Below, in pieces: positions 1 to 51,400 of a stretch of DNA of 51,400 nt. The notes beneath the pieces were generated by a model. It was not told where the DNA came from. It worked only from the letters and a program-made list of their open reading frames with translations, and did not search any database. Origin of the DNA: an uncultured Collinsella sp. (GTDB lineage Bacteria; Actinomycetota; Coriobacteriia; Coriobacteriales; Coriobacteriaceae); the NCBI GenBank assembly GCA_949287065.1, contig CASEEV010000075.1, positions 1 through 51,400 of the forward strand, written 5' to 3'. Numbering within the stretch: position 1 is the stretch's first letter; each line of letters starts with the position of its first letter. The position numbers and the translations under genes were made by a program.

Positions 1-1
1 C

Positions 2-3382
<3,381 letters not shown>

Positions 3383-3417
3383 GCGCCTCTCGTAAGCTCA
3401 GGCACCGCGCTACGAAC

Positions 3418-3456
3418 AACAGCCCGTCTCCCCTAAGGAGGCGGGCTGTTTTTGTC
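3418..3456 (+). terminator. Intrinsic terminator after rpoC
   Basis: A GC-rich stem (AACAGCCCG-T-CTCC paired with GGAG-G-CGGGCTGTT) with a short CCTAA loop is followed by TTTTTG. It closes the rpoB-rpoC transcription unit. Confidence 0.9.
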
Positions 3457-3484
3457 CTTCTCGGCCGTAGTTGCTGGCCCTCAG

Positions 3485-3516
3485 GCCAAATAACGCCGTT
3501 AACGGCGGATTTTGGC
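3485..3516. repeat. 32-bp imperfect palindrome, copy 1 (GCCAAA...GTTAAC...TTTGGC)
   Basis: The 32-bp segment is an imperfect dyad centred on GTTAAC, with outer arms GCCAAA/TTTGGC and the inner palindrome GCCGTTAACGGC. Its left 22 bases (3486-3507) match the reverse complement of 3587-3608 with two mismatches, so it forms a pair with copy 2. The role is unknown. It could be a protein-binding site or a small palindromic repeat element. Confidence 0.7.
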
Positions 3517-3577
3517 CGACCTGTCTGAGCTAGGCAAATGGAGTAAAGCCGCAGGTAGATATAGGTGTTTGACCCAT

Positions 3578-3609
3578 GCCAAACAGCGCTGTTAACGGTG
3601 TTATTTGGC
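3578..3609. repeat. 32-bp imperfect palindrome, copy 2, overlapping the acyltransferase stop
   Basis: The outer arms GCCAAA/TTTGGC and the central GTTAAC are the same as in copy 1, lying in inverted relation about 60 bp away. The stop codon and last sense codons of the minus-strand acyltransferase (complement of 3601-3609) are inside this element. Copies 1 and 2 could pair into one long hairpin that may help end minus-strand transcription, although no U-tract follows. Confidence 0.65.
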
Positions 3610-4710
3610 AGGAGGGGATGGGAGCCAGCGACGGCGGGCGAGCCGGTCGAAGGGCTTGGTAAAGGCCGGGAGCGCGCAGAGGGCCACGACCGCGGCGGAC
3701 AAGAGCGCAATAATCGCGGTGCCCAAAACGGGGTCGAGAAGCACGGGCAGGTCGTAGAAGTCGGTGCGGAACGTAAGCCACGCCCTGATGAGGCGATGAA
3801 GCACGTAGATCTGCAAGGTGCGTTCGCCGAGCACGGTCAGCCACGACGCGCGCGCCGGCGCGAGCTTGAGAGCGGCGAGCGAGAAGACGGCCGCTATGCC
3901 CAAGACCATGAGCTTCTCGGCCATGCCGCTGAGCGCCGAGGCAGGGCTTGCGATGACCGAGAGCATGCCCGTGCCGGCGACGCCGGGGCCAAACGCGCCC
4001 GCGTAAGGGTTGTCGCCGTATACGAGCTGGAAGAACCAGTCGTACGCATGCGCGTCAAATAGGCGCGGGAGGGCGATAAGCACGGCGGCGACTACGGCGA
4101 TCCAAAGCGACCGGCACTGCTTGAGCTTTGCGCAGCGGTCGAGCGGACAGTAGTACCCCGCGGCAAAACAGGGGAGAAACGCCAACGTGCGGCTCAGGGC
4201 CAAGAACCCGTTGGAGAGGTCGACGCATCCCCAGGCAAGCGACACGGCGAGGCTCGCCGCCATGCCGCGCGCGGGCCCGAGGCGGCTGAGCAGCGGCGTG
4301 AGGGCGTACCAGCCCGCCATGCCTACGAGGTACCACGGCGCCGAGGTAAAGAGCAGAAGACGCCAGGGCTTGTCGAGCAGCACGCCGTTGATGGCGAGAA
4401 GGGCCGCCTGGTAGCACAGGCCCATGACGAGAAACGAGACGATGCGGTTGACGTTGAGCTTGCCGTCGCGGTACGCGCCCTTGGCAAAGAGCCCCGAGAG
4501 AAACACGAAGAGCGGCATATGGAAGAGGTAGATGAGGTCGAAGCACGTGCTGAGCGCCGGGTTGGCGTTGTGAACCGGGTGCATCATGTGCCCGAAGACC
4601 ACGAGGACGATGAGGATGCCCTTGAGGTTGTCGTAGAGCGCGACGCGTTTGCGCGGCGCCGGGCCTGCTGCGGGCGCGGGCGGGCGAGGAGCGGGTTCGG
4701 TGGAGGGCAT
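3601..4710 (-). CDS. Membrane acyltransferase (acyltransferase 3 family)
   Basis: This integral membrane protein of about 369 residues looks like the acyltransferase_3 (OafA/fucose 4-O-acetylase-like) family, which transfers acyl groups to surface sugars or other exported acceptors. After a Pro/Ala-rich N-terminus, it shows the family's first-helix pattern LYDNLKGILIVLVVFGH with the conserved His. About ten hydrophobic segments follow (for example FHMPLFVFLSGLFAKG and FLVMGLCYQAALLAING). The acceptor cannot be told from sequence. I chose the ATG at 4710 because GAGGTG sits 3-5 nt upstream on that strand. A longer frame starts at 4776 but has no ribosome site. It is transcribed divergently from the his cluster and convergently with rpoC. 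Confidence 0.8.
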   Translation of the reverse strand: MPSTEPAPRPPAPAAGPAPRKRVALYDNLKGILIVLVVFGHMMHPVHNANPALSTCFDLIYLFHMPLFVFLSGLFAKGAYRDGKLNVNRIVSFLVMGLCYQAALLAINGVLLDKPWRLLLFTSAPWYLVGMAGWYALTPLLSRLGPARGMAASLAVSLAWGCVDLSNGFLALSRTLAFLPCFAAGYYCPLDRCAKLKQCRSLWIAVVAAVLIALPRLFDAHAYDWFFQLVYGDNPYAGAFGPGVAGTGMLSVIASPASALSGMAEKLMVLGIAAVFSLAALKLAPARASWLTVLGERTLQIYVLHRLIRAWLTFRTDFYDLPVLLDPVLGTAIIALLSAAVVALCALPAFTKPFDRLARRRWLPSPPAK

Positions 4711-4784
4711 GGTCACCTCGGGCAGAGCGATACGTGCAAAAAGCGGCGGGGCGCTGCGCCTCCGCTGCCCGAACATGATAGCGC

Positions 4785-4814
4785 TTTGTAAGGAACGTAA
4801 CGTTTTGGTGTCAA
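4785..4814 (-). promoter_or_regulatory. Candidate promoter of the acyltransferase gene
   Basis: On the minus strand TTGACA (complement of 4809-4814) is separated by 18 nt from TACAAA (complement of 4785-4790). A 16-bp inverted repeat, CTTTAG-TATG-CTAAAG at 4819-4834, lies just upstream and is a plausible regulator site. This is pattern only. Confidence 0.4.
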
Positions 4815-4818
4815 AACG

Positions 4819-4834
4819 CTTTAGTATGCTAAAG
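4819..4834. repeat. 16-bp inverted repeat between divergent genes
   Basis: CTTTAG and CTAAAG arms with a 4-nt spacer lie in the divergent intergenic region between the acyltransferase and hisZG, directly upstream of the candidate minus-strand -35 box. It could be an operator. The bound protein is unknown. Confidence 0.45.
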
Positions 4835-4899
4835 TATCTCCAGCTGATTTATCGGTCTGACATGCAGCGCACAGTCGATCTGCGCGTATTACCGCCGCG

Positions 4900-4905
4900 T
4901 ATAAT
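4900..4905 (+). promoter_or_regulatory. Candidate -10 box for the his cluster
   Basis: A perfect TATAAT lies 62 nt upstream of the hisZG start codon. No convincing -35 hexamer is present at 16-19 nt spacing, so this is a partial promoter call. Confidence 0.4.
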
Positions 4906-4967
4906 CATGCGTACGCCATACCTGCTCGGCCTTGCGCATAGGGCCGGCCCAGTGATAGGAGAACAAC

Positions 4968-6608
4968 ATGATCGCAGCTCCCTGGGGCTTTCGCGACATT
5001 CTGCCCGAAGAGGCGCTCGTGCGCGAGAAGATCGTGCGCACGGTCGCCGACTGCATGAACGCACGCGGCTACCAGCCGGTCGAGACGCCGCTACTCGAGA
5101 CGGCGGCCGCGCTCGACGCGGCGGGGCGTGCCGACGACGCGCCCTTCAGGCTCTTCGACGACGCTGGGCGGCCGATGGTGGTGCGCTCGGACCTTACGCA
5201 ACCGGTCATCCGTCTTGTCAACGCTCGGCGCGAGAGCCTGAGCTTTCCTTTGCGCCTGCGCTACCAGGGCGCGGTCGTGCGCGAGCAGCCCCAGCTCGCC
5301 GGTCGCGAGCGCCAGTTCACCCAGCTCGGCGCGGAGCTCATCGGCATCGGCGGCGCATCTGCCGATGCGGAGCTCGTGTCGCTCGTGGCCGAGGCGCTCC
5401 ACGCACTCGGCATCGCCGACTGGAAGATCGTGTGCGGCAGCGTGCGCCCGCTGCAGGCGCTGCTTGCGCGCGTAGGCGATCCCGAGCTCGCGCAGACCGT
5501 GCTCGCGCTCGTGCACGGCAACGACCTGGTCGACCTCGACCAGGCCCTCGCCGCGTCGGACCTGGAGCCCGAGCTCGCCGAGGCGCTGCGCGAGATGCCG
5601 CGCCTGCACGGCGGCGCTGAGGTTCTCGACCGCGCCGAGGAGCTCATCGCGGCGGCGGGCATTCTCTCCACGGCAACCGACGAGCTGCGTGCGCTCGCGG
5701 CGTACTTTGCCGAGCACGGCGAGGCCGACCGTCTGCGCTTTGACTTCTCGATCATGAACTCCTTCGACTATTACACGGGCTTGCTCTTCAAGGCCTATGC
5801 CGGCGATCTTGCCGAGTGCGTCGCCTCCGGCGGGCGCTACGACTCGTCGTTCGGCACGGGCTCCGGCGCGCTCCCCGCAGCGGGCTTCGCGCTCTCGCTC
5901 GAGCGCCTCGAGGCCGTTCTCGACGAGGCGGACGAGAAGGGCGTGCGCGCCGGAGGCGCCGGGGAACCGCGCCGCCTGAGAATCGCGGTTCCCAAGGGCT
6001 CGCTGTTCACGGGCTCGGTGGACCTTCTCGAGGCTGCCGGACTCGACGTTTCGGAGCTGCGAAGCCCGGGCAGGCGCCTCGTGGTGCCGGGCGGCGACGT
6101 TGAGTACGTGATCGTGCGCGCCACCGATGCCCCGGCGTTTGTGAGCTGCGGCGGCGCCGACTGCGGCATCTGCGGACGCGACTCGCTGATCGAGGCCGAC
6201 CTGGGGCTGCTGCAGCTCGCTGATCTCGGGTTCGGCGCGTGCAGGTTCATCGAGGCCGAGCCGGAGGGCGCCGCGGAGCGCACGGCTGCGGCGTACGCGC
6301 GCCGCGGCGCGCTGCGCGTGGCGACCAAGTACCCCAAGATCGCCCAGTCCTATTACGAGCGCCTCGGCATGCAGGCCGACATCGTGCACCTGCACGGCAA
6401 CATCGAGCTCGGTCCCATCGTGGGCATGACCGACCGCATCGTCGACATCACGGCCACAGGCACGACCCTGCGCGAGAACAACCTCGTTGTGACGGGCGAG
6501 ATCCTCGAGTGCACCGCGCGGTTCTTCGTGAACCCCGGTCGCGCCCGCCAAGACGCGCGCGTGCGCGAACTCGGCGAGAAGCTCGCCGCAGCCGCCGCGC
6601 GGGCGTAG
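4968..6608 (+). CDS. hisZG: Fused ATP phosphoribosyltransferase: HisZ regulatory domain plus short-form HisG
   Basis: This enzyme carries out the first step of histidine synthesis, joining ATP and PRPP. Residues 1 to about 325 are a class II aminoacyl-tRNA-synthetase-like HisZ domain: it opens PWGFRDILPEEA, like HisRS paralogues, and contains RSDLTQPVIRLV and FDFSIMNSFDYYTGLLF. Residues about 336-546 are a short-form HisG: RIAVPKGSLF at its start, then GICGRDSLIE, and the PRPP-loop region DITATGTTLRENNL. In organisms with short HisG the two parts are normally separate subunits. Here they form one 546-residue chain joined by a short Gly/Glu/Arg linker. No stop or frameshift separates them. The start is supported by AGGAG 7 nt upstream. 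The gene is followed by a hairpin/terminator before hisD. Confidence 0.93.
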   Translation: MIAAPWGFRDILPEEALVREKIVRTVADCMNARGYQPVETPLLETAAALDAAGRADDAPFRLFDDAGRPMVVRSDLTQPVIRLVNARRESLSFPLRLRYQGAVVREQPQLAGRERQFTQLGAELIGIGGASADAELVSLVAEALHALGIADWKIVCGSVRPLQALLARVGDPELAQTVLALVHGNDLVDLDQALAASDLEPELAEALREMPRLHGGAEVLDRAEELIAAAGILSTATDELRALAAYFAEHGEADRLRFDFSIMNSFDYYTGLLFKAYAGDLAECVASGGRYDSSFGTGSGALPAAGFALSLERLEAVLDEADEKGVRAGGAGEPRRLRIAVPKGSLFTGSVDLLEAAGLDVSELRSPGRRLVVPGGDVEYVIVRATDAPAFVSCGGADCGICGRDSLIEADLGLLQLADLGFGACRFIEAEPEGAAERTAAAYARRGALRVATKYPKIAQSYYERLGMQADIVHLHGNIELGPIVGMTDRIVDITATGTTLRENNLVVTGEILECTARFFVNPGRARQDARVRELGEKLAAAAARA

Positions 6609-6707
6609 GCCCTCCCGCCGCAGCTCGCGTGTAACGATCTTGGGTCAGCGCGCGGGGCCGACGACTGCACGAGTTGCGCGTGGTACCTTGAAGCGATGGA
6701 ACGTACG

Positions 6708-6732
6708 GCGCCGCTTGCGAAGCGGCGCTTTT
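6708..6732 (+). terminator. Terminator/attenuator hairpin between hisZG and hisD
   Basis: A perfect 9-bp stem (GCGCCGCTT/AAGCGGCGC) with a GCG loop is followed by TTTT. Because the rest of the his genes lie downstream and I see no promoter at 6733-6815, it may be an attenuator rather than a plain terminator. An alternative hairpin (GCGC 6676-6679 and GTAC 6683-6686 pairing with GTAC 6703-6706 and GCGC 6708-6711) would sequester its 5' arm. Confidence 0.8.
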
Positions 6733-6815
6733 CTCAATCGACGCGGCGGGCGCGACCCCGTTTTGCGTCGCAGCGTAGGGCCGAGGGCTCGCCCTTGGTC
6801 AGAAAGGGGCTCCAA

Positions 6816-8234
6816 ATGAAGACGGTTACGCTGGCTCCGGGCGAGCGCCTGGCATCTTCCCAGCTCACGCGCCAGGGGGTGCTGCCGGCGCATATCGTGG
6901 AGGGCGCGCGCCAGATTGTGGCGCAGGTCCGCGAGGGGGGCGACGAGGCGCTCGCGCGCTGCTGCCGCGAGTTCGACGGCGTTGAACTCAAGAGCTTCAG
7001 GCTGCCGCAGGACGTGATCGACCGTGCGCTCGAGGGGCTCGACGACGCCTTCGTGGCATCGCTCGAGAAGGCCGCCGCCCAGATCCGCGCGTTCCACGAG
7101 CGCGAGGTCGAACAGTCGTGGTTCACTACGCGCGCCGACGGCACGATGCTCGGCGTCAAGGTCACGCCGGTCGCCGCGGCGGGCATCTACGTGCCGGGCG
7201 GTCGCGCGCAGTACCCCTCCACCGTGCTCATGAACGCCATTCCCGCCAAGGTCGCCGGCGTTGAGCGCGTGGTCATGGTGACCCCGCCGCAAAAGGCCGA
7301 GAACAGCGCGGGCTCCAGCCCGATCTCGCCGTACACGCTCGCGGCGGCCAAGGTTGCCGGCGTCGACGAGATCTACACCATCGGCGGCGCCCAGGCCGTG
7401 GCGGCGCTCGCCTACGGCACAGAGTCCGTTCCCAAGGTCGACAAGATCACCGGCCCGGGCAACGCGTACGTGGCCGCCGCCAAGCAGCTCGTCTCGGGCG
7501 ACGTCGGCATCGACATGGTGGCGGGCCCCTCCGAGGTGTGCGTGCTCGCCGACGCCACTGCCGAGCCCCTTGTGGTGGCCGCCGACCTCATGGCGCAGGC
7601 CGAGCACGATCCGCTTGCCGCATGCTACCTGGTGACCTGCGACGCGGCGTTTGCCGCGGAGGTCGAGCGCGGCATCGAGCTGCTCGTGGCGCAGAGCCCG
7701 CGCGCCGACATTACCCGCGCCTCGTTCGAGAACGAGGGCATGGTCATCGTCGCGGCGGACCTCGCCGCCGCCGTCGACGCGGTCAACGTCATCGCGCCGG
7801 AGCACCTCGAGCTCCACTGCGCCGACGCCCTTGGGCTTCTCGGCCGCATTCGCAACGCAGGCGCCATCTTCATCGGCGCATGGAGCTCCGAGCCGCTGGG
7901 CGACTACGTGGCCGGTCCCAACCACACGCTGCCGACGGGCGGCACGGCGGTGTTCTCCAACCCGCTTTCGGTCGAGGACTTCGTCAAGCGCTCGTCGGTC
8001 ATCTGCTATACGCCCGAAGGCCTTCTCGCCGATGCGCCCGCCACGCAGACGCTCGCCGAGGCCGAGGGGCTCTGGGCGCATGCGCTTTCGGCGGGGCTCA
8101 GGCGCCGCGCGCTCGAGAAGGGGGCGGAGGCCGTGTCGTACGACGCCCTGAGCAGCGTTGACCTCACGGGCGTTGCCTGGCCGGGCGACGACGCGCGCAC
8201 GGTTGCGGACGGCGCTGCCGCCCGCGGGCTGTAG
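6816..8234 (+). CDS. hisD: Histidinol dehydrogenase
   Basis: This 472-residue zinc/NAD enzyme performs the last two oxidations of histidine synthesis (histidinol to histidine). Visible family motifs are [17 protein letters not shown], the NAD/active-site block [36 protein letters not shown], and the catalytic His/Glu pair in EHLELH. The length fits the family. The ATG at 6816 has AGAAAGGGG just upstream. A 40-codon upstream extension in frame runs through the terminator hairpin and is rejected. It is followed after 12 nt by hisC. Confidence 0.97.
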
Positions 8235-8246
8235 GGGGGCGAGCGC

Positions 8247-9389
8247 ATGGCGCAGCTATCGCCGCGAATGCAGGAGCTTCTGCAGCCGCACCTGACCGGC
8301 ATCGAGCCATACGACCCAAACTTCACGCCCACGCCGATCAATCTCTCGGCAAACGAGAACACGTACCCCTTGCCCGGGGCTGCGCGCGACGCCATTTCGG
8401 CGGCGCTTTCGGTGGTGCCGTTCAATCGCTACCCCGACCCCATGTCCAACAACCTGCGCGACGAGCTCGCGCGTTGGCACGGCGTGAGCCGCGACGCCGT
8501 GTGCGTGGGCAACGGCGGAGACGAGCTTCTCTACAACTTTTTGCTCGCCTTTGGCGGAGAAGGGCGCACGCTCCTGACGTTTCCGCCCGACTTCAGCGAG
8601 TACGCGTTCTTCGCATCGCTCACGGGTGCCAAGGTGGAGCGCGTGTGGCGCGATCCCGAGACGTTCGAGGTCGACGCCGATGCCGCTGTGCGGGCCGCGT
8701 CAACGGCAAGCCTGGTGATCCTCACCTCGCCGAACAACCCCACGGGCAACCTGGTTGACCTCGGCCTTGTCGAGCGCGTCTGCGAGGCGTGCCCCGGGCT
8801 CGTGATGGTTGACGAGGCCTACGGCGAGTTCGCGTCGGGGGGCTCTTCGGCGGTGCCGCTCCTTGCCGCCCACGACAACCTCGTGATTCTCAAGACCCTT
8901 TCCAAGGCGTTTGGCGCGGCGGGCATTCGCTGCGGCTACGTGCTCGCCGCCGCCGACGTCATCGAGGTGTTCGCCGCGGTGCGGCAGATCTACTCGGTCA
9001 ACGTGCTCACACAGGCCGTCGCCCGTGCCGCCGTCGGGGCGCGGGAGGCGTACGCGCCCGTGGTCGAGCAGATCAAGGCGGAGCGCGCCCGCCTTGCCGG
9101 TGCCCTGCGCGCCTTGGCGGCGCCGCTTGCGGACGATTCCGCCGCTTCCGCTTCGGGGGTTTCGCTTTCTGTTACGGTATGGCCTAGCGAGGGGAATTTT
9201 CTGCTCGTCCGGGTGCTTCCCGATGCGAGCGCCGTGCGGCGTCGCCTGCGCGACGAGTACGGCATCCTCGTCCGTGACTTTTCGTATGCGCCAGGGCTCG
9301 AGAACTGCCTGCGTATCACCGTGGGCACGCCGAGCGAGAACGACGCGGTGATCGCCGCCCTGGCCGAGCTGACAGGGGAGGGCCGATGA
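8247..9389 (+). CDS. hisC: Histidinol-phosphate aminotransferase
   Basis: This PLP-dependent class I/II aminotransferase (380 residues) converts imidazole-acetol phosphate to histidinol phosphate. It shows NLSANENTYPLPG at the N-terminus, SPNNPTGN, the VDEAYGEF aspartate motif that contacts PLP, and TLSKAFGAAGIRCGY containing the Schiff-base lysine at about residue 220. The final Arg motif lies in NCLRITVGTPSEN. Its stop overlaps the hisB start (ATGA), indicating translational coupling. Confidence 0.96.
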   Translation: MAQLSPRMQELLQPHLTGIEPYDPNFTPTPINLSANENTYPLPGAARDAISAALSVVPFNRYPDPMSNNLRDELARWHGVSRDAVCVGNGGDELLYNFLLAFGGEGRTLLTFPPDFSEYAFFASLTGAKVERVWRDPETFEVDADAAVRAASTASLVILTSPNNPTGNLVDLGLVERVCEACPGLVMVDEAYGEFASGGSSAVPLLAAHDNLVILKTLSKAFGAAGIRCGYVLAAADVIEVFAAVRQIYSVNVLTQAVARAAVGAREAYAPVVEQIKAERARLAGALRALAAPLADDSAASASGVSLSVTVWPSEGNFLLVRVLPDASAVRRRLRDEYGILVRDFSYAPGLENCLRITVGTPSENDAVIAALAELTGEGR

Positions 9390-10507
9390 CGGTCTATAGG
9401 AATACCCGCCGCAAGAACAAAGGAGCTGCGGGCTCGTACTACCGGACGACCAGCGCCTACAGGGGCGCGCAGCCTTCGCCCGCGTCCGGGGCGCCGTCGG
9501 CTCCTGAGCCCGACGCGGGGGCCGCAGCGTTCGGCTCCCGCGGGTACGCGCTCGAGGCCGAGCCGGTCTGCGAGCCCGACGAGGTCACCGTTCCCGAGGA
9601 CGCTGCCGCCAGCCAGGACGCGGCGCCTGCTGCGCAGACCTCGGACGTTGTAGACGTTGAGCCCGAGGCCGAGGCGGCTGCTGCTGCGGAGGCAGTGCCC
9701 GCGGACGAGGGCGCCGAGAAGAGCGCCGACGATGCGGCTGCGGAGAAGGGCGCTGACAATCTATTTGCCGCGGCGGGCATCGCCGACGAGCTCGCGGCGG
9801 CAACGGTCGCAGCTGCTCCGGAGAAGGCTTCTTCTGCCGACGATGCGGCAGCGACCGGAGGTGCGCAGCCCGCCGAGCCCGCAGGAGACGCTTCGGAAGA
9901 CGATGCGGCGGCGCCAGCGGCGCACCGCACGGCGACCGTTCACCGCACGACGGGCGAGACCGACGTCGTCGTCGAGCTCGACCTCGACGGTTCGGGCACG
10001 GCGCATATCGATACCGGGGTGCCGTTCTTCGATCACATGCTCGACGCGATGAGCCGCCACGGCCTCTTCGACCTCACCGTCAGGGCCACAGGCGACGTTG
10101 AGGTCGACGCCCACCATACCGTAGAGGACACGGGCATCGTGCTCGGGCAGGCGTTCTGCCAGGCCCTGGGCAGCAAGCGCGGCGTCACGCGCTTTGCCGA
10201 CGTTGCGGTGCCGCTCGACGAGGCGCTCGTGCAGGCGGTCGTGGACCTTTCGGGCCGCGGCCAGGCGTACTGCTCGCTTCCGCTCCCCACCGAGCGCGTC
10301 GGCAGTTTCGATACCGAGCTCGCCGTCGAGTTCTTCTACGCGTTTGCCCGCGACGCCCGTGCCACGCTTCATGTGCGCGAGCTGGCCGGCGCAAACTCCC
10401 ACCACATCATCGAGGCGGCCTTCAAGGCGTTCGGCCGCGCGCTGCGTCGTGCCTGCGAGCTCGACCCCCGCGTTTCGGGCGTTCCCTCCACCAAGGGCTC
10501 TCTGTAG
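9386..10507 (+). CDS. hisB: Imidazoleglycerol-phosphate dehydratase with long N-terminal extension
   Basis: The C-terminal ~190 residues are a complete IGP dehydratase (Mn-dependent dehydration of IGP to imidazole-acetol phosphate), with metal-binding HHTVEDTGI at about residue 243 and SHHIIEAAFKA at about residue 338. The normal family length is about 195 residues, but this protein is 373. The first ~180 residues begin with a basic stretch (MTVYRNTRRKNKG) and continue as Ala/Glu/Asp-rich low complexity, apparently disordered. No in-frame ATG, GTG or TTG with a ribosome site near the domain start was seen that would give a normal-length product, and the ATG overlaps the hisC stop, so the extension is probably translated. 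Confidence 0.93.
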   Translation: MTVYRNTRRKNKGAAGSYYRTTSAYRGAQPSPASGAPSAPEPDAGAAAFGSRGYALEAEPVCEPDEVTVPEDAAASQDAAPAAQTSDVVDVEPEAEAAAAAEAVPADEGAEKSADDAAAEKGADNLFAAAGIADELAAATVAAAPEKASSADDAAATGGAQPAEPAGDASEDDAAAPAAHRTATVHRTTGETDVVVELDLDGSGTAHIDTGVPFFDHMLDAMSRHGLFDLTVRATGDVEVDAHHTVEDTGIVLGQAFCQALGSKRGVTRFADVAVPLDEALVQAVVDLSGRGQAYCSLPLPTERVGSFDTELAVEFFYAFARDARATLHVRELAGANSHHIIEAAFKAFGRALRRACELDPRVSGVPSTKGSL

Positions 10508-10520
10508 GAAAGGACGACCT

Positions 10521-11249
10521 ATGGGCTTCGATCCGACCATCGTAGTTATCGACTACCACAAGGGAAACCTCTCGAGCGTCGAGCGCGGGCTTGCCGCCGT
10601 GGGCGCCCGCGTGCTCGTCTCCGACGATCCCGAGCAGATCAAGGCCGCGGCGGGCCTGGTTTTGCCCGGCGTCGGCAGCTTTGGGGACGCGATGTCGTTC
10701 ATGCGCAAGAGCGGGCAGGCCGACGCGGTGCGCGAGGCCATTGATGCCGGCGTGCCGTTTCTGGGGATCTGCCTCGGGCTCCAGCTGCTCTTTGAGCGCG
10801 GCAGCGAGCGCACGGTAACCGCGAGCTCCACCATCGCCTGCGCGCTCGTGGAGCAGCCCCTGACCGCGTGGGTGGAGGGTCTCGGGGTCTTTCCGGGAGA
10901 GTGCACGCGGCTGGTGAGCACGCGTCTCAAGGTGCCGCACGTGGGCTGGGACCAGGTCGACTTTACCGAGCGCGGCGCGTCGTGCGCCCTGCTCGAGGGC
11001 GTTGCCAACGGCGCGAACTTTTACTACACGCACTCCTATGCCGCCGAAACGGCCGAAGACGACATTGTCATGGCGCGCACGCACTACGTGCGCAGCTTCC
11101 CGGCTGTCGTGGCGCGCGGAAACGTTTACGGCTGCCAGTTTCATCCCGAGAAGTCCTCGGCCACGGGCCTTGCGATCCTGCGCAACTTTGCCGAGATCGT
11201 CGAAACCGAGTGCATCGTGCGCGCGTCGTTGGACGAGGTGCGCGCATGA
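10521..11249 (+). CDS. hisH: Imidazole glycerol phosphate synthase, glutamine amidotransferase subunit
   Basis: This class I glutaminase partner of HisF supplies ammonia for closing the imidazole ring. It shows the nucleophile Cys at about residue 84 (GICLGLQ) and the His/Glu pair at about residues 208 and 210 (FHPEKS). At 242 residues it is longer than the usual ~200. The extra length lies mainly after the nucleophile elbow (SERTVTASSTIACALVEQPL). The start at 10521 has GGAAAGGACG upstream. The ATGA overlap with hisA implies coupling. Confidence 0.95.
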   Translation: MGFDPTIVVIDYHKGNLSSVERGLAAVGARVLVSDDPEQIKAAAGLVLPGVGSFGDAMSFMRKSGQADAVREAIDAGVPFLGICLGLQLLFERGSERTVTASSTIACALVEQPLTAWVEGLGVFPGECTRLVSTRLKVPHVGWDQVDFTERGASCALLEGVANGANFYYTHSYAAETAEDDIVMARTHYVRSFPAVVARGNVYGCQFHPEKSSATGLAILRNFAEIVETECIVRASLDEVRA

Positions 11250-12058
11250 TCAGGCTCTTTCCCGCTATCGACCTCATCGGCGGCAAGGTGGTGCGCCTGG
11301 AGCGCGGTGATCGCTCGCGCATGACCGTGTACTCCGACGATCCCGCGGCCGTTGCCGAGGACTTTTGCCGACGGGGCGCCGCGTGGATCCACGTGGTCGA
11401 CCTTTCCGCCGCGTTCGAGGAGGACGAGGACGCCCGCGCCGCCAACCTTGCCGCCATCAAGGCGATCTGCGGCGTGCGCGGCATCTCGGTCGACGTGGGC
11501 GGAGGCGTTCGGTCGCTCGAACGCATCGAGGAGCTCCGCGAGCTCGGCGCGGCGCGTATCGCGATCGGGACGGCCCTTGTGCGCGACGAGGAGTTCGCCG
11601 CCGAGGCAGCGGCGCGCTACGGCGAGCTGCTCTGCGCCGATGTGGCTGCGCGCGACGGCGCGGTCAAGGTCAACGGTTGGCGCGAGGGCGCCGGCCTCAA
11701 AGCGGCCGACGTCGTCAGGCACCTGGCAGAGCTCGGGTACCGTCATCTGGTGTTCACCGATATCGCGCGCGACGGCATGCAGACCGGCATCGATCTCGAC
11801 GCCTACCGCGGCATTGCCGCGTGCGCCGGGTTCCCGGTGGTGGTCTCGGGCGGCGTCGCCCGCTTGGACGACATCCGCGCCGTTGCGGCTGCCGAGGCGG
11901 CTGCTCCGGGCGCGTTCGAGGGCGTGATCTGCGGTCGCGCGCTCTACGAGGGGAACTTCTCGCTCGAGGAGGCGCTCGAGGCGGCGGCGTGCGCCGCGCC
12001 CCGCAGCGCCTCTCATGATCCCGTTGGTAACGATGAAGAAGGAGGGCGCTCATGCTGA
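11246..12058 (+). CDS. hisA: ProFAR isomerase
   Basis: This is a TIM-barrel enzyme isomerising ProFAR to PRFAR. The catalytic aspartates are seen in FPAIDLIGG (Asp9) and FTDIARDGM (about residue 172), and the phosphate-binding loops in VDVGGGVRS and VVSGGVAR. It has 270 residues, slightly longer than the family because of an acidic/polar tail ([17 protein letters not shown]) whose codons overlap the hisF ribosome site and start by 7 nt. As no trpF was identified here, a PriA-type dual role cannot be judged from this window. Confidence 0.94.
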
Positions 12059-12981
12059 CCAAGCGAGTCATCCCGTGTCTCGACGTGCGCGACGGGCGCG
12101 TGGTGAAAGGCGTTAACTTCGTGGGCCTCCGCGATGCGGGCGACCCCATCGAGCTCGCTGCCGCGTACGACCGTTCCGGCGCCGACGAAGTGGTGTTTCT
12201 CGACATCACGGCTACGTCGGACAACCGCGCGACCACGATCGATCTGGCAGGGCGCGCGGCGTGCGACCTGCGGATTCCCTACACCGTGGGCGGCGGCTTC
12301 CGCGACGTGAAGGGCATGCGCGCCATGGTGGCGGCAGGCGCCGACAAGGTCTCGGTCAACTCCGCTGCCGTGCGCGACCCCGAGCTCATCACCCGTGCCG
12401 CCACCGCGTTCGGGAGCCAGGCCGTGGTGGTTGCCATCGACGCCAAGCGCGTGGGCCCCGAGGGCTTCCGCGGCAACGGTTCCGGCCTCGGCGCCGCTTC
12501 GATCATGGAGAAGCTCCGCTACGCCGAGCAGCAGGACGCGTCGGAGGGCCAGGACGGCAAGGCCGCCGCGCCCGACGACGACCCCGTGGCGGGCAACCAC
12601 TTTAACGGCGACCTGCGCGGTCCTGATCGGTGGGAAGTGTACCTGGCGGGCGGGCGCGTGCCCACGGGCATCGATGCCGTTGCATGGGCCGAGGAGGCCG
12701 CGCGCCGCGGCGCCGGCGAGATTCTCCTGACGAGCATGGACCGCGACGGCACCAAAGAGGGATTTGACCTCGCGCTTACCCGCGCGGTGGCGCGCGCCGT
12801 GCCGATTCCCGTCATAGCCTCGGGCGGCGTGGGCACGCTCGAGCACTTTGCCGAGGGCGTCATCGAGGGCGAGGCGGACGCGGTGCTCGCCGCAAGCGTG
12901 TTCCACTTTGGCACGTACACGATCCGCCAGGTCAAGGAGTACATGGCGAGCCAGGGTATTCCGGTGCGCCTCGACTTCTAG
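12052..12981 (+). CDS. hisF: Imidazole glycerol phosphate synthase cyclase subunit with a loop insertion
   Basis: This TIM-barrel cyclase converts PRFAR plus ammonia to IGP and AICAR. The catalytic Asp11 ([13 protein letters not shown]) and Asp230 (TSMDRDG) are present, together with phosphate-binding VGGGFR and ASGGVGT. The family is about 253 residues; this one is 309. An extra ~58 residues (about 134-192, rich in Gly/Asp/Ala) sit between AIDAKR and WEVYLAGGR, where the family normally has a short loop. GGAGGG lies upstream of the ATG, inside the end of hisA. Confidence 0.95.
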
Positions 12982-13013
12982 ACCGCCTCACGGCAGGCAT
13001 GTTGTGTTTGGGG

Positions 13014-13041
13014 GCAGGCGCCCGGTATGCGGGTCGCCTGC
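13014..13041 (+). promoter_or_regulatory. Intra-operon hairpin between hisF and hisI
   Basis: GCAGGCG-CCCG and CGGG-T-CGCCTGC form an 11-bp stem with a one-base bulge and a GTATG loop. No U-tract follows, so it is more likely an RNA stability or processing element than a terminator. Confidence 0.45.
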
Positions 13042-13068
13042 GCAGCGAGAGGTACGCAAGGAGTGCGC

Positions 13069-13389
13069 ATGGATATCGATAGTCTGAAGTTCGACGCCAA
13101 CGGTCTTATCCCGTGCGTGGTCCAGCAGTACGACACCGGCGAGGTCCTTATGGTCGCCTGGATGAACGCCGAGTCGCTGCGCCTCACGCTCGAGACCGGC
13201 ACCACGTGGTTTTGGAGCCGGAGCCGCAGCGAGCTGTGGAACAAGGGCGCTACGAGCGGCAACATGCAGCAGGTGCGCGAGCTGTGGGCCGACTGCGACT
13301 CCGACACGCTGCTCGCAAAGGTCGACTCGCCGGGTCCTGCCTGCCATACGGGCGCGCGCAGCTGCTTTTTCAAACGTTTGGACGCATAG
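13069..13389 (+). CDS. hisI: Phosphoribosyl-AMP cyclohydrolase
   Basis: This 106-residue zinc enzyme opens the purine ring of PR-AMP (third step). Typical motifs are [32 protein letters not shown], and the metal ligands DCDSD plus Cys residues in [12 protein letters not shown]. It is a stand-alone HisI, with HisE encoded separately immediately downstream. The ATG at 13069 follows AAGGAG. An ATG 42 nt upstream lacks a ribosome site. Confidence 0.96.
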
Positions 13390-13397
13390 GAGGAGCC

Positions 13398-13721
13398 ATG
13401 GGCGAGAGAACGGCCAACGTGGTGCCCGGGAACATAGGGGAGACGCTCGAGAAGCTCGCGTCGGTTATCGCGCAGCGCGACGAGTCGGGCGCGAGCGCGG
13501 AGGAGAGCTACACCGCGCGCCTGCTCAGAGGTCCCGAGGACTACCGGTTGAAGAAGGTCGCCGAGGAGGCGGTCGAGGTGGTTATGGCAGCCAAGGATCA
13601 CGATCACGACCATGTTCGCTATGAGGCGGCCGACCTTATCTACCACCTGCTCGTGGTGTGCCGTGCCGAGGGCGTGACGCTCGGCGAGCTCGCCGGCGAG
13701 CTCAACGCCCGCGCGCATTAG
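13398..13721 (+). CDS. hisE: Phosphoribosyl-ATP pyrophosphatase
   Basis: This all-alpha MazG-like enzyme of 107 residues hydrolyses PR-ATP to PR-AMP. It shows SYTARLLRGPEDYRLKKVAEEAVEVVMAA and YEAADLIYHLLVV, the metal-binding Glu/Asp helix pairs of the family. AGGAGG lies 4 nt before the ATG. It is the last gene of the his unit and is followed by a strong terminator. Confidence 0.96.
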   Translation: MGERTANVVPGNIGETLEKLASVIAQRDESGASAEESYTARLLRGPEDYRLKKVAEEAVEVVMAAKDHDHDHVRYEAADLIYHLLVVCRAEGVTLGELAGELNARAH

Positions 13722-13743
13722 ACGACAGCCGCTTTGACGACTT

Positions 13744-13787
13744 GCCCCGTCACTCAGGGAACAAGCACCTGAGGGACGGGGCTTTTT
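13744..13787 (+). terminator. Intrinsic terminator after hisE
   Basis: GCCCCGTCACTCAGG pairs with CCTGAGGGACGGGGC (one mismatch), followed by TTTTT. It closes the his operon. Confidence 0.92.
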
Positions 13788-13824
13788 GCGGTGGTTGGCT
13801 TTGGGCTTAGGCGTGATGGGCCCG

Positions 13825-14457
13825 CTACGAGCTCCGGCGGCTTGCGATGGTGCCCACCAGCGCGATGATGCCGGCAGCGAAGCAGAAGGGGATGAACGAG
13901 GGGAAGGCCCCCGCGATCATGCATCCGATGCCGAAGACGGCCAAAAGAAGCCACACGCGCCCCGAGAACTCCAAGGTAGTGCTGCGCGGCTTGCCGGTGG
14001 CAAACGCGTAGATCGCGTACACGACAAAGGCCACCATCGCAAACGCCAGGGGCTCGCCGATATCGTTGAGCATGATGATCTGCTGGGGCGTAAGGTCAAG
14101 CATCTCGCGCAGGCAGGTGTCTGCCGAGCAGAACAGGTACGCAGCAACGCCGATGATGCCCATGACATGGCTGAGCAGGGTCGGGCGTTGCGCGGTTGCC
14201 GCCTGCGGCGAGGCAGGGCTTGTCGCTGAGGTCTGCGCAGGCTTCCCGGCGGGTTGGGCAGCAGTGGCAGAGGGTGCGTTTGGCTGCTTGCCGCCGCGGT
14301 TTACATGGATCGTGCCGTCGGCGCCGATGCTCGTGCCGCTCGGTGCCGCGGCTGCGCGCGTTGTTTGGACGCCGCTGCCGTTCTGTGCGCTGTGCTCGGG
14401 CTCTACGTGGATGGTTCCGTCTGCTCCGATGGTTACGCGCCGCTTCTTGTCTGCCAT
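13825..14457 (-). CDS. Small membrane protein with duplicated GADGTIHV motif
   Basis: The product has 210 residues and I do not recognise its family. The N-terminal ~90 residues are soluble and Ala/Pro/Thr-rich, and carry the octapeptide GADGTIHV twice (about residues 11-18 and 45-52). The second half has hydrophobic segments (HVMGIIGVAAYLFCSA, AFAMVAFVVYAIYAFATG, and a long hydrophobic stretch from LLLAVFGIG to LVGTIAS), giving three or four membrane helices. The start at 14457 has GGAGGA 3 nt upstream. The longer in-frame extension to 14727 has no such site. The gene lies opposite to its neighbours. Function is unknown. Confidence 0.75.
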   Translation of the reverse strand: MADKKRRVTIGADGTIHVEPEHSAQNGSGVQTTRAAAAPSGTSIGADGTIHVNRGGKQPNAPSATAAQPAGKPAQTSATSPASPQAATAQRPTLLSHVMGIIGVAAYLFCSADTCLREMLDLTPQQIIMLNDIGEPLAFAMVAFVVYAIYAFATGKPRSTTLEFSGRVWLLLAVFGIGCMIAGAFPSFIPFCFAAGIIALVGTIASRRSS

Positions 14458-14656
14458 GGTTCCTCCTTCGACGCCCTTATGGTACGCCAGCGCGCACGTT
14501 TGCTTGCGCAAGGAGGGTCTCTGGGGACGTGCGGCAAGCAGAGACGTTGGCTCGGCGCGTGGTTGCGGCAATTCCGCATGGGCACGCGGCGCATGCCTGC
14601 GGCCAAACCGATGCGAGCAACCTGCAAAACACGAGGTAAACCACGAGAAGCTGGCG
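14458..14656. other. Intergenic stretch upstream of the small membrane protein
   Basis: This is the first part of a 436-base gap between the minus-strand membrane protein and the MgsA-like gene. It must hold the minus-strand promoter, but I cannot pick convincing boxes. Confidence 0.3.
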
Positions 14657-14662
14657 TATAAT
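14657..14662 (+). promoter_or_regulatory. Candidate -10 box upstream of a structured leader
   Basis: A perfect TATAAT (with TG 3-4 bases upstream in GCTGGCG) would start RNA near 14670, just before the structured element ending at 14789. No clear -35 is seen. Confidence 0.4.
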
Positions 14663-14697
14663 TGCTTTTTGGGCATCACAAAACCGCGCAACGTATG

Positions 14698-14789
14698 AGC
14701 GTCCGCCGGCATAAGCAGCCCATCCAACGCTGTACGCGCCCCCCAACGGCCAGCGGCGAGGGTGACTGGTTATGCGGCGGGCGTTTTTT
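14698..14789 (+). ncRNA. Structured leader/attenuator or small RNA ending in a terminator
   Basis: CGTCCGCC-g-GCATAA (from 14698) pairs over 14 bp with TTATGCGGCGGGCG, which is directly followed by TTTTTT (14784-14789). The ~56-nt loop holds a further possible stem (CGCTG...CAGCG). With the TATAAT at 14657 this could be a ~120-nt independent RNA or a riboswitch-like attenuator of the downstream MgsA-like/EIIC genes. I could not match it to a known riboswitch, 6S or SRP RNA consensus. Confidence 0.5.
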
Positions 14790-14893
14790 ATTGCCGATTT
14801 GCCCGACGCAATCGCCTTGCGGCGGCGCGCAGGAGAGCCGTCGCACCGCCGAGCACCAGCGAGATCTGCCAACGACGAGAGACAGGAGATGCC

Positions 14894-15568
14894 ATGGCAG
14901 AACAAAGCACGCACGAGCAGCAGAACGCCGCGGAGGGAGGTCAGGCGCAGCCTCGCGAGATCCCCTTCGTGGAGGATCCTTGGGCGCGCAGCAAGACGCG
15001 CAACGGCCTGCCGGGTGACGAGGTCATCTCCGCCCTGCAGAAGAGCATCCGCCGCGGCAACGAGCGCGCTGCCTGCGAGTTTGCCTACGAGATGTACATC
15101 ACCTCGCCGGCGTGGGAGGAGAAGCTCTGGCGCCGTTTGCTCGCCATCTCGGTCGAGGACATCGGCATGGGCAACCCCGAGGCTGCGGTGATCGTCAACG
15201 CGCTCAACCAGATGCGCCAGACCTTCCAGTACAACGAGAGCGACCGTGCGATGTTCTTCTTCCACGCGATCCGCTACCTCTGCGAATCCGAGAAGGACCG
15301 CTCCACCGACTTCCTCAAGAACATCGTGATCAAGAACTTTGCCATGGGGTACGTGCCCGAGATCCCCGACTACGCGCTCGACAAGCACACGGTGCGCGGC
15401 CAGCAGATGGGCCGCGACTCGGAGCACTTCTTCAACGTGGCGTGCCGCGTGACCCCGCAGGCCGAGGTCAGCAACACCTACCGCGAGGAGTACGGCGAGC
15501 TGCTCAAGCACTACAGCCCCGACAAGGTCATCCCCTCGGCGTTCAAGTTCAGCGCCATCCAGGCTTAA
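14894..15568 (+). CDS. Stand-alone MgsA/RarA C-terminal-like protein
   Basis: The 224-residue product resembles only the C-terminal helical domain of the MgsA/RarA AAA+ ATPases (clamp-loader-like recombination factors). The resemblance rests on KSIRRGNERAACEFAYEM followed by LLAISVEDIGMGNPEA, which recalls the family's SEDIGLADP region. There is no Walker A or B motif, so it is not an ATPase itself. The start at 14894 has AGGAG 5 nt upstream. It probably shares a transcript with the PTS EIIC gene 53 nt downstream. The physiological role is unknown, and the family call is moderately sure. Confidence 0.65.
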   Translation: MAEQSTHEQQNAAEGGQAQPREIPFVEDPWARSKTRNGLPGDEVISALQKSIRRGNERAACEFAYEMYITSPAWEEKLWRRLLAISVEDIGMGNPEAAVIVNALNQMRQTFQYNESDRAMFFFHAIRYLCESEKDRSTDFLKNIVIKNFAMGYVPEIPDYALDKHTVRGQQMGRDSEHFFNVACRVTPQAEVSNTYREEYGELLKHYSPDKVIPSAFKFSAIQA

Positions 15569-15621
15569 AGACGCCTGACGATTTACGCTTTACAGATTTC
15601 GACAAGAAAAGGCGGCTTATC

Positions 15622-16938
15622 ATGAGCAACACCTCTCTTCTCGATCGCTTAAACGACAAGATCCAGCCCTTTGCCGAGAAGATCGGCGGAGAGCGCCATC
15701 TCATGGCCATCTCGGACGGCATGTTCCTGAGCCTGCCCTTCATGGTGATCGGCGCGTTCTTCCTCATCGTCGCGAACCCGCCCATCAACATGGACCAGTA
15801 CGACCCCGCCACCGCCAACGTCCTTATGCAGGCGCTCGCGGCGTGGAAGACCTGGGCGACCGAGAACTACAACGCCATCACCACGCCCTATAACCTCACG
15901 TTCGGCCTCACGGGCCTCATCTCGGCCTTCGGCATTGCGCACTCGCTTGCCGACGAGTACCGTCTGCCCACTGCCAACAGCGGCATCATCTCGGTCGTGA
16001 CCTTCCTCATGGTCGCCACGCCCGTTGCCGACGGCACCATCCAGACGCAGTACCTCGGCGCCGACGGCCTCTTCGTGGCCATCATCATCGGCCTGCTTTC
16101 GGTCGAGGTCACCCACTTCATGGACAAGCACAACATGAAGCTCACGCTCCCGCCGAGCATTCCTCCGGCGGTTGCCACCTTCATGAGCTCGCTTCTGCCG
16201 CTGCTCGCCAACATCGTGATCTTCTACGGCATCAACCTCGGCTTCATCGCGGGCCTCAGGCTCAGCTTCCCCGCCGCCGTCATGCAGGCCCTCACCCCGG
16301 GCCTCGACATTGCCAACAGCCTGCCCGGCTTCCTTTTGGTGGTGACGCTCGGCCAGGTCCTGTGGCTCTTCGGCGTCAACGGCTCTTCGATCATCTTCCC
16401 GATCGTGTTTACCCTGGGCGTTGCCGAGACCGGTCTCAACGCCGATCAGTTCGCCGCAGGCGAGGCGCTCACCCACGTCATGAACCTGCAGATGTACCGT
16501 ATCTCGGTCATGGGCGGCGCGGGCAACACGCTCGGCCTCATCATCCTCATGATCCTCTCCAAGGTGCCCGAGAACCGCACGCTCGGCAAGCTCGCCCTGA
16601 TCCCGGGCATCTGCGGCATCAACGAGCCGGTCATCTTCGGCCTGCCCGTCGTGTTCAACCCCATCATCGCCATCCCGTTCATCCTCACGCCCATCGTTAC
16701 GCTGACGCTCACCTATGTGGCGCAGTCGGTGGGGCTGATCGGGCTCGGTTATATCGTCGATCCGTCGTTCACGCCGTTCTTTGCCCAGGCCTTCCTCTCG
16801 AGCATGGACTGGCGCAACGTCGTGTTCACGCTGGTGCTGATTCCTCTCAGCCTGGCCATTTACTATCCGTTCTTCAAGGTGTACGAGAAAAGCCAGCTCA
16901 AGCGCGACGAGGAAGCGCTTGAGAAGGCGGCGCGCTAG
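15622..16938 (+). CDS. PTS system EIIC component, lactose/cellobiose family
   Basis: This 438-residue membrane permease of the sugar phosphotransferase system has the N-terminus LNDKIQPFAEKIGGERHLMAI typical of the cellobiose/lactose EIIC family, about ten hydrophobic helices, and the conserved GINEPVIFGLPVVFNP sugar-binding motif. No EIIA or EIIB gene is next to it, so it must use partners encoded elsewhere. The substrate is probably a beta-glucoside or related disaccharide, but this cannot be fixed from sequence. The ATG at 15622 has AAGGCGG upstream. A long upstream frame extension overlaps the previous gene and is rejected. Confidence 0.88.
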   Translation: MSNTSLLDRLNDKIQPFAEKIGGERHLMAISDGMFLSLPFMVIGAFFLIVANPPINMDQYDPATANVLMQALAAWKTWATENYNAITTPYNLTFGLTGLISAFGIAHSLADEYRLPTANSGIISVVTFLMVATPVADGTIQTQYLGADGLFVAIIIGLLSVEVTHFMDKHNMKLTLPPSIPPAVATFMSSLLPLLANIVIFYGINLGFIAGLRLSFPAAVMQALTPGLDIANSLPGFLLVVTLGQVLWLFGVNGSSIIFPIVFTLGVAETGLNADQFAAGEALTHVMNLQMYRISVMGGAGNTLGLIILMILSKVPENRTLGKLALIPGICGINEPVIFGLPVVFNPIIAIPFILTPIVTLTLTYVAQSVGLIGLGYIVDPSFTPFFAQAFLSSMDWRNVVFTLVLIPLSLAIYYPFFKVYEKSQLKRDEEALEKAAR

Positions 16939-16958
16939 GAGCGCCCTCGCAACTCCGC

Positions 16959-16987
16959 GCCGCGCGCCCGGTGACTGGGCGCGCGGC
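16959..16987 (+). terminator. GC hairpin after the EIIC gene
   Basis: A perfect 11-bp stem (GCCGCGCGCCC/GGGCGCGCGGC) has a 7-nt loop. There is no U-tract, so its terminator role is uncertain. It is the first of two strong hairpins in this gap. Confidence 0.55.
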
Positions 16988-17001
16988 TCTCGCGGGCTGC
17001 G

Positions 17002-17046
17002 CATAAGCGCGCGCTCGGACGCGCATTGTCTGAGCGCGCGCTTATG
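17002..17046. repeat. Perfect 15-bp inverted repeat upstream of the guanine deaminase gene
   Basis: CATAAGCGCGCGCTC and GAGCGCGCGCTTATG flank a 15-nt spacer. The dyad is perfect and ends 62 nt before the next start codon, consistent with an operator or a stable RNA hairpin in the 5' leader. Confidence 0.6.
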
Positions 17047-17108
17047 TGCACCCCGTGCGACGCCGGGGCGGGCATGCCGCTGCGTCGCGCCGACCAGAAG
17101 GGTTAGAC

Positions 17109-18410
17109 ATGATTCTCAAAGGCACCGTGGTGTGGGCGCCCGAGCCCACACGGCTCGAGGTGAGCGAGGCCTCCTATCTCGTTGCGGACGGAGCCGTGGT
17201 GCGCGGCGTCTACCGCGAGCTGCCTGCCGACCTTGCAGACGAGCCGATCGAAGACTGGGGCGACGCGCTCATCGTCCCGGCGTTTGTCGACGCGCATGTG
17301 CATGCGCCGCAGTATCTGAACGCCGGCATCGGAATGGACGAGGAGCTGCTTCCCTGGCTCGAGCGTCGGACCTTCCCGCTCGAGGCGCGCTTTGCGGACG
17401 CAGGGTTTGCCTCTCGCGCGTACCGCGCGTTCTTGCGCGAGCTGTGGCGTCAGGGCACGCTGCGTTTTGTTGCCTTCGGCACCGTGCACGCGCCTGCCAC
17501 GTGGGAGCTCATGCGCCTCGCCGACGCCGCAGGCTTCACCGCGCTCGTGGGCAAGGTCAACATGGACCGCAACGCTCCCGCCTCGCTTGCCGAGAATCCC
17601 GCGCGCTCCGTCGCGGAGACCGAGGAGCTCGCCCTGCGTGCGCGCGAGGAGCTTGAGCGCGTGGGGCTCATCGTCACGCCGCGCTTTGTCCCCTCGACCA
17701 CGGAGCGCCTCATGGAGGGCCTCGGCGTGCTGGTCGAGAAGCACGAGCTGCCCGTTCAGTCGCATGTGGACGAGAACCGCTCTGAGGTCGAGCTCGTGGC
17801 GAGTCTGCATCCGGCAAGCGAGAGCTACGCGCACGTATACGAGGAGTACGGCCTCATGCCGCAGGCGCGCACGATCCTGGCGCACGGCGTGTGGCTCAAA
17901 CCGTGCGAGATCGACCTGCTGCGCCGTCGCGAGGTGCTTGTCGCCCATTGCCCGCAGTCGAACGCCAACCTTACGAGCGGCGTGATGCCGCTCACGCGCA
18001 CTCTTGACGCGGGCGTTGCCTGCGCCGTGGCGAGCGACGTGGCAGGCGGCAGCAACCTCGGCCTGCCCGCGCACATGGCGTGCGCCGTGCGCGCGTCAAA
18101 GCTGCGCCGCGTACGCGAGGAGAGCGAGCGCGCCCTTGGGCTCGCCGAGGCGCTGTACCTTGCCACGAAGGCGCCGGGCAGCTTCGCAGGCTTCGCCGAG
18201 CCGTCGGGCAGCTTCGAGCCGGGGTGCCGAGCCGACGCGCTGGTCATCGGGAGCGCCCGCACGCGCGAGCTCGACGCGCTTCTCGGCCGCACGCCCGCGG
18301 AGCGCCTCGAGCGCTTTATCTATACCGGCGAGGTCGCAGACATCGCCGCCCGCTACGCCGGAGGAGCCTTGATGCCCGAGCCGTTTGCCGAAGAGGGGAG
18401 CGGTGCGTAG
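17109..18410 (+). CDS. guaD: Guanine deaminase-like amidohydrolase
   Basis: This 433-residue metal-dependent hydrolase probably deaminates guanine to xanthine. It has the metal motif FVDAHVHAPQY, with the Pro-Gln that distinguishes guanine deaminases. Other motifs are GKVNMDRNAP, the third ligand in QSHVDEN, LAHGVWLKP, VAHCPQSNANLTSG, and the metal Asp in VASDVAGGSN. The length fits GuaD. It is preceded by two hairpins, and no purine transporter is adjacent. Another aminohydrolase specificity is possible but the motif set favours guanine. Confidence 0.85.
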   Translation: MILKGTVVWAPEPTRLEVSEASYLVADGAVVRGVYRELPADLADEPIEDWGDALIVPAFVDAHVHAPQYLNAGIGMDEELLPWLERRTFPLEARFADAGFASRAYRAFLRELWRQGTLRFVAFGTVHAPATWELMRLADAAGFTALVGKVNMDRNAPASLAENPARSVAETEELALRAREELERVGLIVTPRFVPSTTERLMEGLGVLVEKHELPVQSHVDENRSEVELVASLHPASESYAHVYEEYGLMPQARTILAHGVWLKPCEIDLLRRREVLVAHCPQSNANLTSGVMPLTRTLDAGVACAVASDVAGGSNLGLPAHMACAVRASKLRRVREESERALGLAEALYLATKAPGSFAGFAEPSGSFEPGCRADALVIGSARTRELDALLGRTPAERLERFIYTGEVADIAARYAGGALMPEPFAEEGSGA

Positions 18411-18504
18411 GCACGGCGCACAGGCATGCGGCAGCGCCTGTTGTCAAATGTGAAGACTTTCCGCATTCAGCTGGTTTTGTAGAAACGCCCGGACGCGTGG
18501 TCTG

Positions 18505-18533
18505 TTGACACGCCTGGAACCCGCGCGTAAAGT
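18505..18533 (+). promoter_or_regulatory. Promoter of the str section (rpsL)
   Basis: A perfect TTGACA (18505-18510), a 17-nt spacer and TAAAGT (18528-18533) lie about 95 nt upstream of rpsL. It is the strongest sigma-70-type promoter I see in the window. Confidence 0.75.
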
Positions 18534-18626
18534 ATCTCCTGCTGTTTCGTGGGTGGATGCTGACGCCCCGAGGCTAGCCGTTGCACCTCTCATCCTAGCT
18601 GGAACGTAAGTGAGAAGGAGAAAGCT

Positions 18627-19001
18627 TTGCCTACAATCAACCAGCTCGTGCGCAAAGGCCGCACCAAGGTCGCCAAGAAGTCCAAGAACCCGGCCCTGCA
18701 GCACAACCCCCAGAAGCGCGGCGTGTGCACCCGCGTTTACACCACGACCCCCAAGAAGCCTAACTCGGCACTCCGTAAGGTCGCCCGTGTCCGTCTCGTG
18801 AACGGCATCGAGGTCACGGCCTACATCCCGGGCGAGGGTCACAACCTGCAGGAGCACTCCATCGTCGCCATCCGCGGCGGCCGTGTGCGCGACCTGCCTG
18901 GTGTGCGTTACAAGATCATTCGCGGCTCCTACGACTGCGCCGCGGTTCAGAACCGCAAGCAGTCCCGCTCGCACTACGGTGCCAAGCGCCCGAAGCAGTA
19001 A
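18627..19001 (+). CDS. rpsL: Ribosomal protein S12
   Basis: This 30S decoding-centre protein (124 residues) starts [11 protein letters not shown] and carries [19 protein letters not shown], the streptomycin-resistance region, plus [16 protein letters not shown]. The start codon is TTG, with AGAAGGAG upstream. It is first in the str section, driven by the TTGACA promoter. Confidence 0.98.
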
Positions 19002-19133
19002 CTTCACCCGCGCTTATCCGCGCACCTAACGTGACCGCGCTCTGCGCCGGCCACCGGGACTTAGGTTCCGCGGCCGCAAGGCGCAACGCGCAACTCGACT
19101 ACGAGTGTTTCTGAGTTTAGAGGAGATATACAC

Positions 19134-19607
19134 ATGCCGCGTCGTGCATCCAAAGCCCATCGTCGTGAGGTCCTGCCGGATCCGGTATACAACAACCGCC
19201 TCGTGACGCAGCTCATCAACAAGGTTCTTCTCGACGGTAAGAAGTCCACCGCCGAGCGCGTCGTTTACGGTGCGTTCGACATCGTTGCTCAGAAGAGCGA
19301 CGGCGACGCCCTTTCCGTCTTCAAGAAGGCCATGGACAACGTCCGTCCGACCCTCGAGTGCAAGCCCAAGCGCGTGGGCGGCGCCACCTACCAGGTGCCT
19401 ATGGAGGTCAACTCCCGCCGTTCCACCCAGCTCGCCATCCGCTGGATCGTCAACTTCTCGCGCGCCCGCAAGGAGAAGACCATGGCCGAGCGTCTCGCCA
19501 ACGAGATCCTCGACGCTTCCAACGGCGTCGGCGCTTCCGTGAAGCGTCGCGAGGACGTCTTCAAGATGGCCGAGGCCAACCGTGCTTTCTCGCACTATCG
19601 CTGGTAG
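19134..19607 (+). CDS. rpsG: Ribosomal protein S7
   Basis: This 30S head-assembly protein of 157 residues shows the canonical [17 protein letters not shown] start and [26 protein letters not shown] lies upstream of the ATG. A 132-nt gap after rpsL holds no recognised element apart from the ribosome site. Confidence 0.98.
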
Positions 19608-19636
19608 TAAGTAGTTAGTAGAAGGGCTCTTAGCTA

Positions 19637-21754
19637 ATGGCTACTAAGTACAACCTCGCGGACACCCGCAACATCGGCATCATGGCTCACATCGATGCCG
19701 GCAAGACCACTACGACCGAGCGCATCCTGTACTACACCGGCAAGACCCACAAGATCGGTGAGGTTCACGACGGCGCTGCCACCATGGACTGGATGGTCCA
19801 GGAGCAGGAGCGCGGCGTAACCATTCAGTCCGCTGCCACCACGTGCTTCTGGCGCAAGGGCGGCGGCACCACGGGCACGAGCTACCGCATCCAGATCATC
19901 GACACCCCCGGCCACGTTGACTTCACCTCCGAGGTCGAGCGCTCCCTGCGCGTCCTCGACGGTGCCGTGGCGGTCTTCGACGCCGTTGCCGGCGTGCAGC
20001 CGCAGTCCGAGACCGTGTGGCGTCAGGCCGAGAACTACCATGTTCCCCGCATCGCCTTCATCAACAAGTACGACCGCGTGGGCGCTGACTTCTGGAACGC
20101 CATCGAGACCATGAAGGACCGCCTCGACGCCAACGCCGTGGCCATCCAGGTCCCCATGGGCGCTGAGGACCAGTTCTGGGGCGTCATCGACCTCGTCACC
20201 ATGACCGCATGGGACTTCAAGGCCGACGACAAGGGCATGACCTACCCCGAGCCCATGGACGAGATCCCGGCCGAGTTCGCCGAGATCGCCGAGGAGAAGC
20301 GCTCCGAGCTGCTCGACGCCGCCGCCGACTTCGACGAGGACCTCATGATGATGGTCCTCGAGGACGAGGAGATCCCGGTCGACATGCTCAAGGCCGCCAT
20401 CCGCAAGGGTGTCCTCGCCAACGAGATCAACCCCGTTCTCGTGGGTTCCGCCTACAAGAACAAGGGCGTTCAGGAGCTTCTCGACGCCGTTGTCGACTAC
20501 CTCCCGAGCCCGCTCGACGTGCCGGCCATCACCGGTACCGACCCCAAAACCGGCGAGGAGGACGAGCGTCACGCCGACCGCAAGGAGCCGTTCAGCGCTC
20601 TGGCCTTCAAGATCCAGGTCGACCCGTTCGTCGGTAAGCTCACCTACTTCCGCGTGTACTCCGGTCAGGCCGAGGCTGGCTCGTACGTCGTCAACGCCTC
20701 CAACGGTCAGCGCGAGCGTCTGGGCCGCATCCTCGAGATGAACTCGAACCAGCGTATCGACCGCGAGGAGTGCTCCGCCGGCGACATCGTCGCTTCCGTC
20801 GGCTTCAAGCACACCACCACCGGCGACACCCTCTGCACCGAGGGCAAGGAGATCATCCTCGAGTCCATCGACTTCCCGGATCCGGTTATCGACATCGCCG
20901 TCGAGCCCAAGACCAAGGCCGAGCAGGACAAGATGTCTATGGCGCTTGCCAAGCTCGCCGAGGAGGACCCGACCTTCCAGGTGCACACCGACCACGAGAC
21001 CGGTCAGACCATCATCGCCGGCATGGGCGAGCTGCACCTCGAGATCATCGTCGACCGTCTGCTCCGCGAGTTCAAGGTCGAGGCCAACGTCGGTAAGCCG
21101 CAGGTTGCCTACCGCGAGACCGCCGGCCACGACGTCGAGAAGGCCGAGGGCAAGTTCGTTCGCCAGTCCGGCGGCCGCGGCCAGTACGGTCACGCCGTCA
21201 TCAAGCTCGAGAAGAACGAGGAGGGCAAGGGCTACGAGTTCGTCAACGCCATCGTCGGCGGCGTCGTGCCCAAGGAGTACATCCCCTCGATCGACAAGGG
21301 CATCCAGGAGGCGCTGCAGTCCGGCGTCATCGCCGGCTACCCGGTCGTCGACGTCAAGGTGACCCTCTTCGACGGTTCTTACCACGAGGTCGACTCCTCC
21401 GAGGCCGCGTTCAAGATCGCCGGCTCCATGGCCATCAAGGACGCCCTCCGCAAGTCCGACCCGGTGCTTCTCGAGCCGGTCATGTCCGTTGAGGTCGAGA
21501 CCCCCGAGCAGTACATGGGCGACGTCATGGGCAACCTCTCCGGCCGTCGCGGCAAGATCGAGGGCATGGAGGACCGCAAGAACAGCAAGCTCATCCGCGC
21601 CAAGGTGCCGCTGGGCGAGATGTTCGGTTACGCCACCGACCTGCGTTCGCAGACCCAGGGCCGTGCGTCCTACACCATGCAGTTCGACTCGTACGAGCCC
21701 GCTCCCAAGAGCGTTCGCGACGAGGTCGTTGCCAAGAACGGCGGCAACGCGTAA
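19637..21754 (+). CDS. fusA: Elongation factor G
   Basis: This translocation GTPase of 705 residues has all G motifs: [12 protein letters not shown] (G1), DTPGHVDF (G3), NKYDRVGAD (G4) and SAYKNKG (G5), followed by EF-G domains II-V with the loop GGRGQYGHA. The length is typical. The usual next gene, tuf, is absent; rpsJ follows directly after 49 nt. Confidence 0.98.
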
Positions 21755-21803
21755 TAGAGTACCTGCGAGGAACATCCTCGTATCTAGTTGGAGGTAGAAG
21801 CCA

Positions 21804-22112
21804 GTGGCTAACCAGAAGATCAGGATCCGCCTCAAGGGTTACGACCACGAGGTCGTGGATCAGTCCGCCAAGCTCATCGTCGACACCGCCCAGAACACCG
21901 GCGCGCGTGTCTCCGGTCCTATCCCGCTGCCGACCGAGCGCAACCTCTACACGGTCATCCGCTCGCCCCACAAGGACAAGGACTCCCGTGAGCAGTTCGA
22001 GATGCGCACCCACAAGCGCCTCATCGACATCCTCGATCCCACCTCGGGCACCGTTGACTCGCTTATGCGTCTCGACCTCCCCGCGGGCGTCGACATCGAG
22101 ATCAAGCTCTAA
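21804..22112 (+). CDS. rpsJ: Ribosomal protein S10
   Basis: This 30S protein and NusE antitermination factor has 102 residues. It starts at GTG with TTGGAGG upstream. It carries [16 protein letters not shown] and [30 protein letters not shown]. It is normally first in the S10 operon with rplC next, but here a terminator follows it and rplC lies 1.8 kb away. Confidence 0.98.
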
Positions 22113-22132
22113 GGGATAGCTTATCCTGAACC

Positions 22133-22168
22133 AAAAGCCCGGCCGCTCATCGAGCTGCCGGGCTTTTT
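22133..22168 (+). terminator. Intrinsic terminator after rpsJ
   Basis: AAAAGCCCGGC pairs with GCCGGGCTTTTT around a 13-nt loop, the U-tract forming part of the stem end. It separates str+rpsJ transcription from the rest of the S10 section. Confidence 0.88.
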
Positions 22169-22263
22169 GCGTTTGCGGCACCGTTCTTCTCGTCGATAGA
22201 TGCCGCCTTTCTCGCCATGGCGCGCCGTTCTTCTCGACATCGCAACGGCTCCTTTGCGCAATC

Positions 22264-22341
22264 GCGATCGCTTGACGCAGCCGCGATCGCTTACGGGGCG
22301 TTTTTATCCTCTAAGCGATCGTGCTTGCGTCAAGCGACCGC
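22264..22341. repeat. Nested inverted repeat (extended hairpin/cruciform) downstream of rpsJ
   Basis: GCGATCGCTTGACGCA (22264-22279) pairs with 22326-22341 (one mismatch), and CGATCGCTTA (22284-22293) pairs with TAAGCGATCG (22312-22321). Together they make a ~26-bp hairpin with a small internal loop in non-coding DNA. GCGATCGC octamers occur twice inside it. The function is unknown. Confidence 0.7.
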
Positions 22342-22384
22342 AGATGCGCAGAACGTCGTGCGCTCGCCAGCGTTTTTGCGCACT

Positions 22385-22414
22385 TGTTAACGCTTTGCGC
22401 AGCTGTTAACGCTT
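22385..22414. repeat. Direct repeat TGTTAACGCTT x2
   Basis: Two copies of TGTTAACGCTT (22385-22395 and 22404-22414) lie 19 bp apart, about two helical turns, within the 490-base gap before the oxidoreductase gene. The arrangement resembles tandem binding sites. A degenerate GTTAGCGTTAGCG follows at about 22433-22445. Confidence 0.5.
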
Positions 22415-22602
22415 GCAGGAGAAAATCGGCCCGTTAGCGTTAGCGCCTGCGTAGAACCGTGCGACAGGACCAAACGCTCTTTGCCGTGCGCGCGACCTGT
22501 TCCATGTGCCGAGAAGGTCGGGCTCCTGTGCTATCTTTGCGGGGTAGGGAACTCGGTGGGTGTCTGCGGCGGCGAACCTGCCATACGAAAGGGGAGAAGC
22601 GC

Positions 22603-23640
22603 ATGGGCGAGCGCGTTCTTACGATCGGGTATATCGGCAACGGCAAGGCAACGAACCGCTACCACGCGCCCTTTGTTCTGGCGCGTCCCGACAAGTTCCG
22701 CATCAAGACGATCTTCGCGCGCCATATCAGGCACGACGTCTGGGACGCCATCGATGGCGTGACCTACGTAGACTCGGCCGACGCGGTTCTCGATGATCCC
22801 GAGATCGACATCGTCGAGATCTGCACGCCGTCTGCCCTCCATTACGCTCAGGCCAAGCAGGCGCTCGAGGCCGGCAAGCACGTGGTTGTTGACAAGCCCT
22901 TTGCCGCTACCGAGAAGGAGGCAAAGGAGCTTTTCGACCTCGCCGAGGCGCAGGGCGTTACGGTGCAGTGCTATCAGAACCGGCGCTTTGACTCCGATTA
23001 CCTCACGGCCAAACAAGTGCTCGCGTCGGGCAAGCTCGGGCGTGTGTTCGAGGTCGTTACGAGCTACGACTACTTCCGCCCGCACCAGATGGACGGGCAG
23101 GCTTACGACAAGGTCAACAGCGCTGCGTACGGCCATGCGACCCATTGCCTCGACCAGCTCATCGCCTGGTTCGGCGCACCCGACCGCTTTCATGCCGAGA
23201 CGAGGCAGCTCAACGGTCCCGGTCGCGCGGTCGACTACTTCGACTACGACCTGTACTACGACGACCGCAACCTCAAGGCGACTGCGCACGCCAACTACGC
23301 CACCGCGCTTCTCCGTCCGAGCTTTGAGATCTACGGCGATCGCGGCGCCTATATCAAAATGGAGAAGGACCAGCAGGAGCGCGACCTCAAGCACTTCTAC
23401 CTTCCCGTAGGCCATGACGACTTTGGTCTCGACGCGCCCGAGCAGTACGGCGTCCTGCGCTACGTGGACGACGAGGGCGTTCTGCGCGAGGAGCGCGTGC
23501 CGACGGTCCGCAGCACGTACTCGCTGTACTACGACGCTCTCTACGAAACCGTGGCACACGGCGCTCCGCAGCTCGTGAAGCCCGAGGAAACGCTCGCGCA
23601 GATGCGGATTCTCGAAGCCGGCATGGCAGGGAAGCGCTAG
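22603..23640 (+). CDS. Gfo/Idh/MocA family oxidoreductase
   Basis: This 345-residue NAD(P)-dependent dehydrogenase has an N-terminal Rossmann domain (IGYIGNGKATNRYH), the cofactor/active-site motif HVVVDKPFA, and the QNRRFDSDYLT segment typical of scyllo-inositol dehydrogenase/YvaA-like members. The substrate is probably a sugar or inositol but is not determinable. The start at 22603 has AAAGGGGAG upstream; the frame is open further up without a site. It is placed between rpsJ and rplC inside the ribosomal region and bracketed by hairpins, so it is likely transcribed on its own. Confidence 0.88.
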   Translation: MGERVLTIGYIGNGKATNRYHAPFVLARPDKFRIKTIFARHIRHDVWDAIDGVTYVDSADAVLDDPEIDIVEICTPSALHYAQAKQALEAGKHVVVDKPFAATEKEAKELFDLAEAQGVTVQCYQNRRFDSDYLTAKQVLASGKLGRVFEVVTSYDYFRPHQMDGQAYDKVNSAAYGHATHCLDQLIAWFGAPDRFHAETRQLNGPGRAVDYFDYDLYYDDRNLKATAHANYATALLRPSFEIYGDRGAYIKMEKDQQERDLKHFYLPVGHDDFGLDAPEQYGVLRYVDDEGVLREERVPTVRSTYSLYYDALYETVAHGAPQLVKPEETLAQMRILEAGMAGKR

Positions 23641-23666
23641 GACCGCTCAGGCAGAGAGGGATGCAG

Positions 23667-23696
23667 GAGGCCTCGGACTTTAGCGTCCGGGGCCTC
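23667..23696 (+). terminator. Hairpin after the oxidoreductase gene
   Basis: GAGGCC-T-CGGAC and GTCCG-G-GGCCTC form a 12-bp stem with a TTTAGC loop. The U-tract is poor (AATCATG), so termination efficiency is uncertain. Confidence 0.6.
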
Positions 23697-23807
23697 AATC
23701 ATGCGCGCCTGGGACCGTATGACGGGCCGCTGGCATGCTCAGGTCAACGCCTGTGTTCACCTGCGATTTTTCTCCTTGTAGGTTTTATGTGCACGCCCGG
23801 GCGCGTG

Positions 23808-23813
23808 TATACT
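23808..23813 (+). promoter_or_regulatory. Candidate promoter of the rplC section
   Basis: TATACT at 23808-23813 has only a weak -35 (TTATGT, 17 nt upstream). It lies ~135 nt before rplC, in the 309-base gap after the oxidoreductase gene, and would let the S10 section be expressed despite the upstream terminators. Confidence 0.45.
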
Positions 23814-23898
23814 AATCAAGCTGTGCTTAGTAGGGGCAGTATGCCGATCCGGCAAAACCCCTGGTAGGAGCAGCAAATCGGAAGGCGGTCCTCTGGGA

Positions 23899-23919
23899 GC
23901 GAACACAAGGGGTGTTCGC
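23899..23919 (+). promoter_or_regulatory. Leader hairpin upstream of rplC
   Basis: GCGAACAC and GTGTTCGC form a perfect 8-bp stem with a 5-nt loop in the untranslated leader, 30 nt before the rplC start. In many bacteria the S10 leader binds an operon protein for autoregulation, but the identity of any ligand here is unknown. Confidence 0.45.
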
Positions 23920-23949
23920 AAGGCCCCACGACCCCGAGAGTTAGGAACC

Positions 23950-24576
23950 ATGGGTATGGTTAACATGATTCTCGGCCGTAAGATCGGGATGACCCAGGTT
24001 TGGGACGAGGACGACAACGTCGTGCCCGTCACGGTCATCCAGGCTGGCCCCTGCCCGGTCTCGCAGGTTAAAACTGAGGCCACGGACGGCTACAACGCCG
24101 TTCAGATCGGTTACGGCGACATCAAGCCGAAGAACGTCAACAAGCCTATGGCCGGTCACTTCGCCAAGGCGGGCGTGACTCCGGTCCGCTACCTCCGCGA
24201 GGTGCGCGTTGACGCCGACGACACCACCAAGGTGGGCGACTTCGTCACCGTCGCTAACTTCGAGGGTGTCGAGAAGGTCGACGTCATCGGTACGTCCAAG
24301 GGTAAGGGCTTCCAGGGTCGCATCAAGCGCTGGGGTCAGCGTCGCGGTCCTATGACTCACGGCTCTCACTTCCATCGTCATCCGGGTTCGATCGGCCAGT
24401 GCGCCTACCCGTCCCGCGTCATCAAGGGTGTCAAGATGGCCGGCCACATGGGTAACGAGCGCGTTACCGTTAAGAACCTCAAGGTTGTCCGCATCGACGC
24501 CGAGCAGAACCTCATGCTGGTCAAGGGCGCTGTCCCCGGTTCCCGCAACGCTCTGGTCGCCGTCCGTATGGCCTAA
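23950..24576 (+). CDS. rplC: Ribosomal protein L3
   Basis: This early-binding 50S protein has 208 residues, with [43 protein letters not shown] and [13 protein letters not shown] near the peptidyl-transferase-reaching loop. The ATG at 23950 follows TTAGGA. Methionines at codons 3 and 6 are possible alternative starts. It is the first gene of its transcript here because rpsJ has been separated. Confidence 0.98.
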
Positions 24577-24621
24577 GGGCCCTGTTACTAAAGCCCGCTT
24601 AGGCATACCAAGGAGAACAAG

Positions 24622-25248
24622 ATGAGCAAGTACGAAATCAAGAACGCGCAGGGCAGCGCGGTCGCGGAGGCCGAGCTCGCCGACAGCGTATACGGCATTG
24701 AGCCGAACGTTCACGTCATGCATCATGTCGTGAAGTGCCTCATGGCCAACTGGCGCCAGGGCACCCACTCCACCAAGGGCCGCAGCGACGTTTCCGGCGG
24801 CGGCAAGAAGCCGTGGCGTCAGAAGGGCACCGGCCGTGCCCGCCAGGGCTCCATCCGCGCTCCGCAGTGGCGCGGCGGCGGCGTCGTCTTCGGACCGACC
24901 CCGCACCTCTACACCAAGCGCGTCAACGCCAAGGAGGTCAAGCTCGCCATGCGCTCCGCGCTTTCCGCCAAGGTGCGCGACAACGAGCTCGTGATCGTTG
25001 ACGGCTACAACTTCGAGAAGCCCTGCACCAAGGACGCCGTTGCCATGCTCAAGGCTTTCGGCGCCGAGGGCAAGCGCGTGACCATCGTTGTTGACGACGA
25101 GGACATCAACGCCTACCTCTCGTTCCGCAACATCCCCAAGACCATCATCCTCGCTCCGTCCGAGGTCACGGTCTACGACCTGCTGAACAACGGCGCGCTC
25201 CTCATGACCGCCGATATCGCGAATCACTTCGGGGAGGTGCTTGCGTAA
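24622..25248 (+). CDS. rplD: Ribosomal protein L4
   Basis: This 50S exit-tunnel protein has 208 residues. It shows the long loop RQGTHSTKGRSDVSGGGKKPWRQKGTGRARQG (loop read in segments) and SALSAKVRDNELVIVD. An AGGAG site is present. In E. coli L4 autoregulates the S10 operon, but whether it does so here is not known. Its stop is directly followed by the rplW ATG. Confidence 0.98.
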   Translation: MSKYEIKNAQGSAVAEAELADSVYGIEPNVHVMHHVVKCLMANWRQGTHSTKGRSDVSGGGKKPWRQKGTGRARQGSIRAPQWRGGGVVFGPTPHLYTKRVNAKEVKLAMRSALSAKVRDNELVIVDGYNFEKPCTKDAVAMLKAFGAEGKRVTIVVDDEDINAYLSFRNIPKTIILAPSEVTVYDLLNNGALLMTADIANHFGEVLA

Positions 25249-25536
25249 ATGATCGCCTACAACGTCATCATCCGCCCCATCGTGACCGAGCGCTCCTTTG
25301 ACCTCATGAACGACAACAAGTACACGTTCGAGGTTGCCAAGGATGCCACGCGCACCCAGGTCAAGGCCGCCATCGAGGAGATCTTCAACGTCCGCGTGGT
25401 CAAGGTCAACACCCTGAACGTGAAGCCGAAGCCCAAGCGCGTTCGCTACACCAAGGGTTACACCCGTTCCTGGAAGAAGGCCATCGTCACCCTCGCCGAG
25501 GGCGATACGATCGAGATCTTCGGCAACCAGGCGTAA
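25249..25536 (+). CDS. rplW: Ribosomal protein L23
   Basis: This 95-residue 50S protein at the tunnel exit docks trigger factor and SRP. It carries IIRPIVTERSFDLMNDNKYTFEVAKDATR and VNTLNVKPKPKRVRYTKGYTR. It starts immediately after the rplD stop, implying coupling, with GGAGG inside the rplD end. Confidence 0.98.
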   Translation: MIAYNVIIRPIVTERSFDLMNDNKYTFEVAKDATRTQVKAAIEEIFNVRVVKVNTLNVKPKPKRVRYTKGYTRSWKKAIVTLAEGDTIEIFGNQA

Positions 25537-25549
25537 GTGTTGCTTATCC

Positions 25550-25674
25550 GCCCCTCTTCGGAGGGGCAGGATTTGAGTTGGTGCCGCGGTTCAAAAAGAG
25601 GAGCCGCCCGGCACCGTGGTAAGTTCCGGCGTCACTGCCGCCCGAGGCCTCGGGCCTTTATCCCTGAGCGGCAG
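25550..25674 (+). promoter_or_regulatory. Structured spacer between rplW and rplB
   Basis: In the 171-nt gap, GCCCCTC-TTCG-GAGGGGC (25550-25567) is a stable UUCG-capped hairpin. Downstream, CTGCCGC (25635-25641) and GCGGCAG (25668-25674) enclose the perfect palindrome CCCGAGGCCTCGGG (25641-25654). No U-tract is present. It may be an RNA control or processing element upstream of L2. Confidence 0.5.
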
Positions 25675-25707
25675 CGGCTAACGGAATCAGATGAAAGGGA
25701 TTGAAAC

Positions 25708-26544
<837 letters not shown>

Positions 26545-26571
26545 TTCGATACCGAGGCATAGGAGTAATAC

Positions 26572-26832
26572 ATGAGCAGAAGTCTCAAGAAGGGGCCGTT
26601 CGTAGAAACCCGTCTCCTCTCGCGTATCACCGCGATGAACGAGGCTGGCGAGAAGAACGTCGTGAAGACCTGGTCCCGTGCGTCCACGATCTTCCCCGAG
26701 ATGGTCGGTCACACCATCGCCGTCCACGACGGCCGCAAGCATGTCCCGGTGTACATCACCGAGTCCATGGTCGGCCACAAGCTCGGCGAGTTCGCGCCCA
26801 CGCGTACGTTCCGCGGTCACAAGGCTAAGTAG
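26572..26832 (+). CDS. rpsS: Ribosomal protein S19
   Basis: This 86-residue 30S head protein shows the canonical [11 protein letters not shown] start and [31 protein letters not shown] (read in segments). TAGGAG precedes the ATG. Confidence 0.98.
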
Positions 26833-26849
26833 TAGGGGGTTCACCGTAA

Positions 26850-27218
26850 ATGGCTAACAACACTTCCACGGCCAGCCGCGAGGTGCGCGCTACTGCTAAG
26901 TACGTGCGCGTGTCGCCCCGCAAGGCGCGTGCCGTCATCGACCTGATCCGCGGCAAGTCCGTCGAGCAGGCTTTCGAGATCCTTCAGTTCTGCGAGCGCG
27001 CCGTCGCCGTGGACATCGAGAAGGTCCTTCGTTCCGCTGTCGCCAACGCCGAGAACAACAACGGCATGCGCGGCTCCGACCTGGTCGTTGCTCGCTGCTA
27101 CGCTGACGACGGCCCGACCCTGAAGCGCATCCGTCCCCGCGCCAAGGGCAGCGCCTCTCAGATTCTGAAGCGCACCAGCCACATCACCGTCGTCGTCGCT
27201 CCTGGAAAGGAGGCATAA
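26850..27218 (+). CDS. rplV: Ribosomal protein L22
   Basis: This 50S exit-tunnel protein has 122 residues. It carries [24 protein letters not shown] and the tunnel beta-hairpin region [24 protein letters not shown] (read in segments). It is slightly longer at the N-terminus (NNTSTASRE) than the ~110-residue minimum. Confidence 0.97.
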
Positions 27219-27224
27219 AGCGCT

Positions 27225-27937
27225 ATGGGTCAGAAAGTCATCCCCACTGGTTTTCGCCTCGGCATCACCGAGGATTGGCGTTCGCGTTGGTACGCCGACA
27301 AGGACTACGCGAACACGCTCGGCAACGACCTCAAGGTCCGCGAGTTCCTGAAGAAGCGCCTTGCCCGCGCTGCCGTCTCCCGTGTCGAGATCGAGCGTGC
27401 CGGCGACAAGGTCAAGGTCATCATCCTGACCGCCCGCCCGGGCATCGTCATCGGCAAGAAGGGCTCCGAGATCGACGCCCTTCGCGCCGAGCTCGAGAAG
27501 GTCGTCGGCGTCGAGAAGGGTCGCCTCTCGGTCGACGTCATCGAGATCAAGCGCCCCGAGCTCGATGCCACCCTCGTTGCCCAGTCCATCGCTGAGCAGC
27601 TCGAGGGCCGCGTCGCCTTCCGTCGCGCTATCCGCAAGGCTGTCCAGAGCGCTCGCAAGTCCGGCGCCAAGGGCATCCGTATCCAGTGCTCCGGCCGTCT
27701 GGGCGGCGCTGAGATGAGCCGTACCGAGTGGTCCCGCGAGGGTCGCGTGCCGCTGCACACCCTGCGCGCCAAGATCGACTACGGCACCGCCACCGCTCAC
27801 ACCACCATGGGTTCCTGCGGTGTGAAGGTCTGGATCTACCTGGGCGAGAAGCTCCCGGGCCAGCCCACCCCCAACCCGGCGCTCGAGGGCCCCAGCCGTC
27901 CGCGTCGCCGTCGCAATTCCGAGAGGAGTGATCGCTA

Positions 27938-27938
<1 letters not shown>
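27225..27938 (+). CDS. rpsC: Ribosomal protein S3
   Basis: This 30S mRNA-entry protein has 237 residues. It has [21 protein letters not shown], the KH motif [11 protein letters not shown] and the C-terminal domain [20 protein letters not shown], followed by a basic tail. Its TAG overlaps the rplP GTG by one base. Confidence 0.98.
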
Positions 27939-28366
<428 letters not shown>

Positions 28367-28582
28367 ATGAAGCCCGCAGAGATCCGTGAGCTTTCCGGCG
28401 AGGACCTCGAGAAGAAGCTCGAGGAGTGCCGCGCTGAGCTGTTCAACCTTCGCTTCCAGATGGCCACGAGCCAGCTCGACAACACCGCTCGCGTCACCAC
28501 CGTTAAGAAGGACATCGCGCGTCTTCTGACGGAGAAGCGCGCCCGTGAGATCGCGGCGGAGAAGTCCGCTGCGACCAAGTAG
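28367..28582 (+). CDS. rpmC: Ribosomal protein L29
   Basis: This small helical 50S protein has 71 residues. It begins [20 protein letters not shown] and contains [16 protein letters not shown]. It abuts the rplP stop. A short Ala/Lys tail follows. Confidence 0.97.
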
Positions 28583-28599
28583 ATCGCTAAGGAGAGAGA

Positions 28600-28863
28600 A
28601 TGAGCGACACCACGCGCAATCAGCGCAAGGTCCGTACGGGCGTCGTTGTGTCCGATGTGAACGACAAGACCATCGTGGTCAGCGTCACGGAGCGCAAGCG
28701 TCACCCCAAGTACGGCAAGATGATGAACACCACCAAGAAGTTCCACGCTCACGACGAGAAGAACGATGCCCATGTCGGCGATACCGTCCGCATCATGGAG
28801 ACGCGTCCTCTGTCCAAGATGAAGCGTTGGCGCCTCATGGAGATCGTCGAGCGCGCTAAGTAA
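28600..28863 (+). CDS. rpsQ: Ribosomal protein S17
   Basis: This 30S assembly protein (OB fold) has 87 residues. It shows [19 protein letters not shown] and [20 protein letters not shown]. It is the last gene of the S10 section before a strong intergenic hairpin. Confidence 0.97.
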
Positions 28864-28885
28864 GCTCGAGACGTATAAACGCTGA

Positions 28886-28926
28886 CCGGTGATGTGCGCC
28901 GCTCGTCTGGGCGCACCTCTCACCGG
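28886..28926 (+). promoter_or_regulatory. Two-stem hairpin between rpsQ and rplN
   Basis: The outer stem CCGGTGA/TCACCGG and inner stem GTGCGCC/GGCGCAC form a ~14-bp hairpin with a 1 x 3 internal loop. There is no U-tract. It sits exactly at the conventional boundary between the S10 and spc sections, so an RNA processing or control role is plausible. Confidence 0.55.
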
Positions 28927-28947
28927 ACCTAGTTCGGAGGAACGTAC

Positions 28948-29316
28948 ATGATTCAGATGCAAACCATGCTTACCGTCGCCGATAACTCCGGCGCGCGTAA
29001 GGTTCGCTGCATTAAGGTCATCGGTGGCTCCAAGCGTCGTTACGCCGGCGTCGGCGATGTCATCATCGCCGCCGTGCAGGAGGCTACCCCCGGTGCCAAC
29101 GTTAAGAAGGGCGACGTTGTCCGCTGCGTCGTCGTTCGCACGGTCAAGGAGGTCCGTCGTAAGGACGGTTCCTACATCAAGTTCGATCAGAACGCTTGCG
29201 CTCTGATCAACAAGGACGGCCAGCCCATCGGCACCCGTATCTTCGGGCCCGTTGCGCGCGAGCTCCGCGACCGCAAGTACATGAAGATCGTCTCGCTTGC
29301 TCCCGAGACCCTGTAA
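28948..29316 (+). CDS. rplN: Ribosomal protein L14
   Basis: This 50S subunit-interface protein has 122 residues. It carries [39 protein letters not shown] and [20 protein letters not shown] lies upstream of the ATG. Confidence 0.98.
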
Positions 29317-29334
29317 AGAAAGGAGAGACAGCTC

Positions 29335-29658
29335 ATGGCTATGTCCATCAAGAAGGGCGATACCGTCAAGATTCTCTCCGGCAAGGATCGTGGCAAGCAG
29401 GGTACGGTGCTGCGCGCCTTCCCCGCTGAGGGCAAGATCATTGTCGAGGGCGTTGCTGTGGTCAAGAAGGCCGTGCGCCCGAACCAGCAGAACCAGCAGG
29501 GCGGCTTTGAGCGCAAGGAGGCCAAGATCCACGCGTGCACCGCTCAGCTCGTGTGCCCCAAGTGCGGTCAGGCCACCCGCGTCAACCGCAAGTCTGGTGA
29601 GCTCGACGGCAAGCGTACTAAGATCCGTGTCTGCAAGAAGTGCGGCCACGAGTTCTAA
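29335..29658 (+). CDS. rplX: Ribosomal protein L24
   Basis: This 50S assembly initiator has 107 residues. It has the KOW motif [20 protein letters not shown] and two CxxC pairs (VCPKCG, VCKKCG) of the zinc-binding form. The second ATG (29341) is an alternative start. Normally rplE follows directly. Here the spc section is broken after this gene. Confidence 0.97.
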
Positions 29659-29684
29659 GCTCGCCTAAGGGTTTACTCCCCATC

Positions 29685-29766
29685 GGAAGCCCCCGGAGTT
29701 TCCACGCAAACGTCCTCGCCGCTTTGCGGCTGCGGAATGTTTGCTTAGGAAACTCCGGGGGCTTCC
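29685..29766 (+). terminator. Very long hairpin (perfect 19-bp inverted repeat) after rplX
   Basis: GGAAGCCCCCGGAGTTTCC (29685-29703) is perfectly repeated in inverse at 29748-29766. Its 44-nt loop holds a second stem, GCAAAC/GTTTGC, and GCCG...GCGGC. Only GTTTCTC follows, so it is not a textbook terminator, but it likely blocks read-through from the ribosomal operon into the inserted block. Confidence 0.7.
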
Positions 29767-29920
29767 TGCGTTTCTCTCCTTGGCTCGCTGCTTGGGGGCT
29801 GGGTGTGTGAGGCTCTCGGTTTGCGGGTTGCGATTGCGTGAACGTGGTTTGAGTAACCTTGCGTTTTGGGTGGCGGCGTGGTGTGCTTGTAGCTTGTGTT
29901 CGACAAGAGGGGAGCGCGCT

Positions 29921-30925
29921 ATGGAGCAGGTCAAGCGGCTGGGCAACTTTGTGGGTGCGCATATGCCAGTGTTCATGCCGATCTGCATTGCGCTCGGTAT
30001 TTTGCTTTCGGGTCAGGTGACGCCCTACAAGGGCATTGTTCCGTATCTCTTTACCATCATCACGTTCCAAGGCTCGCTCAACACTACGCTCAGGCAGGTT
30101 GCCCATACGTTCCGTCATCCGGCCAAGCTCCTCGCAATCCTCGTTACCACCACCGTCGTCATGCCCGTTCTTGCGCGCGTGTGCGGTGGGCTGGTCTTCT
30201 CGGACCCCGAGATCGTTACCGGCATCGTTATCGAATACGCCATTCCCGTGGCCGTGGTGAGCTTCATGTGGATCGACATGTACCACGGCAACGCATCCCT
30301 CGGGCTCGCGGCTATTCTCGTTTCCACGGTGCTCGCTCCTTTTACCATCCCGCTCGTGTTGCACCTGCTTATGGGTGCGAGCGTGCATGTTGACAGCGCC
30401 AGCATGATGCAGGACCTCGTGTTCATGATCGCGATCCCGGCGATCATCGGCGTGGCGCTCAACGAGTTCAGCCACGGTTGGGGGCACGAGAAGCTCTCGC
30501 CGAACCTCGGTCCCATCTGCCGCCTCCTTACGCTCGTCATCGTCACCTGCAACGCCACGGGCCTTGCCGAATACGTACTCAACTTCGATATCGTGGTTCT
30601 GCAGGCTGCGCTCTTTATCCTTGTGTTCGCTCTTGCGGGCTTTTTGCTCGGCATCGGCGTGGCGCGCTTCATGGGGGCCTCGACGCCCGAGATGCTGTCG
30701 ATCACGTTTTGCGTGGGGCTGCGCAATATTTCGTCCGGCGCGGTTATCGCCGCGCAGTTCTTCCCGGGTGCGGCTATCATCCCCGTGATGATGGGCACGC
30801 TGTTCCAGCAGATCATCGCCGCGTTCTGCGGATCTGCCATCGAGCGGCTCACGGCCGATGATCGCGCGGCTCACGAGAAGCGCCTGGCGAGCGCCAGGAA
30901 GGCGCTCAAAAAGAAGTGCCGCTGA
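29921..30925 (+). CDS. Bile acid:sodium symporter (BASS) family transporter
   Basis: This 334-residue membrane protein has about nine or ten hydrophobic helices (for example PICIALGILLSGQVTPYKGI) and the BASS-like signature GLRNISSGAVIAAQFFPG in the C-terminal half. Members carry organic anions or small metabolites with sodium; the substrate is not predictable. The ATG at 29921 has GAGGGGAG upstream. It lies inside the split spc section and converges with the minus-strand pseudouridine synthase, only two bases separating the ends. Confidence 0.8.
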   Translation: MEQVKRLGNFVGAHMPVFMPICIALGILLSGQVTPYKGIVPYLFTIITFQGSLNTTLRQVAHTFRHPAKLLAILVTTTVVMPVLARVCGGLVFSDPEIVTGIVIEYAIPVAVVSFMWIDMYHGNASLGLAAILVSTVLAPFTIPLVLHLLMGASVHVDSASMMQDLVFMIAIPAIIGVALNEFSHGWGHEKLSPNLGPICRLLTLVIVTCNATGLAEYVLNFDIVVLQAALFILVFALAGFLLGIGVARFMGASTPEMLSITFCVGLRNISSGAVIAAQFFPGAAIIPVMMGTLFQQIIAAFCGSAIERLTADDRAAHEKRLASARKALKKKCR

Positions 30926-30927
30926 CT

Positions 30928-31707
30928 TCAGCGCTGACGGTACGGCTCGAATGAGGCGGGCGGCTCGGCGGTAATGCGCACCTGCGCGCCGGTTACGGGA
31001 TGCTCGAAGGCGAGCTTCCAAGCGTGGAGCATGAGCGGATGCTTCTGCGAGGCTTGTGTCCCCGCGGCGTAGCGCGGGTTGTAGAACGCGTCACCCACGA
31101 TGGGATGCCCGGCATGAGCGAGGTGCACGCGGATCTGGTGCTTGCGTCCGGTAAGAAGGTCCACGGCAAGCAGCGTGACCGCGCGACCGTCGGGAGAGCC
31201 AAGGCGTCCGAGCACCTGTGCGCGGCTTATGGCGGGCTTGCCCGTGGGGCTTACGCGCATGCGCCTCGCATCGTGCCGGTCGCGACCGATGGGCTCCGAG
31301 AGCGTGCGCTCGCTCCAGCCAACGGATCCCTCGACGAGGGCGAGGTAGCGTTTGCGCGCCCTGTGTTCGGCGATCATGCGGTCAAACGCCCCTTGGCTTT
31401 CTTTGCTGAGCGAGAAGAGCACGATGCCCGTGGTGTCGCGGTCGAGCCGCTGGACGGGCTGCAACGCGCGCAGACGCTCTTCGGGCGCGCCTCGTCGGAC
31501 GAGAAGGTCGCAGGTGAGCTGCGCGAGGGTTACAGCGCCTGTTCCATCGCCGTGGACGATAATGCCGGCGGGCTTGTTCACCGCGACGCACGTCTCGTCC
31601 TCGTAGAGAAGATCGTCTTCAGAAAGGCGCGGCGGCGTGCTCTGGGGAGCGCGGGAGCCCGTCTGGGGCCCGCGCTTTGCCGGCTTCTCCCAGGCCTTGC
31701 GACCCAT
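30928..31707 (-). CDS. RluA-family pseudouridine synthase
   Basis: This 259-residue enzyme isomerises uridine to pseudouridine in rRNA or tRNA. It has VAVNKPAGIIVHGD, the catalytic motif QRLDRDTTGIVLFS with its Asp, the KRYLALVEG strand and GRKHQIRVHLAHAGHPIVGD. There is no S4 domain; the N-terminal ~45 residues are basic and low complexity. The ATG at 31707 lies 2 nt after the stop of the U32 gene, so the two are translationally coupled. Which RNA site it modifies cannot be read from the sequence. Confidence 0.9.
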   Translation of the reverse strand: MGRKAWEKPAKRGPQTGSRAPQSTPPRLSEDDLLYEDETCVAVNKPAGIIVHGDGTGAVTLAQLTCDLLVRRGAPEERLRALQPVQRLDRDTTGIVLFSLSKESQGAFDRMIAEHRARKRYLALVEGSVGWSERTLSEPIGRDRHDARRMRVSPTGKPAISRAQVLGRLGSPDGRAVTLLAVDLLTGRKHQIRVHLAHAGHPIVGDAFYNPRYAAGTQASQKHPLMLHAWKLAFEHPVTGAQVRITAEPPASFEPYRQR

Positions 31708-31709
31708 CT

Positions 31710-34316
31710 TTACGCCACGCCCGTGAACAGGCAGCCTGCGCTCGTGCCCTTGGCGCGCGCTTCCGGCCGGCGTCCGGCTGCTGCGACCGCGAGGGCGCGG
31801 CGGGTGCGGCCAACGGCGGCGCGTGTCTCGTCGGGCGAGAGCAGCGTGGCGTCGACCATGAAGCGCGACACGCCCGCGGCGAGCAGGCGGTCGATGTGGG
31901 GCGTGAGGTCGAGCGCGAAGGCGTCGTAGAGGTGCGAGCGACCGTGAAGGTCGGTGCGCACCGGCAGCGTGTGGTTGTCGATGTTGCGCAATGCGAGGTC
32001 GCGGCGGCGCAGCGCGCAGCGCGCGCAGTCGTGTATGCAGGCGCCGGCGGCCATGAGGATGCAGTGCTCGCTGGTCATGACGCGCGGGCGACCGTACACC
32101 GTGAGGCCTACGGCGTCCATGCCGGCGTGAGGAGCAAGGTGCTCGATCTCGTCGAGCGCGATCTCGGGAGAGAGCCAAAGAGTCCGCGCTCCGCGGTTGG
32201 CGAGCGCATGCGCGCAGGCAACGTTGTGGACCGGCAGGCAGGGGAGGACCTCGGTTGCCGCGCCGCGCTCCTCGGCGAGGGCGAACTCCGAGATGCAGCC
32301 CACCGCAACGCTCTTGCCGCGGCGCACCCACGGGTCGAGACGTCCGTGGTCGGTGAGGCGGCAGACCTCGTCGAGTATGGGGACGATCTGGTTTTCGTCC
32401 GCCCAGTCGAGGGCACGTGCCAGTTCGTCTACGGCAAGCGCGGATCCGTTGGCAGGTGCGGGCACGCCGGCAAAGGCGCAGAGCGCGTCGACCGGCGCGT
32501 AGAGGAGCGCAGCGCCGGCGTTTCGGGCGGCGTCGAGCGTGCCGGTGTCGGCCACGAGCGCGCAGATGACGGCGTCCGCGGCGTCCACGGCCCCGTGCTC
32601 CGCGTCCGTATCGGTGCGGGCCGTGAGCGCGGTGTCCGCAAACGGCGGGAGCGCGCCAAGGCGCTCTGCGCGCTTCTCGTATGGGCGCATAATGCGGGCC
32701 TCGAGGGCCTCGCAGGCGGCGGCGCGCACCTTGTGCACCGCCGCAAAGCCCATGCCGCAGCCCTCGTCGAGCTCCACGTCAAACGAGAGGGGCTCAAAGG
32801 GCGAGGATCCCATGCGGCCTACGTGTTCGATAAGGTCGTCGGTGGTTACGGCGTGCGTGCGAGCCGCCTCGACTATGAAGCCGGAGGCACTGGCACGCAG
32901 GTCCTCGTTGTCGGCGCAGGCAACCTCGACCGTGAAGGCCCTGCCGAGCCGTGCAGTCACGCGCACGTGCACGGCGCGCTTGCGCGGGTGCGCGCGCTTT
33001 GACACGGCGTCTGCGGCGTCGAGCGCCGCCTGGCTGCGGATGAGGCGCACGAACGCTCCTGTGGGCATGGGCCGGGGCACCGAGACGCCGATGCGCTCAC
33101 CCGCAGCGGCGTCCTCGCGTGCGAGGGCGGTGAGAAACTGGTCGGGCTCGGCGTCGTCGCGCAGCTCGAGCAGATCGCCGGCACCCACGGGCTCGGTGAG
33201 CTCCAGCCAGGCCGTGCCGGTGGGTCCGCGTCCGTCGCGGCGCACCACGGGTACGCGCTTGCCGTCGCGGCGCGTGCGCACGTCGGCGGTGAAGCCCGCT
33301 ACCGTGCCCACGATCTGCCCGCGGTTGTTGGAGCGCTCGTAGCTCATCATCTCGTCGCCCGCGGTGCCCGTAAAGTACGCGCTCGTAAAGTCGCGGTTAA
33401 AGCAGCGCTTGAGCTGGCGGTGAACTTCGTCGGAGGCAACGGAGTCCTGGTCGCCGCCCTCTTCTTGCGCGGCGAGCACGCGGTCGAGCTGCGTGCGGTA
33501 CGCGTCGGTCACCGCGTACACGTAGTCAGGGGCCTTCATGCGCCCTTCGAGCTTGAGCGAAGCCGCGCCTGCGGCAATAAGCTCGGGGAGCATGTCGACC
33601 GTGCAGTTGTCGCGCGGACAGAGCGCGCGCTCGCGCCCCGGCGCCGAGATGGTCGCGCCTGTCTCGTCGATGAGCTCGTAGGGGAGGCGGCAGGGCTGCG
33701 CGCACATGCCGCGGTTTGCCGAGCGCCCCTGGCAGGCAAAGCTCGAGAGCGTGCAGAGGCCCGAGTAGCAAAAGCAGATGGAGCCGTGGGCAAAGACCTC
33801 GAGATCAACGCCGACAGGCGCGATCTCGGCGATCTCGGGCAGCGACAGCTCGCGCGAGAGCGTCACGCGTTCGGCGCCCGCCTTGCGGCACCAGGCGGCG
33901 CCGCGCGCGTCGTGCACGTTGGCCTGTGTCGAGACGTGCAGCTCGAGCTCGGGCATGAGGCGGCGGACCTCAAAAAAGAGTCCCCAGTCCTGGATGATGA
34001 AGGCGTCGGCGCCGAGCGCGGCGCAGCGGCGCACCGTTTCGAGGGCCTCTGCCATCTCGTGGTCCTTGATGACGATGTTCACCGTCACGTACACGCGCGC
34101 GCCGGCGAGATGCGCACCGCGGCAGGCGGCGGCAAACGTCTCGTCGGTGAAGTTCTCGGCTTTGCGCCGGGCGTTGAAGGCGCCCATGCCGCAGTAAATG
34201 GCGTCTGCGCCCGCAGCGAGCGCCGCGGCAAAGGGCTCGGGCCCGCCGGCAGGGGCGAGCAGCTCGACGGGGCGGTCGGTGGTGCGGTGCGCATGGCGCG
34301 TGGATGCTTGGGTCAT
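31710..34316 (-). CDS. U32 family peptidase-like protein (possible rRNA hydroxylation factor)
   Basis: This 868-residue protein has the U32 barrel: [55 protein letters not shown], the signature [14 protein letters not shown], and the Cys cluster CFCYSGLC...C...[10 protein letters not shown] that in characterised relatives binds an iron-sulfur cluster. A long C-terminal region containing a further barrel-like part follows ([26 protein letters not shown] read in segments). The E. coli relative RlhA hydroxylates C2501 of 23S rRNA. Coupling to a pseudouridine synthase and location in the ribosomal superoperon make an rRNA role plausible, though a protease annotation is the historical default. AGGAGG lies 11 nt before the chosen ATG. 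Confidence 0.85.
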
Positions 34317-34673
34317 GGCGTGGGCGTCCTCCTGGGGCTCTGCGTGATCGTTTCCAGTGTAGGCGGCTTTGCAGGACGCGTACGCAAAACCCCTGTGCCG
34401 CCGCGTCGATTCCGCACAAAAGACGGGAGGGGAGCGGGGCGGCAAGCAAAACGCCACGTGACTAATTGTGGATTCCTCGATTCGTGCGATCTTTTTGTGG
34501 CGCCGCCCTGTCAAAGGTCCTATCATAGTGAGCCGGATTGTCGGCTCCTGCCGATCAACCGTGCTGTGCGATGCCATACGCGCGGCGCTGCGACAGGAGG
34601 CACGAGGACAACCCAGCGCCCAGACCGGGCCGAGTGGCCAAGCCCCGTGCTTAAAACCCCAGAAGGAGTGAAC
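34317..34673. other. Divergent intergenic region between the U32 gene and rplE
   Basis: This 357-base gap must hold promoters for both the minus-strand U32-RluA pair and the plus-strand rplE section. TATCAT at 34521-34526 is a candidate plus-strand -10 without a good -35. I see no gene in it. Confidence 0.5.
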
Positions 34674-35228
34674 ATGGCAGAGAAGTACGTACCGCGTCTT
34701 AAGACCAAGTACAACGAGGTCGTCAAGCAGCAGCTGCACGACAAGTTCAACTACCCCAACGTCATGATGATCCCGAAGATCGAGAAGATCGTCGTGAACA
34801 TGGGTGTCGGCGAGGCCGCCACCGATTCCAAGGCCATCGACGCCGCCGTGCGCGACCTGCGCGCCATCACCGGCCAGCAGCCGATGATTACCCGTGCCCG
34901 CAAGTCCATCGCGAGCTTCCGTCTGCGCGCCGGCATGCCGATCGGCTGCAAGGTGACCCTGCGCGGCGACCGTATGTGGGACTTCTTCGACCGCCTCACC
35001 GCGGTTGCCATCCCGCGTATCCGCGACTTCCGCGGCATCTCCCCGAAGAGCTTCGACGGCCGCGGTAACTTCTCCATGGGCGTCACCGATCAGCTCATCT
35101 TCCCTGAGATCGACTTCGACTCCGTCGATCACACCCGCGGCATGGACATCACCATCGTGACCACCGCCAATACCGATGAGGAGGCCAAGGCGCTTCTCGA
35201 CGCGTTCGGCTTCCCGTTCAAGAAATAA
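34674..35228 (+). CDS. rplE: Ribosomal protein L5
   Basis: This 5S rRNA-binding 50S protein has 184 residues. It carries [51 protein letters not shown] and the ending DAFGFPFKK. The ATG at 34674 follows AAGGAG. A far longer in-frame extension (to 33420) is antisense to the U32 gene and rejected. It restarts the spc section after the inserted block. Confidence 0.98.
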
Positions 35229-35241
35229 CTTCAGCAACCGT

Positions 35242-35270
35242 GGCGCTGCGGGCATCCGGCCCGCGGCGCC
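35242..35270 (+). promoter_or_regulatory. 12-bp hairpin between rplE and rpsN
   Basis: GGCGCTGCGGGC and GCCCGCGGCGCC form a stem of 12 bp (one G-U) with loop ATCCG. No U-tract follows. It is the third stable non-terminator hairpin in the ribosomal region. Confidence 0.55.
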
Positions 35271-35296
35271 CAAGAACATATATGTGAGGAGGATAC

Positions 35297-35482
35297 GTGG
35301 CTAAGACATCGATGATCGTCAAGCAGCAGCGCGAGCCGAAGTTCTCGACCCGCAAGTACACCCGTTGCCAGCGTTGCGGCCGTCCGCATTCGGTCTACCG
35401 CAAGTTCGGCATCTGCCGTGTCTGCTTCCGCGAGCTTGCGCTCAAAGGCGAACTTCCGGGCATCAAAAAGGCCAGCTGGTAG
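35297..35482 (+). CDS. rpsN: Ribosomal protein S14, zinc-binding type
   Basis: This 61-residue short S14 has the two CxxC pairs (RCQRCG and ICRVCF) that bind zinc. It starts [21 protein letters not shown]. The GTG start has GAGGAGG upstream. The zinc-free long form is not seen in this window. Confidence 0.97.
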
Positions 35483-35624
35483 GCCACTGCCAGTGCGCGT
35501 GCCTGTCCGTGCCGGCGCATAGGCGTCGCGGGCGCGTACGCGTGGAAGACGTAGGAAAGGCTTCCCTGTCATGGGCAGAGGAGAACCGTCCGTACGGGTT
35601 CATCAAGAACGAAGGAGAATCTGC

Positions 35625-36023
35625 ATGAACGTTACCGACCCGATCGCAGATATGCTCACGCGCATTCGCAATGCGAACTCTGCGAACAAGGCCACGGTCT
35701 CGATGCCGAGCAGCAAGAAGCTCGTCGAGATTGCTCGCGTCATCTACGAGGAGGGCTACATCGAGTCCTACGAGATCGAGGACACCGCCCCCCAGAAGAC
35801 GCTCCACATCACCCTTAAGTACGGCCCCAAGAAGGCTAAGGTCATCCGCGGCATCAAGCGCGTTTCCAAGCCGGGCCTGCGTATCTACTCGTCCTGCGCC
35901 GACCTGCCCCGCGTTCTCGGCGGTCTCGGCACTGCCGTCATCTCCACCAGCAAGGGCGTTATGGCCGACCGCGACGCGCGCAAGCTTGGCGTCGGCGGCG
36001 AGGTCATCGCGTTCGTCTGGTAA
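35625..36023 (+). CDS. rpsH: Ribosomal protein S8
   Basis: This 30S central-domain protein has 132 residues. It carries [27 protein letters not shown] and [24 protein letters not shown] (read in segments). The ATG at 35625 follows AAGGAG. In E. coli S8 represses the spc operon at a site near rplE, but no equivalent site was confirmed here. Confidence 0.98.
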
Positions 36024-36058
36024 CCGCTTCGGCGTGTGTAGAAGGAAAGGAGAAAACC

Positions 36059-36595
36059 GTGTCTCGTATCGGTAAGAAGCCTGTCCAGATTCCCGCCGGG
36101 GTCGAAGTGGCAGTCAACGATCAGAACGTCGCCGTCAAGGGCCCCAAGGGTCAGCTTGACTTCACCTTCGCTGAGTGCATCAGCGTCAACGTCGAGGGCA
36201 ACGAGGCCATCGTGACCCGTGCCAACGACGAGCGCGAGTCCCGCGCCATGCACGGCCTCACCCGTGCGCTCCTGCACAACATGGTCGTGGGCGTCTCCGA
36301 GGGCTACACCAAGGTTCTCGAGCTCGTGGGCGTCGGCTACCGCGCGCAGCTCAAGGGCAAGGACCTCAACCTGTCCCTCGGTTTCTCGCACCCCGTGGTC
36401 TACACCTGCCCCGAGGGCATCACCTTCGAGGTGCCGGATCAGACCCATATCCGTGTCATGGGCATCAACAAGCAGCAGGTCGGCCAGGTTGCGGCCGAGA
36501 TCCGCGGCATCCGTCCGCCTGAGCCCTACAAGGGCAAGGGCGTCCGTTACCAGGACGAGCACGTGCGCCGCAAGCTTGGTAAGGCTGCCAAGTAG
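36059..36595 (+). CDS. rplF: Ribosomal protein L6
   Basis: This 50S protein of 178 residues starts MSRIGKKPVQIPAGVEV at GTG with AAAGGAG upstream. The second domain carries IRGIRPPEPYKGKGVRYQDE, the conserved C-terminal signature. Confidence 0.98.
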   Translation: MSRIGKKPVQIPAGVEVAVNDQNVAVKGPKGQLDFTFAECISVNVEGNEAIVTRANDERESRAMHGLTRALLHNMVVGVSEGYTKVLELVGVGYRAQLKGKDLNLSLGFSHPVVYTCPEGITFEVPDQTHIRVMGINKQQVGQVAAEIRGIRPPEPYKGKGVRYQDEHVRRKLGKAAK

Positions 36596-36667
36596 TCTTA
36601 AGACCGGGATCTCAAACAAAGTCCACCACCCCGTCAGGTGATGGCACGGTTACTTAAAGGAGTTCTC

Positions 36668-37030
36668 ATGAACAAGAACAAGGCGAAGCAGGCTAGCCTC
36701 AAGCGCCGTCAGCGCCGCGTTCGCGGCAAGATCTCGGGTACCCCCGAGCGTCCGCGTCTGCGCGTTACCCGCACCAACGCCAATATCTACGCTGCGATCA
36801 TCGATGACACCGCTGGCCGTACCCTCGTGTCCGCCTCCACCATCGAGTCCGACCTCAAGGGCGAGAACGGCTCCAACAAGGCCGCTGCCGAGATGATCGG
36901 CAAGCGCGTCGCCGAGCGTGCTCTCGAGGCCGGCATCACCGAGGTCGTCTTCGACCGCGGCGGCCGTATCTACCATGGCCGTGTGAAGGCTCTCGCCGAT
37001 GGCGCCCGCGCTGCCGGTCTGAAGTTCTAG
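36668..37030 (+). CDS. rplR: Ribosomal protein L18
   Basis: This 5S rRNA-binding 50S protein has 120 residues. It carries [21 protein letters not shown] and [25 protein letters not shown] (read in segments). The ATG at 36668 follows AAAGGAG. An in-frame ATG 30 nt upstream lacks a site. Confidence 0.98.
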
Positions 37031-37042
37031 GAGGATACGTAC

Positions 37043-37570
37043 ATGGCTCGTAATCAGAACAAGCGCCGCGAGGAGGCCTCCGAGCTTCAGGAGCGCGTTG
37101 TCTTCATCAATCGTGTGTCCAAGGTCGTCAAGGGCGGCCGTCGCTTCAGCCTCGCCGCGCTCGTCGTCGTGGGCGACGGCAAGGGCAAGGTCGGCATCGG
37201 CATGGGCAAGTCCGCCGAGGTGCCGCTGGCCATCAGCAAGGCCGTCGAGGACGCGAAGAAGAACATGTTCCAGGTCCCCGTGGTCGACTCCCGCACTATT
37301 CCGCACGAGGCTCTCGGCCACTACGGCGCCGGCAAGGTCATCATCCGCCCGGCTATCGAGGGTACCGGCGTTATCGCCGGCGGCTCGCTGCGTCCGCTCT
37401 TCGAGATCTGCGGCATCAAGGACATCATCGCCAAGTCTCTGGGCACCGACAACGGCCTGAACGTCATCAAGGCCGCCGTCGACGCGCTCCAGCAGCTTTC
37501 CAGCGTTGAGGAGACCGCCGAGCGCCGTGGCCTCACCGTCTCCGAGATGTTCGTCGGTAAGGAGAACTAA
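37043..37570 (+). CDS. rpsE: Ribosomal protein S5
   Basis: This 30S fidelity protein has 175 residues. It carries [28 protein letters not shown] and [21 protein letters not shown] (read in segments). TAGGAGG precedes the ATG. Confidence 0.98.
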
Positions 37571-37572
37571 CG

Positions 37573-37755
37573 ATGGCAGACACCATTAAGATCAAGCAGG
37601 TCAAGAGCGTGATCGGCTGCAAGAAGGACCAGGTCCGCACCGTTCGCGCGCTCGGTCTGCATCGCATCAACGACACGGCCGAGCTGCCCGACAACGAGAG
37701 CGTGCGCGGCATGATTTTCAAGGTCAAGCACCTTGTTCAGATCGTAGAGGAGTAG
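37573..37755 (+). CDS. rpmD: Ribosomal protein L30
   Basis: This 60-residue 50S protein shows IKIKQVKSVIGCKKDQVRTVRALGLHRIND (read in segments). It starts 2 nt after the rpsE stop, with its ribosome site inside rpsE. Confidence 0.97.
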   Translation: MADTIKIKQVKSVIGCKKDQVRTVRALGLHRINDTAELPDNESVRGMIFKVKHLVQIVEE

Positions 37756-37758
37756 CAA

Positions 37759-38199
37759 ATGCAGCTTCATGACCTTACTCCGGCGGCGGGTTCCACCCAT
37801 CGTCGCAAGCGTGTGGGCCGCGGTAACGCTTCCGGTCACGGCACCACCGCTGGCCGTGGTCAGAACGGCCAGCTCTCCCGTTCCGGTGGCGGCAAGGGCG
37901 CCGGCTTCGAGGGCGGTCAGACCCCGCTCGCCATGCGCCTGCCCAAGCTCCCCGGCTTCCGCAACTTCAACCGCGTCGAGTACGCTCCGGTGAACGTCTC
38001 CCGTCTCGAGGAGAAGTTCCAGGACGGCGACACGGTGAACGCCGAGACCCTCGTGGCCGCCGGCATCATCAAGAACATCGACGTTCCGGTCAAGGTGCTG
38101 GGCGACGGCGAGATCACCAAGAAGCTCACGGTGAGCGTCGACAAGATCTCTGCCTCCGCGAAGGCCAAGATTGAGGCGGCTGGCGGAAAGGTCGAGTAA
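37759..38199 (+). CDS. rplO: Ribosomal protein L15
   Basis: This 146-residue 50S protein has the flexible Gly/Arg N-terminus ([39 protein letters not shown]) and [19 protein letters not shown]. It abuts rpmD by 3 nt. Confidence 0.98.
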
Positions 38200-38200
38200 C

Positions 38201-39484
38201 GTGCTAACTGGTCTGAAGAATGCGTTCCGCATCCAAGAACTTCGCGGAAAGATCCTCTTCACCATAGCCATGCTCGTGCTGTACCGCATCGGTGCACACA
38301 TTCCGGTCCCCGGTGTTCCCTTCCAGGGAATGGTGGACCTCTTCCAGGGCGCCGGGGCCTCCGTGGCCTCCGGCGCCATGGCGCTGCTGAACCTCTTCAG
38401 CGGCGGGGCGCTCAGCTATGTGTCGGTCTTTTCGCTGGGCATCATGCCCTACATCACCTCGTCCATCATCCTGCAGATGCTGCAGAGCGTCGTGCCGACT
38501 CTCTCGGCGCTGGCGCGCGAGGGTGAGGCCGGCCAGCGCAAGATTACGCAGTACACGCGTTACCTTACCCTTGGCCTCGCTATTCTCAACGCCATTGGTT
38601 ACCTGTTCCTCTTCAAGAGCTTCGGCATCAGCTTTGCCGGTGCCGGCGCGCCCGAGATTGTCTTCGACATCATGATCGTGGGCACGCTCGTTGCGGGCGC
38701 CATGCTCATCATGTGGATCGGCGAGCTCATCACCCAGCGCGGTATCGGCAACGGCATGTCGCTGATCATCTTCGCCAACATCATGGCGGGCCTGCCGCAG
38801 GCGATCTTCTCGTCGGTGACCGATACGGCCGGCATCATCATGACCGTCGTCGTCTTCGTGGTCATCATCGCCGTTATCCCGCTTATCGTGTTCCTTGAGC
38901 GCGGGCAGCGCCGCATTCCGGTTCAGTACGCCAAGCGCGTGGTCGGCCGCCGCATTATGGGCGGTCAGAGCACCTACCTTCCCATCAAGGTCAACACCGC
39001 GGGCGTCGTGCCGATCATCTTCGCGAGCGCCATCCTCTACTTCCCGGCTCAGCTCGCCGTGTTCTTCCCGGGCATCGGCTGGGTCCAGGCGGTGGCGAAC
39101 GCGCTTTCGAGCGGTTGGATCAACTGGATCCTCAACGTCGCTCTGATCGTGTTCTTCGCGTACTTCTACACCTCCATGGTGTTCAACCCCGATGACACGG
39201 CCGACAACCTCAAGAAGCAGGGTGGCTTCATCCCGGGCGTTCGTCCCGGCAAGGCCACGGCAGCCTACATCAAGAATGCCCTCAACAAGATCACCCTTCC
39301 TTCGGCTATCTTTCTGGCGCTTATCGCCATCGTGCCGTCGATCGTGTTCTCGTTCACGGGCAACCAGCTCATTCAGGCCTTCGGCGGCACCTCCGTACTT
39401 ATTATGGTTGGCGTGGTGCTCGATACGATCTCGAAGGTCGAGAGCCAGCTCAAGATGTACGATTACGATGGATTCTTCAAGTAA
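38201..39484 (+). CDS. secY: Protein translocase channel subunit SecY
   Basis: This 427-residue membrane protein forms the SecYEG channel, with ten predicted helices. It shows GAHIPVPGV, the plug/TM2 region LLNLFSGGALSYVSVFSLGIMPYITSSII (read in segments) and the cytosolic loop GGFIPGVRPGKATAAYI. The GTG at 38201 (one base after the rplO stop) with GGAAAGG upstream is chosen over an in-frame ATG 30 nt earlier inside rplO. Confidence 0.97.
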   Translation: MLTGLKNAFRIQELRGKILFTIAMLVLYRIGAHIPVPGVPFQGMVDLFQGAGASVASGAMALLNLFSGGALSYVSVFSLGIMPYITSSIILQMLQSVVPTLSALAREGEAGQRKITQYTRYLTLGLAILNAIGYLFLFKSFGISFAGAGAPEIVFDIMIVGTLVAGAMLIMWIGELITQRGIGNGMSLIIFANIMAGLPQAIFSSVTDTAGIIMTVVVFVVIIAVIPLIVFLERGQRRIPVQYAKRVVGRRIMGGQSTYLPIKVNTAGVVPIIFASAILYFPAQLAVFFPGIGWVQAVANALSSGWINWILNVALIVFFAYFYTSMVFNPDDTADNLKKQGGFIPGVRPGKATAAYIKNALNKITLPSAIFLALIAIVPSIVFSFTGNQLIQAFGGTSVLIMVGVVLDTISKVESQLKMYDYDGFFK

Positions 39485-39510
39485 GAGAGCGTCGTGAAGT
39501 GGAGGCTCAG

Positions 39511-40137
39511 ATGAACATCGTATTGCTTGGCGCGCCCGGAGCGGGCAAGGGCACTCAGGCCCAGAAGCTCGTTGCCGACTACGGCATCGCGCACATCTCG
39601 ACCGGCGACCTTCTGCGTGCTGCCGTCAAGGCCGCTACGCCGCTTGGTCTCAAGGCGAAGAAGTACATGGACGCCGGCGAGCTTGTCCCTGACCAGCTCG
39701 TGATCGACCTCGTCAAGGAGCGCCTTGGTGCCGACGACGCCCAGAAGGGCTTCATTCTCGACGGCTTCCCGCGCAACACGGTTCAGGCCGTGACGCTCGA
39801 CTCCGAGCTTTCGGACATGGGCCGCGAGCTTGACTGCGCGCTTCTCGTCGACGTTGCCGCCGAGGTTATCGTCAATCGTCTGTCGTCTCGTCGTACCTGC
39901 CGCGACTGCGGCTACACCGGTACGGCCGCCGATGCGACCTGCCCCAAGTGCGGCGGCGAGATGTATCAGCGTGACGACGACAAGGCCGAGACGATCCAGA
40001 ACCGTCTCGACGTGTACGAGAAGTCCACGAGCCCGCTCATCGAGTACTACCGCGGGCAGGGGATCCTCAAGTCCGTCGACGGCGATCGTCCGGTCGACGA
40101 AGTCTATACGGACGTTAAGGAAGCACTCAATCTATGA
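39511..40137 (+). CDS. adk: Adenylate kinase
   Basis: This enzyme interconverts ATP + AMP and 2 ADP. It is 208 residues with P-loop GAPGAGKGTQA, AMP-binding STGDLLRAAVK and GFPRNTVQA, and a LID carrying four cysteines (CRDCG, CPKCG) of the zinc type. GGAGG lies 5 nt before the ATG at 39511. An upstream in-frame GTG overlaps that site. ATGA overlap with map. Confidence 0.97.
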   Translation: MNIVLLGAPGAGKGTQAQKLVADYGIAHISTGDLLRAAVKAATPLGLKAKKYMDAGELVPDQLVIDLVKERLGADDAQKGFILDGFPRNTVQAVTLDSELSDMGRELDCALLVDVAAEVIVNRLSSRRTCRDCGYTGTAADATCPKCGGEMYQRDDDKAETIQNRLDVYEKSTSPLIEYYRGQGILKSVDGDRPVDEVYTDVKEALNL

Positions 40138-40922
40138 TCCATCTGAAGACTCCTCAGGAAATTGAAGAGTTCAAAGGCGCCGGAGCACTGTCGAAGATGG
40201 TGCTCCGGCGCGTTGGCGCCATGGTCCGTCCGGGCGTCTCGACCTTTGAGCTCGACCAGCTCGCCGAGCAGCTTATCCGCATGCACGGCGGCACCCCTTC
40301 GTTCAAGGGCTACGGCGGGTTCCCCGGCACGATCTGCGCCTCGCTCAACGAGCAGGTCGTTCACGGTATCCCGAGTCCCGACGTGATTCTGCGCGAGGGC
40401 GACATCGTCTCGATCGACACCGGCGCCACGGTTGACGGCTGGGTTGGCGACAACGCCTGGACCTTCTACTGCGGCGAGCCCGCCCCCGAGGTCAAGGCGC
40501 TCTGCGAGTGCACCCGCGACTGCCTCGTCGCCGGCATCGAGCAGGCCGTTCCGGGCAACCACCTCGGCGACATCGGCCATGCGATCCAGACGCTCGCCGA
40601 GTCCAACGGCTACGGCGTGCTGCGCGACTACGTCGGCCACGGTGTCGGCCGCCGGATGCACGAGGACCCCAACGTGCCCAACTACGGCAAGAAGGGCAAG
40701 GGCGTTAAGCTCCAGGCCGGCATGGTCATTGCGATCGAACCCATGATCACGCTCGGCACCAACCGCGTGACGGTGGGGAAGGACGGCTGGGTCGTTTCGA
40801 CAAACGACGGCAAGGCCGCGGCCCACTACGAGAACACGATTGCCATCACCAACGACGGTCCCGTGATTCTCACGCAGGATAAGCAGGGCTCTTGGTGCTC
40901 CATGCAGGGCGGAGTTATGTAG
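40134..40922 (+). CDS. map: Methionine aminopeptidase, type I
   Basis: This dinuclear metalloprotease of 262 residues removes initiator Met from nascent proteins. Metal ligands are in VSIDTGATVDGWVGDNAWTF (two Asp), GHGVGRRMHEDPNVPNYG (His), IAIEPM (Glu) and the final Glu in YENTIAI. Its start overlaps the adk stop. Confidence 0.97.
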   Translation: MIHLKTPQEIEEFKGAGALSKMVLRRVGAMVRPGVSTFELDQLAEQLIRMHGGTPSFKGYGGFPGTICASLNEQVVHGIPSPDVILREGDIVSIDTGATVDGWVGDNAWTFYCGEPAPEVKALCECTRDCLVAGIEQAVPGNHLGDIGHAIQTLAESNGYGVLRDYVGHGVGRRMHEDPNVPNYGKKGKGVKLQAGMVIAIEPMITLGTNRVTVGKDGWVVSTNDGKAAAHYENTIAITNDGPVILTQDKQGSWCSMQGGVM

Positions 40923-40946
40923 CGATTGCGAATATCTTCGTCGCGC

Positions 40947-40974
40947 TTGAAAGTGCGCTATCATACACTATTGC
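40947..40974 (+). promoter_or_regulatory. Candidate promoter upstream of infA
   Basis: TTGAAA (40947-40952), a 16-nt spacer and TATTGC (40969-40974); TATCAT at 40959-40964 is an alternative -10. It lies in the 78-nt gap after map and could give extra expression of infA and the alpha section. Confidence 0.3.
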
Positions 40975-41000
40975 TGTCATTCCGTAGAGAAAGTTGATGC

Positions 41001-41219
41001 ATGAAGAAGGAAGACGCTATCGAACTCGAGGGTACGGTCACCGAGCCGCTGCCGAACGCCATGTTCCGTGTCGAGTTGGAGAACGGCCACAAGGTCCTCT
41101 GCTCTATTTCGGGCAAGATCCGCATGAACTACATTCGCATCCTTCCGGGTGATCGCGTTGTAGTCGAGCTCTCTCCGTACGATCTTTCCCGCGGCCGCAT
41201 CACCTACCGCTACAAGTAA
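41001..41219 (+). CDS. infA: Translation initiation factor IF-1
   Basis: This 72-residue S1-type OB-fold protein binds the 30S A site. It begins [22 protein letters not shown] and contains [25 protein letters not shown] (read in segments). The ribosome site is weak (GAGAAAG). The canonical place is just before rpmJ. Confidence 0.97.
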
Positions 41220-41231
41220 TGCGCAGCGCCG

Positions 41232-41251
41232 TTGCCCCTGCTCGGGGGCAA
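41232..41251 (+). promoter_or_regulatory. Hairpin between infA and rpmJ
   Basis: TTGCCCC and GGGGCAA form a 7-bp stem with a 6-nt loop, followed at some distance by CTTTTGG. It may be a weak terminator that lets downstream rpmJ-rpsM be partly uncoupled. Confidence 0.4.
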
Positions 41252-41334
41252 TGCTGTCTTTTGGTTATTCACGTCTGCGGCTGGACGAGTACATAACATT
41301 CCACGTTGGTTGAGCACTACCGAAAGGAAGAACG

Positions 41335-41448
41335 ATGAAGGTACGTCCTTCGGTCAAGAAGATGTGCGACAAGTGCAAGATCATCCGACGCCATGGCAAG
41401 GTTCTCGTGATCTGCGAGAATCCGCGTCATAAGCAGCGTCAGGGTTAA
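41335..41448 (+). CDS. rpmJ: Ribosomal protein L36
   Basis: This 37-residue 50S protein reads [20 protein letters not shown], then [17 protein letters not shown]. The zinc ligands are C, C, C and H (MCDKC, ICENPRH). GGAAG precedes the ATG. It is too short for most ORF cut-offs but unmistakable between infA and rpsM. Confidence 0.98.
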
Positions 41449-41462
41449 GAGAGGAGAACAAG

Positions 41463-41834
41463 TTGGCCCGCATCAGTGGTGTCGATCTGCCGCGTGAGAA
41501 GCGCGTTGAGATCGGTCTGACCTACATTTACGGCATCGGCCGCACGACTGCCTCGAAGATCTGCGCCGAGTGCAACATCAATCCCGACACGCGCGTCCGC
41601 GACCTCACCGAAGAGGAGACCGCGGCGATCCGTGATTACATCTCCAAGAACCTCATGATCGAGGGCGATCTCCGCCGTGAGCGCTCTCAGAACATCAAGC
41701 GTCTGATGGACCTCGGCTGCTATCGCGGCCTCCGTCACCGCAGGGGTCTGCCTGTCCGCGGTCAGCGCACCCATACGAACGCTCGCACCCGCAAGGGTCC
41801 GAAGCGCCAGATCGGTGCCAAGAAGAAGAAATAA
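41463..41834 (+). CDS. rpsM: Ribosomal protein S13
   Basis: This 30S head protein has 123 residues. It starts [20 protein letters not shown] and ends with the basic tail [19 protein letters not shown]. The start codon is TTG with GAGGAG 7 nt upstream. Confidence 0.98.
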
Positions 41835-41844
41835 GGAGAGGTAG

Positions 41845-42246
41845 ATGGCTACTGCTAAGAAGAATGCGCGTACGCGCATCAAGCGTGCTGACCGCAAGAA
41901 CATCGCGGTTGGCCAGGCTCACATCAAGTCGAGCTTCAACAACACGATCGTCTCTATCACCGATCCTCAGGGCAACGTCATTGCCTGGCAGTCCGCTGGC
42001 ACCGTGGGCTTCAAGGGTTCCCGTAAGTCCACTCCGTTCGCCGCTCAGATGGCCGCGGAGGCTTGCGCCAAGGTCGCCATGGAGCACGGCCTCAAGAAGG
42101 TCGCTGTCTTCGTGAAGGGCCCGGGCTCCGGTCGCGAGACCGCCATCCGCTCCCTCCAGGCCGCCGGTCTCGAGGTCTCGAGCATCCAGGACAAGACCCC
42201 CATTCCGCACAACGGCTGCCGCCCCAAGAAGCGCCGTCGTGTCTAA
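41845..42246 (+). CDS. rpsK: Ribosomal protein S11
   Basis: This 30S platform protein has 133 residues. It carries [38 protein letters not shown] and [27 protein letters not shown] lies upstream. Confidence 0.98.
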
Positions 42247-42265
42247 CCGAAAGGATCGATAAACT

Positions 42266-42859
42266 ATGGCAATCAATAGGACTCCGGTTCTTAAGCGCTG
42301 CCGCCAGTTGGGCATCGATCCCGCTGAGCTGGGTTACAGCGGCAAGGAATCCAAGCGTCAGCCCAAGCGCCGTCGCAAGGAATCCGAGTACGGCATGCAG
42401 CTTCGCGAGAAGCAGAAGGTGAAGTTCATCTACGGCGTTCTCGAGAAGCAGTTCCATCACTACTACGAAGAGGCCCTGCGTCGCGAGGGCGTTACCGGCG
42501 AGAACCTGATGCAGCTCCTCGAGCTCCGTCTCGATTCCGTCGTGTTCCGTCTTGGCTTCGCTCGCACCCGCAAGGATGCCCGTCAGTCGGTTACCCACGG
42601 CCACTTCCTGGTGAACGGCCGTCGCGTCGACATTCCCTCCTACGAGGTCAAGGCCGGCGACGTCATCTCCGTTGCCCCCAAGTACCGTGACCTTCTCCCC
42701 ATCAAGGAGGCCATCGTCCAGTCCGAGCGCTTCGAGGTTCCCGGCTGGCTCGAGGTCGACATTGAGAAGCTCCAGGGCACCGTCCTTTCGCTTCCCAACC
42801 GTGACCAGATCAGCGGCGACATTAACGAGCAGCTCATCGTCGAGCTCTACTCCAAGTAA
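42266..42859 (+). CDS. rpsD: Ribosomal protein S4
   Basis: This 30S assembly initiator has 197 residues. The S4 domain is LELRLDSVVFRLGFARTRKDARQSVTHGHFLVNGRRVDIPS (read in segments). The N-terminus lacks the CxxC pairs of the zinc form. GAAAGG lies upstream of the ATG. Confidence 0.98.
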   Translation: MAINRTPVLKRCRQLGIDPAELGYSGKESKRQPKRRRKESEYGMQLREKQKVKFIYGVLEKQFHHYYEEALRREGVTGENLMQLLELRLDSVVFRLGFARTRKDARQSVTHGHFLVNGRRVDIPSYEVKAGDVISVAPKYRDLLPIKEAIVQSERFEVPGWLEVDIEKLQGTVLSLPNRDQISGDINEQLIVELYSK

Positions 42860-42889
42860 TATCAAAGCTGCTGAGGCTGGAGGTAACAC

Positions 42890-43831
42890 ATGGCAGAATT
42901 CATCAGGCCCCAGGTTCAGGTCGAGGAGATCAACGACACCTCAGCGCGCGTCTCCGTCGAGCCTCTCGAGCGCGGTTACGGCGACACGCTGGGCAACTCC
43001 CTGCGTCGCGTGCTCCTCTCCTCGCTCGAGGGTGCGGCGGTCGAGGCTATTCAGATCGATGGCGCTCAGCATGAGTTCATGGCGATCCCCAACATGGTCG
43101 AGGACGTCACCGACATCGTGCTGAACATCAAGGGTCTCGTGTTCCGCTCCCTCGGCACCACCGAGGAGGCCACCGCGACCATCTCGGTCGACGGCCCCTG
43201 CGAGGTCACCGGCGCCGACTTCTTCGTTCCCTCTGAGTTTGAGATCGTCAACCCCGAGCATCACATCGCGACGCTCGAGGAGGGCGGTCATCTGACGATG
43301 AGCATGCGCATCGGTTACGGCCGCGGCTATGTCTCGTACGAGGGCAACAAGCGCGAGGACGATCCCATCGGTATCATCCACATCGACTCGCTCTACTCGC
43401 CGGTCCGTCGTTGCGCTAAGCTCGTCGAGGCGTGCCGCGTCGGTCAGCATACCGACTACGATCGCCTGGTTCTCGAGATCGAGACCAACGGCGCGCTCAC
43501 TCCTCGCGAGGCGGTCGTTCAGGCGGCCAACATCATCAACCAGCACATGGCTGCGTTCATGAACCTGACCGAGACGCCTGAGGTCGTTGAGGAGACGTCG
43601 ATCTTCGCTCCTGAGACGACCAACGACAACGCAGAGCTCGACAAGCAGATCGAGGATCTCGACCTTTCGGTCCGTTCCTACAACTGCCTGAAGCGCGCGA
43701 GCATCCATTCCGTGCGCCAGCTCGTCGAGTTCTCCGAGAACGACCTGCTCAACATCCGCAACTTCGGCGTCAAGTCGATCGAGGAAGTCAAGGACAAGCT
43801 CGAGTCCATGGGCCTGAGCCTCAAGCAGTAA
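42890..43831 (+). CDS. rpoA: RNA polymerase alpha subunit
   Basis: This 313-residue protein has a dimerising N-terminal domain (LERGYGDTLGNSLRRVLLSSLEG, GIIHIDSLYSPVRR read in segments) and a C-terminal DNA/activator-binding helix-hairpin-helix domain at nt 43658-43819 (SVRSYNCLKRASIHSVRQLV, IRNFGVKSIEEV). This CTD is the in-window template against which the RpoC tail was compared. TGGAGG precedes the ATG. Confidence 0.98.
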   Translation: MAEFIRPQVQVEEINDTSARVSVEPLERGYGDTLGNSLRRVLLSSLEGAAVEAIQIDGAQHEFMAIPNMVEDVTDIVLNIKGLVFRSLGTTEEATATISVDGPCEVTGADFFVPSEFEIVNPEHHIATLEEGGHLTMSMRIGYGRGYVSYEGNKREDDPIGIIHIDSLYSPVRRCAKLVEACRVGQHTDYDRLVLEIETNGALTPREAVVQAANIINQHMAAFMNLTETPEVVEETSIFAPETTNDNAELDKQIEDLDLSVRSYNCLKRASIHSVRQLVEFSENDLLNIRNFGVKSIEEVKDKLESMGLSLKQ

Positions 43832-43864
43832 CGCTGACAGTCCCTGTAGAGGAGATACGAGATA

Positions 43865-44335
43865 ATGAGACACCTTAAGAAGCGCGGTCTGAGGCTCGGC
43901 ACTGACTCGGCCCACACCAAGGCCATGAAGCGCAGCCTGTGCAAGTCGCTGTTCACCTATGACCGCATTAAGACCACTGAGACGCGCGCCAAGGCCATCC
44001 GCGGCGACGTGGATCGCATCATCACCTGGGCCAAGCGTGGCGACATTCACTCCCGTCGTCTCGCCATTGCCAAGCTGAACGACAAAGAGCTCGTTCGCGA
44101 GATCTTCGAGAAGGTCGCTCAGGGCATGTGGTCCGACCGCACCTGCGGCTTCACCCGCATCATGAAGCTTGGTCCCCGCAAGGGCGACAACGCGCCGATG
44201 GTCATCATCGAGCTCGTGACCGAGCCGGTGCAGAAGAAGGCCGCCAAGAAGGCTCCGCAGAAGGTCGACACGGTCGCTCCCGTTGCCGAGGAGAAGGCCG
44301 AGGAGGCTGCTGAGAGCACCGAGGCTGCCGAGTAA
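43865..44335 (+). CDS. rplQ: Ribosomal protein L17 with acidic tail
   Basis: This 50S protein starts RHLKKRGLRLGTDSAHTKAM and has RGDVDRIITWAKRGDIHSRR and GPRKGDNAPMVIIELV. At 156 residues it exceeds the ~117 typical. The extra C-terminus is Lys/Ala then Glu/Ala-rich (EEKAEEAAESTEAAE), a tail seen in some high-GC lineages. GAGGAG precedes the ATG. Confidence 0.97.
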   Translation: MRHLKKRGLRLGTDSAHTKAMKRSLCKSLFTYDRIKTTETRAKAIRGDVDRIITWAKRGDIHSRRLAIAKLNDKELVREIFEKVAQGMWSDRTCGFTRIMKLGPRKGDNAPMVIIELVTEPVQKKAAKKAPQKVDTVAPVAEEKAEEAAESTEAAE

Positions 44336-44359
44336 CGCGCTGCGTATAGTTTGTTTTGC

Positions 44360-44390
44360 AAGAGGGGCTGCTGGTGCGGCCCCTCTTTTG
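44360..44390 (+). terminator. Intrinsic terminator after rplQ
   Basis: AAGAGGGGC pairs with GCCCCTCTT around a 10-nt loop, then TTG. It closes the alpha section and overlaps the artificial upstream extension of the next frame, supporting the later start chosen there. Confidence 0.85.
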
Positions 44391-44451
44391 TGTAAGGATG
44401 TACAGCGGCTGTTGGGTCTCGTCTGCCGGTTGTTGTTGGGGGGAGGATCGC

Positions 44452-47085
44452 GTGCTTGAGGTTCGCCATGTGCGGTTTGCGTACGGCCGTGCCGTTGCGG
44501 CAGCTGAGAGCGCTGTGCCGGAACCTTTGGGGGACGCTCCGGCCCCCTTTGCCCTCGACGAAGTCTCCTTCTCGGTGGCTCCCGGGGAGCGCGTGGCGCT
44601 TATCGGCCCCAATGGCTCGGGCAAGTCGACGCTCGTAGGTCTTCTCGGAGCCGCTCTCGCCCCTGCCTCGGGCTCGGTGACGGTCGATGGCGTTAATCCG
44701 TGGGCGGGTCGCAGCGAGCGCTTTGCCGTCCGTCGTTTGGTTGGCGTGGTGCGCCAGGACCCCGCCCTGCAACTCGTTTCGACGGTGGTTGCCGATGACG
44801 TCGCATTCGGTCCGCGCAACCTCGGCCTCGATCCTCGTGAGGTCGAGAGGCGCGTGAGGGCGGCGCTTGACGTCGTTGGGCTGAGTGATGTTACGCAGCG
44901 CGACGTGTCGTCCCTTTCGGGCGGCCAGCAGCAGCGCTTGTCGCTTGCGGGCGTGCTCGCTATGGAGCCGCGTTATCTGGTGCTCGACGAGGCCACCTCG
45001 ATGCTCGATTCTGCCGCGCGACAGGAGATGCGCTCCCTTTGCGAGCGCCTGAGCAGTGAGAAGGGTATCGGCATTGTCCAGGTGACCCACGACCCGCTCG
45101 AGGCCCTGTCGGCCGACTGCATCGTGGTACTCGAGGGCGGAGCGGTCTGTGCGGCGGGCACTCCCGGTGAGCTCGCTCGCAGCAACGCCGATGTGCTCGC
45201 GCGCGAGCTGTATCTCGGCGCCTATGGCTCGTATGTTCTGGCTGCGCGCCGTGCAGGCTATCTGGGCAGGGGCGTGGAGCCTGGGGATCTTGCTGGTTGG
45301 CTCTGCGCTCAGTCGTGTGAGGCGCGCGGGCGTATTCAGGCGGACGCGGCGGCGTGGCGCGGGGCGGATGGGACAGCGTTCGGTGCCTCCGACGGATTGT
45401 CTCAACAGCCTAAGTCCGGGGCGAGCCGGGCGGCGGACGGCTTGCGCCTTGAGCATGTGAGCTTTGGGTATGACGAGGCCGATGTTCTCTCAGACGTGAG
45501 CCTTGACGTGGCGGGTGGAGAGCTCGTGCTCGTTGCCGGTCCCTCGGGATCGGGAAAGTCGACTCTTGCGCGCATTGCCGCCGGTCTTTATGAGCCCGCA
45601 CGGGGGTCCGTCACCTGTGCAGGCGCCGCCGTGCGGCCAGGGGATGTGGGCATCGCGTTTCAGAGGCCCGAGGACCAGCTGTTTTTGAACACGGTTTGGG
45701 ACGATATTGCCTTTGCCCCACGTAACCGCGGACTCGATGATGAGGAAGTGGCGCGCTGCGTTGAAGAAGCGCGCCTTATGGTCGGCCTTGATGAGGATCT
45801 TCTCGGGCGCTACCCCGTGACGCTCTCGGGCGGTCAGGCGCGTCGTGCGGCTCTCGCCGGCGTGGTGGCGCTCAGGCCTTACGCGTACGTGTTCGACGAG
45901 CCTACCGCCGGCCTCGACTGTGCGGGCAAGCGCTTCATCGTGGCGCTTGCCCGCACTATGGCGCGCGCGGGGGCGCCGGTGGTCGTGGTGAGCCACGATC
46001 TTGCCGAGTGGTTCGAGGTCGCCGACAGGGTTGTGTGTATCTCGCACGGACGCGTGGCATGGGAGGGCGAGACGACCCTTCTCGAGTCCTCGTCCGACGC
46101 GTTTGCCGCGGCGGGTATCGAGCCTCCGGAGTGGGCGCGCCTGCGCCAGGCGTGCCCGTGGCTGACCAACGAGCGCCGCGCTCCGCTGCAAGGGGCGAGC
46201 GCTTGCCGCAAAGCGTCTTGTGCCGGGGGCGCAGCCGCGCAGGCGCCGCAGCCTCGGGACGGCAGGCGGAAACAGGGGAAGAGCCCCACGGCCATGCGCG
46301 CGTTCGGCAGCTTTACGGCGCCCGATGCGCCGCTCGCGCGCGTGGACGCTCGGGCGAAGCTCGCCCTGCTTCTCATGGTCACGGTGGCGGCCTTTGTCGT
46401 GCCGGCGCCAGCGGGGCTCGTGGCACTCGCTGCGCTTCTCGTCTTTACGGCGCATGCCGCCCGCGTGACGCCGCTGAGCTTTGCGCGCGCCCTGCGCCCT
46501 GCGGCGTTTATCTTGACCTTCTCGCTTTTGGCCAACGCGCTGCGCGTTGACGGCTCGGGGCAGTTTGCGCTTCTGGGCCCTGTAGGCTTTGATCCCGCCG
46601 GGGCCGCCCGTGGTGCGGTGGCCGTGGCGCGCATCGGTCTTTTGGTCGGGTTCGCGCTCACGGTCTCGGCGAGTACGACTCCAACGGCGCTTGCCGACGC
46701 GTGCACGCGGCTGCTCTGGCCGCTCAAGCGCCTGGGGCTCCCGTCTGCCGAGATCGGCATGACGGTATCGGTGGCGCTGAGGTTCGTGCCGCTGGTCTCC
46801 GAGGAGCTCGAGCGCATCCGCCTGGCCCAGCGCTCGCGCGGCGCACGGTTTGACGAGGGCGGCGTGCTGGCGCGTGTGCGCGCATGGGCGAGCGTGGTGA
46901 CGCCGTTGGCGGTGAGCCTCTTCAGGCGGGCCGACGCGCTCGGCGAGTCTATGGAGAGCCGCTGCTTTGGCGCGGCGGATCAGAGCGCGCTTGCACCGCT
47001 CGCACTTGCCGCGCGTGACCGCGTGCTGCTCGTGTGCGGGGTACTCGCGCTTGCGGGTTGCGCGTTGTGGGCGATGCTTGCGTGA
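44452..47085 (+). CDS. Fused ECF transporter energy-coupling module (EcfA-EcfA-EcfT)
   Basis: One 877-residue chain contains the whole energy-coupling module of an ECF vitamin/metal importer. ABC domain 1: Walker A GPNGSGKST at about residue 52, signature SLSGGQQQRLSLAG, Walker B YLVLDEATSML. ABC domain 2: Walker A GPSGSGKST at about residue 363, signature TLSGGQARRAALAG, Walker B AYVFDEPTAGLD. After a ~70-residue linker, residues about 631-877 are EcfT: several hydrophobic helices and the coupling motifs QRSRGARFD and SMESRCFG. These are normally three genes (ecfA1, ecfA2, ecfT) in this exact place between rplQ and truA. GTG at 44452 follows GGGGGAGG. No S component is adjacent, so it probably serves several. 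Confidence 0.92.
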   Translation: MLEVRHVRFAYGRAVAAAESAVPEPLGDAPAPFALDEVSFSVAPGERVALIGPNGSGKSTLVGLLGAALAPASGSVTVDGVNPWAGRSERFAVRRLVGVVRQDPALQLVSTVVADDVAFGPRNLGLDPREVERRVRAALDVVGLSDVTQRDVSSLSGGQQQRLSLAGVLAMEPRYLVLDEATSMLDSAARQEMRSLCERLSSEKGIGIVQVTHDPLEALSADCIVVLEGGAVCAAGTPGELARSNADVLARELYLGAYGSYVLAARRAGYLGRGVEPGDLAGWLCAQSCEARGRIQADAAAWRGADGTAFGASDGLSQQPKSGASRAADGLRLEHVSFGYDEADVLSDVSLDVAGGELVLVAGPSGSGKSTLARIAAGLYEPARGSVTCAGAAVRPGDVGIAFQRPEDQLFLNTVWDDIAFAPRNRGLDDEEVARCVEEARLMVGLDEDLLGRYPVTLSGGQARRAALAGVVALRPYAYVFDEPTAGLDCAGKRFIVALARTMARAGAPVVVVSHDLAEWFEVADRVVCISHGRVAWEGETTLLESSSDAFAAAGIEPPEWARLRQACPWLTNERRAPLQGASACRKASCAGGAAAQAPQPRDGRRKQGKSPTAMRAFGSFTAPDAPLARVDARAKLALLLMVTVAAFVVPAPAGLVALAALLVFTAHAARVTPLSFARALRPAAFILTFSLLANALRVDGSGQFALLGPVGFDPAGAARGAVAVARIGLLVGFALTVSASTTPTALADACTRLLWPLKRLGLPSAEIGMTVSVALRFVPLVSEELERIRLAQRSRGARFDEGGVLARVRAWASVVTPLAVSLFRRADALGESMESRCFGAADQSALAPLALAARDRVLLVCGVLALAGCALWAMLA

Positions 47086-47215
47086 GGCTCCGCCCTTGCG
47101 GGGCGCATGGTGAAGCTGTGGGCTCGCTGTGCGCTCGTTACGGGCGGGTTCGCGCCCGGGTATAGGTCGGTTTGGCGTACGGGCGCCCAGGGAGCGCCTC
47201 GAGAAAGGACGAAAC

Positions 47216-48118
47216 GTGGAGCGTATCGAGACTCATGCGCAGGGCGCGGACGCTGGCGGCATGATGGAGAGCCCCAAGACCTGCAGCGCCGGGGCGGCTT
47301 TTGCATCGGAGCGCGCGCTTCTCGACGGCACGCTGGTCATGAGGCTCGCCTACGACGGCGCGGGCTTCTCGGGTTTTGCCGAGCAGCGCGAACCCGAGTT
47401 GCGCACGGTGGCGGGGGAGATCCGACGCGCCCTCGAGACGCTGCTGCGCCGCCCGGTGGAGCTTACCTGCGCCGGCCGCACCGACGCGGGCGTGCACGCC
47501 GTGGGCCAGTACGTGAGCGTTCCGGTGACCGCCGAGGAGCTTGAGCTTCCTGCCGGCCGTTTGCAGCGCGCGCTCGGGGCCCTGTTGCCCGACGACGTGG
47601 CGCTGAGGGGCCTTTACGCTGCCGAGAGGGGCTTCTCGGCCCGTTTTGACGCACATGCGCGCAAATACCGCTACCGCATTGCCCAAGGGCCGTACCGTCC
47701 GCTTATGACGCGCTCGTACGCGTGGTGGCAGCGCGACGAGCTCGACGTTGAGGCCATGAGCAGGGCGGCGGCGCACTTGCTCGGCGAGCAGGACTTCAAG
47801 AGCTTCTGCAAGGCCTCGTCGGCGGTGGGCAAGCCCACGTGCCGCAACGTTCTCAAGGTCGGGTTCTCGCGCGAGGAGGCGCTCGGCGAGACGTGCCTGG
47901 CCTTTGACATCGTGGGGTCGTCGTTTCTGCACTCGATGGTCCGCACGATCGTGGGCAGCCTGGTCGAGGTCGGGCGCGGGCACCGCGACCCCGACTGGAT
48001 ACGCGAGGTTCTCGCCGCATGCGACCGGCGCACGGCCGGTCCGTGCGCTCCGGCGCGCGGCCTGACTTTCGTTGACGTGGTATACGATGAGGGCGCGCTC
48101 GCGCCCTGGAAGGACTGA
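47216..48118 (+). CDS. truA: tRNA pseudouridine(38-40) synthase
   Basis: This enzyme modifies uridines 38-40 in tRNA anticodon stems. The 300-residue protein has MRLAYDGAGFSGFAEQ, the catalytic Asp in CAGRTDAGVHAVGQYV, and the C-terminal FLHSMVRTIVGSLVEVGRG. About 40 extra N-terminal residues precede the core. GTG at 47216 with GAAAGGACG upstream is preferred over internal ATGs without a site. Its location after the ECF genes is the usual one. Confidence 0.95.
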   Translation: MERIETHAQGADAGGMMESPKTCSAGAAFASERALLDGTLVMRLAYDGAGFSGFAEQREPELRTVAGEIRRALETLLRRPVELTCAGRTDAGVHAVGQYVSVPVTAEELELPAGRLQRALGALLPDDVALRGLYAAERGFSARFDAHARKYRYRIAQGPYRPLMTRSYAWWQRDELDVEAMSRAAAHLLGEQDFKSFCKASSAVGKPTCRNVLKVGFSREEALGETCLAFDIVGSSFLHSMVRTIVGSLVEVGRGHRDPDWIREVLAACDRRTAGPCAPARGLTFVDVVYDEGALAPWKD

Positions 48119-48126
48119 CGTTTCCG

Positions 48127-48993
48127 ATGGAACTTGCTCTGCACGTGCTTGAGCACGCGCTGTCCGACACGGTGCACCTGGTGCCGTTCCTGTTTGTGAC
48201 CTACCTCGTCATGGAGGTTCTCGAGCATACGGCGGGCGACAAGCTCGAGCGCCTGGTTGCCCGCACGGGCAGGGCGGGCGCGCTCATCGGCGCCGCTGCG
48301 GGCGTCGTTCCGCAGTGCGGCTTCTCGGCCGCCGCGTCCACGCTCTACGCGGGGCGCGTGATTACGGTCGGCACGCTGGTGGCTGTGCTTCTCTCCACGT
48401 CGGACGAGCTGCTGCCCATCTTCGTTGCCGAAGGTGCGCCTGCCGGCGAGCTCGCGACCATTCTCGCCATCAAGGTCGTTGTTGCCGCGGTTGTGGGGCT
48501 TGCGGTCGACGCGGGCGCCCGCGCGCTCGGGCTTGGCGGCGACGGCCACGCGCACATTCACGATCTGTGCGAGCACGACCACTGCGCCTGCGATCATGAG
48601 TCGCCCGTTCTTTCGGCGCTCAAGCACACGCTCACGGTCACGGTGTTCATCTTCTTGGTCACGGTGGTGCTCGACGGAGTGATCGAGGCGGTGGGGGAGG
48701 ACGCTATCGCCGCTGTTATCGCACGGAACCCGACGGCGTCGGTGTTCGGCGCCGCGGTGGCGGGCCTCATTCCCAACTGCGCCGCATCGGTGCTCATCAC
48801 CCAGCTGTACCTCTCCGGCGCGCTCGGGTTCCCTGCCCTTATCGCGGGGAGCCTCGTGTCAACGGGCGTGGGCGCGCTCGTGCTTCTGCGCACTAACCTG
48901 CATGCTAAAGAGAACCTCTGCATCTTGGGCGCGGTGTTTGTTATCGGCATAGCGTGGGGCCTCGTCTTCTCGGTCGCGGGCGTTTCTCTCTAG
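48127..48993 (+). CDS. Putative 10-TM heavy-metal/manganese exporter
   Basis: This 288-residue membrane protein fits the ArsP_2-type family (annotated as arsenic efflux or putative manganese transporter). It has two hydrophobic halves, each with a PxC motif (VPQCGFSAAAS near residue 61 and IPNCAASVLIT near residue 220), separated by a His/Cys-rich loop (HAHIHDLCEHDHCACDHE) that probably binds metal. This internal two-fold layout supports a transport pore. The substrate is uncertain. It starts 8 nt after truA and may be co-transcribed. Confidence 0.75.
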   Translation: MELALHVLEHALSDTVHLVPFLFVTYLVMEVLEHTAGDKLERLVARTGRAGALIGAAAGVVPQCGFSAAASTLYAGRVITVGTLVAVLLSTSDELLPIFVAEGAPAGELATILAIKVVVAAVVGLAVDAGARALGLGGDGHAHIHDLCEHDHCACDHESPVLSALKHTLTVTVFIFLVTVVLDGVIEAVGEDAIAAVIARNPTASVFGAAVAGLIPNCAASVLITQLYLSGALGFPALIAGSLVSTGVGALVLLRTNLHAKENLCILGAVFVIGIAWGLVFSVAGVSL

Positions 48994-49153
48994 AAGGCTC
49001 CGGGCACAGGCGCTGTTCGGTGTTGCGGGGCGTTGTCCGTCAGGTCGCTTCTTGGTGGGCCTGTGGTTGTTCCGGGACGCTCCGCGCTATGGGCTGAGAG
49101 CGGTTGCGGGGATGGTACCATCGGATGAGGTCATACGGTGGGAAGGTGCTGAG

Positions 49154-50227
49154 GTGCCCCGTTTTGTTCGGCGACAACCTGATGTAACGGTGATTATGCC
49201 CGCGCGCAACGCCGAGGGTCATATCCAGCGCGCGATCGAAAGCGTGCTCAATCAGAGCTGCGAGAGCATCGAGCTTCTGGTTGCCGATTACGGATCTACT
49301 GACCGCACCGTTGACATCTGCAAGCGCTTTGCGGAGCGCGATATCCGTATCGACGTACTTCCCGGCGAGCGCCGGGAGCGCGGGGCGGCGCTCGATGCCG
49401 CACTCGATGCGGCGCGCGGCCGCTACCTGTTCGTCTGCGAGGCGCGCGACTGGATCGCCCCTCAGATGCTTGAAGAGGTTCTTCGCTACGCCGATCGTCA
49501 GGAGCTCGAGCTCGCGGTCTGCGGCATCTCGGTCGACGAGGTCCAGGGCAAGGCGCCCACGGTGCGTTCGACGCTCGTCACGCTTCCCACGGCGGCGTAC
49601 CTGACGCAGCCTTCCTTCCGCAACAAGGCGCACCCCTTCTTCCGCACAGGGCTCTTCTCGGGCGTGGGTGCCAAGCTGTTCCTGCGCTCTCGCGTAGACG
49701 AGCTGGGCCTGCGCTTTGAGGATCATGCTGGCAGCGAGCGTGCCTTTCTCTACGGGTATTTGCGTGACGTCGAGCGCGTGGGCATGGTCGAGCAGCCGCT
49801 GTACCACCAGGTGATCGACGATGACCGCCCGGTGTTCGACAACATGAGCTTGCTCAGGTCGTTTGGACGTGCCGAGGCAGAGGAGCGGGTGCTGCTCGAC
49901 CTGTACCGCCATTGGGGCATGCTCGATTCCGACGAGGGCGCGGCAACGCTTCAGGAGCAGTTCCTCGACGCGCTTATCTCGCGCATCGCACTGCTGTGCC
50001 GCCGCGAGTGCACGCTGAGCCCCTCCGAGAAGCGCGCCAAAGTGGGCGATATGATCTGCTCCGACGTTGCCCAGGAGATCATGGCCTGCGCATCTCCGCG
50101 GGACCCCATCTCGCGCTGCTTTGCGCACACGGTGCTGCGCAAGGACGTCAATCTGTGCTATGTCGAAGGATGCCTGCTGAGCATCGCCAAGGCGCCCCGC
50201 CTCGACGGTTCCTGCATCGCGTGCTAG
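49154..50227 (+). CDS. Family 2 glycosyltransferase
   Basis: The N-terminal GT-A domain shows VTVIMPARNAEGHIQRAIES, VLNQSCESIELLVADYGSTD and a degenerate DXD region (FVCEARDWIAP), typical of inverting GT2 sugar transferases. The ~200-residue C-terminal part lacks membrane helices and has a Cys-containing end (GSCIAC). The target is unknown. GTG at 49154 with GAAGGTG upstream is chosen. ATG at 49112 and a GTG/ATG frame to 49052 are alternatives with poorer sites. The length is about 357 residues. Confidence 0.8.
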   Translation: MPRFVRRQPDVTVIMPARNAEGHIQRAIESVLNQSCESIELLVADYGSTDRTVDICKRFAERDIRIDVLPGERRERGAALDAALDAARGRYLFVCEARDWIAPQMLEEVLRYADRQELELAVCGISVDEVQGKAPTVRSTLVTLPTAAYLTQPSFRNKAHPFFRTGLFSGVGAKLFLRSRVDELGLRFEDHAGSERAFLYGYLRDVERVGMVEQPLYHQVIDDDRPVFDNMSLLRSFGRAEAEERVLLDLYRHWGMLDSDEGAATLQEQFLDALISRIALLCRRECTLSPSEKRAKVGDMICSDVAQEIMACASPRDPISRCFAHTVLRKDVNLCYVEGCLLSIAKAPRLDGSCIAC

Positions 50228-50238
50228 GGGCGTGGTGT

Positions 50239-50266
50239 GGGCAGCCCCGCATTAATAAAGCTGCCC
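50239..50266 (+). terminator. Weak terminator-like hairpin after the glycosyltransferase
   Basis: GGGCAGC and GCTGCCC form a 7-bp stem with a 14-nt A/T-rich loop, followed by CGTTTAG. It lies in the 159-nt gap before argR. Confidence 0.45.
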
Positions 50267-50386
50267 CGTTTAGTCAAATCTTTGTATACAGATCGGCGTA
50301 AACCCGAGAAAACCGCTATGCTAGTAGGCAACGGATTGCATAAGCCTGCGTTTTGCGGGCAGGCTTGACGGGATTGGTAGGGCGCC

Positions 50387-50818
50387 ATGAAGAAACGCAG
50401 CAGCCGACAGGAAGCGATTCGCGACATCGTGCGGGCCAAGGAGATCCGCACGCAGCGCGTTCTGGTGGAGGAGCTCCGCGCCGCCGGGTTCGACTGCACG
50501 CAGGCAACGGTCTCGCGCGATATCGCCGACATGGGGCTGCGCAAGCTCCCCGAAGGCGTGTACGTGCTCGCCGAGGACCAGCATCTGCAGCACATGGTGT
50601 CGCAGCTCGTGGTGGGTGTGTCGCGCGCCGACAACCTCGTGATCATCAAGGCCCAGCCGGGAACCGCCTCGGGCATTGCCGCCGCAGTCGACGACGCTGA
50701 GCTGCCGCATATCGTGGGCTCGCTTGCCGGTGACGACACGATCCTCGTGATCACCCGCACGGGCGAGGACGGAGCGCAGCTCGAAAGCATGCTCAACAAG
50801 CTCAGGAACGTTCGCTAG
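50387..50818 (+). CDS. argR: Arginine repressor
   Basis: This 143-residue hexameric regulator of arginine genes has an N-terminal winged helix (SSRQEAIRDIV, FDCTQATVSRDIADMGLRK) and a C-terminal arginine-binding domain (KAQPGTASGIAAAVDDAE, GSLAGDDTILVI). No arg genes are adjacent, so it acts in trans. TATACA and TATGCT elements lie upstream, but I see no confident ARG box. Confidence 0.94.
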   Translation: MKKRSSRQEAIRDIVRAKEIRTQRVLVEELRAAGFDCTQATVSRDIADMGLRKLPEGVYVLAEDQHLQHMVSQLVVGVSRADNLVIIKAQPGTASGIAAAVDDAELPHIVGSLAGDDTILVITRTGEDGAQLESMLNKLRNVR

Positions 50819-50828
50819 GAGGTAGCTT

Positions 50829-50948
50829 ATGGCCGGCATCATGGTGCTGCACGTCGCGCTGCTTTCTGCGCTTATCCTGCTGCCGATCGCCTTGGTGGCG
50901 ATGCTCGTGTGGTACTTCCTGCGCGACCGCGCGTACCGCAAGCGCTAA
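50829..50948 (+). CDS. 39-residue single-span membrane peptide
   Basis: This short gene is preceded by a strong AGGAGG site 6 nt before the ATG, 10 nt after the argR stop. The product has one hydrophobic helix (IMVLHVALLSALILLPIALV, then AMLVWYFL) and a basic C-terminus (RDRAYRKR), so it is probably inserted with the tail in the cytosol. It is probably co-transcribed with argR. No function is known. Confidence 0.7.
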   Translation: MAGIMVLHVALLSALILLPIALVAMLVWYFLRDRAYRKR

Positions 50949-51042
50949 CAGGCGCCGGGGCGCCTTTGCCCCGCCGCAGACGCCGTGCGCGCCTTTCTCC
51001 TTATGCCACGACGGCAAGATTACGCAATTAGCCGCATAGACT

Positions 51043-51114
51043 AAAAGATTACGCACCCGCACGCCTTTACCGGAGCAAAACTGCCCGATAAGCCGTGCGG
51101 GTGCGTAATCTTTT
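51043..51114. repeat. Perfect 21-bp inverted repeat with extra half copy
   Basis: The 21 bases 51043-51063 (beginning AAAAGATTACGCACC) are perfectly inverted at 51094-51114 around a 30-nt spacer. The core AAGATTACGCA occurs a third time directly at 51016-51026. It lies in non-coding DNA between the small peptide gene and the terminator. It could be a mobile-repeat remnant, a protein site or a long hairpin RNA. Confidence 0.75.
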
Positions 51115-51143
51115 GGCAGATGCGGAGAAGTGCGTAGAACGGT

Positions 51144-51173
51144 AAAAAAGGAGGCCCGTAGGCCTCCTTTTTT
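51144..51173. terminator. Bidirectional intrinsic terminator
   Basis: AAAAAAGGAGGCC-CGTA-GGCCTCCTTTTTT is a perfect 13-bp dyad with U-tracts in both directions, between convergent units (argR side and the minus-strand gene to the right). Confidence 0.93.
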
Positions 51174-51174
51174 A

Positions 51175-51400
51175 CTATGCGATAGGCGTTTCGCCGTTTG
51201 CCGGGGGAGTGGTCTCGCCGGTGCCGCCGGTGCCCGGATCGGTCGTCGTACCGCCGCCGGCCTCGCCGCCGGTTCCGGGATCAGTGCCGCCGCCGGTCTC
51301 GCCGCCCGTGCCCGGATCGGTCGTCGTACCGCCGCCGGTCTCGCCGCCGGTTCCGGGATCAGTGCCGCCGCCGGTCTCGCCGCCCGTGCCCGGGTCGGTC
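51175..51400 (-). CDS. C-terminal end of a Gly/Thr-rich repeat protein (partial)
   Basis: The minus-strand frame is open from the window edge to TAG (complement of 51175-51177), about 74 residues. It encodes tandem units of the type DPGTGGETGGGT with an extra TT in alternate copies, ending ANGETPIA. At DNA level the repeat period is 78 bp (26 residues). Such Gly/Thr/Pro-rich tails are typical of secreted or surface proteins as spacers, but the functional domain is outside the window. The start is not visible. Confidence 0.75.
   Translation of the reverse strand, partial: TDPGTGGETGGGTDPGTGGETGGGTTTDPGTGGETGGGTDPGTGGEAGGGTTTDPGTGGTGETTPPANGETPIA
51178..51400. repeat. 78-bp in-frame tandem repeat
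   Basis: GGTTCCGGGATCAGTG recurs at 51271 and 51349, exactly 78 bp apart, with near-identical intervening sequence. Each 78-bp unit is itself two related 12-14-residue units. The repeat continues past the window edge. Confidence 0.8.

Follow-up and report, generated by a model that had tools for sequence, protein, structure and literature searches.

The energy-coupling module of a group II ECF transporter is very probably encoded as one chain, EcfA1–EcfA2–EcfT, in an uncultured Collinsella sp., with its S-proteins encoded elsewhere and an origin in two steps, as judged from sequence. EcfA1, EcfA2 and EcfT are usually separate proteins that together form the ATP-driven motor with which bacteria import vitamins. 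The initial annotation of this DNA had read all three subunits in a single frame, and a stop-free frame of 877 residues together with domain profiles bears this out.

The reading frame and its domains

The fusion gene was analysed in a window of 51,400 nucleotides, i.e. the whole stretch of DNA under study. Translation of positions 44452–47085 of the forward strand yields 877 residues without a stop codon. The open frame extends upstream as far as TTG 44356. GTG 44452 is the likely start and gives the N-terminus VLEVRHVRF, which resembles the MLEV starts of relatives. Besides rplQ and truA (Table 1), rpoA was confirmed as a neighbour of the fusion locus, and a gene for a putative heavy-metal exporter of the ArsP_2 family lies 3′ of truA (48127–48993). 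No RNA elements were detected in the whole window with Rfam at gathering thresholds.

Table 1. Features of the fusion locus (nucleotide positions in the window; residue numbers of the fusion protein).
Feature	Position	Strand	Residues	Details
rplQ	43865..44335	+		upstream neighbour, marker of the conserved locus
Likely ribosome-binding site	44438..44446	+		GGGGGGAGG; 5 nt before GTG 44452; from sequence
ecfA1-A2-T fusion gene	44452..47085	+	877 aa	start GTG, stop TGA
EcfA1 ATPase domain	44452..45201	+	1-250	Pfam, NCBIfam, motif alignment
EcfA1 motifs				Walker A GPNGSGKS 52-59; Q-loop Q102; signature LSGGQ 155-159; Walker B/catalytic Glu DE 179-180; H-switch H213
EcfA1 C-terminal helices and linker 1	45202..45441	+	251-330	308-327 predicted disordered
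EcfA2 ATPase domain	45442..46161	+	331-570	Pfam, NCBIfam, motif alignment
EcfA2 motifs				Walker A GPSGSGKS 363-370; Q404; LSGGQ 458-462; DE 482-483; H515
Linker 2 (EcfA2 to EcfT)	46162..46293	+	571-614	578-618 predicted disordered
EcfT transmembrane scaffold domain	46294..47082	+	615-877	profile, alignment, solved-chain match
EcfT coupling motifs				SRG 795-797; SRC 836-838
truA	47129..48118	+		downstream neighbour, marker of the conserved locus

The domain profile search proposed in the initial annotation recovered two ABC_tran domains and one CbiQ domain from Pfam, all far above cut-off (CbiQ score of the EcfT part, 103.7 bits). With NCBIfam the ATPase halves scored 402.7 bits for ECF_ATPase_1 (cut-off 315) and 389 bits for ECF_ATPase_2 (cut-off 330); they are the TIGR04520/TIGR04521 pair, i.e. 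ECF transporter ATPases. The EcfT part matched the solved EcfT chains 4hzu_T and 4huq_T with E of about 1e-23. The catalytic motifs had been described as intact, and an alignment of 32 fused relatives agreed: the Walker A, Q-loop, signature, Walker B aspartate, catalytic glutamate and H-switch residues of both ATPases are invariant. The same holds for the coupling arginines of EcfT, R796 and R837, whose motifs are of the Ala-Arg-Gly type but read SRG and SRC rather than exactly ARG. Linker 2 has a basic end, GRRKQGK.

An AlphaFold2 model of the fusion protein, computed with the 32 fused relatives, reached a mean pLDDT of 85.7 and a pTM of 0.85. Values below 50 were confined to the linkers (308–327 and 578–618), a loop (14–27) and residues 844–846. 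In a fold search, where the match covered mainly residues 1–561, both ATPase domains jointly superposed on DppD of ATP-bound DppABCD (473 residues, rmsd 2.8 Å, Z 29.2), itself a double ATPase in a single chain. Taken singly, the ATPase domains had CbiO and EcfA1 as their best structural matches. The model is consistent with a head-to-tail pair formed by the ATPase domains of one chain.

Artefact or separate subunits

The assembly that carries the fusion is a 97-contig draft, and the two genomes G001 and G003 of the same genus have an A1A2 fusion with a separate ecfT at the same locus, the parts being 54–59% identical to those of the window. There, T is a gene of its own that may start within a GTGA shared with the stop of A1A2, whereas in the window it is joined. 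Both observations could be taken to mean that an assembly or sequencing error merged A1A2 and T, which would then be separate genes in the living cell. However, the same frame is present in G002, another species of the genus, with 80% identity along its length. Between the two, indels in linker 2 are of whole codons only; dN/dS (NG86) is 0.15–0.18 in the domains and about 0.57 in linker 2. The three-part fusion also occurs in many further genomes, some of them assembled as 1–3 contigs. The second genome of the genus and the many others rule out an assembly error as the cause of the fusion, and we regard its probability as negligible. By these sequence comparisons, the A1–A2–T fusion is a real, conserved and natural single-chain arrangement. 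The view that an entire ECF module lies in one polypeptide thus stands, on the profiles, the kept motifs, synteny, the second genome of the genus and a confident three-domain model. In the comparison of 44452–47085 with locus L008, the T part had the lower synonymous divergence (dS 0.34, against 0.56–0.64 in the ATPase parts).

A continuous frame could still give rise mainly to a separate EcfT, through an internal start at ATG 46294 or proteolysis of the linker, and the motor would then consist of A1A2 and T. This ATG lies in frame at the old ecfT start with an AGGGGAA stretch upstream, and linker 2 is variable and predicted to be disordered. Yet the sister species G002 has CTG in place of the ATG, and the old T start carries no Met in most fused relatives, so a separate T start appears not to be maintained. 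The linkers also remain in frame across repeated independent fusions. We therefore consider production of a separate EcfT unlikely.

Probable assignment to group II transporters

By every sequence feature tested, the fusion appears to belong to the group II ECF modules. Its components, motifs and their order are those of group II EcfA1–EcfA2–EcfT (4huq, 4hzu, 5jsz; solitary module 8bmr/8bms), with the ATPase domains matching EcfA1 and EcfA2 and the T domain matching solved EcfT. The solved modules are three separate proteins, whereas the fusion is a single chain whose domains are connected by two long linkers predicted to be disordered. What is new relative to these modules is that the parts are covalently joined and that this join is convergent. 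The fusion shares two ATPase domains per polypeptide with YkoD of the group I transporter YkoEDC (PMC5037267) and with other A1–A2 fusions (PMC6828968). In YkoEDC, however, the T protein YkoC is separate, whereas in the window T is joined and an adjacent S gene of its own is absent.

As a group II module, the fusion would be shared by several S-proteins and would drive vitamin uptake. Few S-proteins were found in the window genome: two of family PF12822, one BioY and no ThiT. A weak S-family match was rejected as a probable MreD, since it lies on contig 77 behind an MreC-like gene. BioY is encoded on contig 19 as a lone gene, where no ATPase or T gene was recognised beside it in the 3.4 kb examined, and biotin is therefore a candidate cargo. 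Contig 31 harbours an ECF-like module in which an S-protein lies next to A-A and T, and a further EcfT-like gene lies on contig 82; these two other EcfT-like genes could also serve S-proteins. The presence of other ECF-like modules, one with its S-protein adjacent, lends some weight to a reading of the fusion as a dedicated (group I) or non-vitamin ECF/ABC system for one substrate. Against it, no S gene was found at the fusion locus among the neighbours checked (rpoA, rplQ, truA, ArsP_2), so the dedicated S gene beside A and T that defines group I systems of the YkoEDC/CbiMNQO type is missing there. The ATPase pair, moreover, scores as ECF transporter ATPases. A dedicated system is thus very improbable, and we favour a group II module.

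ECF transporters are thought to work with an S-protein that repeatedly docks and is set free again (PMC7755397, PMC12075633). In a single-chain group II module the two ATPase domains would pair head to tail, and ATP would be bound and hydrolysed at their shared interfaces. The attached EcfT would rest on the ATPase dimer through its coupling helices and relay the movement, by way of its two arginine motifs, to a substrate-binding S-protein encoded elsewhere. As in other group II systems, S-proteins such as the lone BioY would attach and detach, while the motor itself would be held together covalently, its subunit stoichiometry fixed at 1:1:1 by the fusion.

Distribution and origin of the joins

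The initial annotation had given no frequency of the fusion in relatives and called for a count of architectures across genomes. Such a count gave 29 of the 67 species of the window's family with the three-part fusion, and it is thus common there and less surprising than had been implied. A strong T match was obtained in 43 of the 67 genomes, and among the 42 rplQ–truA loci examined in the family the remaining 13 have A1A2 with a separate T. Overall, 34 of 62 rplQ–truA loci carry all three parts in one gene, 25 have A1A2 plus T, and 3, all from the outgroup, are fully split. Five of these 34 three-part fusions come from a second sampled family, f2, where loci were chosen for long frames and the number is no rate. 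None was found at 18 further loci of the order. Four long-frame outgroup candidates each proved to be three separate genes, since the extended frames around T in the outgroup reflect distinct genes that overlap. Outside the class no three-part fusion was verified in a 396-genome phylum sample, among the matches listed (E up to 1e-100), some of whose loci were opened.

Several loci differ from these arrangements. In the actinobacterial family f40, apparent single frames consist of A1A2, a TAG stop and directly thereafter an in-frame start codon, and are therefore two genes. This was seen in all seven genomes opened (L130–L136); a single substitution would fuse A1A2 and T, and readthrough is conceivable. 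One member of the window's family, G045, has a paralogous second ECF locus (L137, C2:107108–109762) with an A1–A2–T fusion in a 923-aa frame, away from its rplQ–truA locus. In G078 of family f3, T directly follows rplQ with no A1 or A2 match in the 5.8 kb examined (L112), which suggests another arrangement of the module in that family.

The spot between rplQ and truA had been said to hold three genes normally, and the outgroup families of the class indeed keep A1, A2 and T apart there. The two most-sampled families have A1 fused to A2 throughout. As read from sequence, the A1–A2 join is old and common to the two families, and the A2–T join is recent and repeated. The old join would have come first and the A2–T join later, several independent times. 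The fused state requires 9 changes when placed on a tree built from rpoA, rplQ and truA, the neighbour genes, and 7 on the tree of the module itself, although low-support branches make the exact number of gains uncertain. With a split root, every change on both trees is a gain, with zero losses at any loss cost. Forcing all fused members of the window's family into one clade was rejected (AU test, p-AU ~7e-15), which rules out a single origin within the family. The window species and G002 are paired with full support; their genus has two other members, and in both T is separate. Horizontal transfer of the fused gene into the genus is unsupported, the fused pair grouping with its unfused congeners in both trees. 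At 10 of 13 split loci inspected the T start codon overlaps the stop of A1A2 (or A2) as ATGA or GTGA, and an A2–T fusion is therefore easily reached by a small indel. High G+C, with its fewer chance stops, was rejected as the driver, since G+C does not differ between fused (65.0%) and split (65.4%) loci.

Fusions of A1 and A2 are already documented (PMC6828968, PMC5037267), and a 2025 paper states that ECF subunits are ‘sometimes fused into multidomain proteins’ (PMC12075633). We found no description of a full A1–A2–T fusion or of its repeated origin in the literature searched, which is weak evidence, subscription papers being mostly uncovered. We give even chances to the strongest reading, an obligately single-chain, complete ECF motor with at least seven convergent origins within a single bacterial order. 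If this is true, the motor need not come apart during the transport cycle, and there would be a recurrent advantage in subunits fixed at 1:1:1. An inseparable three-part motor would be a testbed for whether the S-protein alone leaves during the cycle, and for single-molecule and cryo-EM studies the fusion offers a construct with one gene and a fixed subunit ratio. Repeated, independent A2–T fusion beside unfused close relatives would provide a natural experiment on why subunits fuse.
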